The position numbers and the translations under genes were made by a program. The notes under the pieces were generated by a model. It was not told the origin of the DNA. It was given only the letters and a program-made list of their open reading frames with translations, and did not search any database. From Patescibacteria group bacterium (lineage in GTDB: Archaea; Nanobdellota; Nanobdellia; Pacearchaeales; GW2011-AR1): a DNA stretch of 47,309 bases. This document shows, one piece after another, positions 1 to 47,309 of the stretch (within the stretch, counting starts at the first letter, position 1; every line of letters starts with the position of its first letter). The stretch spans positions 1-47,309 of the forward strand of contig JAHYJW010000006.1 of the NCBI GenBank assembly GCA_019428815.1, in the 5' to 3' direction.

Positions 1-1
1 G

Positions 2-900
2 TATAAGATTAGTGGTAATTTAACCTCTTCTTTTATTTTAAAAAATGATTTAGATTTTTGTGATGAAAAAGATTATGAAGATCCAGATAAATCCCCTGGC
101 ATATCAGATTATTGTTTAGCTCAAGGCGCAACAAGTGGTTGGGACCCAATCGGAGACACTTCAAGTCCTTTTCGAGGTACATTTGACGGGCAGAATTATA
201 CTATCTCAAATTTGTTTGTATACCTCCCCTCTACGAGTGAGGTTGGTCTTTTTGGATACCTCGATTCCGCAGAAATATCTGATTTAGAGTTAACGGGTTT
301 TAATTTGACAGGTAAAATAAATGTGGGGGGTATGGTTGGATGGAATTATAAAGGAATACTTAGAAGATTGTCTTTAGATGGAGGAATCTTATATGGTAAT
401 GACTCTGTGGGGGGTTTAGTAGGATATATGGATGGTGGAGCAGAAACCCATTTTTCATTTGTAAAAAATAGTTCAATTGTTTCAGATGTTGGACCAGTGG
501 GAGGTTTAATAGGATACCTCGGCAGTGGTTCGAGTATAACTAATTCTTATTCTCAAAGTTCTGTTGAAGCACTCTCTAAAGATATAGCTAGGGGAGGATT
601 TGTGGGATCTAACGATGGGGGGGCTATTAATTATTCTTATTCTACTGGGGAAGTCTTACCATCCAGTGAGGATAATGGGGGTGGTTTTGCAGGATTATAC
701 AATGCAGGATATGCTACCTCTAATTTTTATGATAGTGAAACTTCGGGATGGAGTACTTCAGCAATGGGTGATAATTTTACAACTAGTTCCATGACTTCCA
801 TAGACATATTCAATGAAAGTTCTTGGGATATAGTTTCTAGAAGAGATTGGACTAGTGAAATTTGGTTTATAGATGATGGAGAAGATTACCCTCGACTTGG
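2..900 (+). repeat. GLUG module 1 (protein-level repeat)
   Basis: Header LDFCDEKD...GATSGWDPIGDTSSPFRGTFDGQNYTISNL followed by GLUG units. Confidence 0.7.
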
Positions 901-3900
901 AAGAGAATGGACCCCCATACCTATTCATTATATTTATTATATTGAAGATTTGTATTATGTTAGAAATAATTCTCGAGACTCATATATTTTAAACAGAAGC
1001 TTAGATTTTTGTACAAGTACTCATTATTCTGAAGATAAAATCTTTCCCAATATATCAAATCTTTGTTTAGCTCAAGGTGCAACAAATGGATGGGTCCCAA
1101 TTGGAAATAGTAGTTCTCCCTTTCAGGGGATATTTAACGGACGAAACTATACTATCACAAATCTTTTCATAAACAGAAGTTCAACAGATTATCAAGGTTT
1201 ATTTGGATATGCTGATTCTGAATCAGATATAAAAAATTTAGGTTTAACAGAGATTGATATATCTGGAAAAAATTATGTTGGAGGTATTGTAGGAAAAAAT
1301 TTAGGTTTAATTTCAAATTCTTCTGTTGAGGGGAATGTCTCTGGAAATGGAAGTTATATTGGGGGTTTTGTAGGAGAGAATCAAGGCTCAATTTCAAATT
1401 CTTTATTTTCTTCTGAAGCTGGAGGTATTCTTGGTGGAGGGCCAAATTATTTAGGAGGTTTTGTAGGTTATAATTACCAAGGTTCAATTACAAACTCTTA
1501 TTCTAAATGTGTGAAAATACATCAAGATATAATCGTAATTATCCCCTCTGGTTATTCTGCAGGTTTTGTAGGTTATAATTACCAAGGCTCAATTACAAAT
1601 TCCTATTCGACTGGTTCTGTTGATTATGTGGGATATACTAACCCTAAAGATAAGGGTTTTGTAGGAGGCCAAAATACAGGGGGGAGTTGGGGAGACAGTG
1701 GAAACTTTTTTGATATGAGTACCTCTGGCCAGATATCTACTACTGGAAATGCTACTGGAAAAACTACAACAGAAATGCAGAATTTTTCAACTTTTGACAA
1801 TGCGGGTTGGGATATTGAACTCTTATGGGATTATGAAGGTGAACTTTGGTTTTTAAACGAAGATTTAGATTATCCAAAATTATTCTTTGAATTTGAAGAT
1901 GATGAAACTTCTCCTACTCATACTATAGGGATTAGTAATAACACTTTTTCAAGCAATCCCACACTTTTTTCAATTAAATGGGATGACAATATTCTTTTAC
2001 AACCCTATGGACAATGGATTTTCTCAACAAATAATTCAGGAACATGGGCAAACGATTCTGCTGTTAATTTTACAGAAACACCAGAATGGGCAAATGTTAC
2101 AAAAACCTTAAATGAAACTCCTTACACAACTATTGGTTACAGATGGTATGCAACAGATACCTTTGATAATCCGGAATCAACTCCAATTTATTCTTTGTAT
2201 ACTTATCCTGTTTTGAATGTTGGTAATGGAACTCTTCAAAATCCTTATGTTGTTAATACTATTGAAGAATTATATTTAATTAATTTCTATCTATCCTCTT
2301 ATTTTATTTTAAATAGAAGTTTAGACTTTTGTGATAATGATAGTTATGACTATCCTGCTTCTTTTCCTGGAGTAGGAGATTTTTGTTCAGTTGAAGGTGC
2401 AACAGAAGGTTGGGAATCTTTGGGAGATAATAGCCTACCCTTCCAGGGGGTGTTTGACGGGCAGAATTATACCCTCTCAAATCTTTATATAAATAGGACC
2501 TCTACTTCGGGAGTTTATCAAGGATTATTTGGATATGCTGATTCGGGATCTCAAATAAAAAATTTGGGCATAGAGGATGTGAATATAAACAGTCGAGGCC
2601 CAGTCGGGAGTTTGATAGGAAGTAATTATGGAACAGTATCAAATTCTTATGCTATAGGGATTGTTCAAATCTACACTTATGGCACTTATTTTGGGGGTTT
2701 GATAGGTTATAATGCTGGAAATATTTCTGATTCTTATACTAACGTTGACTTAATAAAATTAATCTACACCGGAGGAACCTACAGCGGAGGCCTTGTAGGT
2801 TATAATTCCCAAGGTTCAATTTCAAATTCTTATTCTTTAGGAGATGTTAAAGGCGGGGGTACCTTATCCGGTTGGATGGGGGGCCTTGTAGGTTATAATT
2901 CCCAAGGTTCAATTTCAAATTCTTATTCTCAAGGAAGTGTAAATAGAACTTCGGGAACCTTTACGAATGTTGCTGGTTTTTGTGGAAGGAACTATCAAGG
3001 TTCAATTACAAATTCCTATTCTACAGGCCCCGTGTATTATTATGGAGGTACTGACCCCACAGATAAAGGTTTTGTTGGAGGTCAAGATACTGGGGGAGGT
3101 TGGGAAGACAGTGAGAACTTTTTTGATATGAATACCTCTAACCAAACTTCTACTACCGGAAATGCTACTGGAAAAACCACAACAGAAATGCAGAATTTTT
3201 CAACTTTTGATGATGCGGGTTGGGATATAGAATACACAGAGAATTGGATTAATGAAACTTGGTATATTTATAATGGGTTTGATTATCCTAGATTGTGGTT
3301 TGAACCAGATGATTTTAATCCAACATATTCTAATGTGAATCATAATACAACAGAAATAAACAATTCAGTCTTATTTTCTATATTGTGGGATGATGAAAGA
3401 GCTCTAGACCCGGGAGGACAATGGATTTTTTCTACAAACAATTCAGGAACTTGGGTAAATGACGCTGCTGTTAATTTTACAGGAACACCAGAATGGACAA
3501 ATGTTACAAAAACCCTAAATGAAACTTCTGGAACAAAAGTTGGTTATAAATGGTTTGCTAGTGACAATGCCGGAAATTTAATTTCTACTTCTACTTTTGT
3601 ATTATCAACTATAAAAACAAAATCTGGTTTAGTTCCTGAAGATTCAGGAACACCCTTTTATACAAATGAATCGAACCCTGTTTTGATAAATTTAAGTGAA
3701 GGTCAAAGTGAATTAATTACCTGGTGGGTAAATGCTACAGGAGAACTTAATACAACTCATGAATTCTTTGCATTTGCAAATCTTACAAGTGATTCTTTTT
3801 TTAGTGATATCACAGACATTTGGAATGTAACAATTGTAGAAAATCTTCCCCCTAATAACCCTGAAGTTCAAATCTATTCAACAGACCAGAGTAATAGAAC

Positions 3901-4897
3901 CAACCAAAATTTAATCTGTTTTTCGTATATTTCTGCTCCTCAGATAAACGAACTAGATGTTACAGTAAAATGGTTTAAGAATGGAACAGAGAATTTAACT
4001 TTATATTATAATAACAGTTATTCAAGTGGAACTCCTTTTAGTTCTATTCTTTCCTATCAAAATACTTCTAAACATGATAACTGGAGTTGTTCGATGAGGA
4101 TTTTTGATGGATACTACTATAGTGAGTGGGGCAATTCTACAAATTTAACAGTATTAAATTCTCTCCCAACAGTAACTTTGCTTTCTCCCGTTAATGGGGC
4201 AAATACTTCAAGAAGAACCCCCACTTTTTCTTGGAGTGGAACAGACCTGGATGATGATACTTTAACGTACCAAATTAATATCACCCCTGTTCTTTCAAGT
4301 CTTTGTTTTGATGAAGAAAGGTATATCTCAGATTATTCTAACACTGACTATACCCCTAGCTCAGAGAATTATTTTAAGTGTTTATATGATAACAATGATT
4401 ATTACAAATGGAAAGTTAGAGCTTATGATGGAGAAGATTATGGTGGTTGGACTTCGATGTGGAATATCAACATTGTTTCATCTATAGACATGACTCTTTT
4501 GATTAGCGGTATAAATTTTGGAATTTTATCACCTTTAGATTCAAATGATACTACTGATGATATTCCGGAACCAATTAAAATTCAGAATATTGGAAATGCT
4601 TTGATTAATATAACCCTTCAAGGAACATCTTTGTGGGAAAGTGTCGAACATCCTTCAGATTATTTTAAATTTAAAGCCGCGAATAGGACAAACTCTAGTT
4701 CATTTGAGTTTGAAAATTCAATAACAACTTTTACTAATGTTCCCTCGGGGATACAATCTTTTCTCTCAAAATTAAATTGGATTACAGGTAATACTGTGGC
4801 GGATGTAGACTTTTTTATAGAAGCTCCATTAGACGAACCTCCTACAATCACCCCCAGAATATCTAATATCACCTTTACTGCTTCGTTAGCTGAATAA
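2..4897 (+). CDS. GLUG-repeat/Ig-like surface protein, 5'-truncated by window edge (three GLUG modules, then Ig/FN3-like segments)
   Basis: Frame is open from nt 2 through the ORF-track start at 212 (YKISGNLTSSFILKNDLDFC...). Repeated GLUG motifs (VGGLVGYN..G.I.NSYS.G.V) and LDFC...GAT.GW.P.G....PF.G.F.G.NYTI.NL module headers. Confidence 0.85.
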   Translation, partial: YKISGNLTSSFILKNDLDFCDEKDYEDPDKSPGISDYCLAQGATSGWDPIGDTSSPFRGTFDGQNYTISNLFVYLPSTSEVGLFGYLDSAEISDLELTGFNLTGKINVGGMVGWNYKGILRRLSLDGGILYGNDSVGGLVGYMDGGAETHFSFVKNSSIVSDVGPVGGLIGYLGSGSSITNSYSQSSVEALSKDIARGGFVGSNDGGAINYSYSTGEVLPSSEDNGGGFAGLYNAGYATSNFYDSETSGWSTSAMGDNFTTSSMTSIDIFNESSWDIVSRRDWTSEIWFIDDGEDYPRLGREWTPIPIHYIYYIEDLYYVRNNSRDSYILNRSLDFCTSTHYSEDKIFPNISNLCLAQGATNGWVPIGNSSSPFQGIFNGRNYTITNLFINRSSTDYQGLFGYADSESDIKNLGLTEIDISGKNYVGGIVGKNLGLISNSSVEGNVSGNGSYIGGFVGENQGSISNSLFSSEAGGILGGGPNYLGGFVGYNYQGSITNSYSKCVKIHQDIIVIIPSGYSAGFVGYNYQGSITNSYSTGSVDYVGYTNPKDKGFVGGQNTGGSWGDSGNFFDMSTSGQISTTGNATGKTTTEMQNFSTFDNAGWDIELLWDYEGELWFLNEDLDYPKLFFEFEDDETSPTHTIGISNNTFSSNPTLFSIKWDDNILLQPYGQWIFSTNNSGTWANDSAVNFTETPEWANVTKTLNETPYTTIGYRWYATDTFDNPESTPIYSLYTYPVLNVGNGTLQNPYVVNTIEELYLINFYLSSYFILNRSLDFCDNDSYDYPASFPGVGDFCSVEGATEGWESLGDNSLPFQGVFDGQNYTLSNLYINRTSTSGVYQGLFGYADSGSQIKNLGIEDVNINSRGPVGSLIGSNYGTVSNSYAIGIVQIYTYGTYFGGLIGYNAGNISDSYTNVDLIKLIYTGGTYSGGLVGYNSQGSISNSYSLGDVKGGGTLSGWMGGLVGYNSQGSISNSYSQGSVNRTSGTFTNVAGFCGRNYQGSITNSYSTGPVYYYGGTDPTDKGFVGGQDTGGGWEDSENFFDMNTSNQTSTTGNATGKTTTEMQNFSTFDDAGWDIEYTENWINETWYIYNGFDYPRLWFEPDDFNPTYSNVNHNTTEINNSVLFSILWDDERALDPGGQWIFSTNNSGTWVNDAAVNFTGTPEWTNVTKTLNETSGTKVGYKWFASDNAGNLISTSTFVLSTIKTKSGLVPEDSGTPFYTNESNPVLINLSEGQSELITWWVNATGELNTTHEFFAFANLTSDSFFSDITDIWNVTIVENLPPNNPEVQIYSTDQSNRTNQNLICFSYISAPQINELDVTVKWFKNGTENLTLYYNNSYSSGTPFSSILSYQNTSKHDNWSCSMRIFDGYYYSEWGNSTNLTVLNSLPTVTLLSPVNGANTSRRTPTFSWSGTDLDDDTLTYQINITPVLSSLCFDEERYISDYSNTDYTPSSENYFKCLYDNNDYYKWKVRAYDGEDYGGWTSMWNINIVSSIDMTLLISGINFGILSPLDSNDTTDDIPEPIKIQNIGNALINITLQGTSLWESVEHPSDYFKFKAANRTNSSSFEFENSITTFTNVPSGIQSFLSKLNWITGNTVADVDFFIEAPLDEPPTITPRISNITFTASLAE
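930..1900 (+). repeat. GLUG module 2 (protein-level repeat)
   Basis: Header LDFCTSTHY...GATNGWVPIGNSSSPFQGIFNGRNYTITNLFINRSSTDYQGLFGYADS; ends with NATGKTTTEMQNFSTFDNAGWDIE. Confidence 0.75.
2220..3310 (+). repeat. GLUG module 3 (protein-level repeat)
   Basis: Header LDFCDNDSY...GATEGWESLGDNSLPFQGVFDGQNYTLSNLYINRTST; ends with NATGKTTTEMQNFSTFDDAGWDIE, nearly identical in DNA to the end of module 2. Confidence 0.75.
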
Positions 4898-4898
4898 A

Positions 4899-5444
4899 AT
4901 GAAAGATAAAAAACCCATTTACATAATAGATTTAGTTTTAGTAGTTGGAACTTTGGTAAGTTTATTTTTTATCATCTTTTCTCCTATAGGGGGTACTTCT
5001 AGCTTAAACTCTTTTATTACTGGAAGGGCAATTATTCCTACTTTAGAATCTCCTAAAGAGGGATATGTAAGTTCAGATTCCATTCTTTTTTCATTTAAAG
5101 ATGGGCATACTCTTCTCATAGATGATAATCCTGATTTTAGAAATCCTCAAAAATTTACCCTAGAAGATAATTTATACCTTACCTTAGAACCGGGAAATTA
5201 TTACTGGATGGTAAAAGGTATTAGAGAAAGTGAAATGCGGAAATTTACTATTGAATCAAGAGTCGAATTAAAAATGAAGGAGACTGATGAAGGGTATGAA
5301 GTTGTTAATGTAGGAAATGTAAAACTGAATGTAGATGTTTACGAAAAAGATGAATTTTTGGAAAGAATAATTTTGAACATTGAGGAGATTGAAAATCTTG
5401 AGAATATTTCTGAAATTAAAATTATTGGAGGTCAAAGTGATTAA
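4899..5444 (+). CDS. Small membrane-anchored surface protein (N-terminal TM, beta-rich ectodomain)
   Basis: ORF 1 nt after the previous stop; N-terminal TM LVLVVGTLVSLFFIIFSPI followed by FITGRA motif. Confidence 0.75.
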   Translation: MKDKKPIYIIDLVLVVGTLVSLFFIIFSPIGGTSSLNSFITGRAIIPTLESPKEGYVSSDSILFSFKDGHTLLIDDNPDFRNPQKFTLEDNLYLTLEPGNYYWMVKGIRESEMRKFTIESRVELKMKETDEGYEVVNVGNVKLNVDVYEKDEFLERIILNIEEIENLENISEIKIIGGQSD

Positions 5445-6696
5445 GAAAATTTTGTTTTTCCTATTGATATTAATCTTTATCTCTAGTAGTGTGAGTTCAT
5501 TAGGAATTACCCCTGGACGAACTACAATTAATTTTGAACCAGGATTAACAAAAACAGTTGAATTTACTGTTATTAACTCTGAAGAAAAAGATGTTAATCT
5601 TGTAGTTCTTGTTCAAGGCGAATTAAATCAGAGTATTTCCCTTTCAGATATTTCTTTCAGTATGGGTGCTAATGAAAGAGAAAAAAAGATAAAATACACT
5701 CTTAATTTACCACAAAATCTTGAACCAGGATTAAGAACTTCAGAAATAGTGGTTGTTCAGTTACCTGAAAAATCCTCTGAAAGTCAAGCATTTATTGGCG
5801 CAGCAGTTGGAGTTGCAACACAGATTTATGTTTATGTTCCCTACCCCGGGAAATATGCAGAAGCCTCTCTTAATATCGTGGGCCCAGATGAAAAAGGGGT
5901 TATTAATTTTGTTTTACCAGTTATTAGTAGGGGTGATTTAGATTTGGTTAGGGTTAATGCAGTTATAGACATTTACAGTTCTTTAAACGAAAAAATTGAA
6001 ACAATTAAAACTAATGAAATAGGGATTCTCAGTGGGGAGAGAAAAGAACTGGTAGCAAAATGGGAGCAAAATTTATCTTCTGGGAAATATAAAGCAATAG
6101 CTACATTAATTTATGATGAGAACACTAAAACTCTTGAAAAGGAGTTTAATATAGGTTATCAAGTTTTAGAAATTCAGAATATTGAGGTAAACAATTTTCG
6201 CTTAGGAGAAATAGCAAAGTTTGAAGTTCTTGTTCAGAATAAATGGGGGGAGCCAATTAATAATGCCTTTGCTGAAATGTTAATTTATAATAACCAAAAT
6301 CAGGTTATGGCTGAAGTAAAATCTCCTAATTATAATTTTCCAGCTTTAGAGAAAGCCTTAATGATACTATTTTGGGATACAGGGGGTGTTCGGGCAGGAA
6401 CATATGATTCAGAATTATTTTTGAAATTTGGAGAACAATCCTCTAAACATAATCTAAAATTAGATGTATCTGAAAGATCTATTAATGTTAGGGGTGTAGG
6501 TTATGTAATATCTGAAGATAGTGGCGAGGGCGGAGATATTGTTTTTATTTTAGGGAGCATCATTGTTTTACTAGTTGTAATTAATCTTTTTTGGTTTTTA
6601 TTTTTAAGAAGAAAACTTCTTTCTAAGAAGAAAGATGTAAAAGAATTAAAATTTAGGGGAAATACTAAAGGAGAGAACTTAAAGATTAAGAACTAA
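5437..6696 (+). CDS. Secreted CARDB/NEW3-like protein with C-terminal TM anchor
   Basis: Probable GTG start at 5437 (VIKKILFFLLILIFISSSVSS), overlapping the previous stop by 8 nt, rather than ORF-track start 5380. Signal peptide, C-terminal TM IVFILGSIIVLLVVINLFWFLFLRRK. Shares VPYPGKYAE with 9358..10539. Confidence 0.75.
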   Translation: MIKKILFFLLILIFISSSVSSLGITPGRTTINFEPGLTKTVEFTVINSEEKDVNLVVLVQGELNQSISLSDISFSMGANEREKKIKYTLNLPQNLEPGLRTSEIVVVQLPEKSSESQAFIGAAVGVATQIYVYVPYPGKYAEASLNIVGPDEKGVINFVLPVISRGDLDLVRVNAVIDIYSSLNEKIETIKTNEIGILSGERKELVAKWEQNLSSGKYKAIATLIYDENTKTLEKEFNIGYQVLEIQNIEVNNFRLGEIAKFEVLVQNKWGEPINNAFAEMLIYNNQNQVMAEVKSPNYNFPALEKALMILFWDTGGVRAGTYDSELFLKFGEQSSKHNLKLDVSERSINVRGVGYVISEDSGEGGDIVFILGSIIVLLVVINLFWFLFLRRKLLSKKKDVKELKFRGNTKGENLKIKN

Positions 6697-6718
6697 TCTT
6701 AGGAGACTCTTTTTTTCT
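6682..6718 (+). terminator. Candidate hairpin/T-run terminator
   Basis: AAGATTA-agaac-TAATCTT perfect 7-bp inverted repeat spanning the stop codon, followed by ctctttttttctc. Confidence 0.4.
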
Positions 6719-6799
6719 CGAAATCTTTTTAATTTTTAAACTTTTTTTTCTTGATACTTTCTATTAACTCCTTAACTTAGACTTTATTCAAAAGAAATA

Positions 6800-6807
6800 T
6801 TTATAAT
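6800..6807 (+). promoter_or_regulatory. Archaeal TATA box (TTTATAAT) for leaderless gene at 6829
   Basis: Centred about 25 nt upstream of the ATG; inside AGAAATATTTATAA, which is also found upstream of 7498. Confidence 0.5.
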
Positions 6808-6828
6808 TAGTTTTAAATTCTATAATAT

Positions 6829-7338
6829 ATGCTAAAAAAAAGATTAATTCTCCATTTTAATTTCCTTTTAAGTGTAGTCCTTATATTTGTTATTTTTTTA
6901 ATTGGATTTTTTAGTTACCCCTTCTTAAATCCTTATCTTAATGACCGTATTGAGACACCTTATTCTATTCATGGGAATGTGGTACTATCCCCTACAGATT
7001 TTATAAAAAATGAAAACATTTTTGTTTATCCAGATAAGATAATCATTTATATAAAAAATGCAAGTATCTCTTCTTATGCTGATACAGGTAGCATGGAGCC
7101 TTTCTTAAATCAGGATTCTAATGGTATAAGAGTTAAACCTCTCTCTGAAAAAGACATAAAAATCGGAGATATTATCAGTTTTAGAAAACTTGGAAAAATC
7201 ATTGTTCATAGGGTAATTAATAAAGGATTAGATGAACAAGGAATTTATTTTATTACTAAAGGTGATAATTCACCAATAGAGGATGGTAAGATAAGGTTTG
7301 AAGATATTGAATACGTTACAATTGGTATTTTATATTAA
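6829..7338 (+). CDS. Archaeal-type signal peptidase I (S26B/SEC11-like)
   Basis: N-terminal TM; catalytic-like motifs DTGSMEP, IIVHRVI, ITKGDNSP. Confidence 0.85.
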   Translation: MLKKRLILHFNFLLSVVLIFVIFLIGFFSYPFLNPYLNDRIETPYSIHGNVVLSPTDFIKNENIFVYPDKIIIYIKNASISSYADTGSMEPFLNQDSNGIRVKPLSEKDIKIGDIISFRKLGKIIVHRVINKGLDEQGIYFITKGDNSPIEDGKIRFEDIEYVTIGILY

Positions 7339-7468
7339 TAAATACCTCTTAAAGATTAATTAAATGGCTTTTATTTTTGTTATTTCTTAAAATAAATTTT
7401 CCTTTTTTTTTAGAGATAATCTTTTTATTACTAGTTACTGGGATTATGTGGTTTGATGTTTAGAAATA

Positions 7469-7476
7469 TTTATAAA
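7469..7476 (+). promoter_or_regulatory. Archaeal TATA box (TTTATAAA) for gene at 7498
   Basis: Centred about 25 nt upstream of ATG 7498; same spacing as at 6829 and 8495. Confidence 0.5.
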
Positions 7477-7497
7477 CTAAAAAGTTATAAACTCTAT

Positions 7498-7716
7498 ATG
7501 GGTGATGATAAAATTAAAATGAAGAAAACACAGAAGATAATTGTGTTATTGTTATTCCTGTCTATTTTATTCTCTTTTGCTTCTATAATGTTGAATATTT
7601 CACTTGCTACAAATTTAAATCCATCTCAATTTAACTTAGCAGGATTTTCTAATTCAGGTATTTCTTCGCAAGGGAATATTGGTCTTAGTGTCTTGCCTTC
7701 AGGAGGAGAAGGATAA
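7498..7716 (+). CDS. Small secreted/membrane protein A1 (first member of duplicated A-B pair)
   Basis: ORF track starts at 7453, but TATA spacing supports in-frame ATG 7498. Hydrophobic N-terminus; C-terminus SQGNIGLSVLPSGGEG is homologous to the 8495 ORF. Confidence 0.65.
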   Translation: MGDDKIKMKKTQKIIVLLLFLSILFSFASIMLNISLATNLNPSQFNLAGFSNSGISSQGNIGLSVLPSGGEG

Positions 7717-8333
7717 TGAACTCAGAGAATTTACTTTTAGTTGTTGCAGTCTTTGCTGTTTTTGTTTCATTTGCAGGGGTTATATTTACTTTTAATAGTG
7801 TAAGTGAGTTTAAGGATACCTGGTTTACAGGTTTTTATGTACAAGAAGGGAATGTTAGTTTAAACGTTTTGAGTGTTGCAGCAATCAATTTTACTGTTTC
7901 AGATATCAGTTGGGGTGCTGGGCAAGTTAATGAGTCGGCAGATTATGCTATCTTAAATACTTGTTGTGGGGGCAGTGTTACCGATGGAAACTGGTCAAGT
8001 GTTTCACAGGGATTTGAAATTAGAAATGTGGGTAATGTAAATGTTAGCCTTAACTTAACTTCAGATGACGATGCAGATAGTTTTATTGGGGGGTCAGACC
8101 CTTCCTTTCAGCTTAATGTTACAAATATAGACTCTGGTGCTTGTACCGCAAATGGGATTACCCTTGGCCAATATTTTGAAGTTACCTCTCCCGCACCTAT
8201 GACCATATGTAACCCTTTCCAGTTTCTTAATGCTACAGATGAAATTAGGGTTGATGTAAAACTTCAAGTACCTGGAGATTCTTATACAGGGATTAGAAGT
8301 ACAACTTTGACTGCAGCGTTTTATGCAGTTTAA
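7716..8333 (+). CDS. Surface/pilin-like protein B1 with single N-terminal TM
   Basis: Start overlaps the A1 stop; N-terminal TM, then FTGFYVQEGNVSLNVLS; two Cys pairs; close paralog of 8695..9312. Confidence 0.75.
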   Translation: MNSENLLLVVAVFAVFVSFAGVIFTFNSVSEFKDTWFTGFYVQEGNVSLNVLSVAAINFTVSDISWGAGQVNESADYAILNTCCGGSVTDGNWSSVSQGFEIRNVGNVNVSLNLTSDDDADSFIGGSDPSFQLNVTNIDSGACTANGITLGQYFEVTSPAPMTICNPFQFLNATDEIRVDVKLQVPGDSYTGIRSTTLTAAFYAV

Positions 8334-8465
8334 CTTTTTTACTAAATCTTTTCCTTAAACTAAAAGCTTAAGATTATTTGTATAGTCCCTAAAATTTTAT
8401 AACCCTAACACCCTTTAATTTTTAACCCTTCAGAGTTCCTTTTTACAAATTAAAAAATAAGAATA

Positions 8466-8473
8466 TTTATAAA
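8466..8473 (+). promoter_or_regulatory. Archaeal TATA box (TTTATAAA) for gene at 8495
   Basis: GAATATTTATAAA centred about 25 nt upstream of ATG 8495. Confidence 0.5.
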
Positions 8474-8494
8474 TTCCTGTTCATAAAAACTAAT

Positions 8495-8698
8495 ATGAAA
8501 AAACCGCAAAATACCATTTTGTTGCTATTAATTTTAGCGATAACGTTGTCTGTTGTTTCTATTGTGCTAAATTTAACTCTTGTAACTAGTTTGAAAGAAA
8601 TTCGAATTTATGATGACTCTTTTAGTGCATCTTCATCTACAAAAATATCAGGAGAAGTGGGGATTCATATCCTCCCTTCAAATAGGAGCCCTGAATGA
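8495..8698 (+). CDS. Small secreted/membrane protein A2 (paralog of A1)
   Basis: MKKPQNTILLLLILAITLSVVSIVLNLTLVTSL... resembles MKKTQKIIVLLLFLSILFSFASIMLNISLATNL... Confidence 0.65.
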   Translation: MKKPQNTILLLLILAITLSVVSIVLNLTLVTSLKEIRIYDDSFSASSSTKISGEVGIHILPSNRSPE

Positions 8699-9312
8699 AT
8701 TCTGATAAATTTTTATTGGGTATAGCAATTTTTGCCATTTCAGTTTCTTTTATCGGTGTACTCTTCACTCATTTTACAATAAACGAATATAAAAATCTCA
8801 AATTTACAGGTTTTTATGTACAAGAAGGGAATGTTAGTTTAAACGTTTTGAGTGTTGCAGCAATCAATTTTACTGTTTCAGATATTAATTGGGGTTCTGG
8901 ACAAGTTAATGATTCAGCAGACTATGCTATTTTAGATACTTGTTGCGGGGGCAGTGTTACCGATGGAAACTGGTCAATTGTTTCACAGGGATTTGAAATT
9001 AGAAATGTTGGGAATGTAAATGTTAGTCTTAACTTAACTTCAGATGATGATGCAACTACTTTTATTGGGGGTGGAGGCCCTTTATTCCAACTTAATGTTA
9101 CAAATATTGACTCTGGTGCTTGCACCGCAAATGGGATTACTCTTGGCCAATATTTTGAGGTTACCTCTCCCGCAACTATGGCTATATGTAATCCTTTTCA
9201 GTTCCTTAATGCTACAGATGAAATCAGAATTGATGTGAAAATAAAAATCCCCAAAGATTCTAATACTGGCCTTAGAAAAACTACCTTGAGCGCTGTTGTT
9301 TCTAGTGTTTAA
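8695..9312 (+). CDS. Surface/pilin-like protein B2 (paralog of B1)
   Basis: Same length (205 aa) as B1 with a nearly identical central ectodomain; 4-nt ATGA overlap with A2. Confidence 0.75.
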   Translation: MNSDKFLLGIAIFAISVSFIGVLFTHFTINEYKNLKFTGFYVQEGNVSLNVLSVAAINFTVSDINWGSGQVNDSADYAILDTCCGGSVTDGNWSIVSQGFEIRNVGNVNVSLNLTSDDDATTFIGGGGPLFQLNVTNIDSGACTANGITLGQYFEVTSPATMAICNPFQFLNATDEIRIDVKIKIPKDSNTGLRKTTLSAVVSSV

Positions 9313-9326
9313 AACATTTGGGTAAA

Positions 9327-9335
9327 TTTATAAAA
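9327..9335 (+). promoter_or_regulatory. Archaeal TATA box (TTTATAAAA) for gene at 9358
   Basis: Centred about 27 nt upstream of ATG 9358. Confidence 0.45.
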
Positions 9336-9357
9336 TAGATTTCTTATTACTATAAAT

Positions 9358-10539
9358 ATGGAAGTTTTAAGAATAAAAAGGAGTATTTTTTTCTTGGGCG
9401 TATTAATCTTATTCTTCCCTTTATCTGAAGCGATTATAGGAGTTAGACCAGCTATATATGAAATAAATTTTGAGCCTAACTTAACAGGGGTTTTTCCTTT
9501 TACTTTTATTGGGGATCCTGGAGTTGAATTTGAGATTTATAGTGAAGGGGCTTTTTCAGAATATGTAACTTTAAATACCAATCGTCTAAAAGGGGGTGGA
9601 CAAGTTAACGCACTTTTACAACTGCCTTTAGAATCAAATGAACCTGGTAGAAGGATGTTATTAATTGGAGCTAAGCAAATCCCTAAAGATGTTGCGATGT
9701 TGGGAATGGTGGGAAATGTAAGGGGGGTTATTTTTATAAACGTTCCTTATCCAGGTAAATATGCAGAGTTAGAATTTAGATCTTCAAATGCAAATGTTGG
9801 GGAGTCTATTGAATTTAATTTTAAGATTTATAGTCGAGGAAAAGAGGATATAAACACCTTTACAAAAATAGATATTTATGACTTAACAGGTAACTTTATT
9901 GAGTCTATCTTTTTGGAGACCGGTTTGATTAAGTCGGGCGAATTTTTTGAAGGAAAGGCTTTTTTGAATACTGAAAATTATGTTGCGGGAGATTATTTAG
10001 CAGTTTTATCTGTGGATTATGGGGAGGGAGTTACTGAAAAAGAGACGATTTTTAAATTAGGAAGGCTATTTGTGGGAATATCTAATTACACTAAAACCTT
10101 TGAAAGGGGTAAGTTAAATAGATTTGAAATTGAAGTAGAAAGTTTTTGGAATAATCCCATAGAAAATGTTTATGCTAATGTTAGTATTATTAATTACTCT
10201 AGATTAAATTTCCTTTCTCCATCTATAACACTTTCTCCTTGGGGCAAAAAAATTTTAACTGGATTTTTTGATACGACAGATTTAAACGAAGAACAATTTC
10301 AAGCATTAATCCAAGTTTATTATGAGGGAGGAATAACTAACAAAACCGTTGATTTAATGCTAAAAGAAGAAGAAAGTAAACCTCTTTATTTAATAGGCGG
10401 GGGAATAATAATCCTTCTTTTAGGAGGTTTTTTAATCTGGTTATTCATTATTAAAAAAAGAAAAGAAAAAAGATGGAAAAAACAAGAGAAACAGGAAAAA
10501 TCGAAAAAAACAAAAAAAAGCAAGAAAAAAGGAAAGTAG
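9358..10539 (+). CDS. Secreted CARDB/NEW3-like protein with C-terminal TM and Lys-rich tail
   Basis: Signal peptide; VPYPGKYAELEF and YSRGKEDINTFTKIDIYD parallel 5437..6696; C-terminal TM LYLIGGGIIILLLGGFLIWLFIIKKRK. Confidence 0.75.
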   Translation: MEVLRIKRSIFFLGVLILFFPLSEAIIGVRPAIYEINFEPNLTGVFPFTFIGDPGVEFEIYSEGAFSEYVTLNTNRLKGGGQVNALLQLPLESNEPGRRMLLIGAKQIPKDVAMLGMVGNVRGVIFINVPYPGKYAELEFRSSNANVGESIEFNFKIYSRGKEDINTFTKIDIYDLTGNFIESIFLETGLIKSGEFFEGKAFLNTENYVAGDYLAVLSVDYGEGVTEKETIFKLGRLFVGISNYTKTFERGKLNRFEIEVESFWNNPIENVYANVSIINYSRLNFLSPSITLSPWGKKILTGFFDTTDLNEEQFQALIQVYYEGGITNKTVDLMLKEEESKPLYLIGGGIIILLLGGFLIWLFIIKKRKEKRWKKQEKQEKSKKTKKSKKKGK

Positions 10540-10958
10540 TAAGCCCCTTTTTGATTATTACTTTAACAGTCTCTTTTCTTGTTTTAGCAATTTCTTTAGT
10601 AAGTTTAGTTCATACCATCAAAAATTTACCTCTTGAAATAAAAGAAGTAGAAGTTAGTTTTGAAGTGGGAGGATTTATGGGTATTGATTTGAATAATGAA
10701 AGTTTAACGTTTGGCGTACTTGTTCCAGGATATTCTGCCGAAAGAAAAATACACTTTAAGAATAACTATGAATTTCCAGTTTATATTGAACCTGTCTTTA
10801 GTAAGGAAGTTGAAAGATTTTTATCTTCAGGGCAAATTTATTTTTTAGGGGTTGATGAAGAATTAAATATCCCCATAACCTTGAGAATCCCACAAGAAGA
10901 AGAATTTGGCAATCATTCTGGTTTTATTAAATTTAAAATATACGAAGATAAAAGATAG
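10473..10958 (+). CDS. Small membrane-anchored beta-sandwich surface protein
   Basis: TM FLIITLTVSFLVLAISLVSLVHTI, beta-rich ectodomain; overlaps the upstream gene by 67 nt in the -1 frame. Confidence 0.65.
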   Translation: MEKTRETGKIEKNKKKQEKRKVVSPFLIITLTVSFLVLAISLVSLVHTIKNLPLEIKEVEVSFEVGGFMGIDLNNESLTFGVLVPGYSAERKIHFKNNYEFPVYIEPVFSKEVERFLSSGQIYFLGVDEELNIPITLRIPQEEEFGNHSGFIKFKIYEDKR

Positions 10959-10988
10959 TTTTTTATATTATTTATCTTTTGGTGTTCT

Positions 10989-12995
10989 ATGAAAAAGCGG
11001 TTGATTATTTTTTTGGTATCACTCTCAATTTTTTTTAACTTACTAATGATAGGGGTTCCTTTTTTTCTTGAAAGACCTCTTCAATTTTCTATTGTGGGAA
11101 AAACAATAGAAGGGGCTTTATCCTTATTTATTCAAGGAGGGCATTTTGATATTTTTATTCACCACCCTGAAAATACAACTTATAACTTTACTTTAGAAGA
11201 TTACCTAAATGATACAATGCACCTAAATTTTAATGTTTCTTCTACAACAGATATAGACACTTGGTGGTATACCCTCAAGAATTTAAGAAAAAATATTATT
11301 CTTGCAGAAAATGTTTTGTTTGTTCCTAACACTACAAATTTACATGTCTTAAGATGGGAAAATGAACTTTTTGTTTTTGCTAATATCTCTGATGGACAAA
11401 TTCAAAATACAAGTGTCCAATTTTTTGTTTATGTACCTAATTCTGCTCCTATATTAGGACCTATTAATGAAGAATTTTTGACGTGTGAAACAACTTCTTT
11501 TAGATATCCTTTAAATGCAACAGATATTGATGAAGATGCTTTAATGTTTGAAGTTACGCCCTCAAATCCTTTTTTTGTTTATCCTGAAGGATTTATTTAT
11601 CCAACAGGATTGAGTGGAGGGAGATATACTGTTTCCTATGCAGAACTTGTTTCATTAATTCTCAGGGAAGAACATGTGGGAAACTACGAATTAAATGTCA
11701 CGGTTACAGACAATGAATACTCTGATTTTGCTAGCACTTCTATAGAGGTTATAGAAGTCAATAATCCACCTATAGTAGCGAATATTGGTACTCATACTGT
11801 TTGGACCCAAGGAGAAGATAGTACATTTTCTTACCAGGTTAGAGTAATTGATTCTGAAGATGGAACTCATCTAACTGGAGATTTTATTTATGAGCTAATT
11901 TTTTTAGACCCAGAAGTAGACCCTTTTTTTGATATTTCTGAAAAGGGGTATATACAAGTAAGTCCTAATGAATCACAAGTTGGAACTTATAATCTCAGGG
12001 TTTGTGTAACCGATGAAGGATTAGATTCTCCCCCAGAGAATATAGACTACTGCATAGAGGAATATGGGTTAGGTTGGGAACCTGCTACAACCTGTATACA
12101 AAATTTTACTTTAACTGTTACAAATGAAAATCGGCCCCCTGAAATAATTAATTATAACCCTGGAGAGTTATACCTTAGTGTATTGGGTACCGATCAAATT
12201 AACTTTGATATAACTAAATATGACCCTGATGGGACTATCCCAGATTCTTATTGGTATGTTGATGGAAGTCTTAAACAATATATATACGGTACTCAGAATA
12301 TTGATAGATTTAGTTATTCTTTTGGATGTGGGGTTTATGGCACAAAACAAGTTGTTGTAAATATCACTGATGGTTTATTAAACGATTCTTTAACTTGGGA
12401 AATAGATGTTGAATATGTTTCCTGTGATGAACCTCCACCTCCACTCCCCCCTCCCCATTGTTTAGAAAAGTGGGTTTGTGAACATTGGGATATTTGCCAG
12501 AAACCAGAACCCTTTTTAGATTTAGGACTTTTAACAGAAGAAGATATTTTGGGAGTTAGAACGTCTTGTAATGAAAGGGGGATATCTGAAGAAAATTGCG
12601 GATTTCAGATCAGGGAATGCTTAGATATTCAAATGTGTAATAATCGTATTCCTTTTATTCAACCCCCTCCACAACTTAGGGCATGTCTTTTTTCTACCGA
12701 CCCCAATTGTTTTGATAAAATTCAAAACTGTCATTCAGGAAGTTGTGAGATAGGGGTAGATTGTGGAGGCCCTTGTTCTGTTTGTCCTACTTGTTCAGAT
12801 GGAATACAAAACCAAGGTGAAGCAGGAGTAGATTGTGGAGGCCCTTGTCCTTGGTTGTGCCCAAAAGAACTTCCATTTTTTCAGAGGCCTTTTGTGAGAT
12901 ACCTTTTAATAATTATCTTGCTTATATTAGTGGTAATAGTTATTATCAGATTGAAAAAAATAATAAAAATATGGAAAGAGGCAAAAAAAGATTAA
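10989..12995 (+). CDS. Secreted cadherin/Ig-like protein with C-terminal Cys-rich repeats and TM anchor
   Basis: Signal anchor; cadherin-like NATDIDEDAL; two tandem GVDCGGPC repeats; C-terminal TM LLIIILLILVVIVIIRLKK. Confidence 0.75.
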   Translation: MKKRLIIFLVSLSIFFNLLMIGVPFFLERPLQFSIVGKTIEGALSLFIQGGHFDIFIHHPENTTYNFTLEDYLNDTMHLNFNVSSTTDIDTWWYTLKNLRKNIILAENVLFVPNTTNLHVLRWENELFVFANISDGQIQNTSVQFFVYVPNSAPILGPINEEFLTCETTSFRYPLNATDIDEDALMFEVTPSNPFFVYPEGFIYPTGLSGGRYTVSYAELVSLILREEHVGNYELNVTVTDNEYSDFASTSIEVIEVNNPPIVANIGTHTVWTQGEDSTFSYQVRVIDSEDGTHLTGDFIYELIFLDPEVDPFFDISEKGYIQVSPNESQVGTYNLRVCVTDEGLDSPPENIDYCIEEYGLGWEPATTCIQNFTLTVTNENRPPEIINYNPGELYLSVLGTDQINFDITKYDPDGTIPDSYWYVDGSLKQYIYGTQNIDRFSYSFGCGVYGTKQVVVNITDGLLNDSLTWEIDVEYVSCDEPPPPLPPPHCLEKWVCEHWDICQKPEPFLDLGLLTEEDILGVRTSCNERGISEENCGFQIRECLDIQMCNNRIPFIQPPPQLRACLFSTDPNCFDKIQNCHSGSCEIGVDCGGPCSVCPTCSDGIQNQGEAGVDCGGPCPWLCPKELPFFQRPFVRYLLIIILLILVVIVIIRLKKIIKIWKEAKKD

Positions 12996-12997
12996 AA

Positions 12998-15900
12998 ATG
13001 GAAAAGAGGTGGATTTTTTTATTTGTTTTAATTGTAATTTTACTAACACTACTGGCGAGTTCATTAAATCCTCAATGGAATACAGATGCTAATTATACTG
13101 CCTTTGAAGATACTCTCTATGTTCATAATCTAACCCATAACATAACTGGGTGGGATGGAGATGTTGAATTTGAGATTTTAGATACAGATTTAAATAAAAT
13201 TTATTGGTTTAAGAATGATACAACTTTAGAAGTCTCAAAAGAACAGATTTCTGATTGGATTTTTATTAACGATCCTCTTCAAGGAGATTTATTTCTCAAT
13301 GCTTCTTATAATAACCAAAGTGGACTTTTTAATTTTACAATACAAGCAAAGAATGAAAGTGGTGGACCGGGAAGTTTAGAATTCTTTATCTTTATTCTTA
13401 AAGCTGTAAACGACCCCCCAAAATTCTTTAATTTGAATAATACCTATTCTTTTACAAAAGGAGAAGAGGTTTTTGAATATATAAATGCTACAGATGAAGA
13501 AGAACATTATCCTCTTAGCTTTGATATAGAATTTTTAGACTGTTCTTTAGCACCTTGGAGCAATCGTACTGATTGCGACCTCTTTAATTTAACTAGTTTA
13601 ACAAATATCTCTAATACTTCCACCTTAATTAACTTTACCCCAGATGATAATGATGTTGGGACATATTTCGCTAATATTTCTGTTAGGGATTCTGGTATAA
13701 ATTATCCTTGTATTCACAGTAAAAGTGAGTGTTGTGAGGTAAACTATCAACAGAATAAAACTAGTTACATTTTGTTTAATTTTACTGTTGAATCTTCTTT
13801 TAATATTAATGTATCAGATTGCCAGGATAAGATTTTAAATGAGAATGAAGAATTTAATTGTTTGATAAGTGTTATAACTAGGCAATCTGAAGAGAACGTA
13901 ACCTTTTTTAGTAATGCTTCTCTCAGGAATTATTTTGGTCCTATTTTAAACGGAAGTTGGTTTTTTTCTGAGAGTAACCTAACTTCTGAAAACAATTTTC
14001 TTTTAATCAATATTACTCTTACTCCAGGAAAAACAGAAATTGGAAATTGGTCAATTATTTTTAAAGGAAAAGATTCTTCAGATATTTGGGATAATAAAAC
14101 AATTAACCTTTTTGTTAATAGAACAAATTCATCCACCCCCACATTAGAAAATATCCCTGATGTTGATATCTCAATAAATCTTTCAAATGAAATTGAAGTA
14201 GTCGCTTATGACAATGACTTTTTAATTCCAGATAAAGAAGATGCATATAATGAAACATTAACCTTTAATTTAAGAGTTTTTAATTTTTCTAATCTTTCTG
14301 AAGAATTTTATAATGGAGAACAAATTAATTTTAATGTAACTGGAGAGGGAACCCCTGTTATTGAAGGGGGAATCTTGACTAATAAAACAAACGCAAAGAT
14401 TGGGATTTTTTCAGAAAGTGGAAATGGAGAATATCTTTTTAATTTAAGCGTTGAAGATAAAGAAAATAAATTTTCTTGGGCGACTTTTAAAGTCAATATT
14501 CTAGATAATTCTGAACCAGTTTGGAATATCTCCAAAAATTACACCATTTCTCATGTGGTTAATTCAACTGAAGAAACTACAGATTATATTCAATTTAATT
14601 TAGTTAATGAAGGGTGGGTTTGGAGTGAAGAAGGTCATAACTTAAATTTTACATTTGAAGAAGAGATGACATACTTTAATATGACCTCTGAGGGGGTAAT
14701 TAACTTTAAACCCTATAAAGAAGATGTTGGTTTGTTTGAAGTACTCATAACTGCAGATTCATTGGGGCTCCAAAGCTCAAAGACTTTTACATTTAATATC
14801 ACTAACTTAAACAGCGTTCCTACTCTTAGTAGTCTCCCACAAGTTTATGATGAACCCTTCCCTTCTATCAATGTTACAGAAAATTCTACCCTTTCTTTTT
14901 ATGTCTTTATCTTTGACGATGATCTAATCATTAACTCTGAATTTTATAATGAGACCTTTAATTTTACTTGGAAGATTATAAATAAAACATCAGAAACTGA
15001 AGTAGAACTTTTTGATTTTGAAGGCCCCTTTGAAAATGAGTTCTCCCCAGATAAACCTGGAATTGAATATTTTGTTAATTTTATTCCTAACTTAACCCAT
15101 GTGGGAAATTATACTGTTACTCTAAATGTTACAGATAAACTGGGGGATAGCGATGAAAAAAGTTTCAATTTAAGTATCTCTAAGCTTGATAATCCTCCGC
15201 AATTATCTGCCTTATCAAATCAAAGTTCTGCTGTTGGTAGGGCATTTTATTACCGGATTAATGCAACTCACTTTAGAGATGGAAGTTCAACTGATCCTGG
15301 AAATCAGAACTTTACCTTCAGTTATAATTTTTTAGAAGGAACAGATTTTTTAACGGATTTTCTCCCAAATTCTTTTAATGAAAAAACAGGAGAGATTGAT
15401 TTTATCTTTGAAGAAAATCATGCTGGGGTTTATCATCTGAATATCACTGTTCAAGTTGATTCTACAACCCAATCGGATTGGGAAGATTTTTGGATTTTTG
15501 TTTATGATTATCCTAATATCTCTTTTCCCATAGAACTTCCTTCAGAAGATTTTTATTCTTTAAAAGAAAACGAACCTTTTCCTTTAAATTTAAATGCAAC
15601 TCACTCTGTTGGAGATAATTTAACTTATGAATTTTATATGGATAGAATTACTCATAATCTTTCTGAACCTACTTTTTTTACTTATTCTCCTTTTATTTTT
15701 AACAGTGATGTCATAGGATACGGAAATGGAACAAATTTCACTTTTAATCTTACCCCTAACTTTTATGACGAAACTTATGGATTTTTAAAAAATTTGACAC
15801 TAGTTGTTTATCCTTCTAATCCTAATCTAATTAATTCTAATTTGATAAATGCAACTAGAACCTGGAAAGTTAATGTATCTCATTCTAACGCTCCTATGAC

Positions 15901-16936
15901 TTTTCTCGATGATAATCTTATAGGTGATAAAGAAAGGTATTATACTGATACAATTGTGATTGATTTAACCGAACATTTTGAGGATATTGATGCTTTTGAT
16001 ACTTATTACAATCAAACAGCTAATTTTGAAGTGAATAGTAATTTGAGTAACGAAAGCAAGATTAGTTATTCTTTAGAAGGTTGGATCTTGACATTATCTG
16101 CATCTTCCGAACTAACAGAATTATTAAATATTACCGGAATGGATTTAGACGGTCTTGGAAATCCTGAAACAAATGCTACAAGTAATAATTTTTTAGTTAA
16201 ATTTATCAAAGCTCCCACATCTCCAAATACAGGGGGGACAACAACCACTGTTCAAAGAACTGAAACAGCCAGTTTATCTTTTAATTTACCTAGCCTTTTT
16301 TTTGTAAATACTGGGGATACTTTAAACATCGAAGGAGAGATTATTAATGACGGGGGTGTAAGCTTAACTGGAATTTCTCTTAATTATTCTGTTTTATTTA
16401 ATAAAACATTAACAGATGGATTCGAGATTAATGCTTCACCTTTACAGATCAACTCTTTAAGCCCTTCTATTAAAAAAAACCTTTCTATAGATGTTTTTAT
16501 TGAAACAAATCATTCAGGCATCTATGAGCTTATTGTTAATGCTAAAGTAAATTCCCCTTCTATATCTGAAAAAGATAAAATAATCTTAGTTGTGGGCCAA
16601 ATAAATGATATTGATAAAAGGCTATTATTTGTTGAAGAGTTTATTGTAACAGAACATCCAGAATGTATTGAAGCTTTAGAGACAGTTAGATTTGCAGAGG
16701 AGTTAATTAATCAGGGGAAAATAGAAGAAGCTTCTAAAATTTTAGATAATGTTGTTATTTGGTGTAGGGAATCTATTGAGCAATCTTCTGAAGCTGCATT
16801 TCTTAAACCCAGATTTAATTTTAAAGAGGATTTTTGGTGGGGATTCTTTATTTCTTTTTTTTCTTTAGGCTTTTTTTTAGGAATTTTATATATCTTTTAT
16901 AGAAAGATTAAATTAAAAAGACTATTGAAAAACTAA
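12998..16936 (+). CDS. Giant secreted Ig/cadherin-like protein with C-terminal TM; rich in N-glycosylation sequons
   Basis: Start placed at ATG 12998 (MEKRWIFLFVLIVILLTLLASS), just after the previous stop; the ORF-track start 12833 lies inside the upstream gene. C-terminal TM FFISFFSLGFFLGILYIFYRKIK. Confidence 0.75.
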   Translation: MEKRWIFLFVLIVILLTLLASSLNPQWNTDANYTAFEDTLYVHNLTHNITGWDGDVEFEILDTDLNKIYWFKNDTTLEVSKEQISDWIFINDPLQGDLFLNASYNNQSGLFNFTIQAKNESGGPGSLEFFIFILKAVNDPPKFFNLNNTYSFTKGEEVFEYINATDEEEHYPLSFDIEFLDCSLAPWSNRTDCDLFNLTSLTNISNTSTLINFTPDDNDVGTYFANISVRDSGINYPCIHSKSECCEVNYQQNKTSYILFNFTVESSFNINVSDCQDKILNENEEFNCLISVITRQSEENVTFFSNASLRNYFGPILNGSWFFSESNLTSENNFLLINITLTPGKTEIGNWSIIFKGKDSSDIWDNKTINLFVNRTNSSTPTLENIPDVDISINLSNEIEVVAYDNDFLIPDKEDAYNETLTFNLRVFNFSNLSEEFYNGEQINFNVTGEGTPVIEGGILTNKTNAKIGIFSESGNGEYLFNLSVEDKENKFSWATFKVNILDNSEPVWNISKNYTISHVVNSTEETTDYIQFNLVNEGWVWSEEGHNLNFTFEEEMTYFNMTSEGVINFKPYKEDVGLFEVLITADSLGLQSSKTFTFNITNLNSVPTLSSLPQVYDEPFPSINVTENSTLSFYVFIFDDDLIINSEFYNETFNFTWKIINKTSETEVELFDFEGPFENEFSPDKPGIEYFVNFIPNLTHVGNYTVTLNVTDKLGDSDEKSFNLSISKLDNPPQLSALSNQSSAVGRAFYYRINATHFRDGSSTDPGNQNFTFSYNFLEGTDFLTDFLPNSFNEKTGEIDFIFEENHAGVYHLNITVQVDSTTQSDWEDFWIFVYDYPNISFPIELPSEDFYSLKENEPFPLNLNATHSVGDNLTYEFYMDRITHNLSEPTFFTYSPFIFNSDVIGYGNGTNFTFNLTPNFYDETYGFLKNLTLVVYPSNPNLINSNLINATRTWKVNVSHSNAPMTFLDDNLIGDKERYYTDTIVIDLTEHFEDIDAFDTYYNQTANFEVNSNLSNESKISYSLEGWILTLSASSELTELLNITGMDLDGLGNPETNATSNNFLVKFIKAPTSPNTGGTTTTVQRTETASLSFNLPSLFFVNTGDTLNIEGEIINDGGVSLTGISLNYSVLFNKTLTDGFEINASPLQINSLSPSIKKNLSIDVFIETNHSGIYELIVNAKVNSPSISEKDKIILVVGQINDIDKRLLFVEEFIVTEHPECIEALETVRFAEELINQGKIEEASKILDNVVIWCRESIEQSSEAAFLKPRFNFKEDFWWGFFISFFSLGFFLGILYIFYRKIKLKRLLKN

Positions 16937-16969
16937 AAGTTAATAAATGTTTTTTGTGTGAAATATTAG

Positions 16970-17980
16970 ATGGTAAAGGTGATAATTAAAAAAGAGGGGT
17001 TAATGGGAAAGGGAAATCTAAATCAATTAAAAAATTATCATAAAAAGATAGAGTTAATAAGAAAAGAAATATCTAAGGTTGTTGTAGGTCAAGAAAAGGT
17101 TGTTGATTCCTTAATAAGAGCTCTTCTTTGCGATGGGCATGTTCTTCTTGAAGGAGTTCCAGGAATTGCAAAAACCTTATTGATTAAAGCTCTTTCAGAA
17201 GTAAGTGGATGTACTTCTAAAAGAATTCAGTTTACAGTTGATCTTTTACCTACTGATATTATTGGGCTTACAACATATACCCCCAATAAAGGATTTGAAA
17301 TTGTGAAAGGCCCAATATTTGCTAATTTTATTATAGCAGATGAAATTAACAGAAGTCCTTCTAAAACTCAGTCCGCAATGATTGAGGCTATGCAAGAAAA
17401 GCAAGTTACAATCGGTAAGGAAACCTTTAAACTTCCCTCCCCATTTTTTGTTATGGCAAATCAAAATCCTTTAGAACAAGGAGGTATTTATTCTTTACCA
17501 GAAGCTCAAATAGATAGATTCTTGTTTAAAGTCATTGTTTCTTATCCCGAAGAAGAAGATGAAAAAAGAATTATGGAGGAAAATGTTACCTTAAAGAAAT
17601 TTGAGGACTTTCAACTTAAACCTATAGTTTCTCCAGAAGATATACTTAAGATGCAAGCTCTTATAAAAGAAATATATTTAGATCCAAAAATAAAAGATTA
17701 CATTGTTAAGATAGTCCGAAAGACTAGGGAAAAGGATTTTCAATATGCAGATTTAATCGAATGGGGAAGTTCTCCTAGGGCAGCTATTGCACTTTTTATC
17801 TCTTCTAAAGCACAAGCTTTTCTAAACGGTAGAGATTATGTTATCCCTAGAGATGTTAAGGAAATTGCATATGATGTTCTTAGACATAGGTTGATTCTTT
17901 CTTATAGGGCTAAAGCAGAGGGTATAGATTCTGATAAGATTATAACTCATATACTCAACGAAGAAGTATCTGTTCCTTAA
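16970..17980 (+). CDS. MoxR-family AAA+ ATPase
   Basis: GQEKVVDSLIRALLCDGHVLLEGVPGIAKT (Walker A), FIIADEINRSPSKTQSAMIEAMQEKQVTIG, FFVMANQNPLEQGGIYSLPEAQIDRFLFK. Start could instead be ATG 17003. Confidence 0.93.
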   Translation: MVKVIIKKEGLMGKGNLNQLKNYHKKIELIRKEISKVVVGQEKVVDSLIRALLCDGHVLLEGVPGIAKTLLIKALSEVSGCTSKRIQFTVDLLPTDIIGLTTYTPNKGFEIVKGPIFANFIIADEINRSPSKTQSAMIEAMQEKQVTIGKETFKLPSPFFVMANQNPLEQGGIYSLPEAQIDRFLFKVIVSYPEEEDEKRIMEENVTLKKFEDFQLKPIVSPEDILKMQALIKEIYLDPKIKDYIVKIVRKTREKDFQYADLIEWGSSPRAAIALFISSKAQAFLNGRDYVIPRDVKEIAYDVLRHRLILSYRAKAEGIDSDKIITHILNEEVSVP

Positions 17981-17988
17981 AACTTAAA

Positions 17989-18888
17989 ATGGAATCTAAA
18001 AGATTGAACCTTAATATCCCTCAAGCAGTTTCGGATTTTGAAAGAGCAGCTAAAAAACTGGAAATAATAAATGTCTTGTATAAGATTGTATTTAGGGGAA
18101 GTGGTTTAGAGTTTGATAGCTATAGAGATTACGATTCCAGTGATGATTCATCTTCTATTGATTGGAAAGCTAGTAAAAGAGCAGGTAAACTTTTAGTTAA
18201 AAGGTATATTGAAGAAAGAGATTTGAAAATTATTTTAGCAATAGATATAAGTGAAAGGATGGTTTTTGGTTCTACTAAAAAATTAAAATGTGAGTATGTT
18301 GCGGAATTGGCAGCAGCGATTTCTCATCTAATTCTCATTTCAGGGGATAATTTGGGGTTTGTTCTTTATAATGATGATATAGTTCAGTTTGTTCCCCCGA
18401 ATAAAAGCCCAAATCAATTTCACCTTTTTGTAGACCTCCTTTCTGATTCTTCTTTATACACTGGAGATTCTAATTTAAACCACACCCTCGATTATCTTTT
18501 AAAAAACTTAGATCCCTCTACTTCAGCTATAATCTTTGTTTCAGATTTTTTAAATACAAGTAAAGAATGTCAAAGAAATTTTAATCTTTTATCCAGTAAA
18601 TTTGAAATAATAGCTTTAGTTGTCAAAGACCCTTTAGATAAGGCTCTTCCAGATATTGATAGGGAAATCTTTATTGAACATCCTGCTTCTGGAGAAACTG
18701 TCCTTATAAACCCTAAAGTTTCTGGGAAGATATATGAGAAAATGGCCCTTGAACAAGAAAAATTTGTTGAAGGAATTTTTAAAGCAACGAATATTGATAG
18801 TTTACAATTAACAACAGACAGATATTTTATAGATCCTCTTGTTGGTTTTTTAAAAGAAAGAATTAAAAAAAGGAGTTTTAGAACTTAA
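17989..18888 (+). CDS. DUF58 family protein (vWA-like)
   Basis: GSGLEFDSYRDYDSSDDSSSIDWKASKRAGKLLVKRYIEERDLKIILAIDIS; directly downstream of MoxR. Confidence 0.9.
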   Translation: MESKRLNLNIPQAVSDFERAAKKLEIINVLYKIVFRGSGLEFDSYRDYDSSDDSSSIDWKASKRAGKLLVKRYIEERDLKIILAIDISERMVFGSTKKLKCEYVAELAAAISHLILISGDNLGFVLYNDDIVQFVPPNKSPNQFHLFVDLLSDSSLYTGDSNLNHTLDYLLKNLDPSTSAIIFVSDFLNTSKECQRNFNLLSSKFEIIALVVKDPLDKALPDIDREIFIEHPASGETVLINPKVSGKIYEKMALEQEKFVEGIFKATNIDSLQLTTDRYFIDPLVGFLKERIKKRSFRT

Positions 18889-18889
18889 A

Positions 18890-19810
18890 ATGGTAGAAAT
18901 TGATTTCATTTATCCGTATTATCTTTTATTTTTGTTGATTATCCCAATTTTAATTTTCATTCATTTTATTTCTTTTAATGTTTCTAAAAACAAAGCAGTT
19001 AGATTTGCTAATTTTGAAGCTATGGCTAAAGTTAAGAATATTGATTTACTTTCTAAAAATGTAACAGTATTGTATCTTAGTTTGATTATTGTGTTTTCTA
19101 TTACCCTCGCTCTTTCTGGGATAATAGTTTATATTGATTCTGATGCAAGTTCTCATTCTTTTGTTATTGCAATAGATGCCTCTTCAAGTATGGATGCAAA
19201 TGATATCCTTCCGAATAGATTAGAGGCTTCAAAAGATGCTGCAAAAAGATTTTTAGATTCCCTTCCCGCTCATACGCCTGTTGGCGTAGTCTCTTACTCA
19301 GGGATATCTTTTATTGAAACAGATATTACAACTTCTAAAATTTTAGCTAAACAAACAATTGATGAAATTGAAATATCTGGAATTGGAGGAACAGATGTAT
19401 ATGAAGTAATAATTACCTCTGTTAATTTATTAAAAGGAGAAGATTCTAAAGCAGTTATCCTTTTTAGTGATGGCCAAATAAATGTAGGGGTTCTTGAATC
19501 TATTATTTCTTATGCTTTAGATAAGGGGGTTGTAATCCACACAATTGGGGTTGGAACTGAAGAAGGGGGGATAACTGGATATGGTGTATCTAGATTAAAC
19601 CCTGAAATCCTTCAAGCTCTTTCGTTTAATACAGGGGGAGTTTATCTTAAATTAGATGAAATGGATTCAGATAACTTATTCTCTGAATTAGTAACCAAAA
19701 CAAGAAAAAAAGTTCCGGTAAATTTTTCCGTTTATTTTATGATTATCTCTTTAGTTTTATTTGTGATATTATTCGTATTAATAAATTCTAAGTATCGTGG
19801 TTTACCCTAA
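18890..19810 (+). CDS. VWA-domain membrane protein (BatA/BatB-like)
   Basis: N- and C-terminal TMs; MIDAS AIDASSSMDANDI, YSGISFIETDIT, ILFSDGQINVG. Confidence 0.9.
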   Translation: MVEIDFIYPYYLLFLLIIPILIFIHFISFNVSKNKAVRFANFEAMAKVKNIDLLSKNVTVLYLSLIIVFSITLALSGIIVYIDSDASSHSFVIAIDASSSMDANDILPNRLEASKDAAKRFLDSLPAHTPVGVVSYSGISFIETDITTSKILAKQTIDEIEISGIGGTDVYEVIITSVNLLKGEDSKAVILFSDGQINVGVLESIISYALDKGVVIHTIGVGTEEGGITGYGVSRLNPEILQALSFNTGGVYLKLDEMDSDNLFSELVTKTRKKVPVNFSVYFMIISLVLFVILFVLINSKYRGLP

Positions 19811-19888
19811 CTAATTTTTAAGAGGATTTTAAAAATATCCTAAGAAGATTCTAAGAAGATTTTTATACTAATATTCTTTTTTAGATAT

Positions 19889-21880
19889 ATGTTGGAAAGT
19901 TCTTTTATTTGGATAGGGGTTGTATTGGGAATTTTAGTATTTTTAGTAATTCTCTTTATGATTTTAATCCCTTCAGAAAAAAAACTCAAGAAAAAAATTG
20001 AGATAAAAGAGGACAATAAAAAGAAACTTTTTGTTAATCATATCTTATTGTTAAGGGGGCTTAAAAAAGAATCTCGAGAAGTTTTAGAAGATATTAACAG
20101 ACTTTCTAGAAAATTCTTTGAGGAAATGTTTGGTCTTCCTTCTAAATTAGAGTACCTTGAAATTGCAGAAAAATTCAAAGATAAAAATAGAAAAGATATT
20201 GTAAATTTTTGTAAAAGAATGGAAGAAGCTCTTTATTCTAAAAAAGAATTAACTAAGATTTATTTAAACACTCTTTTAGACGATTTAGAAAAGTTAGCTG
20301 TAAGAGAATCTAAGGAAGAACAAAAAGCAAAATTTTCTATGGAAATTGAAGATAATAAAAAATCTTTGGAAAGAGAAATTCAAAATTATGGAAGATTAAA
20401 GGCTCTTCCTAACTTAGAAAACGGGTTAAAATCAAGTCTGTTTCCGGATAGATTAAACAAGCCTAAACTTGCTCTTTTAAATGAGTTACCCACAAGAGGT
20501 CCTAATTCTATCTTTTTAGGTAAACTTCCTGAAACAGGACAAAATGCTTATTTTTTTCTTGAAGATTTGAAGAGTAACCTTCTTATTTCTGGTTCGAATA
20601 AAAGTGGAAAGACAACTTTTGCACAAATCTTAGCAGAGGGGGTTTTATTAAAGAATAGAAATGTTTTAGTTTTTGATCCTAAATCTCAATGGAGTGGGTT
20701 TCTAAAAGAATGTAAAAATGCTGAAATTTTGGAAAAATACCCTGAATTTGGAATGAGCCCTGAGAATGTTTTATCTTTTAAAACTTTAATAAAAAAGATT
20801 ACAGATCCCTATGAAATTTTAGAAATTGAAAAATCCTTGGGTAATCCCGGAGAAATAATTGTTTTTGATTTGGGTAGCTTAACTCCCCCACAAATTGATG
20901 TTTTTATTGCAAGTGCATTTGAGCAAATATTCCAGCTTGATTTAAAACCTGACCCTAATTTGAAAACCTTAATAGTATGTGAGGATGTTCATGATTTATT
21001 AAAAGGTCTTGGGGGTTCTGGAGCTGGATTTATTCAGTTAGAAAGGGGCCTTAGAAATCTTTCAGAAAAAGGTATTGGAATAACTATGACATCCCAATTT
21101 TCAGAGGATTTTGTAAGAGAACTAAAAGCAAGAATAAATATGAGAGTTCATATGAAAACAACTTCTGAAAGAGATTTATTTTTAATAAAAAAGAGATTTG
21201 GAGAAGGATACTCAGAAAAAGTAAAAATTCTTTTCCCAGGACAAGGACTAATTTTAAATCCAGATTATAACCAAGGAAGTCCGTATTTAGTTAAATTTAG
21301 ACCATTAGTCCATGATTCAGGTAGCCTTAATTCTTCAGATTTAGAACTTTATCATCAATATTTAAATCTCATCGAAGATTTTGAATATCAAATTTGGCAA
21401 TTAAAAAGATTAGGTGGAAGAGTTACAGATTGTGAATTTGATATTCGTTTAGCTAAAGATAAATTTAAATCTGGTCAATTTGAATTAACAAAAATATACT
21501 TTCAAACATTATCTCCTAAAATTTTGAAAGAGTGGGGAAGGATAAAAAGAAAACCCCTTCATTTCATAAAACCAAGAATAAAAAAAGAGGACCTTTTGAA
21601 GGGGATAAATTTCAGTAAAAGTGAAAGATTAAAATGGAAAGAATTGACAATAACCCCCCAAGAAGAAAATTTAAAATACGAAAAAAAACCTCTTTCTAAG
21701 AATTTTATTCCTAAAACCCCTGAATTTTCAAAAAAGATTACTCAAAAAGAAAGTAAAAAGAAAAAACAAAAGGGAAAAGATAAAAAAGAAAATAAACCTG
21801 CTGATAGATTTTTTGATACAGATATAGATGAAGAATTAGAAGACCTTAGATTAAGAATTAATAGGTTAGCTATTAGGTGA
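19889..21880 (+). CDS. Membrane-anchored HerA/FtsK-type P-loop ATPase (DUF87-like)
   Basis: N-terminal TM; Walker A LLISGSNKSGKTTFAQIL; NVLVFDPKSQWSGF; Walker B TLIVCEDVHDLL; TSQFSEDFVRELKARINMRVHMKT. Confidence 0.8.
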   Translation: MLESSFIWIGVVLGILVFLVILFMILIPSEKKLKKKIEIKEDNKKKLFVNHILLLRGLKKESREVLEDINRLSRKFFEEMFGLPSKLEYLEIAEKFKDKNRKDIVNFCKRMEEALYSKKELTKIYLNTLLDDLEKLAVRESKEEQKAKFSMEIEDNKKSLEREIQNYGRLKALPNLENGLKSSLFPDRLNKPKLALLNELPTRGPNSIFLGKLPETGQNAYFFLEDLKSNLLISGSNKSGKTTFAQILAEGVLLKNRNVLVFDPKSQWSGFLKECKNAEILEKYPEFGMSPENVLSFKTLIKKITDPYEILEIEKSLGNPGEIIVFDLGSLTPPQIDVFIASAFEQIFQLDLKPDPNLKTLIVCEDVHDLLKGLGGSGAGFIQLERGLRNLSEKGIGITMTSQFSEDFVRELKARINMRVHMKTTSERDLFLIKKRFGEGYSEKVKILFPGQGLILNPDYNQGSPYLVKFRPLVHDSGSLNSSDLELYHQYLNLIEDFEYQIWQLKRLGGRVTDCEFDIRLAKDKFKSGQFELTKIYFQTLSPKILKEWGRIKRKPLHFIKPRIKKEDLLKGINFSKSERLKWKELTITPQEENLKYEKKPLSKNFIPKTPEFSKKITQKESKKKKQKGKDKKENKPADRFFDTDIDEELEDLRLRINRLAIR

Positions 21881-21913
21881 GAAATTTTTGTATTTTAGTG
21901 TATTTTAAGAGTA

Positions 21914-23023
21914 TTAGATTTTTAATCTTTCTATAAACTCCTTTTTATTAAAAGGGATTATCTCATCATATAGCTGTCCAGTTCCTAAAAAGATTATGGG
22001 TTTTTTAGTTATATAACCTATAGACAAAGCAGACCCCCCTTTTTCGTCAACGTCTGTTTTAGTAAGAATAATCCCATCAATTCCTATTTCTTCATCAAAA
22101 CTTTTTGCCTGTTCAATAACATCATTTCCGGTTATGGATTCCCCAACAAATATCTTTAAGTTTGGTTTACATACTCGATTAATCTTCTCCATTTCTTTTA
22201 ACAAATTCTTAGAGGTGTGCATTCTTCCAGCAGTATCTATTAAAACCACATCGATATGATTCTTTTTAGCATAGTTTATTGCATCAAAACCCACTGCTGC
22301 CGGATCAGATCCATACTCTTGAGAGATAACTGGCACTCCTAACTTGTTCCCATGTTCTTTTAATTGTTCTATACTGGCAGCTCTAAATGTATCTGCACTG
22401 GCTAAAACGCTAGAAAGATTTTCCTTTTTTAGAAAGTTTGAGATTTTTGCAATTGTTGTTGTTTTTCCAGTTCCATTAATTCCCATAAAAAGGACGATAA
22501 AAGGTTCTTGAGGGTTATTCTCCTTTTTTTCTTTTATCTCTTTTAAAATTTCAAGGGGTTCTAAGAGAACTTTTTCTAGTATATCTTTTAAAGCATCTTT
22601 TATTTGAGTTTCTATCTCTTTTTTTAAGAATTCTTTTCCAACAATTCTTTCTCCTAGCTCGGACATAATCTTGTCTGCAACTTCAAATGCCACATTATTT
22701 TCTAGAAGTATCATTTTTAACTCTTCGCCATAATACTCAAAATCATCTTGAGAAATTTTTGTTTTGTTTATCTTACCTGCAATTTTTCTAAAGAAACCCT
22801 CTTTTTTTTCTTCATCTTCAGGTATAGATACCCCCCCTGTGCTCTTTTCTTTAACTTTTTTTGATTTCTTTAACTTTTTCTCAGATTTTGTAATCTTTTC
22901 TTTAGTCTCTTTTTTAGTTCCTTCTTTTAGTTCTTCAGATGATTCTTCTAATGAGGATTTGTCTTTATCTTTTGAGACATCTTTAACCCATTTGCTTATT
23001 TTTTCTTTTAAAAATTTGAACAT
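21914..23023 (-). CDS. ftsY: Signal recognition particle receptor FtsY
   Basis: FMGINGTGKTTTIAKISNFLK, SADTFRAASIEQL, DTAGRMHTSKNLLKEMEKI, LTKTDVDEKGGSALSIGYITKKPIIFLGTGQ; charged N-terminal domain. Confidence 0.96.
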   Translation of the reverse strand: MFKFLKEKISKWVKDVSKDKDKSSLEESSEELKEGTKKETKEKITKSEKKLKKSKKVKEKSTGGVSIPEDEEKKEGFFRKIAGKINKTKISQDDFEYYGEELKMILLENNVAFEVADKIMSELGERIVGKEFLKKEIETQIKDALKDILEKVLLEPLEILKEIKEKKENNPQEPFIVLFMGINGTGKTTTIAKISNFLKKENLSSVLASADTFRAASIEQLKEHGNKLGVPVISQEYGSDPAAVGFDAINYAKKNHIDVVLIDTAGRMHTSKNLLKEMEKINRVCKPNLKIFVGESITGNDVIEQAKSFDEEIGIDGIILTKTDVDEKGGSALSIGYITKKPIIFLGTGQLYDEIIPFNKKEFIERLKI

Positions 23024-23115
23024 ATCTCTAATAATTTTGGTTGATTTATAAATATGATTAATGTACCTAAAAAACGAATATAAATTTTTATAAATGGCAG
23101 GTGCTTTAATAATCT

Positions 23116-24456
23116 ATGAAAGGAATACTTGTACTTTTGGATGGAATTGGGGACCTTCCTTCTAGAGTTCTTAAGGGAAAAACTCCCTTAGAAGCAGCAA
23201 ATACCCCTAATTTAGATTTTTTAGCTGCTCGGGGAGAGATGGGGTTAATGTATCCTGTGAGGCCGGGGTTTATTCCGGAATCAGATCAAGCAGTTATTTC
23301 TATTTTTGGTAACGAGTTAATTGATAGTACTAGGGGACAGTTAGAAGCAAAGGGAACTGGGTTAAAACTTACTCGTGGGGATTTAGCATTAAGGGTTAAT
23401 TTTGCAACTATTGATTCTTTAAAAGAGGGAAATATCTTAGATAGACGGGCTGGACGTACTTTAACCACAGCAGAAGCAGAGATTTTAGCTAAAGCGATTA
23501 ATAAAATTAAACTTCCTTGTGAGTTTGTTTTTAAATCAACAGTTCAACATAGGGCGGCTCTTGTTCTAAGGGGGGGATTTTCAGATAACATCTCGAGTAA
23601 TGATTCTACATATTCAGAAGGAAAAATGAGAGAAGTAAATAAAATCTCAAATTTTAGAGCATTAGATGATGAAGAAAATACTCAATATACTGTTAATATT
23701 CTTAATGAATTCTTGGATAAAGTTTTTGAGGTTTTAGATAAACATCCGATCAATCAACAAAGAAGAAAAAAGGGTCTTTCTCCTGCAAATTTTCTTCTTA
23801 TAAGAGGTGCAGGCATTGAACCTCCAAAATTAAAATTTTATAGAAAATGGATATCTGTTGCTTATATGCCCCTTGAAATGGGATTTTCAGAAATTAGCGG
23901 AATGAATGTTTTTTCCTTTGATTACCCCCCATTAAAAGGATATGATTCATATAAAAATCTAAGAGAAGGGTTGATTAAAGCTTGTGATTTTTCAATTAAA
24001 GTACTTAAAAAAAACCATAAAAGTGCAGATTACGCTTATATACACTTAAAAGAAACAGATTTACCTGGCCATGATAATAAACCTATTGAGAAGAAGTTGA
24101 TGATAGAACATATTGATAAGACCTTTTTTAAATTTTTAAAAGATTTTGCAACCTCAAATAAGATAAAAGTAGTTGTTACAGGTGATCATTCTACTCCTTG
24201 TAAACTTAAGGCCCATTCTGCAGATCCTGTTCCTATTTTGTTTTATAATGATAAACCCCCGAAACCTAAAGGCGGAATTACTTCTTTTTTTAAAAATGCA
24301 AATCAAAAAATCCCTTTTTATCCCAAGAAAAATCCTCTAAAACCGGAAAATTCTGAAGAGAAAAGAGAAAAATTTTGTGAAAAAAATGCAAAAAGAGGTA
24401 GTTTAGGAAAAGTTCTTGGTAAAGAACTTTTTGAAAAAGTTGGTTTTTTAAAATAA
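23116..24456 (+). CDS. apgM: 2,3-bisphosphoglycerate-independent phosphoglycerate mutase, archaeal type
   Basis: LLDGIGDLPSRVLKGKTPLEAANTPNLDFLAARGEMGLMYPV; HLKETDLPGHDNKP; VVTGDHSTPCKLKAHSADPVPILFY. Confidence 0.93.
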   Translation: MKGILVLLDGIGDLPSRVLKGKTPLEAANTPNLDFLAARGEMGLMYPVRPGFIPESDQAVISIFGNELIDSTRGQLEAKGTGLKLTRGDLALRVNFATIDSLKEGNILDRRAGRTLTTAEAEILAKAINKIKLPCEFVFKSTVQHRAALVLRGGFSDNISSNDSTYSEGKMREVNKISNFRALDDEENTQYTVNILNEFLDKVFEVLDKHPINQQRRKKGLSPANFLLIRGAGIEPPKLKFYRKWISVAYMPLEMGFSEISGMNVFSFDYPPLKGYDSYKNLREGLIKACDFSIKVLKKNHKSADYAYIHLKETDLPGHDNKPIEKKLMIEHIDKTFFKFLKDFATSNKIKVVVTGDHSTPCKLKAHSADPVPILFYNDKPPKPKGGITSFFKNANQKIPFYPKKNPLKPENSEEKREKFCEKNAKRGSLGKVLGKELFEKVGFLK

Positions 24457-24590
24457 AAGTTTTTTTAAAGAATCCCTAAAAAATAATAAAAATTTGGGGT
24501 TTTAAGGTATTTCTTTTTTTATAATCTTAAACTCTAAAAGCTTTTTTTTATTATGGCAATTGTTAAAAAGGGGACTTATTTGTTATCCTT

Positions 24591-25145
24591 ATGATTACTT
24601 ACAATGATTTATACGAAGCAGCAAGAAAAGAGCGATATTCTGATCAACTCCAAAATCTCCCAAAAAATTTCATTGAAGAAATATCTATTTATCTTAAAGA
24701 AAAAAAGCAACTTTCCCTTAAAGATGATGATATCTTTTCAGATATGATTACTAAAACCAAAAAACAACTTGAAAATGCAATAACTCTTTTTAGAGAGTTG
24801 ATTATCAGGAGAAGAAAAAAAATACTCAATCTTGTTCTTATAGCTGCAGAAACCGGGATTTCTAAACAAGATTTTGATAACATGCTTTCTTTTGAAAAAA
24901 CACTATTCGAGGAACTCATGAAAAATGTTGAGATATCAGATAAAAAACTTAATGAAATCTTAACTGGTAAGAAAATTAAAGAATCTAAAAATGAGATGGT
25001 TATTTTTAAAAAAGAGGTTGGAGAATTTGTAGACTTAGAGGGTGAAAAAATTGGCCCCTTTGAAAAAGGGCAAATTGTAAATATCCCTCGCGATGTCGCA
25101 AAAATTCTGATTGAAGATGGAAAAGCAGAGATTTTGGATAAATAA
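24591..25145 (+). CDS. Archaeal GINS complex subunit (Gins51/Gins15-like)
   Basis: MITYNDLYEAARKERYSDQLQNLPKNF...YLKEK..., C-terminal EFVDLEGEKIGPFEKGQIVNIPRDVAKILIEDGKAEIL. Confidence 0.75.
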   Translation: MITYNDLYEAARKERYSDQLQNLPKNFIEEISIYLKEKKQLSLKDDDIFSDMITKTKKQLENAITLFRELIIRRRKKILNLVLIAAETGISKQDFDNMLSFEKTLFEELMKNVEISDKKLNEILTGKKIKESKNEMVIFKKEVGEFVDLEGEKIGPFEKGQIVNIPRDVAKILIEDGKAEILDK

Positions 25146-25212
25146 AAACCAAGTTTCTAATTTTTTAAACTTTTTCCGGTAAATTTATTAATCTTTTATT
25201 CTTTTTTATTCA

Positions 25213-25443
25213 ATGAAAAACAGACATTTTGTTGGAGCATTGTTTTTTCTCGTGGGTTTAATATTAACCTATACCTTAGAAAGATCTACCCTTTTTATTG
25301 GGTTGGTTTTTTGTGTGTTTGGGCTCATAATATTCTTTAATAAAAAAGGAGATGAAATTGAGATGATTAAGTCTCTTAATCTAAACAAAAAAAATGATAA
25401 GGAGGAACTAAAGAGGAGAAATAAAAATGGAAAAAACAAATAA
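25213..25443 (+). CDS. Small two-TM protein
   Basis: Two hydrophobic segments (FVGALFFLVGLILTYTL, TLFIGLVFCVFGLIIFF), Lys-rich tail. Confidence 0.55.
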   Translation: MKNRHFVGALFFLVGLILTYTLERSTLFIGLVFCVFGLIIFFNKKGDEIEMIKSLNLNKKNDKEELKRRNKNGKNK

Positions 25444-25801
25444 ACCTGAAATAAATGAGAACAAAATGGCCAAAAAAGAGATAATTGTTTCTACAGCTAG
25501 CGAAATTCCGGGAATTAAGATAGATAAGATCTTGGGGATTGTTAAGGGGAATACTGTTAGAGTCAAAAATATTGGAAGCGATATTGGAGCAAGTCTTAAA
25601 AGCTTAATTGGAGGAGAAATCAAAACTTATTCTGGAATGATCTCTCAAGCTAGAGAAGAAGCATTTAATCGTATGATAAATCAAGCAATTGATTTAAAAG
25701 CTGATGCAGTTATTATGGTTAGATTCTCAACATCTATGGTTTTACAAGGAGCTGCTGAAATTTTAGCTTATGGGACTGCTGTAAAATTAAAAAAATCTTA
25801 G
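25427..25801 (+). CDS. YbjQ/UPF0145 family protein
   Basis: IIVSTASEIPGIKIDKILGIVKGNTVRVKNIGSDIGASLKSLIGGEIKTYSGMISQAREEAFNRMI..A..LKADAVI. Confidence 0.9.
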   Translation: MEKTNKPEINENKMAKKEIIVSTASEIPGIKIDKILGIVKGNTVRVKNIGSDIGASLKSLIGGEIKTYSGMISQAREEAFNRMINQAIDLKADAVIMVRFSTSMVLQGAAEILAYGTAVKLKKS

Positions 25802-25850
25802 ATTAGGGTTACTTTTTTAAAAAATTTTTTTGGATTAAAAAGATTTAAAA

Positions 25851-25924
25851 GCCTGCAGGGGGAGTCGAACCCCCGACCTACTGCTTACAAGGCAGTCGCT
25901 CTAATCCAACTGAGCTATGCAGGC
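25851..25924 (-). tRNA. tRNA-Thr(TGT)
   Basis: Reverse complement GCCTGCATAGCTCAGTTGGATTAGAGCGACTGCCTTGTAAGCAGTAGGTCGGGGGTTCGACTCCCCCTGCAGGC folds as a cloverleaf; loop CTTGTAA. Confidence 0.95.
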
Positions 25925-25976
25925 AATCAAACTTAGAAAGAATAATTTAATTTAAAAGGGTTTTGATGCAAATCTA

Positions 25977-26468
25977 TTAGAAAATATGTTCTTCTTCAAC
26001 TCTTTTGTAATCATGTATTTCATCTAAAGAAAACCAAATCCCTAATTCCCTTTTAGCTTCCTCTAGACTAGAAGAAGCATGTACAACATTTTTTACCACA
26101 GTTCCTTTTTCTTTTGCATAATTAAAACTTACATGGGAAAAATCTCCTCTTATTGTTCCAGGAAGAGCATTTTTTGATTCTGTATCTCCTACAAGTTTAC
26201 GAACATTTTCTATAGCATCTACTCCCTCAATTGCTATCGCGACAACTGGTCCGAGGCTGATAAATTTTAATAAATTCTCTCTAACTTTTTCGCCTCTTCT
26301 TTGAGATATATCTTCAGTATAATGTTTTTTTGCTGTATCTTCTTCTACTTTAACTAATTTTAAACCAATAATCTTAAGGCCCCTTTGCTCAAATCTTTTT
26401 ATTATTTCTCCTATTAATCCTCTTTGGACTCCATCGGGTTTTACAAGAACAAGTGTTTGTTGAAGCAT
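25977..26468 (-). CDS. ndk: Nucleoside diphosphate kinase
   Basis: QQTLVLVKPDGVQRGLIGEIIKRFEQRGLKIIGLKLVKV; LPGTIRGDFSH; NVVHASSSLEEAKRELGIWF. Confidence 0.95.
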   Translation of the reverse strand: MLQQTLVLVKPDGVQRGLIGEIIKRFEQRGLKIIGLKLVKVEEDTAKKHYTEDISQRRGEKVRENLLKFISLGPVVAIAIEGVDAIENVRKLVGDTESKNALPGTIRGDFSHVSFNYAKEKGTVVKNVVHASSSLEEAKRELGIWFSLDEIHDYKRVEEEHIF

Positions 26469-26476
26469 ATTTTACT

Positions 26477-27028
26477 TTACTGAGAGATTTTTTCTTTAAA
26501 CTTTTCAATGCTTAAAACTTTTATTTCACATAAAGAAAGAGGGTAAATTTTCTTTAACTTCAAGCTTAATGATTTTTGAATCTTATTGTTTAGAATATCA
26601 ATAAAAATTGTTTCAGTATCTTTTGTTTTTGAATATTCTGTTAATTCTTCTTTAGCCTTTTCTCTTAAGGCTTTTCTAACTGCTCTTGAAACTTTTTTTC
26701 TTGTTATTAAAAAAGGCTTTATTCTCAAAAAAGCATTTTCACATTCTGTAGAAAATGAGTCTTCAACATAATTTGAACCTCCCCTAATCATTCTTCTTAT
26801 AAAACAAGGTAATATCTTTAATTCAAGAGGATAAGAAGTAGCTTTATCCCCCTCAACTTTTACTTTTAATTTTAATAATGCATTTTTTCCTCTTAAGATT
26901 CTTGTTAAATCGTAAACTATTGTTCTTCCATTTATTTCTTTTAAGTCATAGCCATAAAGTTGGGTTTCTTTCTTTATTAGAGGCATTTCTACATCAAAAA
27001 ACTTTTTTCTTTTTTTTGCTTGTGCCAT
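26477..27028 (-). CDS. rps3ae: 30S ribosomal protein S3ae (eS1)
   Basis: KKFFDVEMP...GRTIVYDLTRILRGKNALLKLKVK...FIRRMIRGGSNYVEDSF, RITRKKVSRAVRKALR-like. Confidence 0.9.
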   Translation of the reverse strand: MAQAKKRKKFFDVEMPLIKKETQLYGYDLKEINGRTIVYDLTRILRGKNALLKLKVKVEGDKATSYPLELKILPCFIRRMIRGGSNYVEDSFSTECENAFLRIKPFLITRKKVSRAVRKALREKAKEELTEYSKTKDTETIFIDILNNKIQKSLSLKLKKIYPLSLCEIKVLSIEKFKEKISQ

Positions 27029-27066
27029 TTTAATATTTTTATTAAGTTTGTTAATAATTTTACTAT

Positions 27067-27384
27067 TTACTCTTGTAACACCTTTCCAGTTCTTTTATTT
27101 CTATTTCCAGTTCTATATTTAGATTTTCCGCATTCTTGGCAGGTGTAAAGTATGTTTGTTTTTTTTGTTGTTTTACTTTTTCTTTTGAATTTTGAAACAG
27201 GCGGTTTAGATCCCCACTTTCCTTTGTTACCAAAGCCAGTTCCAAGGCCCCTTGATTTTGCTCTAGCAATACTCCCTCGGGTTAGCGTCCCTCTTTGAAA
27301 ACCAGTCCCTACTAATTTTATTTTCTGTTCTGTCTTTTTTTTACAATAAGGACAAAATCTTTTTGTAGTTTTTGGTATCTTCAT
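27067..27384 (-). CDS. rpl44e: 50S ribosomal protein L44e (eL42)
   Basis: MKIPKTTKRFCPYCKKKTEQKI...RGLGTGFGNKGKWGSKPPVSKFKRKSKTTKKTNILYTCQECGKSK. Confidence 0.95.
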   Translation of the reverse strand: MKIPKTTKRFCPYCKKKTEQKIKLVGTGFQRGTLTRGSIARAKSRGLGTGFGNKGKWGSKPPVSKFKRKSKTTKKTNILYTCQECGKSKYRTGNRNKRTGKVLQE

Positions 27385-27453
27385 GTTGAGAAAAGAAAAA
27401 ACTAGTTTTTAAAGCTTGTTGATTTCCTAAAAAAGCATATTTTTCTTAAAAAT

Positions 27454-27525
27454 GGTCCCGGCAGGAATTGAACCTGCGATCTTTTCCACGTCAAGGAAAC
27501 GTCATAACCACTAGACCACGGGACC
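27454..27525 (-). tRNA. tRNA-Val(GAC)
   Basis: Reverse complement GGTCCCGTGGTCTAGTGGTTATGACGTTTCCTTGACGTGGAAAAGATCGCAGGTTCAATTCCTGCCGGGACC; anticodon stem TTTCC/GGAAA, loop TTGACGT. Confidence 0.92.
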
Positions 27526-27579
27526 TTATGAAAGTTTATTTTAGAAAATATTTAAATATAATGTTTTTCTTTATTAAAT

Positions 27580-27789
27580 ATGAAAAGGGGATATCAGAAG
27601 AAAAACCAATCTAAAGGGATTTTTTTGTTTCTTTATTTGATTTTTGCAGCATACTTTTTGAATTATCCCTTCAGATTTATGGAAGTTCCTGAATTTTTTT
27701 TATCTATAGACCAATGGATTATCTTTTTTGGGGGTATTCTCCTTATTCTAGGGGCATATAATCATCTTAGAAAAAAAGCCACTTTTTGA
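27580..27789 (+). CDS. Small two-TM protein (weak similarity to 36168..36365)
   Basis: FLYLIFAAYFLNYPF...VPEFFLSIDQWIIFFGGILLILGAYNHL. Confidence 0.5.
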   Translation: MKRGYQKKNQSKGIFLFLYLIFAAYFLNYPFRFMEVPEFFLSIDQWIIFFGGILLILGAYNHLRKKATF

Positions 27790-27889
27790 AGTTTAATCTT
27801 AATATTTTTTGATTTTTCGAATCTCTCAATTCTATTAATTAGCTAATTTTTAACAATAAATTTATATATATAATTACCATGTTTTTCGT

Positions 27890-29773
27890 ATGGTGATTAA
27901 AAGGGATGCCCCCCTTATTTTTAATAAGGATTTCAAAGATTTTTTTTTAAAAAAAAGGGGTCAAGTAACAATTTTTATTATTATTGCAATAGTGATAGTT
28001 TTCGCAATCTTGATTTTTTTCTTTTTTAGAGGTAAAACCATTGAGACCCAAATCCCAGCTTATGCAGAGCCGGTTTATTCAAATTTTTTGTTTTGTATAG
28101 AAGAAGCTACTTTAATAGGGACAAATTTAATTGGAAGCCAGGGGGGCTACATTTACCTACCTGAGTTTGAACCCGGTTCTTCTTATATGCCTTTTTCTTC
28201 TCAATTAAACTTTTTAGGAAGTTCAGTTCCTTACTGGTATTATGTTTCTGGAAACAACATCCAAAGAGAAAAAGTTCCAACAAAAGAAATGATGGAGTCT
28301 CATTTAGAAGACTTTATTGAAGAAAAGATAAAAAGTTGTAATTACAATCAATACAAAACTCAAGGATTCCAGATATCCTGGGAAGATCCTTCTTCGAGGG
28401 TGAATATCCAAGATGATCGAATTGAGGTAATCCTCAATATGAACTTAAACATTGCTTTAGGCAATGAGAGTTTTACTTCCTCTAACCACAGGGTTGTAGT
28501 AAACTCTGAATTAGGTTCTTTATATAACTCTGCAAAAAGAGTTTATGAAGAACAACAAAAAACCTTGTTCTTAGAAGATTATGCGATAGATATCTTAAGA
28601 AACTATGCTCCGGTGGATGGTGCAGAAGTTACTTGTTCTCCTTTAATTTGGAATGCAGATGATATATTCAATGAGTTACAAGAAGCAATTGAAGCAAATA
28701 CTCAAGCTTTGACAAATCAGGGGTCTGATAATGATTATTTCTTTGTGGATCTTCCTGTTAAAAATGAAGTTAGATTTTTGAACTCGAAGACTTGGCCTCA
28801 TAATTTTGAGGTTACTCCTACAGAAGGTAATCTTTTAATCTCAACTCCAGTTGGGAATCAACCCGGATTGGGGATTTTGGGTTTCTGTTATGCTCCTTAC
28901 CATTATGTTTATGATATGAAATATCCTGTTTTAGTTCAAATTTATTCTGGTGGAGAGATGTTTCAATTTCCTTTAGCGGTCATTATTAGAGGAAATAACC
29001 CTAGAGAACCAATTGAAGGAGCAGTTGCTTATCCTGGAATTATTCCAGAACTATGTCAGCATAAAAATACTGAAATTTTAGTAGATGTAAAAGATTTTAA
29101 TGGGAATCCTATTGGAGCAGACATATCTTTTGATTGTTTTGCAAATACTTGTTTTATTGGTCAAACAAGTAATTCAGGGGTTCTTTTATCAGATTTTCCC
29201 CAATGTGTAAATGGATTTGTTTCTGCTAAAGCTCCAGGTTTTAAAGATGCCAAATATCTTTTATCTACTGTTTCTGCTGGAAACATAGAGATTTTAATGG
29301 AACGTATGTACACCAAAGAGATTCAATTAATGCTTGATGGGACTAATTTTAATGGTAACGCATTAATCTATTTTATTTCAAATGATTCTACTAAAACTAT
29401 TGTTTATCCTGAACAAAGAGCTGTTGAACTTTCAGCAGGGCAATATGAGGTTCAAGTTCATATCTTTAGGGATGCAGAAATTAATTTTGGAGAGATGGTA
29501 ACTGAACAGTGTATTGAGGTTCCACGTTCAGGTATCTTAGGTTTTGTAGGACTTAAAAAAAAGAATTGTTTTGAAGTAACAATCCCTGAACAGATTATCT
29601 CGCAATCCTTAGCTGGAGGGGGCAAACAAAATTATTATATTTCTGAATCTGAATTAGCTTCTTTAAATCATATTAAAATAAACGTTGGGAGTTTTCCAAT
29701 ACCCAATGATATAAATCAAATACAGTATAACTATCTTTTATTCGATGAAAGGGGGCTCGATATAATTATCTAA
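27890..29773 (+). CDS. Secreted/membrane-anchored surface protein with class III (prepilin)-like N-terminus
   Basis: N-terminal KKRGQVTIFIIIAIVIVFAILIFFFF; large Cys-containing ectodomain; 4 nt upstream of 29778. Confidence 0.75.
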   Translation: MVIKRDAPLIFNKDFKDFFLKKRGQVTIFIIIAIVIVFAILIFFFFRGKTIETQIPAYAEPVYSNFLFCIEEATLIGTNLIGSQGGYIYLPEFEPGSSYMPFSSQLNFLGSSVPYWYYVSGNNIQREKVPTKEMMESHLEDFIEEKIKSCNYNQYKTQGFQISWEDPSSRVNIQDDRIEVILNMNLNIALGNESFTSSNHRVVVNSELGSLYNSAKRVYEEQQKTLFLEDYAIDILRNYAPVDGAEVTCSPLIWNADDIFNELQEAIEANTQALTNQGSDNDYFFVDLPVKNEVRFLNSKTWPHNFEVTPTEGNLLISTPVGNQPGLGILGFCYAPYHYVYDMKYPVLVQIYSGGEMFQFPLAVIIRGNNPREPIEGAVAYPGIIPELCQHKNTEILVDVKDFNGNPIGADISFDCFANTCFIGQTSNSGVLLSDFPQCVNGFVSAKAPGFKDAKYLLSTVSAGNIEILMERMYTKEIQLMLDGTNFNGNALIYFISNDSTKTIVYPEQRAVELSAGQYEVQVHIFRDAEINFGEMVTEQCIEVPRSGILGFVGLKKKNCFEVTIPEQIISQSLAGGGKQNYYISESELASLNHIKINVGSFPIPNDINQIQYNYLLFDERGLDIII

Positions 29774-29777
29774 AAAA

Positions 29778-32700
29778 ATGATTTCAAAAAATAATACCCC
29801 TGAAATTAAGTTTCATTCAAAAACTTGGACAATATTCTTCTTTTTATTAGTTATTCTTTTAGCTAACTCTTTTTTGATTTCTTCTCAATCTTATTCAAGA
29901 TCTCTTACAGGATATCCATCTTATGTTGGAATTAAACCCTCTTTTGGAGATGTAAGTTTTTCTCCTGCTTTTGATAATCAGGGAAATTTTAATAGGAATG
30001 TTTGTGAAGCGGGTCAAGATTTTATTCTTCATATTTCCCCTCTTGGATGTATACCCTCTGTTGTTAGAAGTGATCTTTTAGAAGAACAAAATGTTCCTGT
30101 TTTTTGTCCTATTGTTGCAACTCAATTAAACCCCCTAATAGATGTAGAAACGTTAGATAGTATCTCTTTTAGCGGGCAGTTGTCTGAAGAAGTTTCCGGG
30201 GTAGGGTATTATCCTGCACAAGCTGCATTAGGGAATGCGGGATTGAGATTAAACCAACCCATTATGGATAATCTTGGTTATGCAGTTATTGTTTTAAGAA
30301 AACAAAAAAATGAATCTGCAATGCCAGACTTTGTAGAAGGAAATTTAACTGCAAGAATAAAATATGATATTAATAATGCTTTTGGTATGGGGCATGCTGG
30401 TCCTTTTTATCTTCCAATAAGGAGTGATAGTGATTGGGATAATCAATTTAAACAGTATGGTTTTTGGCAAGGAAGAGGTTATTTAAGAGCAGACTTTGTG
30501 GGAGAAAATGAAGCTACGGTTTCAATTTATTCTAAAAGAGATCCTTATGATCCGCTTGGGGCTAATGAGAGAATAATCTCCACGGTTTCTTTGGATTCGT
30601 CTCAAGGAGGAAGAACTTCTACAGATATCTTTATGCCAGGTTTTGATTATTGTATGGGAAGTCTTAATTTAAGATTAGACGGAATTGAAAAACCAGACAC
30701 AACTGTTAGGCTAAATGTTAATGGAGATTATCAAGAATTTAAAAAAAATGACCAATTTTTAGATTCTTGTAAAGTTCTTAATATTGAAAAAAAGGGAATT
30801 GTTGAAGAGGTTAGAATTAGATGTAAAGATGATATCCGTGGATGGGGGACTTTTACATTGAGTATCTCCCCTATGGTAGAATTAGAAATTGGGGGAGCTG
30901 GAAAAAGAAATTATTCTGTGGGAGACGTTGTTTTAAATTCTGAAGGTTTACCTCTTCAGGTAACAACTAATCCTCAAAGAGATGAAAATGGAACTGTTTA
31001 TGTAGCTTATTTAAGAACAAAGGGTAACACTAAAAAAGAATCAGATTTAGAGGTTGTTTTAGTTACAATTCCAACAAATATGGAATTAGGGGATCGAAAA
31101 TTAACTGAATCTCAATTAAAATCTTTTGCAAAACTTTTAGATAAAGAAAAAGACATTAATCAAATACCTAATCCCAATTTGGCTAATCTGTTTAAGTTCC
31201 TCCCTCTTGATGCTTTATTAGGCTATAAATTTCAAGGAATCTCCCAAGGAAATACGGCAAGTATCTTTGGAGTTGAGATAAGTCTCTTAGGTTTTTCTGG
31301 TCCTAAAAACAAAGATCTTTCAACGGTTGATGGATCTAAAGATAATTACACAAAAGCAATCGAGGACTACGATTACATCTCTGAACATTATCTAATAGAG
31401 AAATATCCTGATGAAAGAGAATCTCAAACTATCGCCCAGAAAGCGTTAACTAATCAGATAAGTCTTTCTGAAAGAACAAATCAAATGAGAGATGTTTTGT
31501 TTTTATGCGAAGATTTTAAGGAGAAATATCCGGATTTTGATCCTCCTGAAATCTGTATGCGTTCAGATAGATTAGCTAGTTTTTCATTTAATTCACAATC
31601 TTTAGAAATAAACGGGAGAAGTTACCTGATTTCTTTGGATGCTATAAAACAACCTTCTTTTGATGATTTCGGTGCAAGAATAATGATTCTAGATTCAAAT
31701 AATAGATCAAAAGATATCTCTTATGATTTCATAAAAAATGAAGCAATCTCCATTGGAGATCTTGGAGGATATATCCAACTTTTAGATGTTAACAAGGACT
31801 CTTCAGGAGAAGAGTCTGTAAGAATAAAAACAAATCTAAGAGAAGAAAAAAAAGATCAAGGGGATTATCTTGGGTCAGAAGTTACCATAACTCTGAATAA
31901 AGGAATGCCTAATTTTAGGGCAGGAGGGGATTATGTTTTTGTTTTAGATACAACAAACTTAAGAGAAGTTGCAAAAGTTTCAGTCATTTCTAATATTAAA
32001 GAAGCAGGTACAGAAGCAACCTTTCCTTTTAAAATTGGAATAGAAAAAAGGGGGATTCAACTTTCTCCTGAGAAAACTAAAGATAGAATTGAGAAGCTTA
32101 ATTCAACAATTAATACTTGGAGAAATGTTAATGATAAACTTGGAACTTTGGTAAGTGCTGGAAAAGCAGCATGTCTAGTCACAGGAACTTCTCTTCTTAT
32201 TAAAAATTTTATTTCTAATGTCGGAGGAACCGGAATTGCAAGACAATTTGTAATGAGGGGGCCTGGGGGATGGATTGAAGAATGTGAAAGATTAATTCGT
32301 ACTAACGAATTTAGTGGGAGTCTTGATTCATGTTTGCTTCATTATTCCGATGAAATAGACCAAGCAGTAAGTGAAACTTCTAATAAAATTACTGAGATAA
32401 ATGATTTCTTTTCAAACATCCAAGACTGCCAACCTCAAGAAACTAGTTTTTTTGGAGAATCAAGAGTAAAAACTGATCTTTGTTTAAAGAATTACTTAAA
32501 CCAAAAGAGGTCTGAAATAATTAATAATTTAGAAGCGGGGGGCGTTACCCAAGTTCGAATTGGCAGTGAAAACTTTGATGTTTCTAATTTAGTAAATAAT
32601 ATGACCTCGGAGAATATCTTGTTAGAAGATGTTCGGGATTTAGAATTATATTCAAAACTTTTAAATTCAGATGTTGAAAGGGTTCCCCAAATTGCTAATA

Positions 32701-35700
32701 TTTCTTTAACTAACTCTTTAGGAAACTTTTGGGCTAACTCTAAATTATCTGTTGAAATGAATCTTTTTGCAGAAAAATACGGCGCAGATAATGCTGTATC
32801 ATTATTCTCTTCAGAATCTTTAGAAGAAGTTTATGTTACAGAAGTAAAAACTTTCTCACAGTTGAATTCTCTCCATAGTCAAGCTATTGAAACTTCAGAA
32901 ACTGTTTATTTAGTTAAAGATGAATCAAGTAATAGAGATTATCTCCTTGTTTTAGGAGATGTTATTGATGGAAGATATCCTATAAAAGAAACTTATAACA
33001 TCAGTCCAGGAGGTATGCTTCAAAAAATGGAGTCGGTCAATCCTTTGCATCTTTCTTTAATAAAATCTGATTCTTCTTCTTTAAGAAATAGATGTACTAA
33101 TTGTATAATTAGATTTTATGAAAGCGGAGCTTATGAAGGATTCCCTGCAATTGTTCCCTTTGATATTCCTAATGGATGGTATGCCGCAGTTAAACCTGCA
33201 ATCCCTGGGCCAGGAATTACCGGAGGAAATTTAGAACCTTTTGATGATTCAGGAAAGGTATCTAATTTTTATCTTTGTAATGTGGGACCAGATAAAGAAG
33301 AAGATTTTTTTAGGAAGATTGATTCTGGTGCCGGAGATGATATATGTCGATTAGTAAATCTTGGAACAGGTCAACCTTATGACCAATTTCCTGGACTTTC
33401 TCCTTCTGAAGCATCAAGAAAAATTACTCAAGCTCAGCAGGCATTTAGAGAAGCTTCAGCTGCCTATAACCAAAATTTAAAAGGAAGAAAAATTGCAGTT
33501 CTTGGGCAGTTGGTAGAAGTAGGTGATTCTGCAATAGGGGTTCCAGATATCCAATGTCAGGATTTTATGTCTCCTAAAGATTGTAATATCTTATTTAATG
33601 TTTGTGATCCCGTTATTTGTCCAAACTCAAGATGTAATCTCGGAGGTAAATATACTGTTGATAATGTGATTCAATCTGGGATTATTGGGAGTGTTGCCCT
33701 TTGTCTTCCAAATTGGCCAGATATTAAAGTGCCTATTTGTGTTTCAGGAGTTCATGCAGGTGTAGACGGTCTTTTAACTGTTTTTGAAGAATATAGAGAT
33801 TGCTTACAAATAAGTTTAGACACTGGAGAACAAGTAGGGATTTGTGATGCTTTACATTCTGTATACCTTTGTGAATTTTTCTGGAGACAAACTTTACCGG
33901 TTGTTCAATATGGAATGCCTCAAATAATTAGCTCTATCCTCGGAAAAAATGTTCGTGGTGGTGGAGAATATCTTGGTCTTCAAAATGCATTTTCCCAAGC
34001 TTCAGGCTCTGCAGAATATTTTACCCAGTTTTATGCAATAGAATCTTTTAAAGCATTTAAAGCAAGGTCTATGGAAGGGGTTGGAACAGAATTTTGTAGA
34101 AACTTTATCTCTGTTCCTGGCTTGGGGGATGGAAAAATATTTGATGCTTTACTTGCTCCAGACTCTCCTCATCAATCTTTGGGGTGGTTTCAAGAAATAC
34201 CTTATACAACTTTAACTGTCCCCGTTCGATCCCAGTATAAAGTCTTTTTCCATATTTACGCAGGACAAGACCTCCCAGCATCTTATGAAGTTTATCTAAA
34301 GGGAAGTTATACTACATTACCTCCGGGAGTTTCTGAGAGGTATATTGTTGATAGAGGTTATTTAGAAACAGGGGGAAGAGTTCAAGAGACATCTGATTTT
34401 TTAGCTCCTGCAGGTTATAATCAGATGTGTATAACTGTAAATAACCAAGAAGAATGTGGATTTAAACAAATATCAACAGACTTTGGCATCCAGTATATTT
34501 CTTCTGAATTTGCTTCAAGTGAAGCATCAAGGACAGATATTACCACAGAAAATGTCTGTATCTCTGGTTCTCCCAACATAAGGAGTTTATTAAATTTAAA
34601 TGTTCAAGCAGGAGCTGAAGAATTTATTGATCCAGAGATTTATGATAGGGGGATTATTAGAATTTGTTCTACAGATAATCCGGGTTTATCAACAGACCCT
34701 TATGCAAATACAGAAAAATCAAGGTGGAAATCAGTAGGATATTGCGATAATCCTTCGATTAAATGTTGGTTAGATACTCAAAGCGTTGAAAATACAATAG
34801 ACTTTGTTGATTTAGAAAATAAAACCTTAAGTGAAGTTACTCCTTATTGGATGAATATTCTAACAGAACAGATGAATTTAATAGAAGATTTTAGTGGGTT
34901 TGTTTCTGAAATTGAGACTCTAAAAACAGCTAAAGAATATTCCCAAATAATAAACAAAATTAATGAAAATTATGACAGGGTATTTTTTAGCAAAGAAAAA
35001 GCATTTTTAAGACTTTTACGTGGGGATGCTTTTGGAGAAATTACATTAAATCTTATTCAAGAAGAGAATAATCTTTTATTAGATGAAACAACAAGTTCTG
35101 CTTTAGGGATCAGTTCAACCCAAATGATGGGGGAGGAAGAAGCAGACCTTATTGGTTTTTTAAATGAGTATATCCATCAAAAAGAAACTATTAGTCCTTC
35201 TGAATCGGCAAGTTTCAAAAGAATAACCCTCTTAAAGACTATGTTACGTTTAAGAGGGGAAGTTTTTGATAATCCGAATTCATATTGTTTTCATTCAATT
35301 TTAAATATCTATACTAATGCAGGTTTTAATTTTGAATGTTTTTATGCTGTTCCTTCTGGGACAAAATACTCTTTCTTAAATAATGATGGGACATCTACTG
35401 TCGTTGAACCAAGTCCCATAATAGGAAGTAACTTTCAGACTTCCCCTCAGAGGTCTTGCACTTTAACTAAGGAAAGAGACATTAGGTTAAGTTATGATGA
35501 ACTTTTAACACAACTCCAAGTTGGAGATTGGGTGGATATTATTTACAGGCCTGGTTCTGGTGGATCTCACGCCGTTATTTTTGTTAGGTGGGTAGATACT
35601 TCTTGGAGGAATGATGTAAATAAAATGGCTTGGATATACCACTGGGGGTTAGATGGTACACGGAGATATAGATTTGAGAAAATTTCTTTGGCTCAGACTA

Positions 35701-35735
35701 AACATGCGGTTTATATGATTAGAAGACCTGTATGA
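29778..35735 (+). CDS. Giant (1985 aa) secreted protein with C-terminal NlpC/P60-like (papain-like fold) domain
   Basis: N-terminal signal anchor WTIFFFLLVILLANSFLI; C-terminal NPNSYCFHSILNIYTNAG...LQVGDWVDIIYRPGSGGSHAVIFVRWVDTS...MAWIYHWGLDG. Confidence 0.75.
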   Translation: MISKNNTPEIKFHSKTWTIFFFLLVILLANSFLISSQSYSRSLTGYPSYVGIKPSFGDVSFSPAFDNQGNFNRNVCEAGQDFILHISPLGCIPSVVRSDLLEEQNVPVFCPIVATQLNPLIDVETLDSISFSGQLSEEVSGVGYYPAQAALGNAGLRLNQPIMDNLGYAVIVLRKQKNESAMPDFVEGNLTARIKYDINNAFGMGHAGPFYLPIRSDSDWDNQFKQYGFWQGRGYLRADFVGENEATVSIYSKRDPYDPLGANERIISTVSLDSSQGGRTSTDIFMPGFDYCMGSLNLRLDGIEKPDTTVRLNVNGDYQEFKKNDQFLDSCKVLNIEKKGIVEEVRIRCKDDIRGWGTFTLSISPMVELEIGGAGKRNYSVGDVVLNSEGLPLQVTTNPQRDENGTVYVAYLRTKGNTKKESDLEVVLVTIPTNMELGDRKLTESQLKSFAKLLDKEKDINQIPNPNLANLFKFLPLDALLGYKFQGISQGNTASIFGVEISLLGFSGPKNKDLSTVDGSKDNYTKAIEDYDYISEHYLIEKYPDERESQTIAQKALTNQISLSERTNQMRDVLFLCEDFKEKYPDFDPPEICMRSDRLASFSFNSQSLEINGRSYLISLDAIKQPSFDDFGARIMILDSNNRSKDISYDFIKNEAISIGDLGGYIQLLDVNKDSSGEESVRIKTNLREEKKDQGDYLGSEVTITLNKGMPNFRAGGDYVFVLDTTNLREVAKVSVISNIKEAGTEATFPFKIGIEKRGIQLSPEKTKDRIEKLNSTINTWRNVNDKLGTLVSAGKAACLVTGTSLLIKNFISNVGGTGIARQFVMRGPGGWIEECERLIRTNEFSGSLDSCLLHYSDEIDQAVSETSNKITEINDFFSNIQDCQPQETSFFGESRVKTDLCLKNYLNQKRSEIINNLEAGGVTQVRIGSENFDVSNLVNNMTSENILLEDVRDLELYSKLLNSDVERVPQIANISLTNSLGNFWANSKLSVEMNLFAEKYGADNAVSLFSSESLEEVYVTEVKTFSQLNSLHSQAIETSETVYLVKDESSNRDYLLVLGDVIDGRYPIKETYNISPGGMLQKMESVNPLHLSLIKSDSSSLRNRCTNCIIRFYESGAYEGFPAIVPFDIPNGWYAAVKPAIPGPGITGGNLEPFDDSGKVSNFYLCNVGPDKEEDFFRKIDSGAGDDICRLVNLGTGQPYDQFPGLSPSEASRKITQAQQAFREASAAYNQNLKGRKIAVLGQLVEVGDSAIGVPDIQCQDFMSPKDCNILFNVCDPVICPNSRCNLGGKYTVDNVIQSGIIGSVALCLPNWPDIKVPICVSGVHAGVDGLLTVFEEYRDCLQISLDTGEQVGICDALHSVYLCEFFWRQTLPVVQYGMPQIISSILGKNVRGGGEYLGLQNAFSQASGSAEYFTQFYAIESFKAFKARSMEGVGTEFCRNFISVPGLGDGKIFDALLAPDSPHQSLGWFQEIPYTTLTVPVRSQYKVFFHIYAGQDLPASYEVYLKGSYTTLPPGVSERYIVDRGYLETGGRVQETSDFLAPAGYNQMCITVNNQEECGFKQISTDFGIQYISSEFASSEASRTDITTENVCISGSPNIRSLLNLNVQAGAEEFIDPEIYDRGIIRICSTDNPGLSTDPYANTEKSRWKSVGYCDNPSIKCWLDTQSVENTIDFVDLENKTLSEVTPYWMNILTEQMNLIEDFSGFVSEIETLKTAKEYSQIINKINENYDRVFFSKEKAFLRLLRGDAFGEITLNLIQEENNLLLDETTSSALGISSTQMMGEEEADLIGFLNEYIHQKETISPSESASFKRITLLKTMLRLRGEVFDNPNSYCFHSILNIYTNAGFNFECFYAVPSGTKYSFLNNDGTSTVVEPSPIIGSNFQTSPQRSCTLTKERDIRLSYDELLTQLQVGDWVDIIYRPGSGGSHAVIFVRWVDTSWRNDVNKMAWIYHWGLDGTRRYRFEKISLAQTKHAVYMIRRPV

Positions 35736-35785
35736 TAATCTGAAGCTAAGCACTAAATGCAATGTGGGTGCATATTGGAGATTAT
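35735..35785 (+). terminator. Candidate structured 3' element (stem within stem) followed by T-rich tract
   Basis: ATAATCT (35735-35741) pairs with AGATTAT (35779-35785); inner ATGCA (35757-35761) pairs with TGCAT (35769-35773); T-rich downstream. Confidence 0.35.
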
Positions 35786-35849
35786 TCCTTATTTTAAAAA
35801 TCTTTTAATTCTTTTTTTATTTTTTTAATTAAGGAATTTAATATTCTTT

Positions 35850-35932
35850 GCGGGAGATAGGATTCGAACCTATGCAAGCACTAAGCTAACGGCTCCTAAG
35901 GCCGCCCCGTTTGACCGCTCCGGCACTCCCGC
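35850..35932 (-). tRNA. tRNA-Leu(TAG)
   Basis: Reverse complement GCGGGAGTGCCGGAGCGGTCAAACGGGGCGGCCTTAGGAGCCGTTAGCTTAGTGCTTGCATAGGTTCGAATCCTATCTCCCGC; long variable arm; loop CTTAGGA. Confidence 0.93.
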
Positions 35933-36167
35933 AGGATAATTATAACCAATTTTGTTTTAATTAACTCCATAAGGAAAGATTTTTTTAAATATAAAAATGT
36001 TTAGATTTAAAACTTGTTGAAATATCTGATTTGTATTGTAACTTAATAAAGAAATTAGACTAAAAAAATCTTTAGAGAGTATTCTTTGTTCTTAAATTAA
36101 AATTTTTTTGATATTTGAGATTGGCATTTGTAGAAAGGTATTTAAACGAATAATTCTTTTTGATTTT

Positions 36168-36365
36168 ATGAGAAACATTTCGATGATTGTTCCAATAATT
36201 TTCTTTATTTTTGGAATACTCCTTTTAAATATAGCTTTAGATTTATTCACTTTTCCAGAGTTTATTAATTCTAGACTTAATTGGATAAACCTTATCTCAG
36301 GAATTTTATTGGTGTTAGGAGGATTATTTTCAATGAAATCTAATCATAAGTATTATCGAAAATAG
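36168..36365 (+). CDS. Small two-TM protein
   Basis: ATG 36168 (MRNISMIVPIIFFIFGILLLN...) preferred over the non-ATG start at 36108; ...FPEFINSRLNWINLISGILLVLGG. Confidence 0.5.
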   Translation: MRNISMIVPIIFFIFGILLLNIALDLFTFPEFINSRLNWINLISGILLVLGGLFSMKSNHKYYRK

Positions 36366-36450
36366 TTTTGAAAATTTTTGAAGTTTTCTAGATTCTTTAG
36401 AATTAAGTTATTCTGATTAAATTTATGATATTATTTTATCAAAAAGAGCC

Positions 36451-37377
36451 TTATTTTTTCTTTTTAGTTTCAGATTCTTTTTGTTTTATTTTTTTCTCTA
36501 AATTAAGCTTCTCTATAAGCTCTTTATACCTGTTTCTTATTGTTACCTCGGTTATTCCTGCAATATCAGCAACTTCTCTTTGAGTCTTTTTTTCATCATT
36601 CATTAATGCCGCTACGTATAATGCCGCTGCGGATATCCCTGCTGGGCCTCTCCCGGAAGTTAGCTCAACTTCTTCTGCTCTTTTTAATACTTTAAGTGCA
36701 TCGTTTTGTATCTTTGGAGAAAGCTTTAATACTGACGAAAATCTAGAAATATAATCCTTTGGAGAACTTTGTTTTACTTTTATCCCTAATTTTCTAACAA
36801 CGAATCGGTATGTTCTTCCAATTTCTTTTCTTTCTACATCTGAAGCTGTGGCCATTTCGTCTAAAGTTCTTGGGATGTTATAAGATCTGCAGGCAGCATA
36901 TAAACATGCAGCTATAACAGATTCCATAGACCTTCCCCTAACTAAACCTCTTTGTACAACATAATTATAAATCCTTGCAGCATCATCTCTTACTACATTC
37001 GGGAGATTAAGATATGAAGAGATAACCCTTAATTCGGCCATTGCTAATCTCAAATTTCTTTCAATAGATGTAGAAACTCTTTCTTGCCATTTTTTTAATC
37101 TTAAAAATTTTCTAGTTTGTTTTGGATCTAGTCTATAAATATCTGAAATTTCCCCTACATTAGTTGTGAGACCTTTATCAAATTTTTGAATACTAGTCGG
37201 AGTTCCCCCTCTCCCCTTTTTTTCACTTTTATCAAACTTTCCTTGGAGATCAATTCCGGTATCAACCATTTTTTCTTCAATAACTAAACCGCAATCATTA
37301 CAAATAATCTCCCCCAAATGAGGATCATAAGTTAAATTGATACTCCCACACTCAGAACATTTTTTTATAAACGTCAT
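36451..37377 (-). CDS. tfb: Transcription initiation factor IIB (TFB)
   Basis: Zinc ribbon CSECGSINLTYDPHLGEIICNDCGLVIEE; two cyclin repeats (AARIYNYVVQRGLVRGRSMESVIAACLYAACR; GRGPAGISAAALYVAALMN). Confidence 0.96.
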   Translation of the reverse strand: MTFIKKCSECGSINLTYDPHLGEIICNDCGLVIEEKMVDTGIDLQGKFDKSEKKGRGGTPTSIQKFDKGLTTNVGEISDIYRLDPKQTRKFLRLKKWQERVSTSIERNLRLAMAELRVISSYLNLPNVVRDDAARIYNYVVQRGLVRGRSMESVIAACLYAACRSYNIPRTLDEMATASDVERKEIGRTYRFVVRKLGIKVKQSSPKDYISRFSSVLKLSPKIQNDALKVLKRAEEVELTSGRGPAGISAAALYVAALMNDEKKTQREVADIAGITEVTIRNRYKELIEKLNLEKKIKQKESETKKKK

Positions 37378-37430
37378 GTTGATATATAGAATTTTAGTAT
37401 AATCTTTTTACTTTTGTAGTGAATAATAAC

Positions 37431-37480
37431 CTTTATAAAGGCCATAAACGCAAGCTTTATAAACTTTTTCCCTTTATAAA
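37431..37480 (-). promoter_or_regulatory. Cluster of three TTTATAAAG TATA-like elements upstream of tfb
   Basis: CTTTATAAA on the + strand at 37431, 37455 and 37472 (TTTATAAAG on the - strand). Confidence 0.4.
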
Positions 37481-37644
37481 CTTTACCCTTTTTATCGTCT
37501 TGTACATTCTTATTTTTTTAAGAAAATAAAAAATTAGGAATAAAAATCAGAAGTAGTAGTTATTTTAAAAATTAATTTTTAATTGTGTTTTTTAGTAAAT
37601 TTTTAGTAAATCTATCTTCCTACCTCATTATAAATCCCTTAGAA

Positions 37645-38016
37645 CTATTTTGAAGGGGGTTCGATTAAAATTCCGTTAATTACTCCTTCTTGGCTAGGCC
37701 TATTTGTTATCTTTACTTTTCCAATCTCTGTTTCAAGAATTGTTCCTTTTGTGAGGATATTTTGTCTAGCTAAGAAACGATTAGATGGTGTTTCAATAAC
37801 ATTCTTTATTTCGACACTTTTGATTTTTTTATCAATTTTGACATTTACTTTTTTTTCCTTCAAAAGAAATAGTTTTTTATTGCCTCCCCTAACTCTCTTT
37901 GTCCTCGCCTTTTTTTCTCCTAGTTTTACAATTCTTTTTTGTCCTGGAAGCTCGTATTTCTTCTTTTTCCTAGATTTTTTGTATCTTGCACCGGAAATCT
38001 GTTTACCTTTATGCAT
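37645..38016 (-). CDS. rps8e: 30S ribosomal protein S8e
   Basis: MHKGKQISGARYKKSRKKKKYELPGQ...TKRVRGGNKK...NVIETPSNRFLARQNILTKGTILETEIGKVKITNRPSQEGVINGILI. Confidence 0.95.
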   Translation of the reverse strand: MHKGKQISGARYKKSRKKKKYELPGQKRIVKLGEKKARTKRVRGGNKKLFLLKEKKVNVKIDKKIKSVEIKNVIETPSNRFLARQNILTKGTILETEIGKVKITNRPSQEGVINGILIEPPSK

Positions 38017-38297
38017 TTTATAAAATGTATTCCATATTTTTGTTTATATAACTTTCTATTTTTATTCTCTTTACACCTTTTAGGATAATTTAAGCCTAGT
38101 GAATTTATCTAATCACCTTTTTTAAATTCCTTGAAAAGTAAAAGTCTTAATTTTAACCTTCCCTTAAAAAATTTTAGATTTTTTAAAAAAATTTTTAGAA
38201 AGGGTATAAAAAATCATAAAGAAAAAAATAACGAAATGTTTATAAACAAGGTATTCAAATAAACTTCATAAATATTCCATACTTTGGTTTAATAAAA

Positions 38298-38555
38298 ATG
38301 GTTAACGGTATTGAAAGGCCCTTAGATCTTTTGAATAATTCAAAAGGAAAAGAAGTTCTCGTACACCTTAAAGGTGATAAACAATTTGTTGGAACTTTAC
38401 TTGCTTTTGATATTCATATAAACCTTGTTTTAGACAATATTAAAGAGATGGGGGGTGGAGAAATAAAAAGAAATCTTGGACTTACTTTCTTGAGAGGAGA
38501 TACCATTATTTTCATCTCTCCAGCTTCAACAGCTCTTAAAAAAAGAGAAGAATAA
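38298..38555 (+). CDS. Archaeal Sm-like protein (LSm)
   Basis: RPLDLLNNSKGKEVLVHLKGDKQFVGTLLAFDIHINLVLDNIKEM..., GLTFLRGDTIIFISP. Confidence 0.93.
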   Translation: MVNGIERPLDLLNNSKGKEVLVHLKGDKQFVGTLLAFDIHINLVLDNIKEMGGGEIKRNLGLTFLRGDTIIFISPASTALKKREE

Positions 38556-38665
38556 GGCCTAAACGAATTTTTTAAGTATTTTTTAAAAATCTTAAAAGGA
38601 TTTCTATTAATTTCTTAATATTGGGTTCTCAAAACCTATAAAAACTATTTTTTCTTTATTACCTC

Positions 38666-39568
38666 ATGACTGATAAAATAATCATTACTTTTCTCGGAAC
38701 TGGAGATTCAGTACCTAGTAGGTCGAGAAATCATCCTGCTTTTCTTATGACTTATAAAGGAGAGAATATCCTTGTGGATTGTGGAGAAGGAACACAAAGA
38801 CAGTTTAGAAAGGCAGGATTAAATCCCTGTAAAATAACCAGAATATTAATAACACATTGGCATGCTGATCATATTTTGGGTATTCCAGGAATGCTTAAGA
38901 CTCTTGGTTTAAGTGGTTATAACCAAATTCTTCATATCTATTGTCCTAAAGGAACTAAAATTTTAATTGAACAATTATTAAATTTATTTAAGATTAAAAC
39001 AGAATATCCCTTAGAGATTAAAGAGGTTAAAGGAAAATTTTTTGATACAGGAGATTTTTATTTAGAAGCAGAATCTATGACTCATGGAATTCCTTGTAAT
39101 GCTTACTCCTTTATAAAAAAAGAGAGGATAAGGATAGATAAAAAAATTTTAGAGAAATTAGGTATTCCTGAGGGACCACATTTAAAAGAACTAAAAGAGA
39201 GAAAGAATTTAACTTACAATGGAAAAAGTTATTCTTTTAAAAAATTAACTTATCAAGAAAAACCACTTAAAGTTTCTTTTATTTTAGATACCTCTTTAAA
39301 TGATAGGATTATCCCTTTTGTAATGAACTCAGATATACTCATTTCTGAGTCTACTTTCACTTCTGATCTTGAAAAGAAGGCAGAAGAATATAAACATCTT
39401 ACTGTTTCTCAGGTTGCGGGTATTGCAAAAAAGGCTAAAGTTAAGAGACTATTCTTAGTTCATATAAGCCAAAGGTTCTCTAAAGATTTAAAGAGAGTTT
39501 TAGAAGACTCTAAACGGATATTTAATAGTTCTTATCTTCCAAAAGATTTAGAAAAAATAGAACTGTAA
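38666..39568 (+). CDS. rnz: Ribonuclease Z
   Basis: FLGTGDSVPSRSRNHPAFLMTYKGENILVDCGEGTQRQF..., ITHWHADHILGIPGMLKTLGLSG, SESTF, FLVHISQRF. Confidence 0.95.
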   Translation: MTDKIIITFLGTGDSVPSRSRNHPAFLMTYKGENILVDCGEGTQRQFRKAGLNPCKITRILITHWHADHILGIPGMLKTLGLSGYNQILHIYCPKGTKILIEQLLNLFKIKTEYPLEIKEVKGKFFDTGDFYLEAESMTHGIPCNAYSFIKKERIRIDKKILEKLGIPEGPHLKELKERKNLTYNGKSYSFKKLTYQEKPLKVSFILDTSLNDRIIPFVMNSDILISESTFTSDLEKKAEEYKHLTVSQVAGIAKKAKVKRLFLVHISQRFSKDLKRVLEDSKRIFNSSYLPKDLEKIEL

Positions 39569-39621
39569 TTTCTATAGAAAGCTTTTAAATATTGAAGTTT
39601 GTTATTTTTTATTGTGCTTAA

Positions 39622-39708
39622 GCCCTCGTAACTCAGTTGGATAGAGTGTCAGCCTTCTATCTCTTCGGAGGTTAGCTGAAAGTCGCAGGTTCGAATCCTG
39701 TCGGGGGC
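39622..39708 (+). tRNA. tRNA-Arg(TCT) with 14-nt intron at 39660-39673
   Basis: GCCCTCG/CGGGGGC acceptor, D and T arms; anticodon stem TCAGC/GCTGA restored only if TCTCTTCGGAGGTT is removed after position 37. Confidence 0.92.
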
Positions 39709-39766
39709 ATTTTGATTTAATACGACTTAATAAATCAATAAATTGAAATCATCACATCTGCTTTTT

Positions 39767-39838
39767 GCGAGGATGGCGAAGTGGTTAACGCGTTCGGTTG
39801 CAGCCCGGATATTCCTGGGTTCGAATCCCAGTCCTCGC
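39767..39838 (+). tRNA. tRNA-Cys(GCA)
   Basis: GCGAGGATGGCGAAGTGGTTAACGCGTTCGGTTGCAGCCCGGATATTCCTGGGTTCGAATCCCAGTCCTCGC; loop TTGCAGC. Confidence 0.94.
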
Positions 39839-39846
39839 TTTTTAAA

Positions 39847-40263
39847 ATGAAGTCTTATACTGAAAAATTAGAGATTAATACTCAAAGAAAAATAGAATTT
39901 TTGAATATTACAGATAAGGTAAAACGTGCGGTTAATCTTTCAGGTATTCAAGAAGGATTAGTTTTGATAAACTCTATGCACATTACTTCTAGTATTTTTG
40001 TTAATGATAATGAAGGGGGGCTACTTCAGGATTTTAGAAGTTGGTTAGAGAAACTTGCACCTTTAGATATAAAAAATTACAAGCATAATCTTACTGGGGA
40101 AGATAATGCCTACGCACATCTTTGGAGGACTATCATGGGAAGAGAGTGCGTTATTGCAATAACTAAAGGAAACTTGGATTTAGGCCCTTGGGAGGAGATA
40201 TTTTATGGAGAATTTGATGGACAAAGAGTCAAAAGAATACTGATAAAAATAATTGGGGAGTAG
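39847..40263 (+). CDS. YjbQ/UPF0047 family protein
   Basis: ORF-track start 39781 is inside tRNA-Cys; ATG 39847 used. [35 protein letters not shown]...[41 protein letters not shown]. Confidence 0.93.
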
Positions 40264-40294
40264 TTTTTAAAATTATACCTGAAGTCTATTTAAT

Positions 40295-42037
40295 TTACTC
40301 TTTAAAAGATTCTTTTGAAAAATTATTCGGGGGGAGACCTGAGAATTTTTCTCTTATTTTTTTACTATTGGGGTTTCTGTACATTTTCTTTTTTTTAAAG
40401 ATTCTCTTAAAAACTTTCACTATAAAATAAACTATAACAAATAATAAAACCAAAGATATTCCGTAAAGGATTTGTTTTATAATTGGAGAAGAAAAAGAAA
40501 TTCCTCTTCTTTTAATCTCAAAGACTGAGCTTGCACTAGCGACCTTTCCGTCAACTGTTGCCTTTACATAAACAATATACATTCCAGGTTTTATCTCTCT
40601 AGGAATATCCAACCAAACTCCTTTTACTAAACTTTTTTGATCCCCAATGGTAATCTGTTCTATGAATCTTAGTAGAATTTTGTTTTCTTCGTCTCTTATT
40701 TGGTACTCTAAATCCGCTTTATTTTCTGTTTTTTCTCCTAAATTGAAAAGTTCTAAGTTTAAAAAAAGGCTTTCTCCAGGATAAATCTTTTTTTCCTTAG
40801 GTTCTATTTCTAGGTAAATATCTAAAAGGGTATTACTAGATTCAATTTCAACCTTTACCGGAATCTCTTTTTTTATTTCTCCAGATTGAATTATTATCTT
40901 GCCTAAATAAAGTTCAGGGAGAATATTTTCATCTGCAGAAAACTGAATTCTAAGTGCCTTTGATTCATTTGCTTCTAAAGTGAAATAAGATTCAGGAATA
41001 TCTATAAATCTTTCTAAGTCTTCACTAGATATGGAAAATGTTAATGGCTCTTGTTGTAAATTAGTTAATACTATGGGGTATACCTTAGTCTCCCCTTGAG
41101 TTAACTTTACTTCTAAATTACTAACACTAACCCAAAAAATTTCTGGGGGTTTAGGAATAACAATAAAACTACTACCCCCACCCCCTCCTGAAGGGGGACT
41201 CGTAGGGACATCTTCTGCACTATATCTTGTAAATTGATTAACACTAAAAATAAAAACTTGAGGACTATTGCTAATTATTGTGCAAATAGAAGAGGGGCAA
41301 GGATTTCCGTCTTTTAGAATTCTGGGATTATTTAGATTTAAATTGTATAAATAAACTGTTGCGGATTTATTTAGATTATTTAAGATAGTTGTATTAATAA
41401 AAACGTTATTAAATGAGACGTTGGTGTATGAATCTAAATCCAGAACATTTCCTGAGATATTTGTTAGATTTAGAGGTTCGTCGAAATAGATTTTTCCAAA
41501 TCCTGGATTCTCTAAAACTACATTTTCTATTTCTTGTATCTCTTCAAACGTTGATTTATTAAAATCTGTTGAAGAACCCCTATCTTTATAATTTTTATAG
41601 TCTATTCTAAACTTAGTAGAATTTACAGAAAAGGTTACATTTTTTGTGGTTGTTCCTTCAGAATTATTTGCAAAAAGATAAAGGGCGTATGTTTTGTCAT
41701 CTTCGGTAACATTAAATTTGATACCCTCTTCTAGAGTTATATTTGAATTTTGATCTAAATTGTACATAAAAGTTATACCATTAGAAATAAACTCTAAAGG
41801 TAGATCTATTTTAGTTAAGTATGTTCCATTTTTTGGTTTTATAATCTCTAAACTTGGGGGAGTTAAGATAACTGAAATTGCTATGGCTAACTCTCCTTGA
41901 GTTATTTTTCCAGTAATCTTTTCTTTTTCTAAAGAATTTGTTTTCGATCCCAAAAAATACAAACTCGTAGAATAAATCAGAAAAATTAAAATAATAAACC
42001 CTAGAGTGGATAAGTATAAAAGATTCTTTTTTTTCAT
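40295..42037 (-). CDS. Secreted CARDB/NEW3-like surface protein with TM anchor
   Basis: N-terminal signal anchor, KITGKITQGELAIAISV, SGGGGGSS linker, beta-sandwich repeats, C-terminal TM QILYGISLVLLFVIVYFIVKVFK. Confidence 0.75.
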   Translation of the reverse strand: MKKKNLLYLSTLGFIILIFLIYSTSLYFLGSKTNSLEKEKITGKITQGELAIAISVILTPPSLEIIKPKNGTYLTKIDLPLEFISNGITFMYNLDQNSNITLEEGIKFNVTEDDKTYALYLFANNSEGTTTKNVTFSVNSTKFRIDYKNYKDRGSSTDFNKSTFEEIQEIENVVLENPGFGKIYFDEPLNLTNISGNVLDLDSYTNVSFNNVFINTTILNNLNKSATVYLYNLNLNNPRILKDGNPCPSSICTIISNSPQVFIFSVNQFTRYSAEDVPTSPPSGGGGGSSFIVIPKPPEIFWVSVSNLEVKLTQGETKVYPIVLTNLQQEPLTFSISSEDLERFIDIPESYFTLEANESKALRIQFSADENILPELYLGKIIIQSGEIKKEIPVKVEIESSNTLLDIYLEIEPKEKKIYPGESLFLNLELFNLGEKTENKADLEYQIRDEENKILLRFIEQITIGDQKSLVKGVWLDIPREIKPGMYIVYVKATVDGKVASASSVFEIKRRGISFSSPIIKQILYGISLVLLFVIVYFIVKVFKRIFKKKKMYRNPNSKKIREKFSGLPPNNFSKESFKE

Positions 42038-42153
42038 GGAATATAATATAGAATCCCTTATTTAAAATTTCTTGGTTTTTTATTCCTTAATTAAATGTTT
42101 TGATTAATCATTCAGAAAGAATAAAATTTAATTAAGGTGCAATACTCTGATTT

Positions 42154-42735
42154 TTATTTCTTTTTTTTGTTAAGATTTAGAGTATATATAATTACCCCTA
42201 CTAAAACCCCTATTATTAAAATTCCTAAAATAAATGGTGCATAGTTCTTTTTTTCTGCTTCTTCACCGTATAAAACACTTTCTTCAGTATCAACTACCTG
42301 TACTGGAAGTGTTTTAGAAATTGCAGAAGCCATTTTAATCATACCCCCCTCTCCAGGAGAAACTTCTTGAAAAAGTATTGGGACTTGATAAATGTCCCCT
42401 ACCTTAGCATTTGAAGGAACCTCTATTTTGATCCTAACAGGAATGTCACTAGATCCAAAAGGAACTAAATAATCTGTATTCTGATCCATTAAGCTAACTA
42501 TAACATTAGCCTCATTTACACTTGCTCTTAAGGTTACATCTTCTTCTCCTACCATATTTTGTAGTTCTAGTGTAACAATCGTTGATTCCCCGGGGGAAAG
42601 TTTTATTGGATTAGTCCTCCAATAAGGACTTGAAACTCCTGTAGAAGTTATAAGGGGGATTAAAGCAATTAATAATAATCCGGATAAAGCAAAAAGGATT
42701 TCATTCCTATTAAATTTTTTCTTTTTAGTCTCCAT
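42154..42735 (-). CDS. Secreted beta-sandwich protein with N- and C-terminal TM
   Basis: FALSGLLLIALIPLITS N-terminus; NPIKLSPGESTIVTLELQNMVGEEDVTLRASV; C-terminal TM FILGILIIGVLVGVIIYTL. Confidence 0.7.
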   Translation of the reverse strand: METKKKKFNRNEILFALSGLLLIALIPLITSTGVSSPYWRTNPIKLSPGESTIVTLELQNMVGEEDVTLRASVNEANVIVSLMDQNTDYLVPFGSSDIPVRIKIEVPSNAKVGDIYQVPILFQEVSPGEGGMIKMASAISKTLPVQVVDTEESVLYGEEAEKKNYAPFILGILIIGVLVGVIIYTLNLNKKKK

Positions 42736-42784
42736 ATTTCTTTATATTTTCTTTTCTTTTTATATCTTTTTAATAAATTTAATC

Positions 42785-43699
42785 TTATCCAATTACTTCA
42801 GTAATCCAAGGGCCTAAACCTGCAGTTGTATAATCTTGTGCTAAGATTCCTGTTGGAAGTCCCTTTAAACAAAAGTATAATGTTTCTTGTCCAGATGTTT
42901 GATTGTTATAATTTAAGGTGTTATTCCCCCTGTATAAGGCCGCACTAGTTATTTTTTGAGCAGTATCATTTTGCATAATATCTCCACTACATCCTGTAGA
43001 GATTATATCTACAGTAAAGTTATTTGCAAATATGGAATATCCTGAATTAGGAACCCCTATTAAATCTAAAGCTGTAACATTAACCTCTAACCCATCTGCA
43101 TTACCTGTATTATTAATTACAATAGGGTCATTATCTGAGCCTATATCTGTACTGGAAGGGCCTACTCCTGGCCATGTTAGAGCTTTTGGTGATAATGCCA
43201 TTGAAGTTAGTTCGTTGTATTGAAATGTTGTTGAAGAATTTTCTGCTGAATCTTCAGAGTTATCTTTAATTGAGACATTAATTGTCCAGTCCCCTGCTTC
43301 ATCAAAATACCACATATCTATGATACAGGTATAATTTTTTCTGTTTCCAGATGTTGAACCCGCAACACAACTTTCATTGTATCTTGTTGTTTCTCCAATT
43401 CTTTGGAAATAAGCCTTTGCAGTACTGTCATTGATATCTGAAACTCCATTTTCATCTTGGACTGTGAAATAGAATTCAATACTCTTAGTACCTGATTCAA
43501 CAGGACTTTGTAAAGAGATTGTTTCTACAATTGGAATTGTTGGAGCAGCATTTCCTACAGTAATTGTTACAGTTACATTCTCTTTAGTCGCCCAACCTGT
43601 AACTTGTCCCCATAAATCAGAAAAAAATCCTGCAGAAATCAGAGGTATAACTAATAACAAAGAAAACATCATAATTGTTATTATCTTCCCTCTTTTCAT
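42785..43699 (-). CDS. Secreted surface protein, paralogous to the C-terminal ectodomain of 43781..47308
   Basis: Signal peptide; VTGWATKENVTVTITVGNAAP; KAYFQRIGETTRYNESCVAGSTSGNRKNYTC.IDMWYFDEAGDWTINVSIK shared with the neighbour. Confidence 0.75.
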   Translation of the reverse strand: MKRGKIITIMMFSLLLVIPLISAGFFSDLWGQVTGWATKENVTVTITVGNAAPTIPIVETISLQSPVESGTKSIEFYFTVQDENGVSDINDSTAKAYFQRIGETTRYNESCVAGSTSGNRKNYTCIIDMWYFDEAGDWTINVSIKDNSEDSAENSSTTFQYNELTSMALSPKALTWPGVGPSSTDIGSDNDPIVINNTGNADGLEVNVTALDLIGVPNSGYSIFANNFTVDIISTGCSGDIMQNDTAQKITSAALYRGNNTLNYNNQTSGQETLYFCLKGLPTGILAQDYTTAGLGPWITEVIG

Positions 43700-43780
43700 T
43701 TTATTTTTAAGATTTAACTCTTTTTAAATATTATTATCTTCTGAATATTCAATTTAATAATCTTAATTGTTTATCTTTCT

Positions 43781-46700
43781 TTATTGTGATATTTTTTCTT
43801 TTGCTTTTGTGTATACTGTCCAGATGTTTCTTTGGTCTCTTTCAAGTAATTCTGCTATTTCTATAAACTTGAGTCCTTTTTGTTTCATATACAATATTAC
43901 TGATTCTAAGATTGTTAGTTTTTTATTTTTAAATATTGATAATGGAATCAAAAATCCTTTATCTCTCTTTTTTTTGATTGATGTTAGTTGTTTCTCTTTA
44001 GCCTTTTTATAAGCAGTCCAAATTGTTCTTTCATTTCTTTGAAGTATGTTAGAAATTTCTTTATAACTCATATTTAAATTCTCTTTCATATATCCCACAA
44101 GAGATTCTAGAGCACCTAATTCTTTTGAGAAGATTGTTGATGGAATGTTCTTTTCCTGTTCTATTAATTTCAAGATATCTTTTTTACCAAACCCATATTT
44201 CTTAGATAACTTTTCTATAAGTATGTCTATAATCTCCTTTTTACCTAAGCTGTATTCTTCTTTAAGTTCATCAAGGATCAAATCAATTGCTCCAAATAAT
44301 TTATCTTCTCCAAGTCTTTTTTTACTTATTCTTCTTTTCTGTTTTTTTGCAGGAATTATTGCAACTAATAAAATTGTTATCTCCCAAGGGCCTAATCTCG
44401 AAGTTGAATACTCTTGGGAAGCTATGTTTGTTGGGAATCCCCTTAGACAAAAGTATAATTTCCCTTGTCCAGATGTTTCATTTTGGTAATTTAAAGAATT
44501 GTTTCCTCTTGAGAGTATGAGACTGGTATTTATAGAAGTAGAATTTTGTGTCGTTGTTCCGCTACATCCATCAGATTCTTTATCCACACTAAAATTATTT
44601 GCAAATATCGAATAATCTAAATTTGTGAGCCCTACTAAATCAAGTGCAGTGATATTAACACTCAAACCTTCTGCATTCCCAGTATTATTAATAACCAAAT
44701 AATTACTCGCAGTAACATTAAAAACCCCTAAGGATAAAGGAGAAGGCCATGTTAGAGTTGTTGGGGATAATACCATTGCAGTTAATTCATTATACTGGAA
44801 GGTCGTTGAAGAATTTTCTGCATAGTCCCCTGCATTATTTTTAATTGAGACATTAATTGTCCAGTCCCCTGCTTCATCAAAATACCACATATCTATGGTA
44901 CATGTATAATTTTTTCTATTTCCAGATGTTGAACCCGCAACACAACTTTCATTGTATCTTGTTGTTTCTCCAATTCTTTGGAAATAAGCTTTTGCAGTAG
45001 AATCTTCTAACTCTGAAACTCCCATCTCATTTTCTGCTGTGAAAATAAAACTAATTTGTTTTATATTTCCCTCAATAGGATTTTGTAAAGAAATTGTCTC
45101 AACAAAAGGGATTGTTGGTCCAGGTATTGATTCATATCTTGGAAAAATAATCTTTGAGTCCCCTGTTGTCCCATTTGTTGCATTAAAACCTAAAACAGTA
45201 TACCTAGCGTTTGGCCCTCCACCAGCAGTTCCTCCAACATATTGGACTCTTACCCTTTTATTTGTTAAATTTTTTGGACTTATTTCTTCTCTAAAAGTGT
45301 ATTTAACTAAGGTTTCAGTAAGAAGATCATTTCTCCCCCCTTTTGTTTTGGTCATAATTAACTGGGGGTTAGAAGAACCATCGGAATCTACAATATGAAC
45401 ATTCAGTGTTGCAATGGGGTCTCCTCCTTCCGTAGCACTTTTACGAAGCCATAATTCTAAGGTCCAGTTTGAATTTTCTAATATATCATAATCTAAAACT
45501 GGAGAAAGAAAATTTTGTGTTACTAATCCAATCTCTTCAAGGTTATTCCCAGATTCTAAAAGTAATTCATTCCCGGTTCTTAAAAATGAAGATGCATTAG
45601 GAATTTCAACAGATAAGGTAGTGATTTCTGTTTGATTCCAATTGCCTGAATTATCAGAAGCATACCATTTATATCCCACATAATTATAGGGGGTGTTACT
45701 TAATCTTTTTGTAACATTTGCCCATTCTGGTGTTTCTGTAAAATTAACCGCAGAGTCATTTACCCAACTTCCAGAATTGTTTGTAGAAAAAATCCATTGT
45801 CCACTTGAATTTAATGCCCGTTCATCATTCCATAAAACAGAAAAAAGTGTGGGGCTATAGATAGTAGTGTTATTATGAGAGATGTTAGAATAAAAAGGGG
45901 ATGTGTTATCAGGCCCTAATGAAGTGACTAAGGTGAATATTTCGGCTTGATTCCACTTTCCATCATTATCTTTTGCATACCCTCTATACCCGATTGTTAT
46001 CCCTAACGTTTCATTTAAGATTTTTGTAACATTTGCCCATTCTGGTGTTTCTGTAAAATTAACTGCAGAGTCATTTACCCAACTTCCTGAGTTATTTGTA
46101 GAAAAAATCCATTGTCCATTAGGATGTAAAGCTACTTCATCATTCCATTTAATTGAAAAGAGTGTCGATTCATTTATTTTTGAACTATTGTAACCTGAAT
46201 CAGAATACACAGGAGGTAAGCCTTCCCACCATAATCGCGGATAATCTGTTTCATCCTTTATGAACCATGTTTCATTAGTCCAATTTTCTAATCTTTGAAT
46301 ATCCCAACCTGCATTGTCAAAAGTTGAAAAATTTTGCATTCCTGTTGTAGTTTTCCCCGTAGCATTTCCTGTAGTTGAAGTTTGATTAGAAGTATTTATA
46401 TCAAAAAAGTTTCCTATATCTTTCCAGCCCCCCCCTATATTCTGCCTTCCCACAAAACCTTTATCTGTTGGATCAGGACCAGAATAATAAACAGGACCTG
46501 TAGAATAAGAATTTGAAATTGAACTCTGATAATTATGCCCTACAAAACTTGCAACATTATCAGGTTCAGTTATTGAAGTGCTTATTATAACTCCCTCAGA
46601 ATAAGAATTTGAAATTAATGATTGATTAATCCCCCCAATAAAACCTCCCACATACAAATTTCCAGTTACGTTTACAAAAGAATAAGAATTAGAAATCTTT

Positions 46701-47308
46701 GCGTTTTTAAGACAATATCCCACTAATCCTCCTGCGTAGTTTTCATTAATTGATACATTTACGAGAGCATAAGAATTGTTAATACTCCCTCCTTCGAGTA
46801 TTCCAACAAGCCCTCCGGTGTAGCTCCCTAATTCTCCCCCCTTAACTGTCCCAATAAAATAAGACTTTTCTATATTTTGTTCGCTTTTTCCAATTAACCC
46901 CCCCAAAATGGTATCCGCATTTATAACTCCTGTTGCATAAGAATTTGAAATAGTTCCGTTATTGTAACCTGCTAAACCTCCGACAAATGATGATCCTGAA
47001 ATGTTAACGTCTATTAAACCCAGATTGTTTATTGCACTCCCAAATTTGGCATAACCTATTAATCCCCTGTATTCTTTGCCTGTGTTACCTATGAACAAAT
47101 TTGAAATAGTATAATTCTGCCCATCAAATGTACCCTTAAAGGAATCTGAAGTATCCCCGAGTGGATCCCACCCATTTGTTGCACCTTGAGCTAAACAATA
47201 ATCTGATATGCCCGGATATGAACCTGGAGCTTTGTAAGAACCCTCGTTACAAAAATCTAAATCATTTTTTAAAATAAAAGAAGAGGTTAAATTATTTCTG
47301 ATATTATA
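43781..47308 (-). CDS. GLUG-repeat/Ig-like surface protein with C-terminal TM-like segment and tandem HTH-like tail; 5'-truncated by window edge
   Basis: Open frame beyond the ORF-track Met at 47098 to the window end (YNIRNNLTSSFILKNDLDFC...). GLUG units, two Ig-like repeats, WEITILLVAIIPA then basic residues, then two ~55 aa repeats ending RTIWTAYKKAKEK / RNIWTVYTKAKEK. Confidence 0.8.
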   Translation of the reverse strand, partial: YNIRNNLTSSFILKNDLDFCNEGSYKAPGSYPGISDYCLAQGATNGWDPLGDTSDSFKGTFDGQNYTISNLFIGNTGKEYRGLIGYAKFGSAINNLGLIDVNISGSSFVGGLAGYNNGTISNSYATGVINADTILGGLIGKSEQNIEKSYFIGTVKGGELGSYTGGLVGILEGGSINNSYALVNVSINENYAGGLVGYCLKNAKISNSYSFVNVTGNLYVGGFIGGINQSLISNSYSEGVIISTSITEPDNVASFVGHNYQSSISNSYSTGPVYYSGPDPTDKGFVGRQNIGGGWKDIGNFFDINTSNQTSTTGNATGKTTTGMQNFSTFDNAGWDIQRLENWTNETWFIKDETDYPRLWWEGLPPVYSDSGYNSSKINESTLFSIKWNDEVALHPNGQWIFSTNNSGSWVNDSAVNFTETPEWANVTKILNETLGITIGYRGYAKDNDGKWNQAEIFTLVTSLGPDNTSPFYSNISHNNTTIYSPTLFSVLWNDERALNSSGQWIFSTNNSGSWVNDSAVNFTETPEWANVTKRLSNTPYNYVGYKWYASDNSGNWNQTEITTLSVEIPNASSFLRTGNELLLESGNNLEEIGLVTQNFLSPVLDYDILENSNWTLELWLRKSATEGGDPIATLNVHIVDSDGSSNPQLIMTKTKGGRNDLLTETLVKYTFREEISPKNLTNKRVRVQYVGGTAGGGPNARYTVLGFNATNGTTGDSKIIFPRYESIPGPTIPFVETISLQNPIEGNIKQISFIFTAENEMGVSELEDSTAKAYFQRIGETTRYNESCVAGSTSGNRKNYTCTIDMWYFDEAGDWTINVSIKNNAGDYAENSSTTFQYNELTAMVLSPTTLTWPSPLSLGVFNVTASNYLVINNTGNAEGLSVNITALDLVGLTNLDYSIFANNFSVDKESDGCSGTTTQNSTSINTSLILSRGNNSLNYQNETSGQGKLYFCLRGFPTNIASQEYSTSRLGPWEITILLVAIIPAKKQKRRISKKRLGEDKLFGAIDLILDELKEEYSLGKKEIIDILIEKLSKKYGFGKKDILKLIEQEKNIPSTIFSKELGALESLVGYMKENLNMSYKEISNILQRNERTIWTAYKKAKEKQLTSIKKKRDKGFLIPLSIFKNKKLTILESVILYMKQKGLKFIEIAELLERDQRNIWTVYTKAKEKISQ

Positions 47309-47309
47309 T

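Follow-up and report, generated by a model that had tools for sequence, protein, structure and literature searches.

A tandem sigma-4-like HTH tail on a giant archaeal surface protein: a probable autoregulator of the operon that encodes it

DPANN archaea are mostly uncultured, and a role in symbiosis is ascribed to their surface proteins; to our knowledge, gene regulation in these archaea is essentially unknown. In ECF sigma/anti-sigma operons such as RpoE-RseA, AlgU-MucA and FecI-FecR, the sigma gene overlaps the gene of a protein composed of a helical N-terminal domain, a transmembrane (TM) segment and an extracytoplasmic part.

Membrane-bound regulators of archaeal surface-appendage genes are represented by ArnR and ArnR1 (PMC6396743). 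EnfR is a repressor that acts on a pseudo-palindrome and covers positions -44 to +3 from the start codon (PMC10570040). In the sections of Castelle et al. 2021 considered here, sigma-70-like proteins are reported as prevalent in Woesearchaeota, with no anti-sigma factor found and an unclear mechanism of control (PMC8204110). The family fam00359 of that paper is possibly the helix-turn-helix (HTH) family analyzed in the present study; the same sections describe no operon with surface proteins, no operator and no fusion. A literature search of open-licence papers likewise returned no published description of the fusion or of an HTH/surface-protein operon.

The window, i.e., the whole stretch of 47,309 nucleotides that was analyzed, is contig C7 of a 9-contig, 645-kb genome that is 85% complete. 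At one end it carries ORF 43781-47308 on the minus strand, which comprises 1175 aa and is open at the contig end. GLUG repeats were detected in this ORF in five stretches (Pfam PF07581, 63.1 bits vs. a cutoff of 20.5), together with Ig-like domains, the last Ig strand being W975-EITI, followed by LLVAIIPA. The features of the locus are as follows.

40295..42037, minus strand: Ig-like protein with TM, 580 aa; conserved operon member
42154..42735, minus strand: Ig-like protein, 193 aa, C-terminal TM; conserved operon member
42785..43699, minus strand: secreted short paralog of the C-terminal Ig part of the giant, tail-less, with its end at the W.I strand; same operon
43781..47308, minus strand: giant GLUG/Ig-like surface protein, C-terminal 1175 aa including the fused tandem-HTH tail; truncated at its 5' end by the contig boundary
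43793..43948, minus strand: HTH unit 2, residues 1121-1172; putative reader of the left half-site TACATA
43826..43828, minus strand: Asn1161 (tail residue 168), HTH2 recognition helix; covaries with operator base 4
43991..44146, minus strand: HTH unit 1, sigma-4-like, residues 1055-1106; putative reader of the right half-site TAAGTA
44024..44026, minus strand: Thr1095 (tail residue 102), HTH1 recognition helix; covaries with operator base 14
44150..44314, minus strand: helical linker between basic cluster and HTH1, residues 999-1053; also present in stand-alone homologs
44315..44347, minus strand: basic cluster KKQKRRISKKR after the hydrophobic segment, residues 988-998
44348..44386, minus strand: WEITILLVAIIPA, residues 975-987; final Ig beta-strand passing into a short hydrophobic segment, possibly a short stop-transfer/TM

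The first-pass annotation had described an abrupt change from ectodomain through a hydrophobic run and KKQKRRISKKR to a two-repeat helical tail. This was confirmed at 43781-44400, as was the end of the neighboring gene 42785-43699, which stops directly after LGPWITEVIG.

The N-terminal half of the window giant was found on another contig of the same genome (G000:C1:1-1747, minus strand); it is 582 aa long and contains a helical cytoplasmic domain and a TM. The left end of C1, where this ORF runs off the contig, holds the only strong copy in the genome of the N-terminal domain known from relatives. In the same-genus genome G205, the tail half and the N-terminal half form a single ORF of 1411 aa, whose downstream gene matches window 42785-43699 and whose divergent upstream gene matches C1:2041-4038. 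Because of this synteny, the ends of C7 and C1 are regarded as two halves of one gene; the halves were treated separately and the sequence was left unjoined.

Several other surface-related genes were observed in the window. A second GLUG/Ig surface protein at 2-4897 (+) runs off the left contig end and has no HTH tail, and the genes following it resemble the downstream part of an operon with a separate HTH gene (L045). A signal-peptidase-like protein is encoded at 6829-7338 (+), beside two near-identical 205-aa secreted paralogs (7716-8333 and 8695-9312, +) and Ig-TM proteins; the region 6829-9312 (+) resembles a gene cluster for a surface filament or for secreted subunits. At 16970-19810 (+), MoxR-like ATPase, DUF58-like and vWA-like genes, assigned by eye, lie in a row beside a surface-protein cluster.

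The two repeats of the tail, which had been suspected of being HTH units, were confirmed as such. They are identical at 26 of 53 aligned columns, with an alignment score of 121 where shuffled sequences averaged 22.8 (sd 4.7; z ≈ 21). Pfam placed Sigma70_r4_2 above cutoff on HTH unit 1 (3.8e-6), and the same model matched 29 of 30 tail relatives (best 5e-12). Structure prediction followed by Foldseek had been set beforehand as a test, and the predicted fold was indeed HTH, with two tri-helical HTHs modeled by AlphaFold2 from 64 homologs at a pLDDT of 90.8.

Single HTH units superposed on sigma-4 structures at 1.8–2.1 Å, and the superposition on EnfR (8hno) reached 0.6 Å over 44 residues at 43% identity. 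The model of the whole two-domain tail yielded weak Foldseek E-values, none below 1e-3. NCBIfam matches to sigma70-ECF and Tfx/EnfR models remained below cutoff, and TIGR00721 scored 17.4 bits on the tail vs. a cutoff of 60.25. A sigma-2 domain was absent in Pfam and NCBIfam scans of 30 members, which returned region-4-type matches only, below the cutoffs of the sigma models.

An EM motif search of 69 upstream regions, run without a prior, returned TACTTACATAATAAGTA, an inverted repeat TACTTA-N5-TAAGTA, with a log-likelihood of 351 vs. 39–49 for dinucleotide-shuffled sets. The 17-bp inverted repeat TAC(A/T)TA-N5-TAAGTA was located in front of fused operons and of split operons, in which the HTH domain is a separate gene, alike. 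When a PWM was trained on split operons, 10 of 14 fused operons scored above the 95th percentile of the upstream regions of 339 other genes (p = 2e-7), and a fused-trained PWM placed 40 of 55 split operons above that percentile of the same controls (p = 5e-25). The highest score among the control upstream regions came from L119_1293, which, judging from the position of the N-terminal domain, seems to be where a giant with an interrupted ORF really starts.

Sites were also present in 18 of 20 further fused operons. At least two sites were found in 43 of 55 split and 16 of 20 further fused operons vs. 5 of 341 controls; in the fused members with a genuinely long hydrophobic segment (G300, G364), the operator was weak or none was recognisable. 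Spacings between sites clustered at 21, 31, 42, 52, 63 and 73 bp, with a best period of 10.5 bp (R = 0.73, n = 96; null 95th percentile 0.28). This 10.5-bp phasing favors protein binding on one face of the DNA over an RNA element.

The window's genome contains only two perfect copies of the operator, C1:1748-1764 and C1:1799-1815, both directly upstream of the start of the window giant at C1:1747. Weaker matches in this genome were no commoner than those for the reversed pattern. A TATA box, TTTATAAG, is positioned at -31 between the two operators, and the same position was noted in several relatives. Since the promoter looks leaderless and its TATA box lies between the two operators, binding of the tail there would most likely repress its own operon. 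Judged from sequence evidence, the tail very probably binds the operator array of its own operon.

The assignment of the two HTH units to half-sites was derived from covariation. Across 58 operons, each alignment column was checked against motif base 4. Residue 168, which lies in the HTH2 recognition helix, ranked far above all others; Thr occurs there with T (33) or C (2) and Asn with A (22), with one exception. When the mirror base, 14, was checked, residue 102 ranked first, which occupies the corresponding position in HTH1, with Thr accompanying A/G and Asn accompanying C/T. Read on each half-site's own strand, the commonest pairings are Thr-pyrimidine and Asn-purine at both positions.

Covariation at residue 168 would therefore place HTH2 on the left half-site, and that at residue 102 HTH1 on the right; the two contacts would lie 10 bp, or one turn, apart. 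The window protein carries Thr1095 and Asn1161, and its own half-sites, TACATA and TAAGTA, are those predicted by the rule. The base-4 trait changed only about 4–5 times on the tree, which is too few for a sign test, and for this reason the base-4 covariation is not significant by independent contrasts. The strength of the covariation would lie instead in the top columns having been located twice, at equivalent positions.

Two paralogous HTH operons per contig were observed in L137, L141, L145, L149, L151 and L167. Base 4 differs within each of these pairs, and residue 168 matches in each. The second-type operon of the pairs often precedes a lipoprotein-like protein (..ASCN..).

Taken as a whole, the tail is best read as a DNA-binding autoregulator, joined covalently to the giant surface protein and acting on the operon of that protein, with a probability of roughly 0.7. 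The arrangement suggests that cells tie the production of surface proteins to the proteins themselves. The chain would be anchored with its N-terminus inside the cell by the TM following the cytoplasmic helical domain, the GLUG/Ig ectodomain would be exposed outside, and the chain would re-enter the cytoplasm through the short hydrophobic stop-transfer and the poly-basic segment, so that the tail could reach DNA. The level of the surface protein, and perhaps also its engagement or assembly state, would then feed back on its own transcription. Within this reading, the negative sign of the autoregulation is favored to a fair degree, and a coupling of tail activity to the state of the ectodomain is putative and leans towards the doubtful side.

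The same operator and HTH evidence would also suit a membrane-tethered sensor-regulator, in which host contact or a ligand is sensed through the ectodomain, so that DNA binding of the tail at its own operon is turned on or off, and the combination of DNA-binding domain, TM and large ectodomain fits the definition of a transmembrane transcription regulator (PMC10269533). However, the membrane segment available for signal coupling is very short, and the ectodomain varies between genomes from about 500 to more than 3000 aa whereas the tail is conserved, and this alternative is considered unlikely.

The autoregulator reading extends to a split form of the system. The domain was found in 125 of 279 genomes of the phylum Nanobdellota, mostly as a gene of 150–200 aa, and in related Woesearchaeota it is a separate small protein encoded just before a surface protein. 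The split HTH gene typically overlaps the downstream gene, most often by 4 nt, and the partner is an N-terminal TM protein, commonly a surface protein. Such an overlap with a downstream N-TM protein gene was recorded for 46 of 55 HTH genes vs. 37 of 445 control genes from the same loci (p = 5e-33, an optimistic value because the loci are related). In this form, the HTH protein would be made in translational coupling with the surface protein.

Many split partners begin with a helical cytoplasmic domain of about 90 aa that is common to the fused giants. This domain has no known family in Pfam, no anti-sigma family was matched in sequence searches of Pfam and PDB sequences, and its PDB-sequence matches were dismissed as chance, coiled-coil-like hits. 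Within the family, 36 genomes have both the N-terminal domain and the tail, 7 and 8 have one without the other, and 129 have neither (p = 4e-23).

The fused and split versions are regarded as the same operon with the HTH moved, because several split-type giants stop exactly at the W.[IV] strand where fused giants continue into the tail, and because the same three genes (short Ig paralog, Ig-TM and Ig-TM2) lie downstream of both. As had been proposed, the tail proved to be a modular addition to the surface protein, occurring in fused and stand-alone forms.

In all four-gene operons (e.g., window 42785-43699, L166 11436-12452), the giant and the short paralog have in common a C-terminal Ig region whose final strand, G.W.[IV].[IV], is strictly conserved, as though one assembly or sorting element closed the two proteins. 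A divergent tyrosine-recombinase-like integrase adjoins one HTH/surface-protein operon (L046 7532-8356, +).

The co-occurrence of the two domains, together with the gene order, the 4-nt overlaps and a layout of helical domain, TM and ectodomain that matches ECF operons, raises the alternative of a sigma/anti-sigma-like pair, in which the split HTH protein is sequestered by the giant's N-terminal domain until a signal frees it, and of which the fusion would be a derived, permanently tethered version. The Woesearchaeota sigma-70-like proteins, for which the sections considered of PMC8204110 name no anti-sigma factor, would agree with it. Against this stand the absence of a sigma-2 domain, the fact that archaeal RNA polymerase uses no sigma, and an N-terminal domain that matches no anti-sigma family and is lacking in some split partners; such a pair is considered unlikely. 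Within the autoregulator reading, the split HTH protein may be held by the N-terminal cytoplasmic domain of the surface protein in a sigma/anti-sigma manner; such control by the partner is putative and somewhat doubtful.

In the autoregulator reading, the tail lies in the cytoplasm. An N-terminal TM (KD 2.4–3.15) was found in 7 of 7 complete relatives and in the window giant's own N-terminal half. The distance from the Trp to the basic cluster is 8–17 residues in 41 of 45 fusions, including archaeon GW2011_AR20 with 8, and 21–27 in 4, and the caution already attached to the shortness of the hydrophobic stretch is upheld. AlphaFold modeled no TM helix at this segment, with a linker pLDDT below 50, and the inverse relation between hydrophobic length and basic charge expected of a stop-transfer was not seen at the junction (rho ≈ 0). 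No conserved Met from which a free tail could start was detected between the basic cluster and HTH1, and in 31 of 48 members there was none at all.

In composition, the fused tails resemble the cytosolic split proteins. Sequons per 100 aa amount to 5.43 in the ectodomain, 0.69 in fused tails and 0.8 in split HTHs, and K+R content is 3.8%, 21.5% and 18.7%, respectively. On the strength of this composition and of the cognate operators kept at fused operons, the tail is probably cytoplasmic. A tail outside the cell, binding extracellular DNA or another polymer in adhesion or DNA scavenging, would account for a hydrophobic segment that is too short for a standard TM and not modeled as one; but operators of matching specificity are conserved before fused operons, the tail is sequon-poor and Lys/Arg-rich like its cytosolic homologs, and stand-alone homologs start without a signal segment, which makes this location very unlikely.

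The fusion itself was observed repeatedly. Of 51 strong tail matches in the window's family, 46 are fusions whose open frames span 460 aa or more, while the other five are mostly contig fragments; the window's genome has a single strong tail copy, the one in the window. Dozens of orthologs were found that keep ectodomain and tail together. An independent fusion is present in the closed chromosome of archaeon GW2011_AR20 (CP010426.1). The fused/split label has to change twice on a tree of 64 tails, once for a Pacearchaeota clade and once in AR20, whose fused and stand-alone tails are sisters (support 100/99). As 127 of 180 genomes of the family gave no tail match, the tail is not essential in the family.

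The remaining explanation is an artefact, either from a frameshift or misassembly or from the reading of two genes as one, which had been named beforehand as grounds for abandoning the fusion. It finds a foothold in the division of the window gene between two contigs but can be dismissed in view of the 46 in-frame fusions among 51 strong matches from independent genomes and of the closed AR20 chromosome.

Some fused giants, in L036 (G241), L063 (G402) and L069 (G344), carry two tandem tails and hence four HTHs. Apparent fusions in G061 and G053 were rejected owing to runs of N in the records. One contig labeled Methanosarcinales (L155) and one labeled 'bacterium' (L128) are probably mis-binned, their copies grouping with Woesearchaeota and Pacearchaeota sequences.

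The autoregulator reading yields a regulator family that has a putative operator, a putative residue-base code and a defined target, each of which could be tested on purified components in ordinary laboratory hosts. The family includes a DNA-binding regulator that became joined to the end of a giant surface protein on two independent occasions, and it would offer a concrete candidate partner for the Woesearchaeota 'sigma factors without anti-sigma factors', as far as these are described in the sections considered of PMC8204110. More tentatively, and at somewhat less than even odds, a control system widespread in Nanobdellota may be envisaged. An adhesin-like giant would be matched in it with a two-headed sigma-4-like regulator, either as separate, anti-sigma-like partners or within one fused chain. 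A single recognition-helix residue in each HTH would set the operators and insulate them, and every surface operon of such a minimal symbiont would thereby sense and limit its own product or host engagement.

When compared with known systems, the fused protein shares with ToxR, CadC and the archaeal ArnR/ArnR1 the combination of a DNA-binding domain and a membrane anchor in one chain. Both the DNA-binding domain and the TM named in the definition of PMC10269533 were found in the same chain, and judged from its sequence the protein is a probable transmembrane transcription regulator in that sense, in an arrangement undescribed in the papers found. The first-pass annotation had suggested a ToxR-like sensor/regulator. 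The DNA-binding role stood, whereas the likeness to ToxR did not, because the HTH is C-terminal, tandem and of the sigma-4/Tfx-EnfR type and the chain adds an N-terminal cytoplasmic domain and a TM. The ToxR/CadC type has an N-terminal OmpR-type winged HTH before a single TM, which the fused protein lacks. Unlike ToxR, CadC and ArnR, it combines a C-terminal tandem sigma-4-like HTH with a giant GLUG/Ig ectodomain and a second, N-terminal cytoplasmic domain, and its operator set in the window's genome is confined to its own operon. ArnR/ArnR1 may serve by analogy as a precedent for membrane-bound control of archaeal surface appendages (PMC6396743).

The split form is like ECF operons in that a small sigma-4-like HTH gene comes first and overlaps that of a TM partner (46/55 vs. 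37/445). It differs in having no sigma-2 domain, two HTHs per chain, an archaeal host and a partner N-domain without detectable anti-sigma kinship; by its sequence features, it is organized like a sigma/anti-sigma operon, yet is not one.

Tfx/EnfR of Thermococcus onnurineus (PDB 8hno) contains an archaeal sigma-4-like HTH, as does the tail. EnfR has one N-terminal HTH and a C-terminal alpha+beta domain and is a soluble dimer, whereas the tail has two HTHs and no such domain. By analogy, EnfR may be taken as a precedent for an archaeal sigma-4-like HTH that represses from a pseudo-palindrome (PMC10570040).
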